Shown: in pieces, positions 1 to 38,180 of the stretch
How the letters are laid out: every line of letters begins with the position of its first letter
Position numbering within the stretch: the stretch's first letter is position 1
Source: Chitinophagales bacterium
Lineage (GTDB): Bacteria > Bacteroidota > Bacteroidia > Chitinophagales > UBA2359
Assembly (NCBI GenBank): GCA_020629005.1
Contig: JAHDEE010000041.1
Span: 1 to 38,180, forward strand
Reading direction: 5' to 3'
DNA: 38,180 nucleotides
Position numbers and translations under genes: made by a program
Notes under the pieces: generated by a model
Database searches by the model: none
What the model was told of the DNA's origin: nothing
The model's input: only the letters and a program-made list of their open reading frames with translations

Positions 1-586
1 AAAACAGCTGATCCGGCATCGCTATGATCGCTTCCAGCATATCATTTTCGATGATCCAGCGTCGCACCTCACTTTCCCCACTTCCAGCTGATCCGTTAAA
101 GACCGGAGAGCCATTAAAGACAATGGCCAGTCGGGTACCCTGCTCAACCTGCTTCATTTTGGACATCATATGCTGCAAAAAGAGCAATGATCCATCACTC
201 ACACGAGGCAACCCCGCACCAAAGCGACCACCGAATCCTGAATCCGTGTGCTCTGATTTGATCTCTTTTTCCACCTTCTTCCAGGACACCCCAAAAGGAG
301 GATTCGAAAGCATGTAATCAAACTGATGGTTGTCCAGTCCATCCTTCGTGAAGCTATTTCCAAACTTCACGTTGTCTGCGTACTGTCCTTTGATCTGCAT
401 ATCCGCCCTGAAGATGGCATAGGACTCAGGGTTGATCTCCTGTCCAAACAATTGAAAGCTCGCTTCTGGATTCAGCTCCCGTACATATTCATCCTCCACC
501 GTCAGCATTCCACCTGTACCACCTGCCGGATCGTTGAGCGTTTTCACAATCCCTGCTTTGGTCAGCACATCTTTATCTCTGAAAAG
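1..586 (-). pseudogene. hsdM: Type I restriction-modification DNA methyltransferase (HsdM) fragment, 5'-truncated, running off the left edge
   Basis: Translating the minus strand gives about 190 residues of an N6-adenine methyltransferase of type I restriction systems. SAM-binding motif I is seen as [10 protein letters not shown] (usual form DPxxGTGG) and catalytic motif IV as SNPPFG. Both sit in the family's conserved surroundings ([41 protein letters not shown]). The frame is open to base 1, so the C-terminus lies outside the window. Recognisable homology begins near base 586 at [14 protein letters not shown]. Complete family members carry well over 100 further residues before motif I, and these are missing. 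The upstream frame closes at a TGA (671-673) with no convincing start. No hsdS or hsdR is visible. I infer a decayed gene joined to foreign sequence, not an active methylase. Confidence 0.85.
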
Positions 587-621
587 CTTCTGTTGAACCC
601 AGAAGCTTTTTCTTTTCCACC

Positions 622-786
622 TCACCCCACAATCAAAGCATTCACAACCCGCACCACCTGCCCATACAACTCATTATCCCCCAAAGTCGTAATCTTACGA
701 GCATTCCTAGCACGATAATCCAGCGATTTCAACTGCTCTACCAAAAGCCTCCCCTCTACCCTAGGGGCGAAACTTGAACCCCCCAT
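622..786 (-). pseudogene. MazF/PemK-type toxin C-terminal remnant
   Basis: A 54-codon frame on the minus strand contains EGRLLVEQLKSLDYRARNAR followed by a C-terminal helix ending VVNALIVG. This matches the C-terminal third of MazF-family mRNA interferases; E. coli MazF has DGVALADQVKSIAWRAR there and ends INVLIG. The N-terminal barrel strands that carry the RNA-binding and catalytic residues are absent, because an in-frame stop precedes the ATG. No MazE-like antitoxin is visible upstream. It abuts and slightly overlaps the open frame of the hsdM fragment, so two truncated defence-type genes are fused at one junction. Family similarity was judged by eye; a toxin function for this fragment is not supported. 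Confidence 0.55.
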
Positions 787-1165
787 TGTTTATAAGAAGG
801 AGAACACCAACGCCTGCAACAGGTACATTTGCCAGCTTGAAAGTTCCGTTTATTAGTTAGTTTCATACCTTATTGTGCTCTGAAAAAAACGTAGACGTTT
901 TATGTCCATCTTTTTCATTTTTCCTCAATAACTGCAATATAAGTTTCGTATATTACACAAAATCGCATGGCGTCAGTCAATGTTTAGTGAGCAATAATGA
1001 TAAATAAACTCGCTAAAGACGAGACCAAAATTAACTTTATGTAGTGATTGAAAAAATTTTACAAGCACTGAACGGGAGGCTCAAGATCAGCTTCTTAGGT
1101 GTATCAATGGAAGGAGAAGGAATTATAGCTATTGTGTGTATCATAATCCTTCTCTTCAAGCGAAA

Positions 1166-1194
1166 AAGCCCTATAGATCATCTCTATAGGGCTT
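1166..1194 (-). terminator. Perfect 12-bp hairpin followed by a T-run on the minus strand
   Basis: The arms AAGCCCTATAGA and TCTATAGGGCTT are perfectly complementary around a 5-nt loop (TCATC). Read leftward, the stem ends in CTTTTTC, the classic intrinsic terminator layout. Read rightward the tail is poor. It lies about 430 nt beyond the stop of the leftward nuclease/helicase gene and could stop read-through from it. Confidence 0.6.
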
Positions 1195-1357
1195 CTCTAT
1201 TCCGATAGTATTGTCAATATTTACCTAATCAATGATTTTCCCCAGACTCTGCAAAAGCTGTGGCAGTCTCGCTTGTCTGTCCCTTTAGCATGGAATCTAG
1301 TCCGCCGATCCAAACATGATTCAAGTTTCCTAGTTGTGCCTTTTGGTAGTTCAAAAG

Positions 1358-1387
1358 AGAGACTCAATCGTTATTGGTTGAGTCTCT
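1358..1387 (-). terminator. 12-bp hairpin with a short T-run on the minus strand
   Basis: AGAGACTCAATC pairs with GGTTGAGTCTCT through one T-G wobble, around a 6-nt loop. The leftward strand continues into CTTTTG. It is nearer to the end of the leftward gene at 1626 than the hairpin at 1166, so the two may act in tandem. Confidence 0.5.
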
Positions 1388-1625
1388 TCCCATGCTACCA
1401 CATCAATTGCAAGTCTTGTTCTTAGCGTTTCTCTCTGGGTTATAAACCCTATTCCATTCGCACTCTGCCAGGGATAGTTCCTCGCTCAAAAGGATTTTCC
1501 TCTGCGAATTCCTCCTTTCCGCACTCCCCTCCCCTGTAGGCACATTCCCTGTGGCTCGCTGTCGACTTGTTGTCCGAGAATGATACTATCGTTTGACTGT
1601 AGCCTCTCTCGCGTAGTGTCACCGC

Positions 1626-3569
1626 TTACTCTAACTCGGTAATTCCAGTACTCAGTAGGTAATCATATGTGTTGTCGTAATGTTTGGGGTTTCTTGTGCC
1701 ATCTGATTCTGATCCTATTGGTACGAAAATGACAAACCCTTCTCTTGCTCTCGTAAGTAGGACTCTATACTTGTTCTTGATGAATTGCTTTTTATCTTCC
1801 TTGCCAGTATTAGTCCACTTTGTACCTACAAATCCGTGATATGACCAACCATCAGCAGTCATTCTAAAGTCATTACCCCAACATAAACCTACCCAATCAA
1901 GTTCAAGGCCCTGAACTGCGAATTCAGTTGCGGGCAACTCTAGGAACGAAGATGACCTTATGTCGGTCTTGTCTTTTAAGAACCAATGAACAACATCTAA
2001 TTCCAGAGTGACATCAAGGCCAAGTGGTCGCAATCTTCTTGCACCAGAGCTTGCAACTAAGCCAGATCTTCTGCTTCCTCTTGTTTTAGATTGCAAAAAC
2101 TTCTTGACTTTCTCCAGGTCTCTAGTAATATAAATGGGAAACTCTTTTAAGTCTTTTTCTAATATTTGCTTTGCTTCCTCGTTTCGTAACTCCAGAATTG
2201 ACTCAACCCAGTCTGATACTCTTTTAGCTTTGTAGGATCTTATGGAGACCTTGAGGTGTAAGGATTGGATTTCAGTTATGGACAAATTTACTGGCGCCTC
2301 TTCAAATAGCTTGTAATTGGCAATTGTTGACACGCCTTCTTTCAGTTCTGGGGAAACATAAATTTTCCAATCTTGGTACTTAGTTCGAATCGTTTTGCCC
2401 CATTCTGCTAATCCTGCTTCTCCAGTGTTGATCTCTTGTCCACTTCCAATCAGAGCAACTATAGCTGCCCAGTGGTCACTTCTGTTTAGAATATCAAATA
2501 GCATTTCGGCTTCGGAAAAGTCTCTTTTGAATTTTCTTTTGGAATGTTCTGCACTCCATGCTCTTTGCGCTTCGTCAAACAAAACTATCTTATCGGGAGG
2601 GATTTGATCGTTGTTGTGATAGAAGTCTAAAAAATGATGTACATTCTTCACAAAGGCGACCTCTCTTCTTGATTCTCCTATTGGGGTTCCAGTTCTTTCT
2701 GTATAGTCTTGAGCTAATGCTTCAGATAGAACTTTAATCAAAGGGCCGTTTCCTGAGAGAAAAATTCCTTTGCCTGAATTTTCATCAATGGAGTGAACTA
2801 TTTTTAATCCGGCTAATGTTTTTCCTGATCCCGGCACACCTGTTATAAAGCAGATTATTTTTTGATTGTGCTCCCTTGCTTCATTTATGGCCTTTATAAC
2901 TGAGTTAGTCGTCTCGGTAAGATTTTCTGACCCCGCATGTGACCTTGAGATTTCAGCTACATCTTGACCGGCAAACATATGTTGTGCCGCTTCAATGATG
3001 GTCGGTGTAGGTAGGTATTCGCTATTGTTCCAAATGGAGTAGTTTATGGGGGCCTTGGTCTCAGAATAAAATTCTACTGATTCCTTGATCACAGTTGAGA
3101 GGGTGTTATTATTCGCGAATATTGTTTGCTTTACATAGTCTTCGCTTTCGGACAAAAGGTTTTGAACTGAATCTGCATGTGAAGACCATACAATCGGAAT
3201 TATTTTCTTTTGAAAGGATTCTTTATGAAAATCCCTGAGGTCTAATGAATAATCTTCTACTTGGCGTATCGCTTCACTGTAGTATTTGCTTGCTTTGTCC
3301 TTAAACTCAATGACAATGATCAAATCTTGAGCAAGTAGAACTAAGTCAATTCTCTTAGCTCTTCTTGGAATTGGATACTCAAATATGAGCGTCCATTCTT
3401 CCGGCAGATGATGAAGATGCCTTTGCAAGTAGTCAAATTGATTCGCCCAAGAAACTCTTTGTTGTGAAAGTAGTTGGTGATTTGTTACCCCAAGAGATAA
3501 GTGCCCTACAACCGTTTCCTTCTTTATAGATCTCAATTCTCTAACGCTATTTGTATATTTTCCTGGCAA
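1626..3569 (-). CDS. PD-(D/E)XK-like nuclease fused to DUF2075 (Schlafen-like) DNA/RNA helicase
   Basis: A 647-aa protein. Residues about 58-110 show a nuclease-like pattern, E64...D75...E88-F-K90 with a downstream Q/E helix, as in restriction-type nuclease folds. Residues about 235-620 form a superfamily 1-like helicase of the DUF2075 type: Walker A GVPGSGKT (244-251), Walker B FDEAQ (331-335), the signature PATEFAVQGLELDWVG (546-561) and motif VI YRVLLTRAREG (601-611). The order nuclease then helicase suggests nucleic-acid cleavage or remodelling, and the decayed restriction genes next door suggest defence; both are inferences. The first possible start is TTG at 3567-3569 with no clear ribosome site; no ATG follows until deep in the protein. 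Base composition is more AT-rich than the genes to the right. Confidence 0.85.
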   Translation of the reverse strand: MPGKYTNSVRELRSIKKETVVGHLSLGVTNHQLLSQQRVSWANQFDYLQRHLHHLPEEWTLIFEYPIPRRAKRIDLVLLAQDLIIVIEFKDKASKYYSEAIRQVEDYSLDLRDFHKESFQKKIIPIVWSSHADSVQNLLSESEDYVKQTIFANNNTLSTVIKESVEFYSETKAPINYSIWNNSEYLPTPTIIEAAQHMFAGQDVAEISRSHAGSENLTETTNSVIKAINEAREHNQKIICFITGVPGSGKTLAGLKIVHSIDENSGKGIFLSGNGPLIKVLSEALAQDYTERTGTPIGESRREVAFVKNVHHFLDFYHNNDQIPPDKIVLFDEAQRAWSAEHSKRKFKRDFSEAEMLFDILNRSDHWAAIVALIGSGQEINTGEAGLAEWGKTIRTKYQDWKIYVSPELKEGVSTIANYKLFEEAPVNLSITEIQSLHLKVSIRSYKAKRVSDWVESILELRNEEAKQILEKDLKEFPIYITRDLEKVKKFLQSKTRGSRRSGLVASSGARRLRPLGLDVTLELDVVHWFLKDKTDIRSSSFLELPATEFAVQGLELDWVGLCWGNDFRMTADGWSYHGFVGTKWTNTGKEDKKQFIKNKYRVLLTRAREGFVIFVPIGSESDGTRNPKHYDNTYDYLLSTGITELE

Positions 3570-3677
3570 GTTCTATGTTTGGTTTGGCTGCAATTTGGGA
3601 TCGATCAAATAAGGTACAGCGTGTGCTTGTGTTAAGCCTATTGTAAGGTCTGATACTCAATTGACATCCCCAATATA

Positions 3678-3911
3678 CTAATATTCTATAGTACAACTCG
3701 TCGTGGTCCGTGTAGATATTATCCCGGCCACTTTAGAGAAACTCATTTCTTGCTCGGGGTTTACAGCTTCGCTGACATTGTGTGGAAAGCTAGAAAGAGG
3801 TTTACTTGATTTAGCTTGTTCTCCAAAGGATTTGAAGAACAGTTCTGCAAGGATGAAAACCTCGCAGATCTCGGCATTTGTTGCTGGGATTGTGGCAATT
3901 CCATTTCGATT
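3678..3911 (-). pseudogene. 77-codon open frame continuing in phase after the stop of the 194-aa gene
   Basis: Directly after the TGA that ends the gene at 3912, the same frame stays open for 77 codons and ends at TAG (3678-3680). It has no start of its own near the TGA, and the only ATG lies far inside. The translation looks protein-like (for example IPATNAEICEVF, SFSKVAGIIS). It could be the detached C-terminus of a longer ancestral protein split by a nonsense change, or chance. A second, shorter open frame overlaps it (starting MELPQSQQQ), which weakens the case. Confidence 0.3.
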
Positions 3912-4496
3912 TCAATTGGTTACTTTCATTCCACTTTTGAAGAGCTTCCTATGCTCCTGGCTCCCTAAATCCATTTCGAAAGATTCCCATTCGTTTCTAT
4001 CATTTAGGATCGCCATCCCATACATTCCTTCAACCTCATTGTCGAATTGCCATAGTATGTGATAACCTGCCTCATTAGTAAATCCTTCACCGTCTGATTG
4101 TAAGATTCCTCCTACCTCTTTCCACACTGCTTCCTGCACAGAACCAACGATTCCCCAATTGTCATTTTTGTATGCTGCACTGAGAATTCTTATAGCATAG
4201 ATTACCTTGACCTGATCGAAGTAATTGTCTAACCAAACTGCCGCAGATTTAGGTAGGCAATCTTCAATAGCTTGCGAAAATTCTTCTAATTCCTCCTCTC
4301 CAAGGGAATTAGTTTCGATCACATTTTTTTCCACTGTGAGGATCAAGTCATCTGCATTCTTTACTGCGATCTGTGTCCAGGCTTCAGCAGTTCCACCTTC
4401 GATTTCGACATCTTCAATTCCTTCATGGGAAGTTAAAATGGCTTCGCAGTTGATCAATCTATTTCGTATTCCCAGTACTCTGATGTAGTAACCCAT
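3912..4496 (-). CDS. Unknown acidic 194-aa protein
   Basis: I do not recognise the family. The protein is soluble and acidic, with no signal peptide or membrane segment. It has an N-terminal beta-type start (MGYYIRVLGIRNR), an acidic helical middle (SLGEEELEEFSQAIEDCL) and a tryptophan-rich C-terminal part (NDNWGIVGSV, HILWQFDNEVEGMYG). Small acidic proteins of this kind in islands are often immunity proteins, but no partner toxin is visible, so that stays speculation. It starts at an ATG and is transcribed leftward toward the nuclease/helicase, 342 bases away. The frame continues in phase beyond its stop (see 3678-3911). Confidence 0.7.
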   Translation of the reverse strand: MGYYIRVLGIRNRLINCEAILTSHEGIEDVEIEGGTAEAWTQIAVKNADDLILTVEKNVIETNSLGEEELEEFSQAIEDCLPKSAAVWLDNYFDQVKVIYAIRILSAAYKNDNWGIVGSVQEAVWKEVGGILQSDGEGFTNEAGYHILWQFDNEVEGMYGMAILNDRNEWESFEMDLGSQEHRKLFKSGMKVTN

Positions 4497-4560
4497 GTTT
4501 CTCTTTGTGCGTGCTGCTGACAGCTAATATACTAAACGCTTTGGTTTTGCCTCCCGTCTA

Positions 4561-4760
4561 CGCGCTGGACATGCGTCTCAAAATAGCCGCGGGCGAAACG
4601 GAACGAACTGCCCAGCCAGCTTAGTGACTGCCAGCCAATGCTGGCTCTGAGTATGCGAAGAGACGGCAGTGGCTGCGCAGGAACAAGCTGGATGGGTAGT
4701 GAGTATTAGTGGAGCACGGGTCTGCTGCCTCCGCGTGCCTACAGCGCTTCGCTCCAAATT
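4561..4760 (-). repeat. R200 repeat, copy C
   Basis: Read on the minus strand, it opens with ATTTGGAGCGAAGCG and closes with GGCTATTTTGAG followed by GTCCAGCGCG. Internal blocks such as CTTGTTCCTGCGCAGCC and TGCCGTCTCTTCGC match copy B closely. It starts 31 nt after the stop of the flippase gene, on the same strand. Confidence 0.85.
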
Positions 4761-4791
4761 TTAGAACATTGACTAATTGCAGATGTGCGGC

Positions 4792-6279
4792 TTATTTTTT
4801 TAGTTTGGCAACAAGGCTACTTAGTACTGCATTGGCATCGGGTACCAGTTTGAGGCTGAGCATGGGAAGCACGAACAGTATAGCGCAAAGCATAGACTGC
4901 AAGATGATATTGGGTATGGGCTGGGAGAGGTCGGGTACGAGTTGGAGAGTGAAGTAGACGGCGATGGCCAATAGAATGAGCAGCGGGGTGCGGGCCTGGA
5001 AGGGTTGGAAACGAAACTTCCAGAAGATGAAAAGAAAGCGGATGGCATTGAACAGGAATACGCTGATGGCTGTGGCGATGGCGGCACCGGTCAATCCGTA
5101 GATTGGGATGAGGATCCAGTTGCTGGTGAAGGTGAGCAGGATGAGTAATAGTATGAGCGGAAGATTCCATTTGTAATAGGGTGATGTGACAATGATCTCG
5201 GTGTTGATACCCATCATCATGTCGAATACTTTGGCGAGGCCGATGAAAAGGATGACGTACTTGCCGGGTCGGTATTTATCGCCATTTGGCATGAGGTCGA
5301 ACAGGCTATCGGTGTTGATCCAGATGAGCAGGAAGATGAGGCAGCCTGCGGCTAATTGTACCAATGCCGTGCGGGTGTAGAGTTCGTCTATCTTTTGGTA
5401 ATTTTCGTCTTTCCAGGCATCGGCAATTACAGGGATGGTGATTTGGCCCAATGCTCTGCGCGGCATTTCGATGACCGCGCAGATGTAGAAGGCTACGCTG
5501 TAAATTCCACTGGCGGCCAGACTCTCCCAGGAAGCCAGCATGATCATATCGATTTGGTTTTGCAAGATGGCCGCGCCGCTTATCAGTGCTGTGAAGAGCG
5601 AGAATTTCATCATTTCCGGAAACAAGTCGCTTTTGAAAACGGTGCTTCGGGGTTTGATATAGAGCTGGCCCATGCTGGCCAGGTAGAGGAGCATGAGCAG
5701 GGCGATCAGACCAAAGTTGATCACATAACTGAGCACCATTCCATCTAAGGAAATGAAGTGCAGCCCATAGAGAAGGGCTGCGATTCCGAAACCGATACGT
5801 AATACGAGATCGCGAAATAGATTGGGAATTACGATGCGCTTAAGGGAGCGGGTGAAGGACTCCAGAACATTGAAGAGCAGGAAGCAAGCCGCTATTGGTA
5901 TTGCATAATAGATATAGTCGACAAGCAAGGGTGATTTGTCGATGAACCAGTTGACGATTTTTTGATTGAAGAGGAGGAAGAAGGCTGTACAGATTGCGAA
6001 ACCAACCGCCGCGATGCTTAGCCCTGTGAAAAGTATGCCGCCGTATCCTTCTTCTTTCTTGTTGAAGTATGGGAAGTATTTGACGACTGTGGTGATGGCG
6101 CCCATTTGGGCTATGGCTGCGAAGATGGATACCAGTGCACCTTTGAGTACATTGACCAGGCCGATCTCCTCTGGCGAAAGGAAGAGCGGGAAAATGAATA
6201 GCATATTGACAAAGGCGATGGCAATTCCCAGATAGGAAATGATGACGCTCTTGATGCTTTGTCTGATGATGACACCCAA
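4792..6279 (-). CDS. Polysaccharide flippase (Wzx/MATE-like, MOP superfamily)
   Basis: A 495-aa polytopic membrane protein with about 12-14 hydrophobic segments from residue 10 to near the C-terminus, the usual size and layout of oligosaccharide-repeat-unit flippases of the MOP exporter superfamily. Such proteins move lipid-linked sugar units across the inner membrane. Supporting signs are the N-terminal stretch SVIISYLGIAIAFVN and the mid-protein DMIMLASW (family-like helix 7 region). It starts at ATG 6 nt after the methyltransferase stop, so it is probably co-transcribed with that gene and the GT2 and YfhO genes upstream. Substrate is unknown. It is followed by R200 copy C. Confidence 0.85.
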   Translation of the reverse strand: MGVIIRQSIKSVIISYLGIAIAFVNMLFIFPLFLSPEEIGLVNVLKGALVSIFAAIAQMGAITTVVKYFPYFNKKEEGYGGILFTGLSIAAVGFAICTAFFLLFNQKIVNWFIDKSPLLVDYIYYAIPIAACFLLFNVLESFTRSLKRIVIPNLFRDLVLRIGFGIAALLYGLHFISLDGMVLSYVINFGLIALLMLLYLASMGQLYIKPRSTVFKSDLFPEMMKFSLFTALISGAAILQNQIDMIMLASWESLAASGIYSVAFYICAVIEMPRRALGQITIPVIADAWKDENYQKIDELYTRTALVQLAAGCLIFLLIWINTDSLFDLMPNGDKYRPGKYVILFIGLAKVFDMMMGINTEIIVTSPYYKWNLPLILLLILLTFTSNWILIPIYGLTGAAIATAISVFLFNAIRFLFIFWKFRFQPFQARTPLLILLAIAVYFTLQLVPDLSQPIPNIILQSMLCAILFVLPMLSLKLVPDANAVLSSLVAKLKK

Positions 6280-6285
6280 GTTGGA

Positions 6286-6993
6286 TCAGGGTTTGATGAA
6301 AAAGCTGGTGTCTGTGAGTCCCGAGGTGGTGTGCGCATGAGGCCATTTGCTGAGGATTTCTACCAGCGGGGCATAACGTTCACGCTCTGAATTATCCAGA
6401 ACCAGGAGACCGGAAGACTTTAATTTGGGCATCGCGTTTAGTCCGCTTTCAACCCTGGCTCTTCCATCGATGATGATGAAATCGAAGTAATTGTTTGGAT
6501 ACTGCTTGATGTATTCGAAATACTTGAGGTAGTGACTGCTAAGTTCAAAACTGGCCGGAAGTTGTGGGAACAGTTCTGAGGTCTTGAGCTTTCTTTTTTG
6601 GCCTTTAGGAATGTGTCTGTATTCGACATTTTTTAGACCGATTTCGGATAGTTGGCTTTTGATCTTTTGGTACCACTCTTTGTGATGCTCTACTGCTACA
6701 ATCTTGTTGACTCTTTCGGCATAAAATTGTGTGCTGTAACCGCTGCCATATTCGAGGCCAATCATATCGGAATCGAGAAACTTGTCGAAGAAGTCGATGG
6801 CCACAGGACTAAGCCAGGGGCTGTTGGGAATCTTGTCTCGAAAACGATTGTAGTTGAGCTTGAGCAGTGGACGCATGACCCTGTATTTCAGGTAGTCAAA
6901 GCTCAGAGATTTTTCCTTGACAATATTCTCCTCCATATGGATGCCTAATCCTTCTGGTTTATGTGTTTCAAGAAATTCGAGCCTTGGGTCCAT
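6286..6993 (-). CDS. Class I SAM-dependent methyltransferase-like protein of the surface-sugar cluster
   Basis: A 235-aa soluble protein with a Rossmann methyltransferase core. Motif I is seen as GLEYGSGYST (about residue 78), an acidic motif II follows in KIVAVEHHKEW, and motif IV as FDFIIIDGRAR. The N-terminal helical region (about residues 1-70) has no recognised domain. Similar proteins in Bacteroidota polysaccharide loci are annotated as class I methyltransferases or FkbM-like proteins; the acceptor cannot be read here. The start is ATG; the 53-nt leader contains two DnaA-box-like sites. The flippase follows after 6 nt. Confidence 0.75.
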   Translation of the reverse strand: MDPRLEFLETHKPEGLGIHMEENIVKEKSLSFDYLKYRVMRPLLKLNYNRFRDKIPNSPWLSPVAIDFFDKFLDSDMIGLEYGSGYSTQFYAERVNKIVAVEHHKEWYQKIKSQLSEIGLKNVEYRHIPKGQKRKLKTSELFPQLPASFELSSHYLKYFEYIKQYPNNYFDFIIIDGRARVESGLNAMPKLKSSGLLVLDNSERERYAPLVEILSKWPHAHTTSGLTDTSFFIKP

Positions 6994-7019
6994 GATGATG
7001 ATCTAGCAACTATTAACAA

Positions 7020-7041
7020 TGTGGATAAGTAATGTGGAAAA
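7020..7041 (+). promoter_or_regulatory. Two tandem DnaA-box-like 9-mers
   Basis: TGTGGATAA at 7020-7028 is a perfect match to the complement of the consensus TTATCCACA. TGTGGAAAA at 7033-7041 has one change. They are 13 nt apart and in the same orientation, within the 53-nt spacer between the GT2 stop and the methyltransferase start. The match is seen directly; binding is not shown. Confidence 0.4.
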
Positions 7042-7046
7042 CTTTG

Positions 7047-7931
7047 TTATAATGATTCTTGAGATTTCTTGCCGAGTAATTTACCTAATATCCTCTGTTT
7101 CCGGTACTTGCGTATGAATTTAGCTTCTTCAGGGCTAACTACGATGCTTTCGGAGGACATTAGCGCCTTCAGGTATCCTCTAAACGCCGCCCAGCCTGAT
7201 TTAATTTTAGGTGATCTTGCAAAGCCGATTTTGAGGGCGGCAATGCTCGAAATCATCGGTCCGTAACCGAGCTTATGGAAAGATCTGCCCATCTTTTCGC
7301 AGGCTTTCAGTTGCCCGGTTTCCTGATTGGTGACCCGGTGATGCTTTACAACCAGCTCTGGCAAAACCACTACTTGCCAACCATGATAAGCCGCTAAAAG
7401 TTCGTCTACCGTATCCCATCCCATACTTCTTCGTATGCCGCCCATTTGGGCGAACAATTCCTTGCGATAGGCCTTAAGCGCACCCCGGATATGATCCTTA
7501 TCCGCTACCGTTTCAATCTGCCATTTTCCTTCTTTCAGAATGCTACAGACTCCACCGACCATTCCTGCTTTTTTGTTGTCCTCGAATTCGCTCGCAATCC
7601 GCTCCAGATAGTTATCAGGAAAGGTCAAATCCGAATCAAATTTTGCAATGATATCGTATTCGTTCCAGTCTACCGTATCCAAACCAAAATAGAAAGTTTC
7701 TACCACCTTGCTGCCGATCGATCTTGCCTGCTTCTCGGTCTTTCTTACCAGTGTGATCCAATCATATCGCTGAGCATAGTCCGCTATTATATCTGCTGTG
7801 CGATCACTCGAACCATCGTCTACCACTATCCAGCGTTTGGGTAAGTAGTTTTGGGCCGCCATTGATCGAAGGGTGCATTCTATGTACTCTTCCTCATTGT
7901 AGGCCGGGGTCACCAGGAGCATCTTCAGCAT
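7047..7931 (-). CDS. Family 2 glycosyltransferase
   Basis: A 294-aa GT-A fold glycosyltransferase. The N-terminus MLLVTPAYNEEEYIECTLRS and the WIVVDDGSSDRT block are GT2 hallmarks that bind the nucleotide sugar, and FDSDLTFP (about residue 93) supplies the metal-binding DxD-type motif. It has no clear membrane helix, so it is probably a cytosolic or membrane-associated enzyme that extends a surface glycan. Its ATG overlaps the stop of the upstream YfhO gene (TAATG), which implies translational coupling. A second in-frame ATG lies three codons inside. Sugar donor and acceptor are unknown. Confidence 0.9.
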   Translation of the reverse strand: MLKMLLVTPAYNEEEYIECTLRSMAAQNYLPKRWIVVDDGSSDRTADIIADYAQRYDWITLVRKTEKQARSIGSKVVETFYFGLDTVDWNEYDIIAKFDSDLTFPDNYLERIASEFEDNKKAGMVGGVCSILKEGKWQIETVADKDHIRGALKAYRKELFAQMGGIRRSMGWDTVDELLAAYHGWQVVVLPELVVKHHRVTNQETGQLKACEKMGRSFHKLGYGPMISSIAALKIGFARSPKIKSGWAAFRGYLKALMSSESIVVSPEEAKFIRKYRKQRILGKLLGKKSQESL

Positions 7932-10375
7932 TAGGCTGACACTTCTTTTTCTTTTCTAAACACTGTCAGCAAGCTGCCTGCGGCAAGCAGCAGCAATAAG
8001 AGCCCGGAAACCAGCGAAATGTTTGCGCCCATATAATAGGACTGTGGCTCGAATCGGAATTCTACTTTGTGCTTCCCTGCTGGTACAAACATTCCCCTTA
8101 GCACATAATTGGTCCTAAAGTGATCGACTGGCTGATCGTCAATATAGGCATTCCAGCCTTTGCCACTGTTGTAGTAGATCTCTGAAAATACTGCCAGCTG
8201 TTCAGAGGCGGCCGACGATTCGTAGGTCATCACATTTGGCGAGTAGTTAACGAGTTTTATGCTTCCACTGTTGTCTTTGTTGATCTGCTTTCCGGATAAC
8301 ATCGCCTGGTATCGCTGATCGACGATGGCTTGGGTTGCTGGGTTCCATTCATCATTAATGGCGGCCAGTTCTTCATCAGCATTTTGGACCACATCAAAAT
8401 CATCTACAAACCAGGCATTGCCAAGGGCAGCTTCGTTAGGAAACGGAGGCGCATCCGGACTATAAATGATGTATTTAGTATTGAGCATTTTCAGCACATT
8501 CTGCTGGGCGATGGTCATGGCGATATCGCTCGGATTGGGATTGCTTTTGAAGGAGTTGCCGATCTCGGCGATGCTCTTAGCAATGTGGTTATCGATCAGC
8601 TCATTATACCTTCGCAACTTAGCTCCGTGGTAGCCGCCGATGGAAGGATGCTTGTAAGAGGTTACCGCATCATTGAAGGTATTGGCTGCCATGTTGAGTA
8701 CCCGGGCATGCTCCGGATCTTGTTCGATCGCCTTATCAGCAGCCGTATATTTGAACACGCTTTGGTTAGCTTTTTTCGAGGTGAAATCACTGGCTTGCAA
8801 GTACCTGCGGTTGACCGTCCATAGATCGCCTATGCAAAGTACGGCGATCACTGCTGTGACAATTAGTGCGGTAACTTTCTCCTTGAGGAAGAGATAAAGC
8901 AATACGGCACTGACAGCAATCAAGGCAAAAGATCGAAGACTGTCACTACTCAACAATCCTGCTCGCATCTCTTCGAGCATGATGGTGATTTCTCTCGGAT
9001 AGTTAGCATCTGCCACGCCCTTAAAGTCGAAGAAGGAGCCACCCAGAATACCAAACAGCAGACAGATTCCCGCTGTGATTCCCGCGCTGATATAGAGACC
9101 GCGCAGCGCTTTTTCTCTGGACACCTCTCCGCTCAGGATTTTATGCAATGCCAAAAAGCCCAGCGTCGGCATGGTGAATTGGGCTATGACCAGTGTTGTC
9201 ATCACCGCCCTGAATTTGTTGTACAGTGGGAAATAGAAGAAGAACAGGTCTGTAAACCACTCAAGATTTCTACCCCAGGCCAATAAGATAGACAAGACCG
9301 TAGCAGCTAGCAGCCACCATTTTATATTGTCCTCAACGACAATCAGGCCAAGCAGGAACAAAAAGCAAATGATGGCCCCGACATAAACCGGACCGCCGGT
9401 CATGGGCATGCTTCCCCAGTAGGCTGGCGCCACTTTGCTTCTCGTCTTTTTGTAGAACTCTGAACTTTTGCTGATTTCTTCACCAGAGGCTCCTCCCATG
9501 AATCGAGGAATCATCAAAGTGAAGGTTTCCATTTTGCCATAACTCCACCTCAGTGCGTAGTCTTTATCCAATCCGCCGGTAGATTCTTTATTGCTGGAGA
9601 GTTCGGATTTTCCGCGAATCGTCTCCTTGCTGTACTCGTAGGTGGTCCATAGTTTGGAGGCATTTGCGCCCACAGCTAGTAGGGTTGCCAGACCCATAGC
9701 CACAGTGGCTTTGCCAAAGTTGCCCGTATTATTTTCCTTCACAGCTCTGTACAGCTCGAAGAGGAAGAGCATGCCAATAGCAATTCCCAAATAGTAGGTA
9801 ATCTGTACGTGGTTGGCTTGTATATTCATAGCCAGCGCCAGTCCAAACAGCGGTGCGCCGATCATCCAGTTTTTCCGCCACGCATAAAGTACCGCAGCAC
9901 CTACCAAGGGCATATAGTTTATGGCCACAAATTTGGTATTATGCCCCGCCTCAAGTATCAGGAAATTGTAGGTGGCAAAGGAATAAGCAAATGCGCCAAT
10001 AGCTGCCACCCAGGGCCGTACTCCCAATACCAGCATCAGCAAATAGAAGCTCAACATGCCGATAAACAAGTGACTGGCGGGAAAGGGCAATACGCTTCTC
10101 AGGCCTTTTTCGAACCACTTGGTTACATTTTTTGGGTTTCTAGCCGAAATTTGATAGGTCGGCATACCTCCAAACATGGAATTCGTCCACAGTGCTTCCT
10201 CACCTGTGTTATCCCGATAGTCATTTGCCTCTTTGGCCATCCCTTTGTACTGCGTGGTGTCGCTTTGCTTTAGCTCCTTACCGCTCATCAAAGGGCTTAG
10301 GTAGGCCAATGTGCACACAAGGAAAAACAGAATGACAAGTCCATGAGGGAGAAGGTCTTCTTTCCAATTTACCAT
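7931..10375 (-). CDS. YfhO-family membrane protein
   Basis: A large polytopic protein of about 814 aa from the preferred ATG at 10373-10375. An upstream in-frame start would add 21 polar residues ahead of the first membrane segment and is less likely. It has about a dozen hydrophobic segments over the first two thirds, then a roughly 250-residue extracytoplasmic region (from about residue 540) and a final membrane helix (ISLVSGLLLLLLAAGSLL) with a charged end. The N-terminal motif SDTTQYKGMA and the C-terminal GWNAYIDDQP are typical of the family. YfhO proteins are GT-C-like and are linked to glycosylation of cell-wall polymers or lipoteichoic acid in Firmicutes; the role in Bacteroidota is not established. 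It heads the leftward polysaccharide group. Confidence 0.85.
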   Translation of the reverse strand: MVNWKEDLLPHGLVILFFLVCTLAYLSPLMSGKELKQSDTTQYKGMAKEANDYRDNTGEEALWTNSMFGGMPTYQISARNPKNVTKWFEKGLRSVLPFPASHLFIGMLSFYLLMLVLGVRPWVAAIGAFAYSFATYNFLILEAGHNTKFVAINYMPLVGAAVLYAWRKNWMIGAPLFGLALAMNIQANHVQITYYLGIAIGMLFLFELYRAVKENNTGNFGKATVAMGLATLLAVGANASKLWTTYEYSKETIRGKSELSSNKESTGGLDKDYALRWSYGKMETFTLMIPRFMGGASGEEISKSSEFYKKTRSKVAPAYWGSMPMTGGPVYVGAIICFLFLLGLIVVEDNIKWWLLAATVLSILLAWGRNLEWFTDLFFFYFPLYNKFRAVMTTLVIAQFTMPTLGFLALHKILSGEVSREKALRGLYISAGITAGICLLFGILGGSFFDFKGVADANYPREITIMLEEMRAGLLSSDSLRSFALIAVSAVLLYLFLKEKVTALIVTAVIAVLCIGDLWTVNRRYLQASDFTSKKANQSVFKYTAADKAIEQDPEHARVLNMAANTFNDAVTSYKHPSIGGYHGAKLRRYNELIDNHIAKSIAEIGNSFKSNPNPSDIAMTIAQQNVLKMLNTKYIIYSPDAPPFPNEAALGNAWFVDDFDVVQNADEELAAINDEWNPATQAIVDQRYQAMLSGKQINKDNSGSIKLVNYSPNVMTYESSAASEQLAVFSEIYYNSGKGWNAYIDDQPVDHFRTNYVLRGMFVPAGKHKVEFRFEPQSYYMGANISLVSGLLLLLLAAGSLLTVFRKEKEVSA

Positions 10376-10435
10376 CAGGAAGCGTATTTGATTAATTTCA
10401 CAAAGAAACGAATTATCGACTGATAATTCCAGCGT

Positions 10436-10443
10436 CAAAATTA
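10436..10443 (-). promoter_or_regulatory. Possible Bacteroidota -7 element for the YfhO group
   Basis: On the minus strand TAATTTTG fits the Bacteroidota -7 consensus TAnnTTTG, about 60 nt upstream of the preferred YfhO ATG. No good -33 TTTG is present at the usual spacing, so support is weak. Confidence 0.25.
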
Positions 10444-10571
10444 GCCTAAAATCCTACTAAACACTTAATTGCAGCCATAAGATGGCCGTTTCCAGGAGCG
10501 CTTTAGTCAACTTGGCACTCTTTTGGTCGTTTATCTTAATGCATAGCGAGCAATCCGTTGATTTATTGGTA

Positions 10572-10733
10572 GTGCCTTGGGACATAATTAATGGATAGGT
10601 TAGGTGAGCTTATCTTTTTGCCAATCGAGACGCGAGGATGGAGTATAGCCTTAGCTACATGACAGACGAGCAACGAAGAGTGGCAGAAATAGAAGCCATC
10701 TAAACTGTCCATTAATTAGGTCCCAAGGCAGTA
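10572..10733 (+). repeat. PAL hairpin element, copy 1 (covarying structured repeat)
   Basis: A 162-nt imperfect palindrome. The outer arms, beginning TGCCTTGGGAC at 10574 and mirrored up to 10731, are nearly complementary over about 33 nt. The inner core (10607-10698, 92 nt) runs from GAGCTTATCTTTTTG to CAGAAATAGAAGCC and continues the stem. A small TAGC-CTTA-GCTA hairpin lies in the apical region. The core is 81/92 identical, without gaps, to the core of copy 2 at 27687-27778, while the outer arms share no sequence with that copy. It lies between divergent genes, upstream of both. The strand is arbitrary. Confidence 0.85.
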
Positions 10734-10788
10734 GGTATATGTGGAAGGCTATGCGATTGCCTATTGGATTAAAGGGCTCAGGATATAT

Positions 10789-12741
10789 ATGGAGAATGTG
10801 AAAATTGCAAAGCAATCCGCTTCAAAGGCGCTTGGCTTCTTGCCATTGATTTTTTTACTGATGTTTTCGTCCCAGCTTTACGGGCAAAAGATCAAAAACA
10901 TCCCAGCGCCTAGTATGTCCGTCGAAGATATGCAGGCGATTTTTCCGGAACAGGATTTTACGATCTTGCTTTCCAAACATCACTTCACCTTTGAAAGGCA
11001 GGAGGAGGGCACTCCACAGGTAAGGGAGCAGGTTATGGACTTGTATTGGTCACTGAAAAATGATCAGACCCTTGCAGATGTGATCTTCTTCGATAATGAG
11101 ACCCAGATCGACTATGTAAGAGGAATCGATCAAAAAGGCAAGAAGCGAAAGGTGCTGACTGCTGAGAGCGCTTATCAAAGCGATGGCGTCTTTCATTCTG
11201 ACTCCAAGATATGCGAGGTATTTTATGAAGGCATGCAGAAAGGCGAACGAATGGGTTTGCTGCACCAAAAGACGATCAAGGATGTTAAGTACCTCACTTC
11301 GGTATACTTTCAGAGTTCACTGCCCATTTTTGAACGCATCATCAGTTTCGAAATTCCGGATTGGATGGATGTGGAACTGGTGGAGCGAAACTTTGAAGGC
11401 TATGACGTGAAAAAGACCGTAGACCGTAGTAAAGATGCAAGTATCCATACTTTTAGCTTTCAGGATGTGCCCCCACGAAAAGAAGACATCTACCTTCCGG
11501 GACCGACGCACAGCTTGCCACATATTCTGGTATTATCAAAGGGTTATGCAAACGCAGATGGACAAAGACTCAATCTATTGAGCAGTACCGCTGATCTCTA
11601 CAATTGGTATCGAACGCTGGTCAGCTCTGTCGATAATGATTTGGAAACGGTCCGTCCATTGGTGGCGCAGATCAAAGCAGATAGTTTGACCAAGCGCGAA
11701 TTGGCCGAAACAATGTTCTACTGGGTCCAGGAAAATATTCGATACATCGCATTCCACGAAGGCATAGCCGGCTTCAAACCGGCGGCAGCCCAGGACGTTT
11801 GCAAAGATCGTTTTGGAGACTGTAAAGGAATGGCCAACTTGCTCAAGCAAATGTTGATGCTTGAAGGCATGGATGCGCGATTGAGCTGGTTAGGTACCAG
11901 GCATATTGCCTATGATTATTCACTGCCCTCTTTGGCTGTTGATAATCACATGATTTGCACCTTGTTTTTAGACGGAGATACCATCTTTTTGGATCCAACC
12001 GAAAAAGCAGTGGCCTTTGGCAACTGCGCACATCGAATTCAGGGCAGGCCGGTACTAATCGAAGATGGGGAAGACTATTTATTGAGTAGAATCCCGGAGG
12101 TCGATGCGGAAAGCAATGCCTCGAAATACAAGATATCCCTGTCTTTAGACGGTAAGCAGATCGACGGCAAAGCCGACTTCGCTTATAATGGAGAAGCAAG
12201 GTTGTGGATTGATGAAGCTTACAGCTACATTCAGCAAAACCACAAGGAAGATGCCTTAAAGGCATATGTAACGACCGATGAGAAAAACATGATCGTAAAA
12301 GAGATTTCAACCAGCGATCTGCAAGATCGATCCGCAGCTTTTGAAATTGATTTTGACTTTCAATTGCACAATCAAGTGATTGAGGTTGGAGATGAGCTGT
12401 ATGTTGGTATGGATTTGTATCAGGATTTTGCCGCTTTGCAAATCGACAGCAGCAGACAGGAAGATGTCATTTTGCCCTATAAGATGTCAGAGGTTTATGA
12501 CGTAGAGTTGCAAATTCCCAATGGATATGATATCAGCTATTTGCCAAAAGACTATCGGATTGAGCATGAGGATTTTGAGATTGAATTGGGATTTGAGCAG
12601 AAGGAAGGTAGGGTGCGCTACACCAAGAAGATCTCTTTAAAAGAGGGAAAAATCAGAACCCGCAACTTTGACGACTGGAACGAAAGCCTGCGGGAACTGA
12701 GGCAACGATACGAAGATAAGGTAATACTAAAACGGCAATGA
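10789..12741 (+). CDS. Exported DUF3857 and transglutaminase-like protein with an intact triad
   Basis: From the ATG at 10789 the product is 650 aa. An upstream in-frame GTG (10741) would put 16 extra residues before the signal peptide and is rejected. The signal peptide has the hydrophobic core FLPLIFLLMFSSQLYG. A DUF3857 domain (about residues 45-260) precedes a transglutaminase-like core with the catalytic triad visible as GDC345KGMA, DNH387MI and LD402PTE. The C-terminal about 200 residues look like beta-rich DUF2569/DUF3858-type sequence ending in charged helices. Families of this kind are periplasmic cysteine-protease or transglutaminase folds; the substrate is unknown. It is followed 138 nt later by a paralogue, and R200 copy A lies after that gene. 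Confidence 0.85.
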   Translation: MENVKIAKQSASKALGFLPLIFLLMFSSQLYGQKIKNIPAPSMSVEDMQAIFPEQDFTILLSKHHFTFERQEEGTPQVREQVMDLYWSLKNDQTLADVIFFDNETQIDYVRGIDQKGKKRKVLTAESAYQSDGVFHSDSKICEVFYEGMQKGERMGLLHQKTIKDVKYLTSVYFQSSLPIFERIISFEIPDWMDVELVERNFEGYDVKKTVDRSKDASIHTFSFQDVPPRKEDIYLPGPTHSLPHILVLSKGYANADGQRLNLLSSTADLYNWYRTLVSSVDNDLETVRPLVAQIKADSLTKRELAETMFYWVQENIRYIAFHEGIAGFKPAAAQDVCKDRFGDCKGMANLLKQMLMLEGMDARLSWLGTRHIAYDYSLPSLAVDNHMICTLFLDGDTIFLDPTEKAVAFGNCAHRIQGRPVLIEDGEDYLLSRIPEVDAESNASKYKISLSLDGKQIDGKADFAYNGEARLWIDEAYSYIQQNHKEDALKAYVTTDEKNMIVKEISTSDLQDRSAAFEIDFDFQLHNQVIEVGDELYVGMDLYQDFAALQIDSSRQEDVILPYKMSEVYDVELQIPNGYDISYLPKDYRIEHEDFEIELGFEQKEGRVRYTKKISLKEGKIRTRNFDDWNESLRELRQRYEDKVILKRQ

Positions 12742-12760
12742 TGGTCAGCAATAAGCCGGG

Positions 12761-12783
12761 CCACTCCTCAGTTTAGGGAGTGG
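12761..12783 (+). terminator. Short GC-rich hairpin just after the DUF3857 gene
   Basis: CCACTCC (12761-12767) pairs with GGAGTGG (12777-12783) across a 9-nt loop, 19 nt after the stop at 12741. There is no T-run, so it is a weak terminator or an RNA-stabilising 3' hairpin. Confidence 0.35.
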
Positions 12784-12837
12784 GAATCAATATCTGTCGG
12801 ATTTCTAGCAAGTCAAAATGGACAGTTATTGATTCTC
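12782..12837 (+). repeat. Inverted repeat between the two DUF3857 genes
   Basis: GGGAATCAATATCTGTC (12782-12798) is complementary, with two mismatches, to GACAGTTATTGATTCTC (12821-12837) around a 22-nt spacer. It overlaps the preceding hairpin by two bases, so the two folds could be alternatives. Its sequence is unrelated to the PAL and R200 elements. A second CCC block four bases further on could lengthen the stem with a bulge. Confidence 0.5.
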
Positions 12838-12879
12838 AATCCCTTAGAAGCAAAGATGAAACGAAATTAGAATCACGCC

Positions 12880-15006
12880 ATGATTAAGCTCAGTCGACTC
12901 CTTTTGTTTTGTTCCTGTCTGCTTTTGGCTTTGCAGCTTCAGGCACAAGAAACCGCTGCGGACCCCAATGCTGAAGAGCGCCAGAAGATCTGGGATGCCG
13001 GTGGAGCCGATTTCGAACTTTCCCAGGTTCCGGAGCAGTGGCTGGAAGAGTCCAAAGTGGTGCTCTCCGATCTGTATCTCTACAATTTTATTGTTCCCGA
13101 AGCCGAGCCGGTTTACTCCTACGAAATGGTACGCCGAAGAGTTAAATTACTCGACAAAGCAGCAGTGGAGGAGTATTCAGAACTGCATTTTCCGCAAGAT
13201 GCCTTAGTGGGGATCAGGGTGGAAAAGCAAGACGGAGAAGTAACTTATGTAGAAGCTGATTCCGCAATACCCTATGCCGAGGAGGTCGTCACCTCTGCGG
13301 ATGAACGTCTGGAACTGGGTTACTTTAAGTACGCAATTGCAAATCTGGCCGAAGGCGATGTCTTGGACTTTTTTTACCGAAACAAGCTAACTTACAACAA
13401 CGAGTACTTCCAGATTTCCGAACCAGTTACTCAGCTCATGGCCTGTGATCTGCCGGTGGTAAAACAGAAAATCAGATTCGAATTGCCGGAGCAGGCCTGT
13501 CTCAATTTTGGTAGCTACAACGGTGCAGCAGAAATCCAGGAGGTGGAAGATTGCCCAAATAAGCGATGTTTTGAACAGGTAGATACCATGCGGGCGGTTT
13601 ATGAGGAAGACCTCTGGGACTATCCTTACCGCTCGGAGCCGCTGGTCAAGTTTCAGGCATTTCGATATGCCAGCGACTTCGCGCTTGACCTTTCTTTCTT
13701 GTTCCTCGATGCCAAACAAATTCCCAAATCTTCCATCAGCAAGAAGGAGATTTCGACTTACTTCGATGAATTGGTGGAACCCGACTACTCGATGCGACAG
13801 GTGGTTAAAGACATCGTAGATTATGTGGAGCGACAGCATACCGAGGTCAAAAGTCCCGGCCAAAAAGCTTCCCTGGCCTACTACTATTTCCGGCACAAGT
13901 TCCTCTTTGATGAAGCCGCTTTTGGAGAGGAGCTCACGGATGAAGGCATCTCCGACGCCACTTTTGTGAGCATCATGAAGCTGGCTCTACAGCGCCTTAA
14001 CGTGCCGCACGAATGCATCATTGCGATGCCTGTTTCCAGTGGTGTGCTGGAAGAATTATTGCTGCATCAGGAGCTGGTTTACCTGATCGAAGTCCCGGAT
14101 TCCGACTTCAAATATTTGTTCAACTTTGATGCCTACACCAATGCCGGTGATCTCTATTATACTATGGAAGGAGCCGATGCTTATCGCGTCTTTGGCGAAG
14201 GCCTTCACGATCTCGAACTGCCCATCAGCGAGGCAGAAGACAATGTAACGGAAGAGTTCAAGATGCTCACGTTGGATGAAGACCTGAAAACGGTACACAT
14301 GATTCGAAGAATCGAACACAAAGGCCACAACCGACAAAACGATTGGCCGGTGGTGCTCTATGCGGAGGACTACCATAGAGAGTATACAAAGCAGCCAAAA
14401 AAGAAACGCAAGAGCCGCAAGAAACGTAAGCGGGAGCAGGCCTATCAGGCCATGTTAGACCAACAGGCAGAGGAAATGTCCAGGGAGCGAGACCTCTACA
14501 TGAAGGACGAAACCATGGCCGAAATGCAGGGGACAGTGGAGAACTACAAGCCCATAAAGATTCTCTCCCATGGTCGCTCACACCAGTCTCCCGTGCTCGC
14601 ATACGTGCAGGAATTTGACATCGTCGACTACATTCAAAAAGCGGGCAACAACTATCTGATAGACATCGGAAAAACGATCGGCAGTCAGGTGGAAATACTC
14701 GAGGAAGGCAAGACCCGCAGCAAGGACATTCGTATGCCCTATGCCCGAACTTTCCGCAGTGAGGTGAAGCTCAAGATCCCTGAAGGTTACTCTGTGGAAG
14801 GCCTGGAATCACTCAATACCTCCGTCGCAAATTCAGCTGGACTGTTTACCGGCACAGCGGTACTGGAAAAGGGCTACCTCAAGATAAACACGGAAAAGAA
14901 ATACCTCAAAGCCTTCCTGCCTAAGGAGGACTGGCCATTGATTTTGGATTTCCTGGAGGCTGCGTACAATTTTACGCAGCAGAAGGTGGTTCTAAAACCC
15001 AATTAG
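12880..15006 (+). CDS. Exported DUF3857-like protein with a degenerate transglutaminase region
   Basis: A 708-aa protein with a clear signal peptide (LLLFCSCLLLALQLQAQ, then ETAADP). Residues about 60-270 resemble DUF3857, as in the upstream gene. The region that should hold the transglutaminase active site is recognisable by position (KASLAYYYFRHKFLFDE, then SDATFVSIMKLALQRLNVPH), but the GDCKG block is replaced by SDATF and there is no clear His/Asp pair. An unusual basic insert (KQPKKKRKSRKKRKREQ, about residue 505-522) interrupts the C-terminal part. I infer an enzymatically inactive paralogue working with the 10789 gene, perhaps as binding partner or scaffold. R200 copy A begins 87 nt downstream. 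Confidence 0.75.
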   Translation: MIKLSRLLLFCSCLLLALQLQAQETAADPNAEERQKIWDAGGADFELSQVPEQWLEESKVVLSDLYLYNFIVPEAEPVYSYEMVRRRVKLLDKAAVEEYSELHFPQDALVGIRVEKQDGEVTYVEADSAIPYAEEVVTSADERLELGYFKYAIANLAEGDVLDFFYRNKLTYNNEYFQISEPVTQLMACDLPVVKQKIRFELPEQACLNFGSYNGAAEIQEVEDCPNKRCFEQVDTMRAVYEEDLWDYPYRSEPLVKFQAFRYASDFALDLSFLFLDAKQIPKSSISKKEISTYFDELVEPDYSMRQVVKDIVDYVERQHTEVKSPGQKASLAYYYFRHKFLFDEAAFGEELTDEGISDATFVSIMKLALQRLNVPHECIIAMPVSSGVLEELLLHQELVYLIEVPDSDFKYLFNFDAYTNAGDLYYTMEGADAYRVFGEGLHDLELPISEAEDNVTEEFKMLTLDEDLKTVHMIRRIEHKGHNRQNDWPVVLYAEDYHREYTKQPKKKRKSRKKRKREQAYQAMLDQQAEEMSRERDLYMKDETMAEMQGTVENYKPIKILSHGRSHQSPVLAYVQEFDIVDYIQKAGNNYLIDIGKTIGSQVEILEEGKTRSKDIRMPYARTFRSEVKLKIPEGYSVEGLESLNTSVANSAGLFTGTAVLEKGYLKINTEKKYLKAFLPKEDWPLILDFLEAAYNFTQQKVVLKPN

Positions 15007-15093
15007 TACAAGCCGTCTCATTTGTCCGCAAATCCAATGATTCGACAGCGGCTAATTCCATGTTTCGGCACAAAGGCTATAATGACGTTTCCT

Positions 15094-15291
15094 ATTTGGA
15101 GCGAAGCAAATTCATTCGCGTTGTCGGTGTACCCGTGTTCCGTTATTATTCGGCAGCCACCAGCTTGTTCCGCCACACTGCCTGTCGTCTCGCCTCAGGG
15201 CGAGCCACCATGCAGCGGGCTCCACTGGCGCTGGATGTCTACCTCATACCACTTCACCCGGGGCTATTTTGCACTTTCTGTCCACCGCGCC
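15094..15291 (+). repeat. R200 repeat, copy A
   Basis: It opens ATTTGGAGCGAAGCAAATTC and closes CGGGGCTATTTTGCAC then TGTCCACCGCGCC. The internal blocks CTTGTTCCGCC and TGTCGTCTCGCCTC align with copies B and C. It lies 87 nt after the stop of the 12880 gene, on the same strand. Several open frames cross it, but they are not conserved between copies. Confidence 0.85.
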
Positions 15292-15395
15292 AAATGGGGA
15301 AGGTTACGTGCTTCCTAATCTTCCAGACTTAAGACCCAGGCGCTGCCTCTCTCAATACCCTATTCTCCTTGAGTTAAGACTTGGGCAAGAGATCT

Positions 15396-15424
15396 GTGCA
15401 ATAAAAAGACTCTATTTTTTGCAC
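15396..15424 (-). terminator. Hairpin beyond xseB
   Basis: GTGCAA and TTGCAC pair, and an A5/T5 run extends the stem with a single bulge. It lies 20 nt past the xseB stop and between convergent genes, so it may end the leftward operon. There is no separate T-tail on either side. Confidence 0.35.
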
Positions 15425-15444
15425 CAGCAACCCAAAACCCAAAA

Positions 15445-15651
15445 CTACTCCCCAGTCGTCACCTTGTCAACCTCCTCCTCCGCATCCCGAAGCTTCTTTT
15501 GGCAGAAGTCAAGAATCTCAGAAGCACGTCGGACCTTTTCGGCCAACTGATCCACCTGAATCTCATCACGCTCGATGGCGGCCACTATTTCCTGCAATTC
15601 TTTTAGCAGTTCTCCGTATGCTTCTTTTTTCTTTTCCTTAGCCATTGCCAA
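15445..15651 (-). CDS. xseB: Exodeoxyribonuclease VII small subunit
   Basis: A 68-aa, highly charged, two-helix protein (YGELLKELQEIVAAIERDEI, then VDQLAEKVRRASEILDFCQ), typical in size and pattern for XseB. With XseA it forms exonuclease VII, which cuts single-stranded DNA into oligonucleotides in repair and recombination. It overlaps the end of xseA by 14 nt, so translation is coupled. A second ATG two codons in is possible. Confidence 0.93.
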   Translation of the reverse strand: MAMAKEKKKEAYGELLKELQEIVAAIERDEIQVDQLAEKVRRASEILDFCQKKLRDAEEEVDKVTTGE

Positions 15652-16879
15652 TGCTTTTTATCGTGCTGTGAAGAGTGCCCTTGTGCACTTCGGTTTCGAT
15701 CACATCGCCCTTTTTCAAACTCGCTGCATCAGTGATGAGTTCACCCTTATGACGGCTAATGCTAAAGCCACGTCGTTTTGTGCTTTCAATGTCCAACAAG
15801 CCGACAATTTTTGACAGATATCCCAGCTTCTGACGCTCAGTATTTAAGGTCGTTTTACTGGCTATCATGAGACGGTCTTTCAAGGTAGTTAACTGCTGCG
15901 ACTTACGCTCCAACAGGTTGGAGGCCCCCAGCTCATAGCGACTGGCCAGCTGCAGAAGCTGCTGCTGATGTCGATGCAGTAGCGTTCTGGTGCTCTCAAT
16001 CACGCGTTGGTGTGCATGCACCAGATGCTGCTCAAAATGCAACAGTGAATCAATCACCAGATCTGCCAGTGCAGTGGGCGTTTTCACGGCGGTATGCGAA
16101 ACCAGATCTGCAATGGTATCGTCACGCTCATGACCGATACCCGTGATCACCGGCAGCGGCATTTCCGCAATATCAACGGCGAGCTGGAAATCGTTAAAGC
16201 AGTCGAGATCGAATTTGCTACCGCCGCCACGAATGATGGCAAGCGCATCAAACTGATCGGCATGACTGGCGATTTGTGCTAAGCTCTTTCTAATGGATTC
16301 TGGAGCGGATTCCCCTTGCATAGAAGCAGCAAACAACTTTGACTTAATGTCATAGCCATATTTGTTGGTCTGCAAATGACGTATGAAATCGGTATAACCG
16401 GCAGCCTGTGCAGAGCTAACGACAGCAATGCGCTGAATAACATCAGGCAAGGGAATTTGATTATTGCGATCAAAGTATTTCCCCTTTTCCAGCTTAGCCA
16501 GTGTCTCCTGTCTGCGCAATTCCATTTCGCCTACGGTAGCACTCGGATCGATATCGTTGATGGTCATTTTGAGACCATACACGTTATGGAAATCGATCTT
16601 CACTTCGAGCAGCACCTTACTACCTACCTTAAGGAAGTGCGGTAGCTTGTCTCTGAATTTTGTGCGTAGAAAGGCATATCGACCTGACCACAGCACAGCT
16701 TGCATTTTGGCCAGAGTCTTAGATCCTTCTTTTTCAACCAGGTCCATGTATACGTGTCCACTGGCCGCCTGATTGACCTGTAGGATTTCTGCCAGTACCC
16801 AGCAGTTGCTAAAAGGCAGTCGGGTAATGGCCGCTGCAAGGAGGCCATTTACCTGACTGAGGGTGAAATGTTCACGCAA
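15638..16879 (-). CDS. xseA: Exodeoxyribonuclease VII large subunit
   Basis: A 413-aa protein, a little shorter than E. coli XseA. It has the N-terminal OB-fold (about 1-100: EHFTLSQVNGLLAAAI, GHVYMDLVEKEG), then the catalytic domain with IIRGGGSKFDLDCFND and VITGIGHERDDTIADLVSH, a coiled-coil region (about 270-350) and a C-terminal segment. The only start compatible with the complete OB-fold is TTG (16877-16879), which overlaps the end of the proline dehydrogenase gene by 8 nt; an in-frame TGA lies just upstream. Coupled translation from PRODH through xseA to xseB is implied. Confidence 0.95.
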   Translation of the reverse strand: MREHFTLSQVNGLLAAAITRLPFSNCWVLAEILQVNQAASGHVYMDLVEKEGSKTLAKMQAVLWSGRYAFLRTKFRDKLPHFLKVGSKVLLEVKIDFHNVYGLKMTINDIDPSATVGEMELRRQETLAKLEKGKYFDRNNQIPLPDVIQRIAVVSSAQAAGYTDFIRHLQTNKYGYDIKSKLFAASMQGESAPESIRKSLAQIASHADQFDALAIIRGGGSKFDLDCFNDFQLAVDIAEMPLPVITGIGHERDDTIADLVSHTAVKTPTALADLVIDSLLHFEQHLVHAHQRVIESTRTLLHRHQQQLLQLASRYELGASNLLERKSQQLTTLKDRLMIASKTTLNTERQKLGYLSKIVGLLDIESTKRRGFSISRHKGELITDAASLKKGDVIETEVHKGTLHSTIKSIGNG

Positions 16880-18071
16880 GGCCTCTGTTTTTCATTTCCG
16901 TTTTAAGCAATTTGAATTCCCTGCTCATGCTTCCGCTGGCAGAGGTGTTTTCCTGTGCACGTCTAGACAGATAAGGAATGACCTCTTTGATGGGGCCATA
17001 GGGAATGTACTTGGCTACATTGTACCGGGCATCTGCCAGGTTGAACGAGAGGTGATCTCCCATGCCATACAATTGCGAAAAGTAGATGTGCGGGTGATCT
17101 CTTTCGATCCCAAGCTTGTCGATCAATTCGCAGAGGTAGGCATTGCTGGCTTCATTGTGTGACGCACAGCAGAACGCAATGCTTTGAATATTCTTGGCGC
17201 AGTAAGCCAGTGCCAGGTCAAAGTCTCTGTCGGTTTCATCTTTCGAGGCTTGTATGGGTGTCGGTACACCTCTTTTCTCAGCACGCTCATTTTCCTTTTC
17301 CATGTACGCACCACGCACCAGTTTTACGCCAAGTATAAAGCCTTTGGCCTTAGCGTATTCATGGCTTTGCTTGAGGTAGTCAAGTCGGTCATGCCGATAC
17401 ATCTGAAAGGTGTTGAAGATCACTGGATAGTCGCGATTGTACTGCTCCATCAGCTCTTCGACCAAAAGGTCGATGCCTCCCTGTAGCCAGCTTTCTTCGG
17501 CATCGAAGTAGATGGCCACCTTGGTGGTTGCCTGGGTGGCCGCAGCTGCATCAGCCAGTAGCTTCAATCTTTTTCTTGCTCGGTCCAGGTGTTCCGATTC
17601 CTCCTTGCTGAGCGCAATACGGGAGGTCATTTTTTCCAGTATATCCAGATCAATTAGACCTGTTACTTTGCTGGTTACGACAGGAACAGCATCTTCCTTT
17701 TCAGCATACTTGATTGCCGCTATCAGGTGTTTTACCGTGTTGTCATATTCTTCCTCTGTTGATTTGGCTTCTACGCCATAGTCCATGAAAGAATCAACTC
17801 CATATTGCTTCAAGTTCTCCACAACTTTCATAGACTCTTGCATACTTTCTCCCCCACAGAATTGGTGAAATACCGTGGACTTGATAATGCGCTGCGTAAT
17901 GGGTAAGTCAAGGGTAAATTTGAGGGAGGCAAGCCAGTTGGCAAAATCCACTACGGATCTCCTGTTAAGCCAGGAGAACAGCCGATAGCTAGCCTTCAGC
18001 TCCTCATCGCTTTTGTGCTTGAAGGCCTTAGCAGTATCCTCAAAGGATACACTCTTTAGTTTTGGTTTCAT
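16872..18071 (-). CDS. putA: Proline dehydrogenase (FAD-dependent)
   Basis: A 399-aa monofunctional PRODH with the beta/alpha-barrel motifs KLVRGAYMEKE (about 260), QLYGMGDHLSFNLA (about 340) and YGPIKEVIPYLSRRAQEN (about 365-382). In the last, the RR pair binds the proline carboxylate in known enzymes. It oxidises proline to pyrroline-5-carboxylate and passes electrons to the quinone pool. The P5C dehydrogenase domain of bifunctional PutA is absent and not seen nearby. The gene overlaps xseA, an unexpected partner. The symbol follows common usage for this family in Bacteroidota. Confidence 0.95.
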   Translation of the reverse strand: MKPKLKSVSFEDTAKAFKHKSDEELKASYRLFSWLNRRSVVDFANWLASLKFTLDLPITQRIIKSTVFHQFCGGESMQESMKVVENLKQYGVDSFMDYGVEAKSTEEEYDNTVKHLIAAIKYAEKEDAVPVVTSKVTGLIDLDILEKMTSRIALSKEESEHLDRARKRLKLLADAAAATQATTKVAIYFDAEESWLQGGIDLLVEELMEQYNRDYPVIFNTFQMYRHDRLDYLKQSHEYAKAKGFILGVKLVRGAYMEKENERAEKRGVPTPIQASKDETDRDFDLALAYCAKNIQSIAFCCASHNEASNAYLCELIDKLGIERDHPHIYFSQLYGMGDHLSFNLADARYNVAKYIPYGPIKEVIPYLSRRAQENTSASGSMSREFKLLKTEMKNRGLA

Positions 18072-18148
18072 TGTCGTGTAATTGTTCTTTGTGTAGTGTT
18101 GTTTTGGGTAGTTCTCAATTAGATGAATTTAGGGTACCGCCTGAAAAA

Positions 18149-19243
18149 TTATTCCATTCGTGGTTTTTCCAATGGTATGGGGACAAATTGTCCTCCTGAT
18201 TCGTTTTCAGTTATTTTCATAATGTCTTTATCGATCATCTTATAGGCATGGCTGGCTTTGTTGTAGGTGTTCACCAACGTTCCCATTTGTGCACCCAGTT
18301 TATTGAAGTTTTCTTCATAACTGGCAAGATGTCTGCTCAATAATTCCACTTTCTTAATGACTTCTTTGACTGATTCTTCAATCTGCAGGGCCTTTAGTCC
18401 CTGTAAAACGGTTTCCAAATATGCGTAGAACGAAGTAGGGCTAACTATAATTACCCGCTTTTTAAAAGCATATTCGATCATATTGACTGCATCTGCTGTA
18501 CCGGAGCGGACATTATAGACGAGCAGATCGTAATAGATGCCCTCTGCTGGTACAAACATAAAAGCGAAGTCAGTCGTTCCCTCATAAGGTCTTACATATT
18601 TAGAAGTCTCGTCTATTCGCTTTTTTACATCGGCACGGAAGCCTTTACTAAGCTGTTGCTGCTTCTCAGGATCTTCTGCCGAAACCATCTGATTATATTT
18701 TTCCAGACTGAATTTTGAATCGACGGGAATCAACCTTTCTCGAAAGAAAATGGCAGCATCGACTGTCTGACCATCGGAGAATTGGTGCTGCATTTTGTAC
18801 TGTGCTGGCGCAAGTACATTTGCGAGCAGAGTCTCCAGGAAATATTCACCGAGAATTCCTCTTTGCTTGGGATTTTTCAATATGTTTTCCAGACTGCTCA
18901 TGCCTTCCGTGAAGGATAATACTTGTCTATTGGTACCTTCGATGGTAACCAGCTTATCCGTGATATCACGGATGATGTCGGAATTCTGTTGATACTGTTC
19001 GAAGATTTGTTGGGTGGTAACCTGCTGTTGTCGGCCTATTTGGTCGCTTAGCTGGTTAATATTTTGATGCAGCTCAGACATCACTGCTGCATTGTTGCTT
19101 TGTACGTCTCGGCGTAGTTCATTGACCATGTTTAGCATCAGCGTCTGATCCTGTTGTGGAGCTCTTTTGCTCATGACCATGTAGTTGACCCACAACAGGA
19201 CAACGATGATCGATATACCGAGCATGATCAATCCTATTTCCAC
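18149..19243 (-). CDS. rmuC: DNA recombination protein RmuC
   Basis: A 364-aa protein with an N-terminal membrane anchor (IMLGISIIVVLLWVNYMVM), a coiled coil (about residues 30-110, Q-rich) and the RmuC nuclease-like domain with RGILGEYFLETLLANVLAP, DAAIFFRERLIPVDSKFSLE and DFAFMFVPAEGIYYDLL. RmuC limits inversions and is related to restriction-type endonuclease folds. It starts with GTG (19241-19243), placed just before the membrane anchor. It is separated from aroE by 114 nt and from PRODH by 77 nt, so it may be its own unit. Confidence 0.93.
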   Translation of the reverse strand: MEIGLIMLGISIIVVLLWVNYMVMSKRAPQQDQTLMLNMVNELRRDVQSNNAAVMSELHQNINQLSDQIGRQQQVTTQQIFEQYQQNSDIIRDITDKLVTIEGTNRQVLSFTEGMSSLENILKNPKQRGILGEYFLETLLANVLAPAQYKMQHQFSDGQTVDAAIFFRERLIPVDSKFSLEKYNQMVSAEDPEKQQQLSKGFRADVKKRIDETSKYVRPYEGTTDFAFMFVPAEGIYYDLLVYNVRSGTADAVNMIEYAFKKRVIIVSPTSFYAYLETVLQGLKALQIEESVKEVIKKVELLSRHLASYEENFNKLGAQMGTLVNTYNKASHAYKMIDKDIMKITENESGGQFVPIPLEKPRME

Positions 19244-19357
19244 CTTGAAACTTGTGTTAATCCGACAGCTAACAATCGTTAATCTTTTAACGCCAGACTT
19301 AATGGTACAAATATCAGTATATCAAGGCTTATTAATGCCCTTTCGTTCAAAAAAATC

Positions 19358-20083
19358 TCAAGAATTCCAGATATGCCAGCTTTTTTCAGCTTGTAGATAC
19401 AGCATTTCCAACCCGTTCTTATACCAGGAGCCGCATTTTCGCCCCAGTTCGAGAAATTTGGTCTCCCCAGGATTGTAAATTAAGTCAAATAGATAGTGAC
19501 GCTTGGTGACAGCGTTTGCGGGTACGGGTAGGCAATCTTCCACCTTCGGATGCATGCCGACAGGCGTGGTATTGACCAGTATTGTGTAGTCCTGAAGCAG
19601 CTTCACACTCAGTTGATGATAACTGAGTTGGTTTGTACTTGGATTGCGGGAAACCTGTTTGAAGGGAATTTGATGTTTGTCAAAAACGTATTGCACTGCT
19701 TTTGAGGAGCCGCCCGTCCCGAATATCAGGGCTCGCTGCTGTTGCCCTTCTGGCAAATAGGGTAGCAGACTGTATTCAAAGCCCCAGGCATCGGTATTGT
19801 AACCAATTAGTTTACTTTTTCTGATCGCAATGCAGTTGACAGCCCCTATACTCGCTGCAGCGGGATCTACTTCATCCAAATAAGTTACGACAGCTTGTTT
19901 GTAGGGGATGGTGACATTGAGTCCCTGGAGCGTGGTATTAGTTGACAGCAGTTTGGGAAAATCTTTGATCTGCTTGAGGGGAAACAAGCGATATTCCCGT
20001 TCCAGTCCCAGCCTTGCAAATTTCTTCTCGAAAAAGCCAGGAGAGAAGCTGTGTGATAATGGATAGCCGATTAAGCCGTACAT
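19358..20083 (-). CDS. aroE: Shikimate dehydrogenase
   Basis: A 241-aa enzyme, short like other Bacteroidota AroE proteins. The substrate-binding SHSFSP is at residues 10-15, catalytic Lys62 in VTIPYKQAV, catalytic Asp98 in YNTDAWGF, and the NADP-binding loop GTGGSSKAV at 122-130. It reduces 3-dehydroshikimate to shikimate in aromatic amino-acid synthesis. It starts 3 nt after the DUF368 gene stop, so the two are probably co-transcribed. Confidence 0.95.
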   Translation of the reverse strand: MYGLIGYPLSHSFSPGFFEKKFARLGLEREYRLFPLKQIKDFPKLLSTNTTLQGLNVTIPYKQAVVTYLDEVDPAAASIGAVNCIAIRKSKLIGYNTDAWGFEYSLLPYLPEGQQQRALIFGTGGSSKAVQYVFDKHQIPFKQVSRNPSTNQLSYHQLSVKLLQDYTILVNTTPVGMHPKVEDCLPVPANAVTKRHYLFDLIYNPGETKFLELGRKCGSWYKNGLEMLYLQAEKSWHIWNS

Positions 20084-20086
20084 ACG

Positions 20087-21031
20087 CTAATGTTTGCCAA
20101 GTCGCTCCAATACAAAAACGGAAGCAAATCCAAGCAGCATGCAGGCTAGGCCAGCCAGCAACATCGGATCGGTTCCGTAAAAGAAGTTGGAAGGCAAGTC
20201 TGCAAATGTACCGGGTAGTACACTCTGCGAGAAAGAGACTACTTCTTCTCCTTTACTGTTGAATTTGGTTTTAAGTACTTGCTGCCAGGGCCAGACCTTA
20301 TTGAGTGATCCAAGCATGAAGCCAGTCAGTAAGGCCAGGGTGCTGTTTCGGTAATGCTCGAAAGTCCAGGAAAGCAGATGGGAGAAAGTCAGCATGCCCA
20401 CCACACAACCAGAAGCGAACACCATCAGTATGAGTAGGCTATCTGGATTCATGGTGGTAAGCGCATTCTTGGCAGTAGGAACGATAAAGGTATACATGCC
20501 AAGAAGCAGTAGAATAAAGCTTCCGGATAATCCGGGCAACATCAACGCGGAGATGGCCAGCATTCCAGAAAAGAAAACATAGAGCAGAGACTCCGAACCC
20601 TGCGCAGGAGTGGCGATCGTTATGTAGTAGGCAAGCGCGGTGCCGAAGAGCAGCAGCAGAATCTGGGCAACCCTCCAGGGACCTACCTGTTTGCCGATGT
20701 AAAAGCAAGAAGCCAATATCAAACCAAAGAAAAATGACCAAAGCAGGATTGGAAAAGTCTCCAGCAGATAGGTAATTGCAAATATACCCGTTACAAGTCC
20801 CGCCACCATTCCAATGGCCAGCATAAACAGGAAACTCATATCGGTCTTCTTCCACACTGCTGCAAGTCCGCCATTCTTCAGCTCGCCCAATAGAGAAGGG
20901 CTGAATGCTTTGATACAGTTGAGCAGACGTTCGTAGATACCGGTAATAAAGGCAATGGTACCTCCGGAAACTCCAGGTATGGCTTCAGCTATACCCATAG
21001 CAGCTCCTTTCAAAATGATACTGAAGTCCAT
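20087..21031 (-). CDS. DUF368 protein, undecaprenyl-phosphate translocase (PopT-like)
   Basis: A 314-aa polytopic protein with 8-9 hydrophobic segments. The N-terminal signature GAAMGIAEAIPGVSGGTIAF and the second inverted copy SALMLPGLSGSFILLLLGMY are the two P-G-x-S-G repeats that define DUF368. Members were shown to recycle undecaprenyl phosphate across the inner membrane, along with DedA proteins. That role fits a genome with large surface-polysaccharide genes, though none is adjacent here. It lies 35 nt after the methyltransferase gene and 3 nt before aroE. Confidence 0.92.
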   Translation of the reverse strand: MDFSIILKGAAMGIAEAIPGVSGGTIAFITGIYERLLNCIKAFSPSLLGELKNGGLAAVWKKTDMSFLFMLAIGMVAGLVTGIFAITYLLETFPILLWSFFFGLILASCFYIGKQVGPWRVAQILLLLFGTALAYYITIATPAQGSESLLYVFFSGMLAISALMLPGLSGSFILLLLGMYTFIVPTAKNALTTMNPDSLLILMVFASGCVVGMLTFSHLLSWTFEHYRNSTLALLTGFMLGSLNKVWPWQQVLKTKFNSKGEEVVSFSQSVLPGTFADLPSNFFYGTDPMLLAGLACMLLGFASVFVLERLGKH

Positions 21032-21066
21032 AAATTATGCTTGGTCAAAATGAATGGGATATGTGA

Positions 21067-21627
21067 TTAGGCTTTTCCCTGGCAAACGTAGACTACTGCC
21101 GGCGGTAGATTGGCCGGAATAAATCTGGTGTCAAGTTCCTTAAATCGCTTCTTGAGCTCTTTTCTGGTGGTCAGACTGTATTGGATCTGAGTGAAATAGC
21201 CATTAGGATCCAAATGATCATTGACCTGATCCAGCACTGTCTGATAAAGTTCGTATGGCAACACAACCAAGGGAAGCGCAGACACAATATGATCTGCCTT
21301 CTCTCTGCCAAACTTTTCAAGGTACTTGCCGATCTGGCAAGCCGAGTCTTCAATTACTTCTAGTCGAGGATCATCAATCTTGCGCAATTGCTTGCAGAAC
21401 TTGCTGTTTATCTCAAAGGAAAGCAAGGTGCTCTCCGCTTTCATTCTACCTAACAAAGTTCGGGTCACAATTCCATCTCCCGCACCTAGCTCAACTATAA
21501 AGTCAGCCTCCGAGAAGTCAATCGGTTCGATCATCTTATTGGCGGCAGCTTTCGAACTTGGTGTAAGGGTGCCAACCGTCTTGATATTCTGTAAGGCTTC
21601 CTTTAAAAAAGCTATCTTCTTACTCAT
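21067..21627 (-). CDS. Class I SAM methyltransferase, phospholipid N-methyltransferase-like
   Basis: A 186-aa protein resembling the PmtA/KsgA-type methyltransferases. It has a leader helix (FLKEALQNIKTVGTLTPSS), motif I FIVELGAGDGIVT (about 43-55), an acidic motif II LLSFEINSKF and motif IV ADHIVSALPLVVLP, followed by FTQIQYSL and a short C-terminal NLPPAVVYVC. This profile is typical of proteins annotated as phospholipid or rRNA-adenine methyltransferase-like. Phosphatidylethanolamine as substrate is a family-based guess. It starts 13 nt after the M1 peptidase stop and precedes DUF368, so it may belong to an envelope-lipid operon. Confidence 0.8.
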   Translation of the reverse strand: MSKKIAFLKEALQNIKTVGTLTPSSKAAANKMIEPIDFSEADFIVELGAGDGIVTRTLLGRMKAESTLLSFEINSKFCKQLRKIDDPRLEVIEDSACQIGKYLEKFGREKADHIVSALPLVVLPYELYQTVLDQVNDHLDPNGYFTQIQYSLTTRKELKKRFKELDTRFIPANLPPAVVYVCQGKA

Positions 21628-21640
21628 ACAAAAATCGTTT

Positions 21641-24600
21641 CTATAGCCCTATCTCCTGTACCCTTGTAAACGGGTTCAGGCTCTTGATGTTTAGCATAAA
21701 GCTAATGCGATCTTTGAACTTTTTATTCTGTACATCCAAATTATCCTGAAAGTCCTGTGCAATAAGCAAAGGGAAGTAGATTTCGAAAATCTCAGGGATG
21801 ATGACCAAAGCCAGTCCGGCATCGTACAACAGAGTCTGATTCCCAGGAAAGTCGAAATCATAGTCGGACGAAACATAACCCACATCAGCAAACACCTTCA
21901 AAGGTAGTCTAATTCTTGGTATGCTACTTTCGAAGTTCAAGCTAAGCATATACTCATTAGCTCGGCCCAATATAGTCGGCAATCTAAAGCCGCCAAATTG
22001 TGGGTAGATCTGTTGCTGATAAACATAGGGGACAGAGAGGTTGCGGTTTCGACCGAGATACAAATGTTCAAAATAAGGATCATCTGCCGCTGTAGAAGTT
22101 CCTGCCAAACTCATGATCCGGGAGTTATTTTCGTTCTGCAGAAAGTAGCCTGCAAAAATCCGGAAACGGCTTCCCGCATTTTTTCGATCGAATGTAATTT
22201 TGTAATCCGCAGAAAGACTGGCCAGGATGAAGCCATCCCTGGCATTGCTACCACTATTTTGTTGTCGCTCATAGCTGCCCTGTCGCAAAGCAATACGCAA
22301 ACCAAGCGGATTGATCGCTCGATCATTCCTTAGTTCATAAGCGAGTTCATTAAAGTAGGCAGTCATATCCCGAACGGCAAAACGGGAGTCCAGGCTATCC
22401 TGGTTACTGTCCTCAAACATAAGATTGTGATGCAGCAAAGTCAAACTGCTGCTTCTGCTGGATCTCGGGCTGGGCTTTTGGAAATGCAAAGTAAGGGAAG
22501 GGCGGATCGTTGTATAAGTGTAGGCCTCTCTTGGCACATCCAGACTATCGATACGCGTCCTAAGGTTCCAGCTAAATCGGTTCAACCCCAAACCCAGCTC
22601 TATATTGTGCAGCCAGTTGTTGCCGGGGCTGATGGTGTATGTCGCTGCTCCGGTACCTACGAGTTCCCTTGTGCTCAAGCCATACATTGGTGCTACACGC
22701 CATTGAAACTTTCGGGCCGGCACAAAGCTGTTGTACAAAGCTAGTCCGAGCATGGCCTTATCGTGGTAGTTATAACCCAGGGCCGGGGCCACCATCAATT
22801 GTGTTCGCTCAGGGTTCTCAATAGAAAACATTGGCTGTATACGCAGCTTCTCGACCCGCGGTAAAAGACCCTTGTAGCGCAGATTGTTGTTGCGTCGATT
22901 ATGCTCCGGCATTGCCCGGATCGCATCTACTCTTAACTCGTCATAATCACCAACCGGGAACAATACCTGATCCTTATCCGCAAAAGCATCATACCAGGCA
23001 GTATGAACGATTTCTCCATCTTTTAGAGCAGAAATAGAGTAGGGGCCTTTTACATTGTTGAGTTTGTTGAAAACCGTTATCTCGTCAAACCGGTCCTCGC
23101 CGATTTGCTCTTTGTCTTTGGCGACCTTGAGGATTTTGATGTCGACTTTACTTTTGGTTGGAAGTAGTTCATCGAAAAACCAGATCAAATATTTACCCGT
23201 TTCGTCTTCGATCACTTTGCGAAAATCAGCCGGACTGGGATGTTTGTATTTCCACGTTTCGTAGTATACCTGCATAACCCGATCAAATTCAGCCCGGCCA
23301 AGGTATTGTTCCAAATAGCGGAATGCAGCTGCAGCCTTGGAATATACTATAGCCGCATAGTTGAGTTCTGTAAATGCTGTAGCATGAGCGCAAATGGGCT
23401 GATGGGTGTTATTACGCTCAGTTAACTGCGCAGTCAATTCGTTCACTCTATGGCGATCCATGTCTTCCAGGTCAAAAAACTTCGCTGCTTTTTCATTTCC
23501 CAGCATAGGACGCTTATCAGCCGGATATTTGGCAGCCATATATCGACTTTCATAGTAGGAGTTCATTCCTTCGTCCATCCATGGGTCGGTTCGCTCATTA
23601 GTGCCCAATAGCCCATAGAACCAATTATGTCCAACTTCATGACATATCACATTGTCAAGCAGGCGTGCTGATGAGGACTTGCCAATAACAGTGATCATCG
23701 GATACTCCATTCCTGCACCCGCACTTAAAGTGCTTTGCACTGCTGTCATATGCTCAAATGGATAATCCCCCACCCAAAGCGAGTAAGCGTATATCGCATC
23801 ATGCAGATATTCAAGACTTTCTACCCAGAGGCTGGCCTCAGCATTTGTATACATAGACCAGGTGTCCACACTTTTGCCGGAATTTGGTAATATAACATTG
23901 CCCTTCAACACATGAAAACGCTTGTCTGCAAACCAGGCAAAATCGTGAATGCCCTCTTGCACATAGCGAAGCGTTTTCATCTTGGAGGAAGATTCAGGGA
24001 AAGCTTCATCATCACCATAGGATTCAATCTTGGCTGTTTCCGCAGCTTTTTGATCCAGCCAGGCTCTTTCCTCCTCATTTTGAAGCACTCCAGTCGCTCC
24101 GACCACATAATTTTGTGGTAGCGTAACACTGACGTCAAATGATCCATACTCCGCGTAAAACTCTCCAATTGTGAGATTTGGTAGCACATTCCAACCATTC
24201 TTATCGTACACAGCTGGCTTTGGATACCACTGCGTAATCTGGTAGGCTTGACCCGTATGCCCTAACCTGGATACACTTTTTGGAATCTTTACAAAAAATG
24301 GTGTGCTAATAGTTACGGTTTCTCCGGTCTTTAAGGGCTTGTCTAACAGCACTTTACAAGCATCAATATAATCAGGGTGCTGTTCCATAATCAAATCCGT
24401 ATTGCCCGACTTAAAAGACAGATTTTCGATGTAACCTCGTTCAGATTTCTTTGCGAAATAGAACTCAGTATGCCCATTTTCCAGCTGTTGCTTTGCAAAG
24501 GAGGTATTTAGGTCCTTAAAAGCATTTGGCCAGAGATGGATGTAGAGGAATTCCAGCTCGTCTGGAGAATTGTTTGTGTAGTCAAACTCGATGAAACCAT

Positions 24601-24748
24601 CAAGCGTATGAGCATTGTCATCAAGAGTGACATCTATTCTGTAATCGACCGACTGTTGCCAGTATCGGTCGATCTTCTCGGATTGGCCACAAAGCGGCAG
24701 ATATAGCAAGGTTGCGAGCAATAAACACGCATGATAATATTGTCTCAT
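21641..24748 (-). CDS. Exported M1-family metallopeptidase with a probable C-terminal beta-barrel
   Basis: From the preferred ATG (24746-24748) the product is 1035 aa with a signal peptide (YYHACLLLATLLYLPLCG). An upstream ATG would add 20 residues ahead of it. Residues 30-300 form the M1 N-terminal beta domain. The GAGMEYP block (344-350) replaces GAMEN. The zinc site is H370-E371-V-G-H374 with E393 in MDEGMNSYYE. After the peptidase and helical part (to about 640), the last about 370 residues alternate short beta strands and turns (for example RIRLPLKVFADVGYVSSDYD) and look like an outer-membrane barrel. The product may be an aminopeptidase displayed at the outer membrane. It probably begins the leftward methyltransferase-DUF368-aroE unit. 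Confidence 0.88.
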   Translation of the reverse strand: MRQYYHACLLLATLLYLPLCGQSEKIDRYWQQSVDYRIDVTLDDNAHTLDGFIEFDYTNNSPDELEFLYIHLWPNAFKDLNTSFAKQQLENGHTEFYFAKKSERGYIENLSFKSGNTDLIMEQHPDYIDACKVLLDKPLKTGETVTISTPFFVKIPKSVSRLGHTGQAYQITQWYPKPAVYDKNGWNVLPNLTIGEFYAEYGSFDVSVTLPQNYVVGATGVLQNEEERAWLDQKAAETAKIESYGDDEAFPESSSKMKTLRYVQEGIHDFAWFADKRFHVLKGNVILPNSGKSVDTWSMYTNAEASLWVESLEYLHDAIYAYSLWVGDYPFEHMTAVQSTLSAGAGMEYPMITVIGKSSSARLLDNVICHEVGHNWFYGLLGTNERTDPWMDEGMNSYYESRYMAAKYPADKRPMLGNEKAAKFFDLEDMDRHRVNELTAQLTERNNTHQPICAHATAFTELNYAAIVYSKAAAAFRYLEQYLGRAEFDRVMQVYYETWKYKHPSPADFRKVIEDETGKYLIWFFDELLPTKSKVDIKILKVAKDKEQIGEDRFDEITVFNKLNNVKGPYSISALKDGEIVHTAWYDAFADKDQVLFPVGDYDELRVDAIRAMPEHNRRNNNLRYKGLLPRVEKLRIQPMFSIENPERTQLMVAPALGYNYHDKAMLGLALYNSFVPARKFQWRVAPMYGLSTRELVGTGAATYTISPGNNWLHNIELGLGLNRFSWNLRTRIDSLDVPREAYTYTTIRPSLTLHFQKPSPRSSRSSSLTLLHHNLMFEDSNQDSLDSRFAVRDMTAYFNELAYELRNDRAINPLGLRIALRQGSYERQQNSGSNARDGFILASLSADYKITFDRKNAGSRFRIFAGYFLQNENNSRIMSLAGTSTAADDPYFEHLYLGRNRNLSVPYVYQQQIYPQFGGFRLPTILGRANEYMLSLNFESSIPRIRLPLKVFADVGYVSSDYDFDFPGNQTLLYDAGLALVIIPEIFEIYFPLLIAQDFQDNLDVQNKKFKDRISFMLNIKSLNPFTRVQEIGL

Positions 24749-25134
24749 AATGTGGAATTTTTCTGCTTCGCAGCACATTCTCAAGCATTTGCTGAGTTTT
24801 TTTTTCAACAGGAATGACGATTCTGCGAACTCCAGTTCTCAAAGGTCAAAAATTAATCGGAAATCATTGGAAATTCAGGGCAGAATGAACTACTTTGGAG
24901 TAGGATTTACCCCATTTTCATTGATCCTTTCAGATGTTCCCGCCGTCTGTATAACTAAAACTTATTGTATGTTTATTATCTACCCCGCGGAAGTTTGTGC
25001 CACTCTCAGACCACATCCACTACTACTTTGCACATAAGCAATCTTAATCCCCATTCTCAAATAAGGATTAACGTATTGTTGAATAGATTCATGTCGGATT
25101 ACCCCCACGACACGGATGTAAAGTGTAAAGCTAT
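24749..25134. other. Divergent spacer between the M1 peptidase and TPR genes
   Basis: 386 bases with no credible gene. Read rightward, TTTG at 24994-24997 and TACTTTG at 25024-25030 resemble -33 and -7 elements of a Bacteroidota promoter for the TPR gene, but the gap is longer than usual. An oligo-T run (24798 onward) lies in the M1 leader. Short open frames here have no family features. Confidence 0.35.
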
Positions 25135-26562
25135 ATGGCTAGGAGAAATTTTGGCGAAGAACTCAGTCAAGAAGATCTACAGGAGCTGATCAACTGCTAC
25201 ATTGCAATGGTTGAAAACGAAGAAAACCATTTCTTTGAAGTTGGAAGTTTCTATCAAATCATAGAATACTACGAAGAGTCGTTCGAATATAAGAAAGCAT
25301 TGGATGTTACCGATTGGGCTTTGGCCCAATACCCCTTTTCAGCGGTCTTCCATCTAAAGAAAGCACAATTCCTTTACGAAGCGCGTGATTGTATCACGGC
25401 GCTGGAAGTGCTCGAAAAAGCAGAAATACTCGATCCCTCAGACTTAGAGATACTATACCTCAAATCTGAAATCCATGTCTACATGGAAAAACATGAGGAT
25501 GCCCTGGATATCCTTCAATCGGCTTTTGATAAAGCCGAACCCGAAGAATACCCGGAAATCTTCCTACTTATCGCAGATGTGTTTGAGGACCTCGATGAAT
25601 GGAGTACTGTGTTCGATTATCTGGAACAGGCACTCAAACTACAAAACGATCATGCAGAAGCGCTGAACAGATTGCTATACTGTGTGGAGGTAGGACAGAT
25701 GTACGAACGTAGTATCCATTTCCATAAGGCACTGCTAGATGAATCTCCATTCTCATTCCGGGCATGGTACAATTTGGCCAATTCTTATTATAGTCTCAAG
25801 ATGTACACCAAGTCCATCGATGCTTATGAGTTTGCCATTGCGCTGAAAGAAGACTTCGAACAGGCCTATCGGGAATGTGCAGAAGCCTATTCAGATTTGG
25901 AGAATTATGAAAAGGCATTGGAATACTTTGAAGAGGCTACAGAAGTCGGTGTCGAGGATGAAGAACTCTGGTGCTCAATCGCTCGCTGCCACCTGCACCT
26001 CGGCAAGGACTCCTACGCCATCTCTGCCTTGAAAAGAGCAATCAGCATAGACCGTAAATGCGAAGAAGCTTACTTCCTCCTGGGTAATATCTATCAGGAA
26101 ATGGGCTCCTACATCAAGGCATGTTCCTACTATGATACTGCGATCAAGATCGACCCCAATAACCCGGAGTACCTTTCTGTAGCTGCAGATCTTCATTACT
26201 ATCTGGATGATTATACTCGCTCGGTGGACCTGTTCCTCAGCGCGATAAAGGAAGACCAACACGAGATAGAATACTGGATCGGTTTACTGAAATGCTACTT
26301 TGATCTGCATTTGTTTGATGATTGTAATAACATTATAGTGCAGGCTCAGGATGTATTTGAAAATAGTTCAGAACTCTTCTATCTGAAGTCAGCCGTATTG
26401 ATGGCCACAGGTCGGAAGTACGAGGCCATGGACAATCTATCGCAGGGACTGGAAATCGACTGCTCCGCTCACTCACTTATTTTTGATCTGCTGCCTCATT
26501 TAGAGGAAAATGCGGATATTTGCGATCTGATTGACCAAAAGATCGTAAGAGATGAATTTTGA
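25135..26562 (+). CDS. Tetratricopeptide-repeat protein
   Basis: A 475-aa soluble protein with no signal peptide. It is built almost entirely of about 11-12 TPR units of 34 residues, for example the unit around AFEQAYRECAEAY and YEKALEYFEEATEVG, and the one around KRAISIDRKCEEAYFLLGNI. An acidic helical N-terminus (FGEELSQEDLQELINCY) precedes the repeats. TPR arrays mediate protein-protein contacts; no enzymatic domain is seen. The end overlaps the start of comA by 11 nt, so the two are translated together. The start is the ATG at 25135; an upstream ATG (25091) is in another frame. Confidence 0.9.
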   Translation: MARRNFGEELSQEDLQELINCYIAMVENEENHFFEVGSFYQIIEYYEESFEYKKALDVTDWALAQYPFSAVFHLKKAQFLYEARDCITALEVLEKAEILDPSDLEILYLKSEIHVYMEKHEDALDILQSAFDKAEPEEYPEIFLLIADVFEDLDEWSTVFDYLEQALKLQNDHAEALNRLLYCVEVGQMYERSIHFHKALLDESPFSFRAWYNLANSYYSLKMYTKSIDAYEFAIALKEDFEQAYRECAEAYSDLENYEKALEYFEEATEVGVEDEELWCSIARCHLHLGKDSYAISALKRAISIDRKCEEAYFLLGNIYQEMGSYIKACSYYDTAIKIDPNNPEYLSVAADLHYYLDDYTRSVDLFLSAIKEDQHEIEYWIGLLKCYFDLHLFDDCNNIIVQAQDVFENSSELFYLKSAVLMATGRKYEAMDNLSQGLEIDCSAHSLIFDLLPHLEENADICDLIDQKIVRDEF

Positions 26563-27340
26563 CCTTGATTTTCTGCCGCAAAGAACCCATAAACCACGAG
26601 TCTCTGGCCTGAATATGGTGATGGACAAAGGACTGAGCACGCGACAACTGGAGGATATGCTTTCCGTTGCAGCTGAGTATGTCGATGTGCTCAAGTTTGG
26701 CTTTGGCACCTCCATGATCTCTCCAAATATTAAAGAAAAGATCGCCCTGCTAAAGTTGGCCGACATCCCTTTCTATTTTGGTGGAACACTCTTTGAAGCC
26801 TTTGTGGTTCGAAATGAATTCGATCGGTACGTAGATCTGCTTCACAAATTTGAAGTGCCCTACGTGGAGGTTTCTGATGGCTCCCTGGAGATGCCTCATG
26901 AAGCTAAATGCAGGTATATATCTGAGCTCGCCGACAAGGGCTTCACCGTTTGGTCCGAGGTTGGGTCTAAAGATGCGGAGAAGATTCTGCCACCATACAT
27001 ATGGATTCAGTTGATGAAGGCTGAATTGCAAGCTGGTTCTTCTATGCTCATAGCGGAGTCGCGCGAATCTGGTACTGTAGGCATCTACAGGGGTACAGGC
27101 GAAGTACGCTCAGGTTTGGTAGAGGAAATTCTACATAGCGTACCCAGAGAAAAAATTCTGTGGGAAGCACCCCAAAAGCCTCAACAGGTCTGGTTTATCA
27201 AACTGCTCGACCAAAACGTAAATCTCGGCAACATCGCACCGAATGACATTATCCCACTGGAAACCCTGCGTCTTGGACTCCGTGGCGATACGTTCAGCGA
27301 GTTCCTTCCCGAAGGAATGGAAACCGTCTACATGGAATAG
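26552..27340 (+). CDS. comA: Phosphosulfolactate synthase
   Basis: A 262-aa TIM-barrel enzyme of the ComA/YitD family. Visible family blocks are KPRVSGLNMVMDKGLS, YVDVLKFGFGTSM (about 43-55), PFYFGGTLFEAF, VEVSDGSLEMP (about 104-114) and EVGSKDAEKILP. It joins sulfite to phosphoenolpyruvate to give phosphosulfolactate, the first step to sulfolactate (and to coenzyme M in archaea). In Bacteroidota the product may feed cysteate for sulfonolipids; that is inference, as no comB, comC or lipid gene is visible. It overlaps the TPR gene by 11 nt, and R200 copy B begins 20 nt after its stop. Confidence 0.93.
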   Translation: MNFDLDFLPQRTHKPRVSGLNMVMDKGLSTRQLEDMLSVAAEYVDVLKFGFGTSMISPNIKEKIALLKLADIPFYFGGTLFEAFVVRNEFDRYVDLLHKFEVPYVEVSDGSLEMPHEAKCRYISELADKGFTVWSEVGSKDAEKILPPYIWIQLMKAELQAGSSMLIAESRESGTVGIYRGTGEVRSGLVEEILHSVPREKILWEAPQKPQQVWFIKLLDQNVNLGNIAPNDIIPLETLRLGLRGDTFSEFLPEGMETVYME

Positions 27341-27360
27341 ACCTTGAACACATCATTTTT

Positions 27361-27566
27361 ATTTTTGGAGCGAAGCGCAATTCCTTCGCAGATACGGCTT
27401 GCCTGCTCTTCGCTATTATGAGCAGCGCATCAGCCTGTTCCTGCTCAGTGCATGCCGTCTCTCCGCAAGCTCCGAGCCCGTCATGCACTGGCAGTCACGC
27501 ACGGCTGCTACACCACTCATAGCCGCTGCGATCAGGGCTATTTTGAACTGTGCGTCCACCGCGCGC
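27361..27566 (+). repeat. R200 repeat, copy B
   Basis: It opens with TTTTTGGAGCGAAGCGC and closes CAGGGCTATTTTGAAC then GTCCACCGCGCG. The internal blocks CCTGTTCCTGCTCAG and TGCCGTCTCTCCGC are shared with copy C, and AGCTCCGAGCC corresponds to similar blocks in copies A and D. It lies 20 nt after the comA stop, on the same strand. Confidence 0.85.
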
Positions 27567-27649
27567 CTTTTCAAATTGCCTTTGTTCGGTCCCGAGTCAG
27601 CTAACTTGCACCACTTGCGTTGTTGTATCTATCTACCAATACTTGACTA

Positions 27650-27815
27650 CTAGTGCTACGTAAACAAAGTATGTGACACCTTTAAGGAGCTTATCTTTTT
27701 GTCAGCCTAGGCGCGAGGATGGAGCATAGCCTTAGCTACGTGACTGACGAGCAACGAAGGATGACAGAAATAGAAGCCCTTAAAGGTGTTGCGAATTTCG
27801 TTTGCGTAGCACTAG
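27650..27815 (+). repeat. PAL hairpin element, copy 2 (covarying structured repeat)
   Basis: A 166-nt imperfect palindrome. The outer arms (CTAGTGCTACGTAAAC... and its mirror ...GTTTGCGTAGCACTAG) are complementary over about 37 nt with mismatches, and the innermost arm ACACCTTTAAG is perfect. The inner 92-nt core at 27687-27778 matches copy 1 ungapped at 81/92 positions. It sits between comA with its R200 copy and the convergent epimerase gene, 30 nt from the epimerase stop. The strand is arbitrary. Confidence 0.85.
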
Positions 27816-27822
27816 TGCTGAG

Positions 27823-27843
27823 TACTTCGTTTGCATAGCACTA
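27823..27843 (+). repeat. Third copy of the PAL copy 2 arm-end sequence
   Basis: The 21-nt segment here (core GTTTGCATAGCACTA) repeats the right arm end at 27794-27814 (GTTTGCGTAGCACTA) in direct orientation and, inverted, the left arm end at 27651-27671. It ends one base before the epimerase stop codon. It suggests duplication at the element border or slippage. Confidence 0.7.
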
Positions 27844-27844
27844 A

Positions 27845-28846
27845 TTAAGATTTTCGCAATCGATCCATAATGTCTCGCTCTCTTTCCAGGCTTATTGCCC
27901 CATTCTTTGGGTCGGCTTCCTGCCATGCTAATTTCACTTGATAGAAATCCAGCAATCTGGCGGTGGTTTCGGCAACGCTGCTGAGTTTAAGTCCGAAGTC
28001 CTCCTTAATTCTCTGATTGTCCATCACCAGTACATCTTCGGATAGCCAAAGTGGAAGACTGGTCCATTCGTTTAGCTCTTCACGATCAAAACCGGCCTTG
28101 TCAATATTGACAAGTTGAGGCTTTCTACCTGACTGTTTCATAACTTCCTCAACAAAGGCGGACAATCCTACATTGTAACTATTGCCATTGTACACTTCAT
28201 GCTTATGATCGCTGTCGATGCTTCGAATTAGCATTGCTGCAAAGTCATCCACATCCGAATAGGAAACGAGATTTCTGCCTTCTTCAGGAATTAGCATAGC
28301 ATCCTGTGTAAGTACCCGGTGAAACCAATGATAAAGCCGGTTGGTATAGTCATAGGGTCCCACAATAAGGCCGGGTCTCAGAATGATCTTGTCCAGCCAA
28401 TTCTGAGACAGCAGAATACGGTCGCACTCAGCCTTTTTTTCGTTGTAGCTTTGGAGACTCTCTTCGGCGGCTTGTTCCGGACTACATTCAACCGTTATGC
28501 CATCCTCAGATATGGGCACTTCATTGGAACCGTCCAGGGCGTAGGAGCTGCCAGTCGAAACGAGCACATATCGCCCAACTTTACCCTTTATTTCTTCCAG
28601 TTGCTTTCTAAAGGGTAGGGGATAATAACAACAAATGTCCAGGATGCAGTCCCATTCCTGCTTGGCAATCAAGCCCATGTCATCGGTGAGGCGATCGCCT
28701 TTGATTCTCTTGATTTCCGGAAATAGCTCAGGATTGGAGCGGCCACGATTAAACATGGTTATATCGTACTTGCCATTTCGTATCAGCTGTTCCATCAGTC
28801 GTCTTCCTACAAACTGAGTTCCGCCGATTACCAGTACTTTTTTCAT
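27845..28846 (-). CDS. NAD-dependent epimerase/dehydratase (extended SDR family)
   Basis: A 333-aa protein. The N-terminal VLVIGGTQFVGRRL is the nucleotide-binding GxxGxxG loop and LVSTGSSYALDG the strand with the catalytic serine region. The usual YxxxK appears as YNEKK in SYNEKKAECDRIL, and LRPGLIVGPYDY follows. This pattern matches the large group of NAD-dependent epimerases related to plant CSP41 proteins. The substrate (nucleotide sugar or other) is not determinable. Its ATG overlaps the stop of a 40-aa upstream gene (ATGA), which implies coupled expression. It converges on the comA group, with PAL copy 2 between them. Confidence 0.88.
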   Translation of the reverse strand: MKKVLVIGGTQFVGRRLMEQLIRNGKYDITMFNRGRSNPELFPEIKRIKGDRLTDDMGLIAKQEWDCILDICCYYPLPFRKQLEEIKGKVGRYVLVSTGSSYALDGSNEVPISEDGITVECSPEQAAEESLQSYNEKKAECDRILLSQNWLDKIILRPGLIVGPYDYTNRLYHWFHRVLTQDAMLIPEEGRNLVSYSDVDDFAAMLIRSIDSDHKHEVYNGNSYNVGLSAFVEEVMKQSGRKPQLVNIDKAGFDREELNEWTSLPLWLSEDVLVMDNQRIKEDFGLKLSSVAETTARLLDFYQVKLAWQEADPKNGAISLERERDIMDRLRKS

Positions 28847-28965
28847 TTTGCGGTGTTTTGGTTATATGTGTTCGGGATTCGACGAATGGAATTGTTGTCC
28901 AGGTTTTCCAAGTAGTGAATTTCCTCGATGATATCCCGCATTGTTTGTGCCGCAAAACTAGCCAT
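28843..28965 (-). CDS. Small 40-aa protein coupled to the epimerase gene
   Basis: A 40-codon frame on the minus strand starts ATG at 28963-28965 and reads MASFAAQTMRDIIEEIHYLE and on to a polar tail (SIRRIPNTYNQN). It ends with TGA overlapping the epimerase ATG in the classic ATGA arrangement. The amphipathic helix (DIIEEIHYLENL) and the 4-nt overlap support a real gene. I do not recognise the family. It may be a small partner or a leader peptide that sets epimerase translation. Confidence 0.55.
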   Translation of the reverse strand: MASFAAQTMRDIIEEIHYLENLDNNSIRRIPNTYNQNTAK

Positions 28966-29382
28966 TTATAACATAGCTTTTGGCCAAGTTTCTAAGCAGT
29001 TTCCTCAATTGTCTTGGGGCAGAGACTTTGTCAGCATTTCCTTTTGATGGGAGAACTTATCGCAGAATCAATTAGGCTAAATGCGGAATAGGCTTTAAGG
29101 GATATTTTATATCTGTCGACTGATGATGCAAATTTAAAGTTGGCCTGAGATTGCTGAACCGCGGTGTAAGGAGAGATTTCGTTTTCTGTGGTCTTGCCCG
29201 CCCTCTGGTCATACATGCTGTATAATTGACTTGACAAACTAATCTGTTAAGTTCTTGAAGCCACTTGAACATCTAACAGTTAAGTTGTGAATGTATTCTT
29301 TAAGTTTATCTGTGTTTAGGATTCAAAAATGACGGGTGTCGTGTTACAATGCAGTGGTCTTCTCTGGTAGTTTTGGTTCGCT
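28966..29382. other. Non-coding stretch upstream of the small gene
   Basis: 417 bases without a convincing gene. Two overlapping minus-strand frames (29031-29237 and 29072-29272) are open, but they lack recognisable domains and clear starts. A hairpin-like inverted sequence CTGTTA...TAACAG with inner GTTC/GAAC lies near 29245-29280. This region likely holds the promoter of the small gene and epimerase, but no clear TAnnTTTG match was found. Confidence 0.4.
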
Positions 29383-29584
29383 TGCGCGGTGGGGCTTAGT
29401 GCCAGATAGCCCCGATGGTAGCGGAAATGGAGGTGCTGCACGAGGGACTGAGTGTGCCTGCAATGGGGGCTCGACCTTAGGAGAGACCACAGTGCAGGAT
29501 ACACGAAGCCCTCGGGCAGTGCCTCCATTGCAGCGGACAGCGGGTAGACCCTTAACGCGAAGGTATTACCCTTCGCTCCAAATC
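29383..29584 (-). repeat. R200 repeat, copy D (most diverged)
   Basis: Read leftward it opens ATTTGGAGCGAAGGG, contains ACCTTCGCG and GTCTCTCCTAAGGTCGAGCC, and closes ATCGGGGCTATCTGGCAC then CCCCACCGCGCA. The ends match copies A-C well and the middle only in patches. It starts 62 nt after the GT4 stop, on the same strand. Confidence 0.8.
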
Positions 29585-29646
29585 AAGACCCAATTTTTAA
29601 ACCATTTACTGATGTTGTTGATCCGCCGCTCTGTCCTTATTTGCGT

Positions 29647-30954
29647 TCAGTGGCCAAGTTGATCCAGGACTTTTGCCAATTCTTTGCTGGTGTTTCTGCG
29701 GCTGTACTTTTGATAATCCCGCGCCGGAAGTTGGAGCTTGCCTTGTTGGAACTGTTTAAATGAACGCTGCAAGAAATGCTTGATCTCTTCTTCTTGTTCG
29801 AAATCAAATACCTCGCCTGCTTTCATCTCGCTGATGATTTTGGCGGCATCCCCTTTGCTGTGGCCGATGCCAAGCACGGGCCTTTGGCAGGGTAGGTACT
29901 CATAAACCTTGATGGGAATTCTACCTTGCGAATTTGGAGCATCATTTACCAAAAGGAGTAGTAGCTGTGATTGCGCGGCGACTCGAATGGCCTCCGTATA
30001 AGGCATGTGGTCGATTTTTTGCAAATGCCGGGAAAGGCCAGCTTGCTCAATTGAAGCAAAGATGCTGTAGTCGGTTTTTCCCACAAAGCGAATTTGCAGT
30101 TGCTCGTTGAACTGTTTGTTTTCCTGACACAATTTGGCGAGTACTGTCCAGAGTGCTTTTGGGTTTCGATCTTTGGTCACGGTGCCGATATGTGCGATGC
30201 TGAATCGCTGGTCCAATGCGGTTCGATTGAATCCAAAATCCGCATCATCAAAGCCATTGGTGACCACTTCCACTTTGCTGCCACGAATTTCCGCGAGTTC
30301 TTCCGCCCAGGTCCAACTTACAGTGGTGACTGCATCTGCCGTTTGTAGAACCTGTTTCTCCAGTTGGTGGTGTTTGGCATCGGCCCTCTTGCTTAGCTTG
30401 AGTTGATTATAGAAGTCGATATTGGTCCAGGGGTCTCGGAAGTCCGCTACCCAGGGTATGCCGGTTTTGAGCTTGATAGCTTTGGCAATGAGATGCACGG
30501 TGTGTGGAGGGCCAGTGCTAAAGATGGCATCCACCGGCTGCTCTTCTAGATAGCGGAGCAGCGATTTCACAGCTGGGCCGACCCAAAATTTTCGAGCATC
30601 AGGAATAAATAGATTGCCTCTGACCCAGACTGCCAGACTCTGTAGCTTGCTGTTTTTCTTTTCCTCCTCTATGAAACCTGCCTGTACTTTTTCCTCTTTT
30701 TTGTAGCCAAGCAATTTTCGGTATGCATTATACGGTTCCCAGATTGGACAGTTGAGTACCTCAAGATCTTTGGGTACCTGAGCTACCAAAGACTGATCTT
30801 CCATAGGGTAGTGTGCATCTTTGGCAGTGAAAATGATGGGCTGCCAGCCAAAGTCGGGCAAATAATGAGCAAACTTGAGCGGGCGCTGTACACCTGCTCC
30901 TCCTGCCGGAGGCCAGTAATAGGAGATGATCAATAAACGTTTGCGCGGATTCAA
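29647..30954 (-). CDS. Family 4 (GT-B) glycosyltransferase
   Basis: A 435-aa GT-B protein. Its N-terminus LLIISYYWPPAGGAGVQRPL is the glycine-rich start of GT4 enzymes, followed by VWVADFRDPWTN-type sequence (WVADFRDPW) and the C-terminal donor-binding IKVYEYLPCQRPVLG with its conserved Glu. It likely transfers a sugar to a surface glycan or lipid. The only start giving a complete N-terminus is TTG (30952-30954), 3 nt after the pcm stop and in the same frame, so it depends on coupling with pcm. R200 copy D follows it. Confidence 0.88.
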   Translation of the reverse strand: MNPRKRLLIISYYWPPAGGAGVQRPLKFAHYLPDFGWQPIIFTAKDAHYPMEDQSLVAQVPKDLEVLNCPIWEPYNAYRKLLGYKKEEKVQAGFIEEEKKNSKLQSLAVWVRGNLFIPDARKFWVGPAVKSLLRYLEEQPVDAIFSTGPPHTVHLIAKAIKLKTGIPWVADFRDPWTNIDFYNQLKLSKRADAKHHQLEKQVLQTADAVTTVSWTWAEELAEIRGSKVEVVTNGFDDADFGFNRTALDQRFSIAHIGTVTKDRNPKALWTVLAKLCQENKQFNEQLQIRFVGKTDYSIFASIEQAGLSRHLQKIDHMPYTEAIRVAAQSQLLLLLVNDAPNSQGRIPIKVYEYLPCQRPVLGIGHSKGDAAKIISEMKAGEVFDFEQEEEIKHFLQRSFKQFQQGKLQLPARDYQKYSRRNTSKELAKVLDQLGH

Positions 30955-30957
30955 TGG

Positions 30958-31656
30958 CTATAATTTGGCTCTACCTTCGATGCCATCCTTGTACTTTTCT
31001 GTGAGACCAGGAAGCATGGGCACAAAGCGGAAGTTGCCCTTTTCTTGTACAACAGATTCTGTCTGGCTGACTTTCACTATGTACAACATTTTTTGTCTAC
31101 CCTCAGGCCCTACAGGGATGACCATGACTCCACCCACTTTCAGTTGTTTGACGAGTTCTTCTGGAATTTCTCTGGCCGCTGCAGTTACAATGATGCTATC
31201 GAAAGGGGCAAAATGAGGCCAGCCCTTGTATCCATCGCCGTAACAGCAAGTGATGTTATGGTAACCTAAAGTCTCGAAGGTTTCAAGGGCTCGTTCATGC
31301 AATCGTTTGATGCGTTCGATGCTATAAACCCTGGCTCCCAGCTCGGCAAGTACACAGGCCTGATAACCAGAACCTGTTCCAACTTCAAGAATCTTATGCC
31401 CTTTTTTAACTTCCAGCATTTGCGTTTGCAAGGCCACAGTTGTAGGCTGTGAGATTGTCTGGCTGTCACCAATTTGAAATGCCCTATCCTGATAGGCGTG
31501 GTTTTCGAAAGCATTGTCGAGGAAGATATGACGAGGGATATTGGACATTGCACTCAGAACCGCCTCATCCTTAATATTAGATTTGGTGCGGAGCTGCTCT
31601 ATCAGGTCTGCTCTCCAGCGCTTGTGTCGCATTTCATCTTTATACCGGGCTGCCAT
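30958..31656 (-). CDS. pcm: Protein-L-isoaspartate O-methyltransferase
   Basis: A 232-aa repair methyltransferase. The N-terminal substrate-binding part has SNIPRHIFLDNAFENHAYQD and IGDSQTISQPTTVALQTQML. Motif I is ILEVGTGSGYQACVLAEL and the C-terminal block PEELVKQLKVGGVMVIPVG. It methylates isoaspartate in aged proteins, using S-adenosylmethionine, so that they revert to aspartate. It precedes the GT4 gene by 3 nt. The ATG at 31654-31656 gives a slightly longer N-terminus than the alternative ATG eight codons in. Confidence 0.95.
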   Translation of the reverse strand: MAARYKDEMRHKRWRADLIEQLRTKSNIKDEAVLSAMSNIPRHIFLDNAFENHAYQDRAFQIGDSQTISQPTTVALQTQMLEVKKGHKILEVGTGSGYQACVLAELGARVYSIERIKRLHERALETFETLGYHNITCCYGDGYKGWPHFAPFDSIIVTAAAREIPEELVKQLKVGGVMVIPVGPEGRQKMLYIVKVSQTESVVQEKGNFRFVPMLPGLTEKYKDGIEGRAKL

Positions 31657-31712
31657 AGCTACTCAAGATAATGTATTGAGCTATAAATTCTATGCACTCA
31701 AGCATTAATCTG

Positions 31713-32402
31713 CTATTGTTTCACGGAATAACCGAAGCGATAATTGAACAGTATCGCGGGATATACAATTGTGCTGGTTTCCGGGTTGACTGAGGTAAAT
31801 CCGCTTCCAATCCGATCGACAGTTTCTGGTATACCTGGATAGCTTCTGGTCGTTACTTTAAAGCCGGCTGCAATGTAAGCGTCTGTACTCCATTTTTCGT
31901 TTATCATTCGCAGGCCACCGTATTTGACGAATAATCCAGAGGAAACAAATCGTCGACTGTAATCGGTTAAGCGCCAATAGCTTGACTCTTCATAAGGAAG
32001 CCAATCGCTTTTTGGTGCATCAGTCATCTTGAACATCAACATGGGCGCAACGTATTCCTGAGTGCCCTTTTTACTTTTGTTTTTAAAGTAGAATTTTAAT
32101 TCTGTACGAATTCTACCGCCCTGCATGGGTGCAAAATCATTGTTGCTAGAGCCCAGTACTGCCCAGACCGAAGTGTAGTAGTTGATGTAAGAGGCATTGA
32201 CTTCGAAGCTTAGTCGCTCCTTGAGCCTGGCCTCATAACCTAGTTCCAGGTGCGGAGTGACAGGATCAATAATGCCCAGTGGGCTGAACTTGAGAATGCC
32301 TTTTGGTCTTTCCGGCAATTCCTGCGCCTGACAGAAAGATGCGGAGACACAGATAATTGAAAGGATAAGGGCGAAAAGGTCAATGCGCGAGTAGTACATC
32401 AT
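31713..32402 (-). CDS. Exported outer-membrane-like beta-rich protein
   Basis: A 229-aa protein with a signal peptide (IDLFALILSIICVSASFCQAQ). The mature part alternates aromatic/polar beta strands (HLELGYEARLKERLSFEVNA, GGRIRTELKFYF, STDAYIAAGFKV) and ends YPAILFNYRFGYSV. That suits a small outer-membrane barrel resembling DUF3575-type proteins in this phylum. A function cannot be assigned. It stands alone on the leftward strand, 56 nt before pcm. Confidence 0.7.
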   Translation of the reverse strand: MMYYSRIDLFALILSIICVSASFCQAQELPERPKGILKFSPLGIIDPVTPHLELGYEARLKERLSFEVNASYINYYTSVWAVLGSSNNDFAPMQGGRIRTELKFYFKNKSKKGTQEYVAPMLMFKMTDAPKSDWLPYEESSYWRLTDYSRRFVSSGLFVKYGGLRMINEKWSTDAYIAAGFKVTTRSYPGIPETVDRIGSGFTSVNPETSTIVYPAILFNYRFGYSVKQ

Positions 32403-32475
32403 GTGCCAGGTAGCAAAGGTGAATTTGGAAAGAGAGAAGGAGGTTTCAATGGTATATGGCGGGATTATGGGCTTG

Positions 32476-33252
32476 TTACCCTGTCACCGGGATATGCGAA
32501 AGATACTGGGGCTCCTGCCCATCCAGATATTGGTATTGATACAGACCGTCTTGCCCAATAATCATTAACAAGCCGTTCCTGGGAATGACGTCGATGCTGT
32601 GCAAATCCTCCAGTTGCTGCAACATTTGTGGGTTATCCGGATCTTCTACATTCCAAATCGAAAACCCCAAATCTCCCTGGCAAAGGAACAAAGTGTTTCC
32701 GTCAATTCCGAGTCCATAGGGATTTTCTACCTGCGTTTCCTGTATGGTGAGCGGATTGCTTGAATCGCTCACATCTACCATAATCAAGGATTCGGCTACA
32801 AAACCTGTCTGACAGCTACCCGAGGCTCTAACGGTAACATAAGCAATATCGTCCTGCACGACTACGGGATCACATCCCGTAAAATGAGAAAAGAAAGAGG
32901 AACTTTCTGTGCTTGGTTGCGCAGGATTGGATAGATCATAGATATACATCCCGTTTCTCGCTCCCAGGTAGAGCTTTTCTTCATAGGGGAAAATGGTTTC
33001 TATGCCAGGTCCTACTTCCGTTTCATTGGTGAAATTGGGATCTGCATTATTACTGATATCATACGTTTTCAAGTTTTGCCTGTCAATGACATAGAGGTGA
33101 TCTCCGCTAATGGCGAACCGGGCTGTAGAGCCTGCAATACCAGTTCCGGAAGGGGAATAGCTGATGCTATCTTGCTCACAGCCGGCTAGCATTAGTATAA
33201 GTAAAGAAAAGAGGAGGATGCTGGCTTTATTGGAAAGGTGCATGTTGTTCAT
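32476..33252 (-). CDS. LVIVD-repeat lipoprotein, 258 aa
   Basis: An in-frame frame opens 13 codons earlier, but the ATG at 33250-33252 gives a proper lipoprotein signal (LLFSLLILMLAGC, cysteine at the lipobox). The mature part has LVIVD-type repeats such as HLYVIDRQNLKTYDISNNAD, KLYLGARNGMYIYDLSNPAQ and LFLCQGDLGFSIWNVEDPDN, each with a D-x-S-x-P-like end, and probably forms a small beta-propeller on the cell surface or in the periplasm. It follows the sister lipoprotein gene (33316) with a 63-nt gap. Function is not known. Confidence 0.8.
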   Translation of the reverse strand: MNNMHLSNKASILLFSLLILMLAGCEQDSISYSPSGTGIAGSTARFAISGDHLYVIDRQNLKTYDISNNADPNFTNETEVGPGIETIFPYEEKLYLGARNGMYIYDLSNPAQPSTESSSFFSHFTGCDPVVVQDDIAYVTVRASGSCQTGFVAESLIMVDVSDSSNPLTIQETQVENPYGLGIDGNTLFLCQGDLGFSIWNVEDPDNPQMLQQLEDLHSIDVIPRNGLLMIIGQDGLYQYQYLDGQEPQYLSHIPVTG

Positions 33253-33315
33253 TTTTGAGTAGCTAAGTATTCCGAGGATGATTTCTAGCAAGAAATTTTG
33301 GTTATGCTTGCAGGA

Positions 33316-33843
33316 CTAACGTCTGCATTCCGGATTTGTGAGTTGGGTCATTTCCCAGTCGAGCACGATGCCTCTTTCCGAGTCTACACACTCAAAATAA
33401 CCTTCATAGTCTGGTGGGAATACCACCAGTTCATCCGCATATGCATTTTCGATACGCTTGGTAAGCTGTGCATTTTCCGGGTTGCTTATATCCACAGCTA
33501 TCAAGTCAGGTCCATTGTCGGCGTAGAGAATGTTGTCCTTGATGGCTATGTCAAAATTTCGCGGAATATTGATAAAGGAAATTGCCTGCGGAGCAGCTGG
33601 ATCACTGTTGTCAAATACATGGACCCCTCTTCCCCGGTCGTTTATAAATAGCAGATTGCCCTTGGTATAAATCTTCCCTGCTTCCTGTATTGCGACTGGA
33701 CCGGTGGTGTTCAGGTTCCGGACCTCTTCGGCGCTTATGTAGACTGGTTTCATTCCAGCTACAATCAAATCCTGCTCCTTGTTTTCACAAGATAAAACAA
33801 GGCACATGCTTAGCAGAAGCAGACTGTTGATTATATTTCTCAT
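33316..33843 (-). CDS. LVIVD-repeat lipoprotein, 175 aa
   Basis: A signal peptide ending in the lipobox LVLSC, then about 150 residues with LVIVD-like units: LLFINDRGRGVHVFDNSDPA and ILYADNGPDLIAVDISNPEN. Only about three units are present, fewer than in a full propeller, so it may pair with its neighbour. The pair is transcribed leftward and is divergent from the BASS transporter gene, with a 94-nt shared control region. Confidence 0.8.
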   Translation of the reverse strand: MRNIINSLLLLSMCLVLSCENKEQDLIVAGMKPVYISAEEVRNLNTTGPVAIQEAGKIYTKGNLLFINDRGRGVHVFDNSDPAAPQAISFINIPRNFDIAIKDNILYADNGPDLIAVDISNPENAQLTKRIENAYADELVVFPPDYEGYFECVDSERGIVLDWEMTQLTNPECRR

Positions 33844-33937
33844 TGAGTGAATTTGCCGTAGAAAATTAATTACAACTCACAATACGAAATATCTGGCTTT
33901 CCTGTTGCCTTTAGTAAATTAATCCTTACATTTCACT

Positions 33938-34843
33938 ATGCTGGATGAGATAGATCTGGTCAGACTTCATTTTACAGAAGAGAGTCTTGACCTCCTAAAT
34001 GTGTGTTTGGGATTTATCATGTACGGTGTAGCATTACAGTTAAGATGGGAAGATTTTGTTGAAGTAGGCAAGCATCCCAAAGCAGTTATTGTTGGTTTGT
34101 TCTCGCAGTTTATTTTGCTGCCGGCGCTAACCTTTATACTGATTTACTTTTATCAACCCAGGGCCAGTCTGGCACTGGGAATGATATTGGTGGCAGCTTG
34201 CCCTGGTGGCAATATCTCAAACTTCTTCTCGCAAATGTCGAGAGGGAATGTTGCCTTGTCGGTGTCACTCACTGCCTTTTCGACCTTGCTATGCCTGATT
34301 ATGACCCCTGTCAATGTTAGCTTTTGGGGAAGCTTGCTGCCAGATACGGCTGCCATTCTACGTGATGTAGAGTTGAATTTTTGGAAAATGACCCGGGCAG
34401 TATTGCTCCTGCTAGGTATTCCCTTAATTGCCGGAGTGTTGACCACTAAGTACTTGCCAAAGATTTCTCTGGCCATACAAAAGCCCATTCGACTTGCCTC
34501 GATTGTGTTTTTTGTACTTTTTGTCGTAGTGGCTTTCTACAACAATTTTGACTTCTTTCTCCAGTACATCGGGATGGTGATTCTTGTTGTATTTCTCCAC
34601 AATTTACTGGCATTGCTTGGCGGCTACAGCCTGTCTTCCTTACTGGGGCTCAAACCTGAAGACAGACGGGCAATCACCATCGAAACCGGCATACAAAATT
34701 CCGGACTTGGACTAATTCTAATTTTCAATTTCTTCGACGGGCTGGGAGGTATGGCTATGGTTGCCGCCTGGTGGGGTATCTGGCATATCATTGCCGGATT
34801 AAGCCTCGGCTCCTGGTGGGGGAGAAGAATACCTAGTGCCTGA
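33938..34843 (+). CDS. Bile acid:sodium symporter (BASS) family transporter
   Basis: A 301-aa inner-membrane protein with about 9-10 hydrophobic segments. The family motifs ACPGGNISNFFSQMSRGNVAL (seen at about residues 88-108) and ETGIQNSGLGL (about 249) carry the sodium-site and substrate-site residues. BASS proteins import organic anions by sodium symport; the substrate here is unknown (family members take bile acids, pantothenate, pyruvate and others). Its TGA stop overlaps the ATG of the acyltransferase by one base (TGATG), which implies coupling. Confidence 0.9.
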   Translation: MLDEIDLVRLHFTEESLDLLNVCLGFIMYGVALQLRWEDFVEVGKHPKAVIVGLFSQFILLPALTFILIYFYQPRASLALGMILVAACPGGNISNFFSQMSRGNVALSVSLTAFSTLLCLIMTPVNVSFWGSLLPDTAAILRDVELNFWKMTRAVLLLLGIPLIAGVLTTKYLPKISLAIQKPIRLASIVFFVLFVVVAFYNNFDFFLQYIGMVILVVFLHNLLALLGGYSLSSLLGLKPEDRRAITIETGIQNSGLGLILIFNFFDGLGGMAMVAAWWGIWHIIAGLSLGSWWGRRIPSA

Positions 34844-36165
34844 TGATCCCAACCTCGATTTACAAAAGCCTTCGTGCATTTATTCGCCAGTCTACCCGTT
34901 TGTACCATCGGGAATTAGTGGTCTTGCATGAGGACCGCGTGCCATTGTCCGGACCGGTTATTTTTGCACCTAATCATATCAATGGTCTGCTTGATGCCTT
35001 GATTGTGGCTTTGGGAAATCCACGTATCATGACTTTTCTGGCAAAGGGAGATCTCTTCAACGGTCCCGGCGGAAAAATTCTTCCCTACCTCAATATGATT
35101 CCCATATACAGAAAAAATGAGAATAAGAATGCGCGACATCTAAATAAAGAGATTTTCTCAGCTTGCATTGAGATTTTGCGACAGGGGCATGTGTTCATGA
35201 TTTTTCCAGAAGGCATGCACCAAAACTACAACTATCTAAAGGCCATCAAACGAGGTCTTGCGGTGATCGCCTTTCAGAGCCTGGAAAAACATCCGGAAAT
35301 TCGCCTTTACGTTCAGCCTACCGGACTTTATTATTCCGGACCACAACAATGGGGCAATGATCTGCTTTGCACCTATGCCGAGCCAATTCTGATCAATGAC
35401 TACTGGCCACAATATCAGGAAGATAAAAGAGCTGCTGTAAACGCTGTAATGGAAGAGGTAGAGAAGCGAATACTAGCCAATATGGTACACATTTGTGACA
35501 TTGAGAACTACGAATTTTGGGAGCGCCTTTCTGAATTGTATACTTCCGCTACCTTGCGCAAGCAAGGTCTTCCCGACAAGCTGCTCAATCGATTCAAAAT
35601 CAAACAGACTTTTGCGCAGGCTATTCCCGCCATCAAAGGCAGCGATCAATTTGAGCAGATTCGCAGCAGCTTTAAATCACTAGATGCGGCAGTAGATGCT
35701 TCTGCAATTCCCGACATTGATCTTTGGCAGCCACCTGCTTCTGTCAGCAGCCTCAAATTCGGGGTGTTTTTTAGAAGTCTTTTGCTCGGGCCGCTGTTGA
35801 TCCCCGCAGCTCTGCTCAACGCTCCTTTGCTCACCATTCCATCCTGGTGGGTCAAAAAGAAGGTCAAACGACTACGCTTTTATGGCACCACCAGGATGAT
35901 GTTTAGAACCGTGATTGCTTTTCTCTGGTACCCTTTCCTGGCGCTGCTAGTGCTGATATTCACTCGCTCCATTCTTTCTGCCTTGGCCATGTTGTTCTTT
36001 TTGTATTTCTCTGCTCGACTCCTGCACTGGCACTGCTTGTTTCTCAATAAAGCTGATGAAGCGCTTGCCCGGAGCAGGTGGCATCAACAAAATCAGGATC
36101 GACTGCCAAAGCTTCGGAGTCTGCAGGATCAAACACTGAGCTTAATAGAAGAGGTGCTGGATTAG
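34843..36165 (+). CDS. PlsC-type glycerol-phosphate acyltransferase
   Basis: A 440-aa protein. The catalytic histidine block is N44-H45-INGLL-D51, that is NHx5D rather than the usual NHx4D, a variant also seen in SCT1/GPAT-like members. FPEG is at 121-124 (MIFPEGMHQN), followed by LKAIKRGLAVIAF, which matches the phosphate-binding region. After residue about 300 two hydrophobic stretches (SLLLGPLLIPAALLN and the pair near 350-390) form membrane anchors. It probably acylates glycerol-3-phosphate or lysophosphatidate in phospholipid synthesis. It is coupled to the upstream BASS gene. Confidence 0.85.
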   Translation: MIPTSIYKSLRAFIRQSTRLYHRELVVLHEDRVPLSGPVIFAPNHINGLLDALIVALGNPRIMTFLAKGDLFNGPGGKILPYLNMIPIYRKNENKNARHLNKEIFSACIEILRQGHVFMIFPEGMHQNYNYLKAIKRGLAVIAFQSLEKHPEIRLYVQPTGLYYSGPQQWGNDLLCTYAEPILINDYWPQYQEDKRAAVNAVMEEVEKRILANMVHICDIENYEFWERLSELYTSATLRKQGLPDKLLNRFKIKQTFAQAIPAIKGSDQFEQIRSSFKSLDAAVDASAIPDIDLWQPPASVSSLKFGVFFRSLLLGPLLIPAALLNAPLLTIPSWWVKKKVKRLRFYGTTRMMFRTVIAFLWYPFLALLVLIFTRSILSALAMLFFLYFSARLLHWHCLFLNKADEALARSRWHQQNQDRLPKLRSLQDQTLSLIEEVLD

Positions 36166-36220
36166 TATATTTGTAGGCGGCTGATCCTATTCTGGTGCCG
36201 GCAATGATAAATGAATCTCT

Positions 36221-37606
36221 TTGACGCACTTTGCGATTCTCGACATAGAAGCAACTGGTGGTAGCCCTGCTAAAGATAGAATCATCGAGTTGGCGATCTA
36301 TCGACATGATGGTCAAAAGGTGGTTGACTCCTTTGAGACACTAATTAAACCGGAAATTGTCATCCCTCCTTTCATAGCCCAGCTAACCGGCATCAGCAAC
36401 AAAATGGTGGAGGATTCTCCACGTTTTTTCGAGATTGCTAAACGCGTGGTAGAAATTACTGATGATGCTGTGTTGGTGGCACATAATGCGAGATTCGACT
36501 TTACCTACCTGCAAAACGAATACAAACGACTTGGCTACGAGTACAGAAGAAAGCGTTTGTGCACGTTGAGGTTGTCGCGATATCTCTTTCCCGGACTTTC
36601 GTCATACAGCCTTCCTTCAATTTGTCAACACTTTGGCATCAGAGTGCAGAACCGTCATCGTGCATTTGGTGATGCCCAGGCCACGGTTTTACTCTTTGAA
36701 CAATTACGGGAGCAGGATCAGGATGGAATGGCTGACTTCTTCATTCACCAGAGACTGAAGGAAGAAGACTTGCCGCCCAATCTAAAGAAAGAACAGGTTG
36801 ATGAACTTCCGGAAGAACCTGGGGTTTATTTTATGAAGGACGAAGTAGGGCAGATCATGTATGTTGGGAAGAGTGTCGATATAAAACGACGAATATTTCA
36901 GCATATCACCGGTAAATTTCGTAGCGACAAGCAATCCAAAATGGTGAAGAATATTCACCACATTGACTATGAGCTAACGGGAAGTGATTTGCTCGCCTGC
37001 ATTCGTGAAGATTATCTGATCAAGCAATTGCGCCCAAGGTACAACAAGGCGCAAAAGTCAAAAGGATTCGATTACGGAATCTTTAGTTTTGAGGATGAGC
37101 ATGGATACACACGTCTTAAGATTGGCAAGCTGGCCAAAAAACGGGAGCAGCCAATCGCCAGATTCGATCGTCAAAGTGCAGCCGAAACGGCGATACGCAG
37201 GATGATCAAGCGACAGGAACTTTGCACCAAAATGTGTGGTTTGGAGCGAACCAGTGGTGCCTGTTTTTCCTATCGGCTTAAAGCTTGCCACGGAGCCTGC
37301 ATTCAGCAGGAATCAGCCAGCATCTACAACAACAGACTTCAAGAGGCAATTTCTGTCTATGAATATCCGCACAAGGATTTTGTGATCATAGAGCGGGGAA
37401 GGACTGAAGACGAGTCTGCCTTAATTTACATTCAGGATAGCCGCTTCTTGGGCTACTGCTACTTTGAGCGCAATCTAGCTAATCCTGAATCTCTGTTACA
37501 GCAGATCGAAATCTATCCGGAGAATCCGGCCCTTGATCGATTCATTAGACAGTACATAAGGAAAAATGATCTGGATTTGCGACCGGTCTCGCCTGGGTCC
37601 ATATAG
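36221..37606 (+). CDS. DnaQ-like 3'-5' exonuclease fused to a GIY-YIG nuclease
   Basis: A 461-aa two-domain nuclease. Residues 1-170 are a DEDDh exonuclease: Exo I FAILDIEATGG, Exo II HNARFDFTYLQNE, Exo III HRAFGDAQ. Residues about 190-290 are a GIY-YIG domain: GVYFMKD, IMYVGKS, R/K helix KRRIFQHI and the catalytic Glu in CIREDYLIKQLRP. A cysteine-rich C-terminal region (CTKMCGL, GACFSYRLKACHGAC) resembles the UvrC/Cho nucleotide-excision nucleases. A repair role is inferred. The start must be TTG (36221-36223): an in-frame TGA lies two codons upstream and the DEDD motif begins eight residues in. It lies 55 nt after the PlsC gene. Confidence 0.92.
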   Translation: MTHFAILDIEATGGSPAKDRIIELAIYRHDGQKVVDSFETLIKPEIVIPPFIAQLTGISNKMVEDSPRFFEIAKRVVEITDDAVLVAHNARFDFTYLQNEYKRLGYEYRRKRLCTLRLSRYLFPGLSSYSLPSICQHFGIRVQNRHRAFGDAQATVLLFEQLREQDQDGMADFFIHQRLKEEDLPPNLKKEQVDELPEEPGVYFMKDEVGQIMYVGKSVDIKRRIFQHITGKFRSDKQSKMVKNIHHIDYELTGSDLLACIREDYLIKQLRPRYNKAQKSKGFDYGIFSFEDEHGYTRLKIGKLAKKREQPIARFDRQSAAETAIRRMIKRQELCTKMCGLERTSGACFSYRLKACHGACIQQESASIYNNRLQEAISVYEYPHKDFVIIERGRTEDESALIYIQDSRFLGYCYFERNLANPESLLQQIEIYPENPALDRFIRQYIRKNDLDLRPVSPGSI

Positions 37607-37692
37607 GAACCAATCGAGTCTGGTCTGAATACCAGGCAAGAATGTTGCTGAAGATCACAGATCTCCATTTTGTAATCATTAATCTCTTGAAG

Positions 37693-38180
37693 ATGGACAC
37701 TAAATTCATGCAAAGCTCTTTGAAGCTGTTTCGCTACTACAAAAGTCTGGGCGATAAAACGATTGAACAATTGACCGACGAGGACCTCTTTTGGCAATTT
37801 GATCCGGAAAGTAACAGTGTGGCAATTATCGTAAAGCATCTCTGGGGAAATATGCGTTCCCGTTGGACCAATTTCATGAACGAAGACGGCGAAAAAACCT
37901 GGCGCGATCGGGAAGCGGAATTTGAAGCCGACATAAAGTCAAGAGACGAGTTACTGGAAAAGTGGGAAGAAGGATGGCAATGTCTCTTTGATGCCCTTGA
38001 GCCACTTTCTGAAGCCGATGCTGGAAGCATCGTTTACATTCGCAATGAAGGACATACCGTCGCTGAAGCCATCGGCCGACAACTGGGACATTATGCCTAC
38101 CATACTGGTCAGATTGTCTTCATCGGTAAAATGCTCTGTGGACACCAGTGGAAATCTCTTTCAATTCCCAAAGGTGCTTC
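37693..38180 (+). CDS. DUF1572 (DinB-like) protein, 3' end missing at the right edge
   Basis: About 162 codons are visible from the ATG at 37693; the frame is open at the right edge. The N-terminus RYYKSLGDKTIEQLTDEDLF, then VAIIVKHLWGNMRSRWTNFM and QLGHYAYHTGQIVFIGKML, is the DUF1572 pattern, a four-helix-bundle relative of DinB/YfiT. The metal-binding histidines appear as H (in KHLWGN) and as H...H in GHYAYHTGQ. No enzymatic role is established. An upstream in-frame ATG (37642) would add 17 residues outside the family's usual start. Confidence 0.88.
   Translation, partial: MDTKFMQSSLKLFRYYKSLGDKTIEQLTDEDLFWQFDPESNSVAIIVKHLWGNMRSRWTNFMNEDGEKTWRDREAEFEADIKSRDELLEKWEEGWQCLFDALEPLSEADAGSIVYIRNEGHTVAEAIGRQLGHYAYHTGQIVFIGKMLCGHQWKSLSIPKGA

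Follow-up and report, generated by a model that had tools for sequence, protein, structure and literature searches.

The window, the whole 38,180-nucleotide stretch of DNA that was analysed, makes up a single 38-kb contig in a draft genome of 6.89 Mb and contains two copies of a palindromic element. Copy 1 spans positions 10573-10730 and copy 2 positions 27654-27811, and each consists of TGC, 31 nt, a 90-nt core, 31 nt and GCA. The unit is therefore 158 nt long and can be described as a 34-nt arm, the 90-nt core and a second 34-nt arm. In copy 1, which belongs to sub-family A, the left arm (10573-10606), the core (10607-10696) and the right arm (10697-10730) all lie on the + strand, and the tetranucleotide GTAG on the left (10569-10572) is repeated on the right (10731-10734). 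By itself the core of this copy is already an imperfect hairpin. In copy 2, which belongs to sub-family B, the left arm (27654-27687), the core (27688-27777) and the right arm (27778-27811) are likewise on the + strand and are flanked by CTAG on both sides (27650-27653 and 27812-27815). The right-hand CTAG is common to copy 2 and an adjoining 25-nt solo mini-hairpin of B type (TGCTGAGTACTTCGTTTGCATAGCA; 27816-27840), which is flanked by CTAG and CTAA and whose 25-nt form is also found at several other loci.

As originally noted for these two copies, over a length of about 33-37 nt, the arms of each copy are self-complementary. Over 34 nt, the left and right arms pair at 30/34 positions in copy 1 and 27/34 in copy 2, while 200,000 random window positions with the same geometry outside both elements give a background of at most 20/34. 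The further claim that the two sets of arms share no sequence holds only in part. The arms are far less alike than the cores, which agree at 79/90 positions, but in register 15/34 and 16/34 arm positions agree as well. In addition, both copies have arms of equal length and TGC...GCA ends, and a third sub-family is intermediate between them.

Matches to the query are found in about 40 places in the same genome, with 40 of 153 candidates scored. The pattern of the B arm yields 249 matches compared to 27 for a reversed-pattern control, and that of the A arm yields 15 compared to none. Since each copy has two arms and many matches lie at contig ends, the copy number is estimated to be roughly 100. 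Of the 60 relatives searched beside the genome itself, one member of the same genus carries the element and the other 59 do not. A scan of a species-level genome collection, which may not include the genome of the window itself, found the element only in this congener, the Chitinophagales metagenome-assembled genome JAHDDV01, where it is present in dozens of copies. All of the sequences come from draft assemblies, and many copies break contigs.

For the arm comparison, 85 copies were read. Inside each sub-family, the arms are nearly constant across dozens of copies in unrelated sites. Sub-family A comprises a handful of copies, B the great majority, and C those of the congener. The 34-nt arms of all three align in register with C as the intermediate; beyond the TGC, left-arm identity is 21/31 between A and C, 17/31 between B and C, and 14/31 between A and B. 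The ends of the element take the form TGCYT/TGCTR with CTAG-like flanks. A stem that varies, one of two options originally put forward, is thus supported, but as three discrete sub-families rather than as extreme variability from copy to copy. Five mixed copies (L081, L091, L092, L093 and L005) have two arm types joined across the core, as recombination within the core would give. The arms of these chimeras pair poorly, with 12-18 of 34 positions in Watson-Crick pairs, compared to 26-30 when both arms are of A or both of C type.

The other option was that the core is a hairpin-targeting mobile element that enters the loops of pre-existing palindromes, with the host palindrome serving as the arms. 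One core common to three arm types would be expected from such behavior, coreless A and B palindromes do exist, and two copies sit inside the loop of R2, a second abundant hairpin repeat. R2 is about 155 bp long, is bounded by TTAGGGAT...ATCCCTTA and occurs at least 40 times in the genome (loci L201-L228 among them); one copy with an internal deletion lies in the window at about 12770-12850. The R2 insertions also provide a comparison that speaks against hairpin targeting. Unoccupied R2 reads GCATC-CTTG-TTGGCTGG in the 28 copies read (five with a one-base variant) and has neither A nor B arms. Occupied R2 reads GCATC-CTAG-(B element)-CTTG-TTGG at L009, where the core is reversed, and GCATC-CTAG-(B element)-CTAG-TTGG at L021. 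Because the 28 unoccupied copies are without the arms that the two occupied ones have, the B arms must have come with the core.

Sites elsewhere give the same answer. The flanks of 73 copies were rejoined in a script to reconstruct empty sites and compared with mismatched flank pairs. Among these 73 copies, the rejoined sites have no excess of bracketing palindromes (mean score 5.27 vs 5.15 for mismatched flanks) and no excess of DNA folding energy (-6.67 vs -6.78). Moreover, the arms are near constant within sub-families and related in register between them, and the coreless B form at L041 has its junction at an AAGG microhomology, which is what deletion of a loop would leave. The expectation that empty sites would be palindromic thus failed at both the paralogous R2 sites and the rejoined flanks, and the insertion of the core into host palindromes is refuted, since the arms move with the core at dozens of unrelated sites; we give this reading next to no credence. 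In the congener, the intergenic region orthologous to copy 1 lacks the element, as found by a 20-kb synteny search in a region too diverged for a base-exact junction. The sub-families owe their different arms to joint change on the two strands of the stem, and not to a core that jumps into existing hairpins. It follows that the same core within different palindromic arms need not imply insertion into hairpins.

The element occurs in 158-nt, 117-nt and coreless 46-60-nt forms. In the internal-deletion form, which has been amplified (nine copies read), 41 nt of the core are lost between GACGAG repeats and a 49-nt core is left. The coreless palindromes are 60 and 46 nt long, with the A type represented at L065, and solo hairpins of 25 nt, such as TGCTACGCAAACGAAGTACGCAGCA, sit between CTAG-like flanks. 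Since the forms with the 41-nt core deletion, the coreless forms and the solo forms all exist, spread does not depend on the middle of the core. Solo hairpins with B-type ends and CTAG-like flanks, 25 nt in length and once 24 nt, are located at 27816-27840 in the window and at L110, L123, L034, L022, L152, L167 and L175; they may be either remnants or independently mobile units. At L088 and L092, 11-nt palindromes (TGCCCAAGGCA and TGCCCGGGGCA) lie between CTAG-like tetranucleotides adjoining full elements and may be all that is left, at the ends, of A- or C-type copies. A coding role was considered and rejected: the sole frame in the core, of about 30 codons, is truncated in A copies, lacks its ATG in the 49-nt-core form and is unconserved between sub-families.

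The preferred insertion site is (A)CTAG(T), and insertion adds the element together with one CTAG-like tetranucleotide. Young B copies, defined as those with at most 3 differences from their nearest relative (n=29), were used to examine the junctions. Ten of the 29 have at least one non-CTAG side, whereas the rate of private differences predicts 1.2 (Poisson p = 6e-7). In 8 of these 10 discordant copies the departure is one-sided, and identical non-CTAG flanks are found in zero B copies. A plain 4-bp target-site duplication was rejected for B on account of these young copies with discordant flanks; the junctions suit an arrangement in which one tetranucleotide comes from the target while the other travels with the element. 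In sub-family A, 3 of 7 copies have identical non-CTAG 4-bp flanks (GTAG, CGAG and TTAG), as target duplication would give.

The insertion site also has a bearing on the neighboring genes. In 14 of the 48 copies with readable neighbors, the TAG of the flanking tetranucleotide is the stop codon of the adjoining open frame. Among the other CTAG sites in non-coding DNA, 32 of 238 are placed in this way (p = 0.009), with stop codons taken from open frames and not from annotation. The + strand is in the sense orientation at 11 of these 14 copies (p = 0.03). If the site already held the stop, insertion leaves the protein unchanged. That so many copies sit on stop codons suggests a way in which the genome can carry about a hundred hairpins cheaply.

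On the + strand, the two window copies each fold into one long imperfect hairpin, at -79.3 kcal/mol (z = -13.6) for one and -72.9 kcal/mol (z = -9.7) for the other. The - strand folds less well, and the + strand is the better of the two in 49/49 homotypic copies. Across 34 homotypic sequences, 96.7% of cells are paired. Both sides have changed in 23/56 pairs, compared to 15.9 in shuffles (0/500). Counted by cell, 128 are changed on both sides, compared to 30.8 in shuffles (0/500), a test inflated by related sequences, and to 12-24 in slid controls, which preserve relatedness. Within the core, where homology is undoubted, the covarying pairs are 49-111, 53-107 and 72-87. Departures from pairing on the + strand lean towards G.U over A.C (26:13 unique, p = 0.03). 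Together with the sense orientation, this G.U excess provides modest support for selection at the RNA level, although strand-biased mutation could mimic it. Overall, the data support an origin of the sub-families by compensatory change together with recombination.

Complementarity of this kind may also be maintained without selection on structure. Long quasi-palindromes are known substrates for template-switching events, and template switching between the arms at replication (quasi-palindrome correction) could account for part of the arm complementarity; at L050 and L060, direct repeats have indeed undergone loop deletion and tandem expansion. Yet the consensus of dozens of B copies retains uncorrected G.T wobbles between the left and right arms at arm positions 5, 8, 21 and 22, the core has conserved its unpaired internal loops, and the arms of the chimeras remain mismatched. 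By the criterion of G.U intermediates, the covariation of columns 5-154 and 16-143 speaks against template switching as the only cause. As a full account of the stem, it is rather unlikely.

The covariation inside the core, the folding advantage of the + strand and the sense orientation behind stop codons could be expected of a structured RNA or 3'-UTR regulator selected by the host that is not a mobile element. Such a regulator is difficult to reconcile with a distribution limited to two genomes of one genus, with near-identical copies at unrelated sites, with insertion into another repeat, and with the recurrent copies from which 41 nt of the core are deleted. A search of Rfam gave no match within the window. 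We regard a purely host-selected RNA as improbable.

In both host genomes, which are incomplete drafts, candidate mobilizing enzymes were sought with family models. Y1_Tnp (Y1/RAYT) matches three genes in this genome and none in the congener; DDE_Tnp_1 has 3 matches in this genome, without matching ends, and none in the congener; and no IS5-type match is over the cut-off in either. For reverse transcriptase there are no matches in this genome and two in the congener, and a reverse transcriptase common to both hosts is therefore unsupported. As a parental insertion sequence or enzyme, none of the four is present in both host genomes. The Y1_Tnp genes raise the question of whether the element is a REP/BIME-type repeat mobilized by a RAYT (HUH tyrosine transposase), which the 25-nt solo hairpins with CTAG flanks would fit and whose single-strand mechanism would suit the discordant flanks. 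However, the CTAGTGC hairpin is absent at the three Y1 loci, two of which are ringed by other palindromic repeats, and the congener carries dozens of copies with no Y1_Tnp match. Mobilization by a RAYT is accordingly very improbable. At L077 and L078, the Y1_Tnp (RAYT-like) genes lie amid their own, different palindromic repeat families.

Taken together, the element is very probably a non-autonomous, MITE-like mobile hairpin that carries its own arms, targets CTAG-like sites and has a compensated stem. The arms move with the core instead of being supplied by the genome, and the unit enters CTAG-like sites, preferably ACTAGT, so that the site gains the element plus one tetranucleotide. Change is compensated throughout the imperfect 79-bp stem, in the arms as well as in the core, and gives rise to the arm sub-families A, B and C. 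The folded + strand, as transcribed RNA or single-stranded DNA, may be recognized or tolerated in mobilization, expression or both, and recognition by a trans-acting enzyme may be what keeps the stem. Copies directly behind stop codons would ride as harmless 3'-UTR hairpins. A bolder reading, which we consider unlikely, takes the RNA hairpin of the + strand as the selected and perhaps mobile form. The element would then be a bacterial SINE-like or RNA-dependent unit that settles on stop codons, is moved by an enzyme class outside the family models tried, and has drifting arms since only their pairing is read.

As a MITE-like hairpin, the element agrees with what is expected of bacterial MITEs (70-300 bp with no coding capacity), being 158 nt long, having terminal inverted repeats in the form of 34-nt arms that are 27-30/34 complementary in the window copies, and being dispersed, with the R2 paralogous empty site and one orthologous region without the element as the counterparts of occupied sites. 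The linked or co-occurring RAYT gene of REP/BIME repeats was not found with it, nor were the 26-bp Correia repeat and the TA or CA termini of CREE/NEMIS as described (PMC2649163). In anatomy it is closest to CREE/NEMIS and YPAL while being a member of neither. The CREE/NEMIS of Neisseria occur as full forms of 153-157 bp, internal-deletion forms of 104-108 bp and forms of 69-73 bp; they are mobile with an undetermined mobilizer, and their RNA hairpin is an RNase III substrate (PMC2649163). The present element is similar in size, has inverted-repeat arms with variant ends around a conserved core and comes in a comparable series of 158-nt, 117-nt and coreless 46-60-nt forms. It differs in its CTAG-like target with discordant copies, as opposed to the TA or CA termini of CREE, and in a stem that has undergone compensatory change along its length and has three arm types. 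YPAL (RU-2) of Yersinia is a 168-bp palindrome shown to be mobile by empty and filled sites (PMC2229807), the same comparison that indicates mobility here. Unlike YPAL, whose targets span or adjoin dyad symmetry and are duplicated over 3-26 bp, the present rejoined sites have no dyad excess. ERIC, which alters transcript stability in an orientation-dependent manner (PMC2229807), and RUP are also small non-coding intergenic mobile hairpins; compared by features and not by sequence, they differ in being TA-ended and in belonging to another host phylum. GTAG-tagged REPs are 20-40 bp long with GTAG at one end and RAYT genes often nearby (PMC3733652). The solo 25-nt forms resemble them in having a tetranucleotide adjoining a short hairpin, whereas the present element is bordered by CTAG-like sequences at either end and has no RAYT linked to it.

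Among bacterial hairpin elements, there are few in which the stem has changed in a compensated way from one sub-family to another and for which an empty site is also available. This family amounts to a natural experiment within one genus, in which a single core occurs with three types of arm, in chimeras and in deletion forms, alongside solo hairpins.

A separate repeat of about 200 bp, R3 (GGAGCGAAGC ... AAAATAGCCC), is found in the window at 29403-29582 on the + strand and at 27364-27544 and about 15130-15270 on the - strand. Its stems of about 21 nt are copy-specific, being complementary within a copy and different between copies (e.g. AATGAAGGTGCTATGCGCCGG and AATACAGGTGCTATAGCAGGC). R3 illustrates a hypervariable paired stem better than the two palindromes studied here do, and 13 of its 39 candidate copies lie above the 99th percentile of pairs with shuffled partners.

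Follow-up and report, generated by a model that had tools for sequence, protein, structure and literature searches.

The roughly 200-nt repeat R200, present four times in a Chitinophagales contig and abundant in the sampled part of its genome, is probably a Flavo-1-type hairpin element, non-autonomous and spreading through intergenic DNA. The window analysed here, 38,180 nt long, is one whole contig of a 6.89-Mb draft genome (456 contigs), and all four of its copies share the strand of the gene that precedes them (the gene at 12880-15006, comA, the flippase gene and the GT4 gene). From this arrangement, the initial annotation had proposed a 3'-UTR function or a transposition target at transcription termination sites. 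Over 1.27 Mb the strand preference is absent and the conserved fold lies on the other strand, and in our reading R200 is no 3'-UTR signal but an element whose presence next to gene ends is tolerated. What simple dispersal does not predict is the alternating orientation of neighbouring copies, which is also seen in a second genome of the genus.

Abundance, anatomy and fold of R200

An iterated nhmmer profile, run on 1.27 Mb of the genome taken in stretches, gave 134 matches, or about 105 per Mb and about 1.8% of the sampled DNA. This corresponds to about 700 copies per genome, some stretches having been picked for containing copies, with orientation playing no part in the choice. Of 47 unbiased contig ends, 11 fall inside R200, where about 2 would be expected. 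Gene calls come from a hexamer model that was trained on the same genome, not from curated annotation.

Table 1. R200 features of the window
Feature	Position	Strand	Context
Copy A	15091..15294	+	convergent gap after the 12880-15006 gene; next gene 15445 (-)
Copy B	27355..27568	+	T-run and TTTTGGAGCGAAGC at left end, variable left module, hairpin core, GGGCTATTTTG, variable right module; convergent gap after comA, next gene 27845 (-)
Copy C	4556..4762	-	between flippase gene (4792-6279, -) and 3912-4496 gene (-)
Copy D	29383..29586	-	after GT4 gene (29647-30954, -)
Flavo-1-like fold of copy B	27397..27543	-	hairpin core (limits approximate); RF01705 match 23.7 bits, E 0.015; folding energy in text
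'+-' pair B...D	27360..29586	.	GGAGC ends outward, one epimerase gene inside; example of the inverted-neighbour arrangement

Each unit consists of a hairpin core of about 145 nt between two borders. The left border is sharp, a T-rich run with TTTWGGAGCGA (WGGAGCGA) in which G, A, G and C are nearly invariant, and the right border is GGGCTATTTTG followed by about 20 variable nucleotides. TTWGGAGCGA occurs 94 times inside R200 and 6 times elsewhere, five of those six in genes; there are thus no vacant docking sites, and pre-existing sites lacking the core were discarded as an explanation of the placement. To the left of copy C, the window encodes a Schlafen group 3 helicase protein (1626-3569, minus strand) that matches the candidate defence family PDC-S41 (E 1e-242).

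The core is conserved as a structure. Across 70 copies, 42 of the 54 base pairs in the consensus fold vary on both sides; such two-sided changes fill 891 cells, where shuffles give 297, and the signal is lost when the pairing partners are slid by one column. In the core stem, 123 cells would pair as G-U on the strand opposite to that of the initial annotation (and read A-C on the other), whereas 29 would do so on the annotated strand. All four window copies also fold better on this opposite strand, by 11-19 kcal/mol; for copy B the energies are -67.8 kcal/mol on the minus strand (z -3.9) and -56.3 kcal/mol on the other. It follows from the wobble asymmetry and the folding that the selected form is a single strand, RNA or ssDNA, antisense to the preceding gene in the orientation first annotated.

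R200 and Flavo-1

Among 20 loci, nine R200-type sites match the Rfam model Flavo-1 (RF01705) on the opposite strand, with the model aligned over its full length (positions 1-76). The best of these scores 38.0 bits (E 1.6e-4) and copy B 23.7 bits, both below the gathering cut-off of 42 bits; under stricter filters the whole genome has no RF01705 match. Since the gathering score is not reached, we term R200 'Flavo-1-like' and do not file it as a member. On the same strand, the two have in common the basal stem and its internal loops (UAGCCccGAU...GCGGgA); they also share high copy number in Bacteroidota and the borders of flavobacterial Flavo-1 copies, a T-run with WGGAGC and a GGGGCTA, which lie outside the Rfam model. 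They differ in the linker between GGAGC and stem, about 32 nt in R200 but 5 nt in the flavobacterial copies, and in the apical part, which is much longer in R200. Judged by sequence and predicted fold, R200 is a relative of Flavo-1 that scores below the Rfam cut-off and has the same stem and borders.

Flavo-1 itself was found in 43 of 296 Bacteroidota genomes; it is abundant in Flavobacterium-like ones, and many have at least 15 matches. The literature gives it no function (PMC2864571; PMC9723704). In F. psychrophilum its matches lie sense, antisense and outside transcripts (PMC9723704), a mixed orientation to genes that resembles that of R200 here. Some Flavo-1 sites in Flavobacterium lie at the same place in many species, suggesting long retention, perhaps with a function, whereas R200 positions turn over. 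Around miaA in Flavobacterium (L224-L303), Flavo-1 occupies the same two places, one upstream and one about 1.7 kb downstream of the start, in about 35 and about 18 of 80 loci; the orientation is constant, '+' at one place and '-' at the other.

Turnover of positions and exchange of cores

The turnover is apparent from a congener, G001, sampled at about 0.7 of 5.8 Mb. In five of seven comparable gaps, just one of the two genomes has a copy; at the site of copy A, the gap measures 438 bp here and 11 bp, with no copy, in the congener. In the other two gaps both genomes have a copy, and the two resemble each other no more than random pairs do. Where synteny holds, copies are inserted singly and both flanks are collinear. 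Target-site duplications were looked for at R200 copies and not found.

Within this genome, the closest copies are 96% identical over 177 bp, and median identity is 77-81% within a genome versus 73% for the best cross-species matches. Pairs with core identity above 92% have left and right modules that agree at 0.60 and 0.62, compared with 0.56 and 0.56 in unrelated pairs, and the blocks common to near-identical copies are often nested around the hairpin apex. Given near-identical cores with unrelated end modules, the simplest reading is that hairpin cores may be exchanged among resident copies.

A second dispersed family shares the window with R200. It is palindromic, about 166 bp long, with ends CTAGTGCTACG.../...CGTAGCACTAG, and lies at 10570-10735 and 27649-27816. 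A profile matches it 66 times in the 1.27 Mb sampled here, as a raw count over both strands, and 41 times in 0.54 Mb of the congener; its identity between the two species is about 92%, and it was therefore apparently active recently.

Placement relative to genes

R200 copies are intergenic. Of those flanked by genes on either side, 99 in all, 28 lie in convergent and 13 in divergent gaps; in tandem gaps 26 run with the genes and 32 against them. Set against the length of copy-free gap, their density is highest for convergent gaps (about 3.1 per kb), intermediate for tandem ones (1.07) and lowest for divergent ones (0.45). One end lies at most 100 nt from a stop codon in 56 of the 99 copies. 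The GGAGC end is the nearer one, at a median of 56 nt versus 144 nt for the other end (p = 0.0009), and in convergent gaps it is closer to the stop in 21 of 28 cases (p = 0.003).

How does this bear on what was first proposed? The observation itself is confirmed in part. In slightly tighter limits than those of Table 1, copies A to D lie at 15094-15290 (+), 27363-27566 (+), 4759-4556 (-) and 29583-29383 (-). From stop codon to copy start we measure 87, 22, 32 and 63 nt for copies A to D, within 2 nt of the distances given before, and the shared strand stands. The chance of 1 in 16 attached to it overstates the case. Copies A and B sit in convergent gaps, in which a copy on any strand comes after the end of one gene or the other; this leaves C and D to carry the information, and the figure becomes 1 in 4. 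The annotation had called for a genome-wide tabulation of orientation and named an absence of bias as the result that would count against it, and this is what the tandem gaps of the 1.27 Mb give (26 same, 32 opposed, p = 0.51). Of the expected sense bias within 100 nt of stop codons, the closeness is borne out and the strand bias is not. The interpretation likewise finds partial support. A preference for gene 3' ends is visible in the gap densities, but these fit insertion or survival where no promoter is struck, making the targeting of terminators unnecessary.

Further scans fit no role as an intrinsic terminator or sense 3'-UTR element. Around copies B and C, whose gaps were the two scanned, no terminator-like hairpin with a T tract was found on the gene strand, and this, the strand counts and the opposite-strand fold led us to reject such a role. 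R200 copies show no bias to either replication strand as assigned by GC skew (45:50). A promoter of its own ahead of the folded strand was rejected as well: promoter-like sequence precedes 4 of 101 copies, compared with 155 of 770 gene-upstream regions, and is thus not enriched.

The main rival to a dispersing element is a structured regulatory or architectural RNA of Flavo-1 type made from the opposite strand, with an action in trans or, at operon ends, in cis, which we consider possible though rather unlikely. The strong covariation and the 123:29 wobble asymmetry would suit such an RNA, as would the recurrent sites of constant orientation in Flavobacterium, and genes within 4.5 kb on the RNA-5' side tend to point at the element (183 of 285 counts, which are not independent). 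The rarity of promoter-like sequence before the RNA 5' end argues against it, as do the lack of a strand preference in tandem gaps (32:26), the turnover of positions and the F. psychrophilum matches, which lie sense and antisense to transcripts as well as outside them (PMC9723704).

Neighbouring copies alternate in orientation

Adjacent R200 copies have the same orientation in 16 cases and different orientations in 70 (17:70, p = 8e-9, before one hit split at a 20-kb boundary was dropped). The pattern was found during exploration and then replicated in the congener, where the count is 2:27 (earlier 2:25). In 5000 shuffles that kept the gene layout, the split hit being removed, same-orientation neighbours averaged 56 with a minimum of 38, against the 18 of 115 observed. 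Alternation is limited to nearest neighbours and independent of distance up to 20 kb. We thus conclude that a constraint or process acts on neighbouring copies.

The two kinds of interval are not equivalent. Pairs with GGAGC ends outward ('+-') have a median spacing of 6.0 kb, those of the reverse kind ('-+') 11.5 kb (p = 0.004); '+-' copies come as close as 86 bp and can share one gap, whereas '-+' copies are never closer than 1.98 kb. Eleven pairs of copies each share a single gap, with inverted doublets among them, and the sole same-strand pair is a single copy split at the 20-kb cut.

Several origins of the alternation were tried and rejected. Gene layout does not account for it, as no shuffle went as low, and neither do contig ends, without whose copies the count is still 15:50. 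Local inverted duplication is contradicted by the members of '+-' pairs, whose similarity does not exceed that of copies drawn at random. If direct repeats were lost in a distance-dependent way, non-adjacent pairs at 10-20 kb should be depleted, which they are not (24:15). Flavo-1 neighbours in Flavobacterium are inverted in 10 of 10 cases, but these come from about three independent sites and are not a test of alternation there.

One reading with a modest chance of holding treats R200 copies as genome-wide, orientation-paired sites, each of which would need an inverted nearest neighbour, either as ends of a mobile unit or as anchors pairing across kilobases, with cores swapped and end modules specific to the site. 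A narrower version, which we regard as quite unlikely, makes the copies inverted ends of paired units, with '+...-' intervals of 0.1-15 kb being inserted or exchanged segments and '-...+' intervals the backbone. The alternation in both genomes and the tighter spacing of '+-' pairs speak for it, and reciprocal best matches in the congener sample are fewer for '+-' genes (7.1% vs 15.1%, p = 0.011). Contig-end copies have GGAGC facing inward in 38 cases and outward in 16, one congener site reads '+', secreted-protein gene, '-' where this genome has the '-' alone, and elsewhere in the congener two inverted copies exactly enclose a complete NsnABC anti-phage operon (L162:6012-9811, contig C105). 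Against it stand the single insertions in collinear flanks, the dissimilarity of '+-' pair members and the ordinary housekeeping genes in many '+-' intervals; single copies in collinear DNA and ordinary genes together make a simple cargo model insufficient. Defence genes were rejected as general '+-' cargo, with one operon in 118 sampled proteins versus none in 118. At L036:441-4525, two inverted R200 copies flank collagen-like secreted proteins that carry a Peptidase_S74 chaperone domain.

Comparison with known mobile repeats

No enzyme that mobilises R200 was identified. In this genome a link to Y1 transposases is suggestive, all three Y1_Tnp genes (L097, L098 and L099) having an R200 copy within about 650 bp. 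The link fails elsewhere: the congener has R200 but no Y1_Tnp match, and none of 20 flavobacterial Y1_Tnp loci has Flavo-1 nearby. A REPIN/RAYT-like identity of R200, with movement by a Y1 (HUH) transposase, seems to us unlikely. Like REP/REPIN sequences with their RAYTs (PMC3116915, PMC8049555), R200 forms hundreds of intergenic, strand-specific hairpins with inverted doublets and no target duplication. It is longer, however, with a unit of about 200 nt where REPINs have a palindrome of 20-30 nt, it has no consistent RAYT partner, it favours neither replication strand, and it alternates over kilobases, not only within doublets. MITEs are likewise small, non-coding and dispersed, at lineage-specific positions, but are defined by terminal inverted repeats and target-site duplications, neither of which was detected for R200.

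Discussion

Our preferred explanation for R200 remains a dispersing hairpin element. It would spread through a single-stranded hairpin, RNA or ssDNA, recognised by an enzyme acting in trans, while the core may also pass between resident copies. Copies would survive chiefly in gaps that contain no promoter, and their apparent tie to gene 3' ends would result from this survival. A separate constraint or process would then act on neighbouring copies and be seen as alternation. The two gaps occupied in both congeners and the recurrent Flavo-1 sites of Flavobacterium speak against dispersal. A sense 3'-UTR element of the preceding gene (terminator, stabiliser or processed sRNA) is hardly tenable: the four sense copies of the window and the GGAGC end near stops are outweighed by the 32 opposed copies against 26 co-directional ones in tandem gaps, the 13 found where genes diverge, a selected fold that belongs to the opposite strand, the gaps of B and C that hold no terminator-like hairpin with a T tract, and the orthologous gaps that have no copy. 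Four sense copies are no safe basis for inferring a 3'-UTR signal.

Finally, we would like to place R200 in the context of Flavo-1, a widespread Bacteroidota RNA family that has no known function and whose relative fills about 1.8% of the DNA sampled here. The borders, the strand-specific fold, the turnover, the apparent core exchange and the alternation of R200 turn it into a set of testable questions on dispersal, recombination and chromosome organisation.
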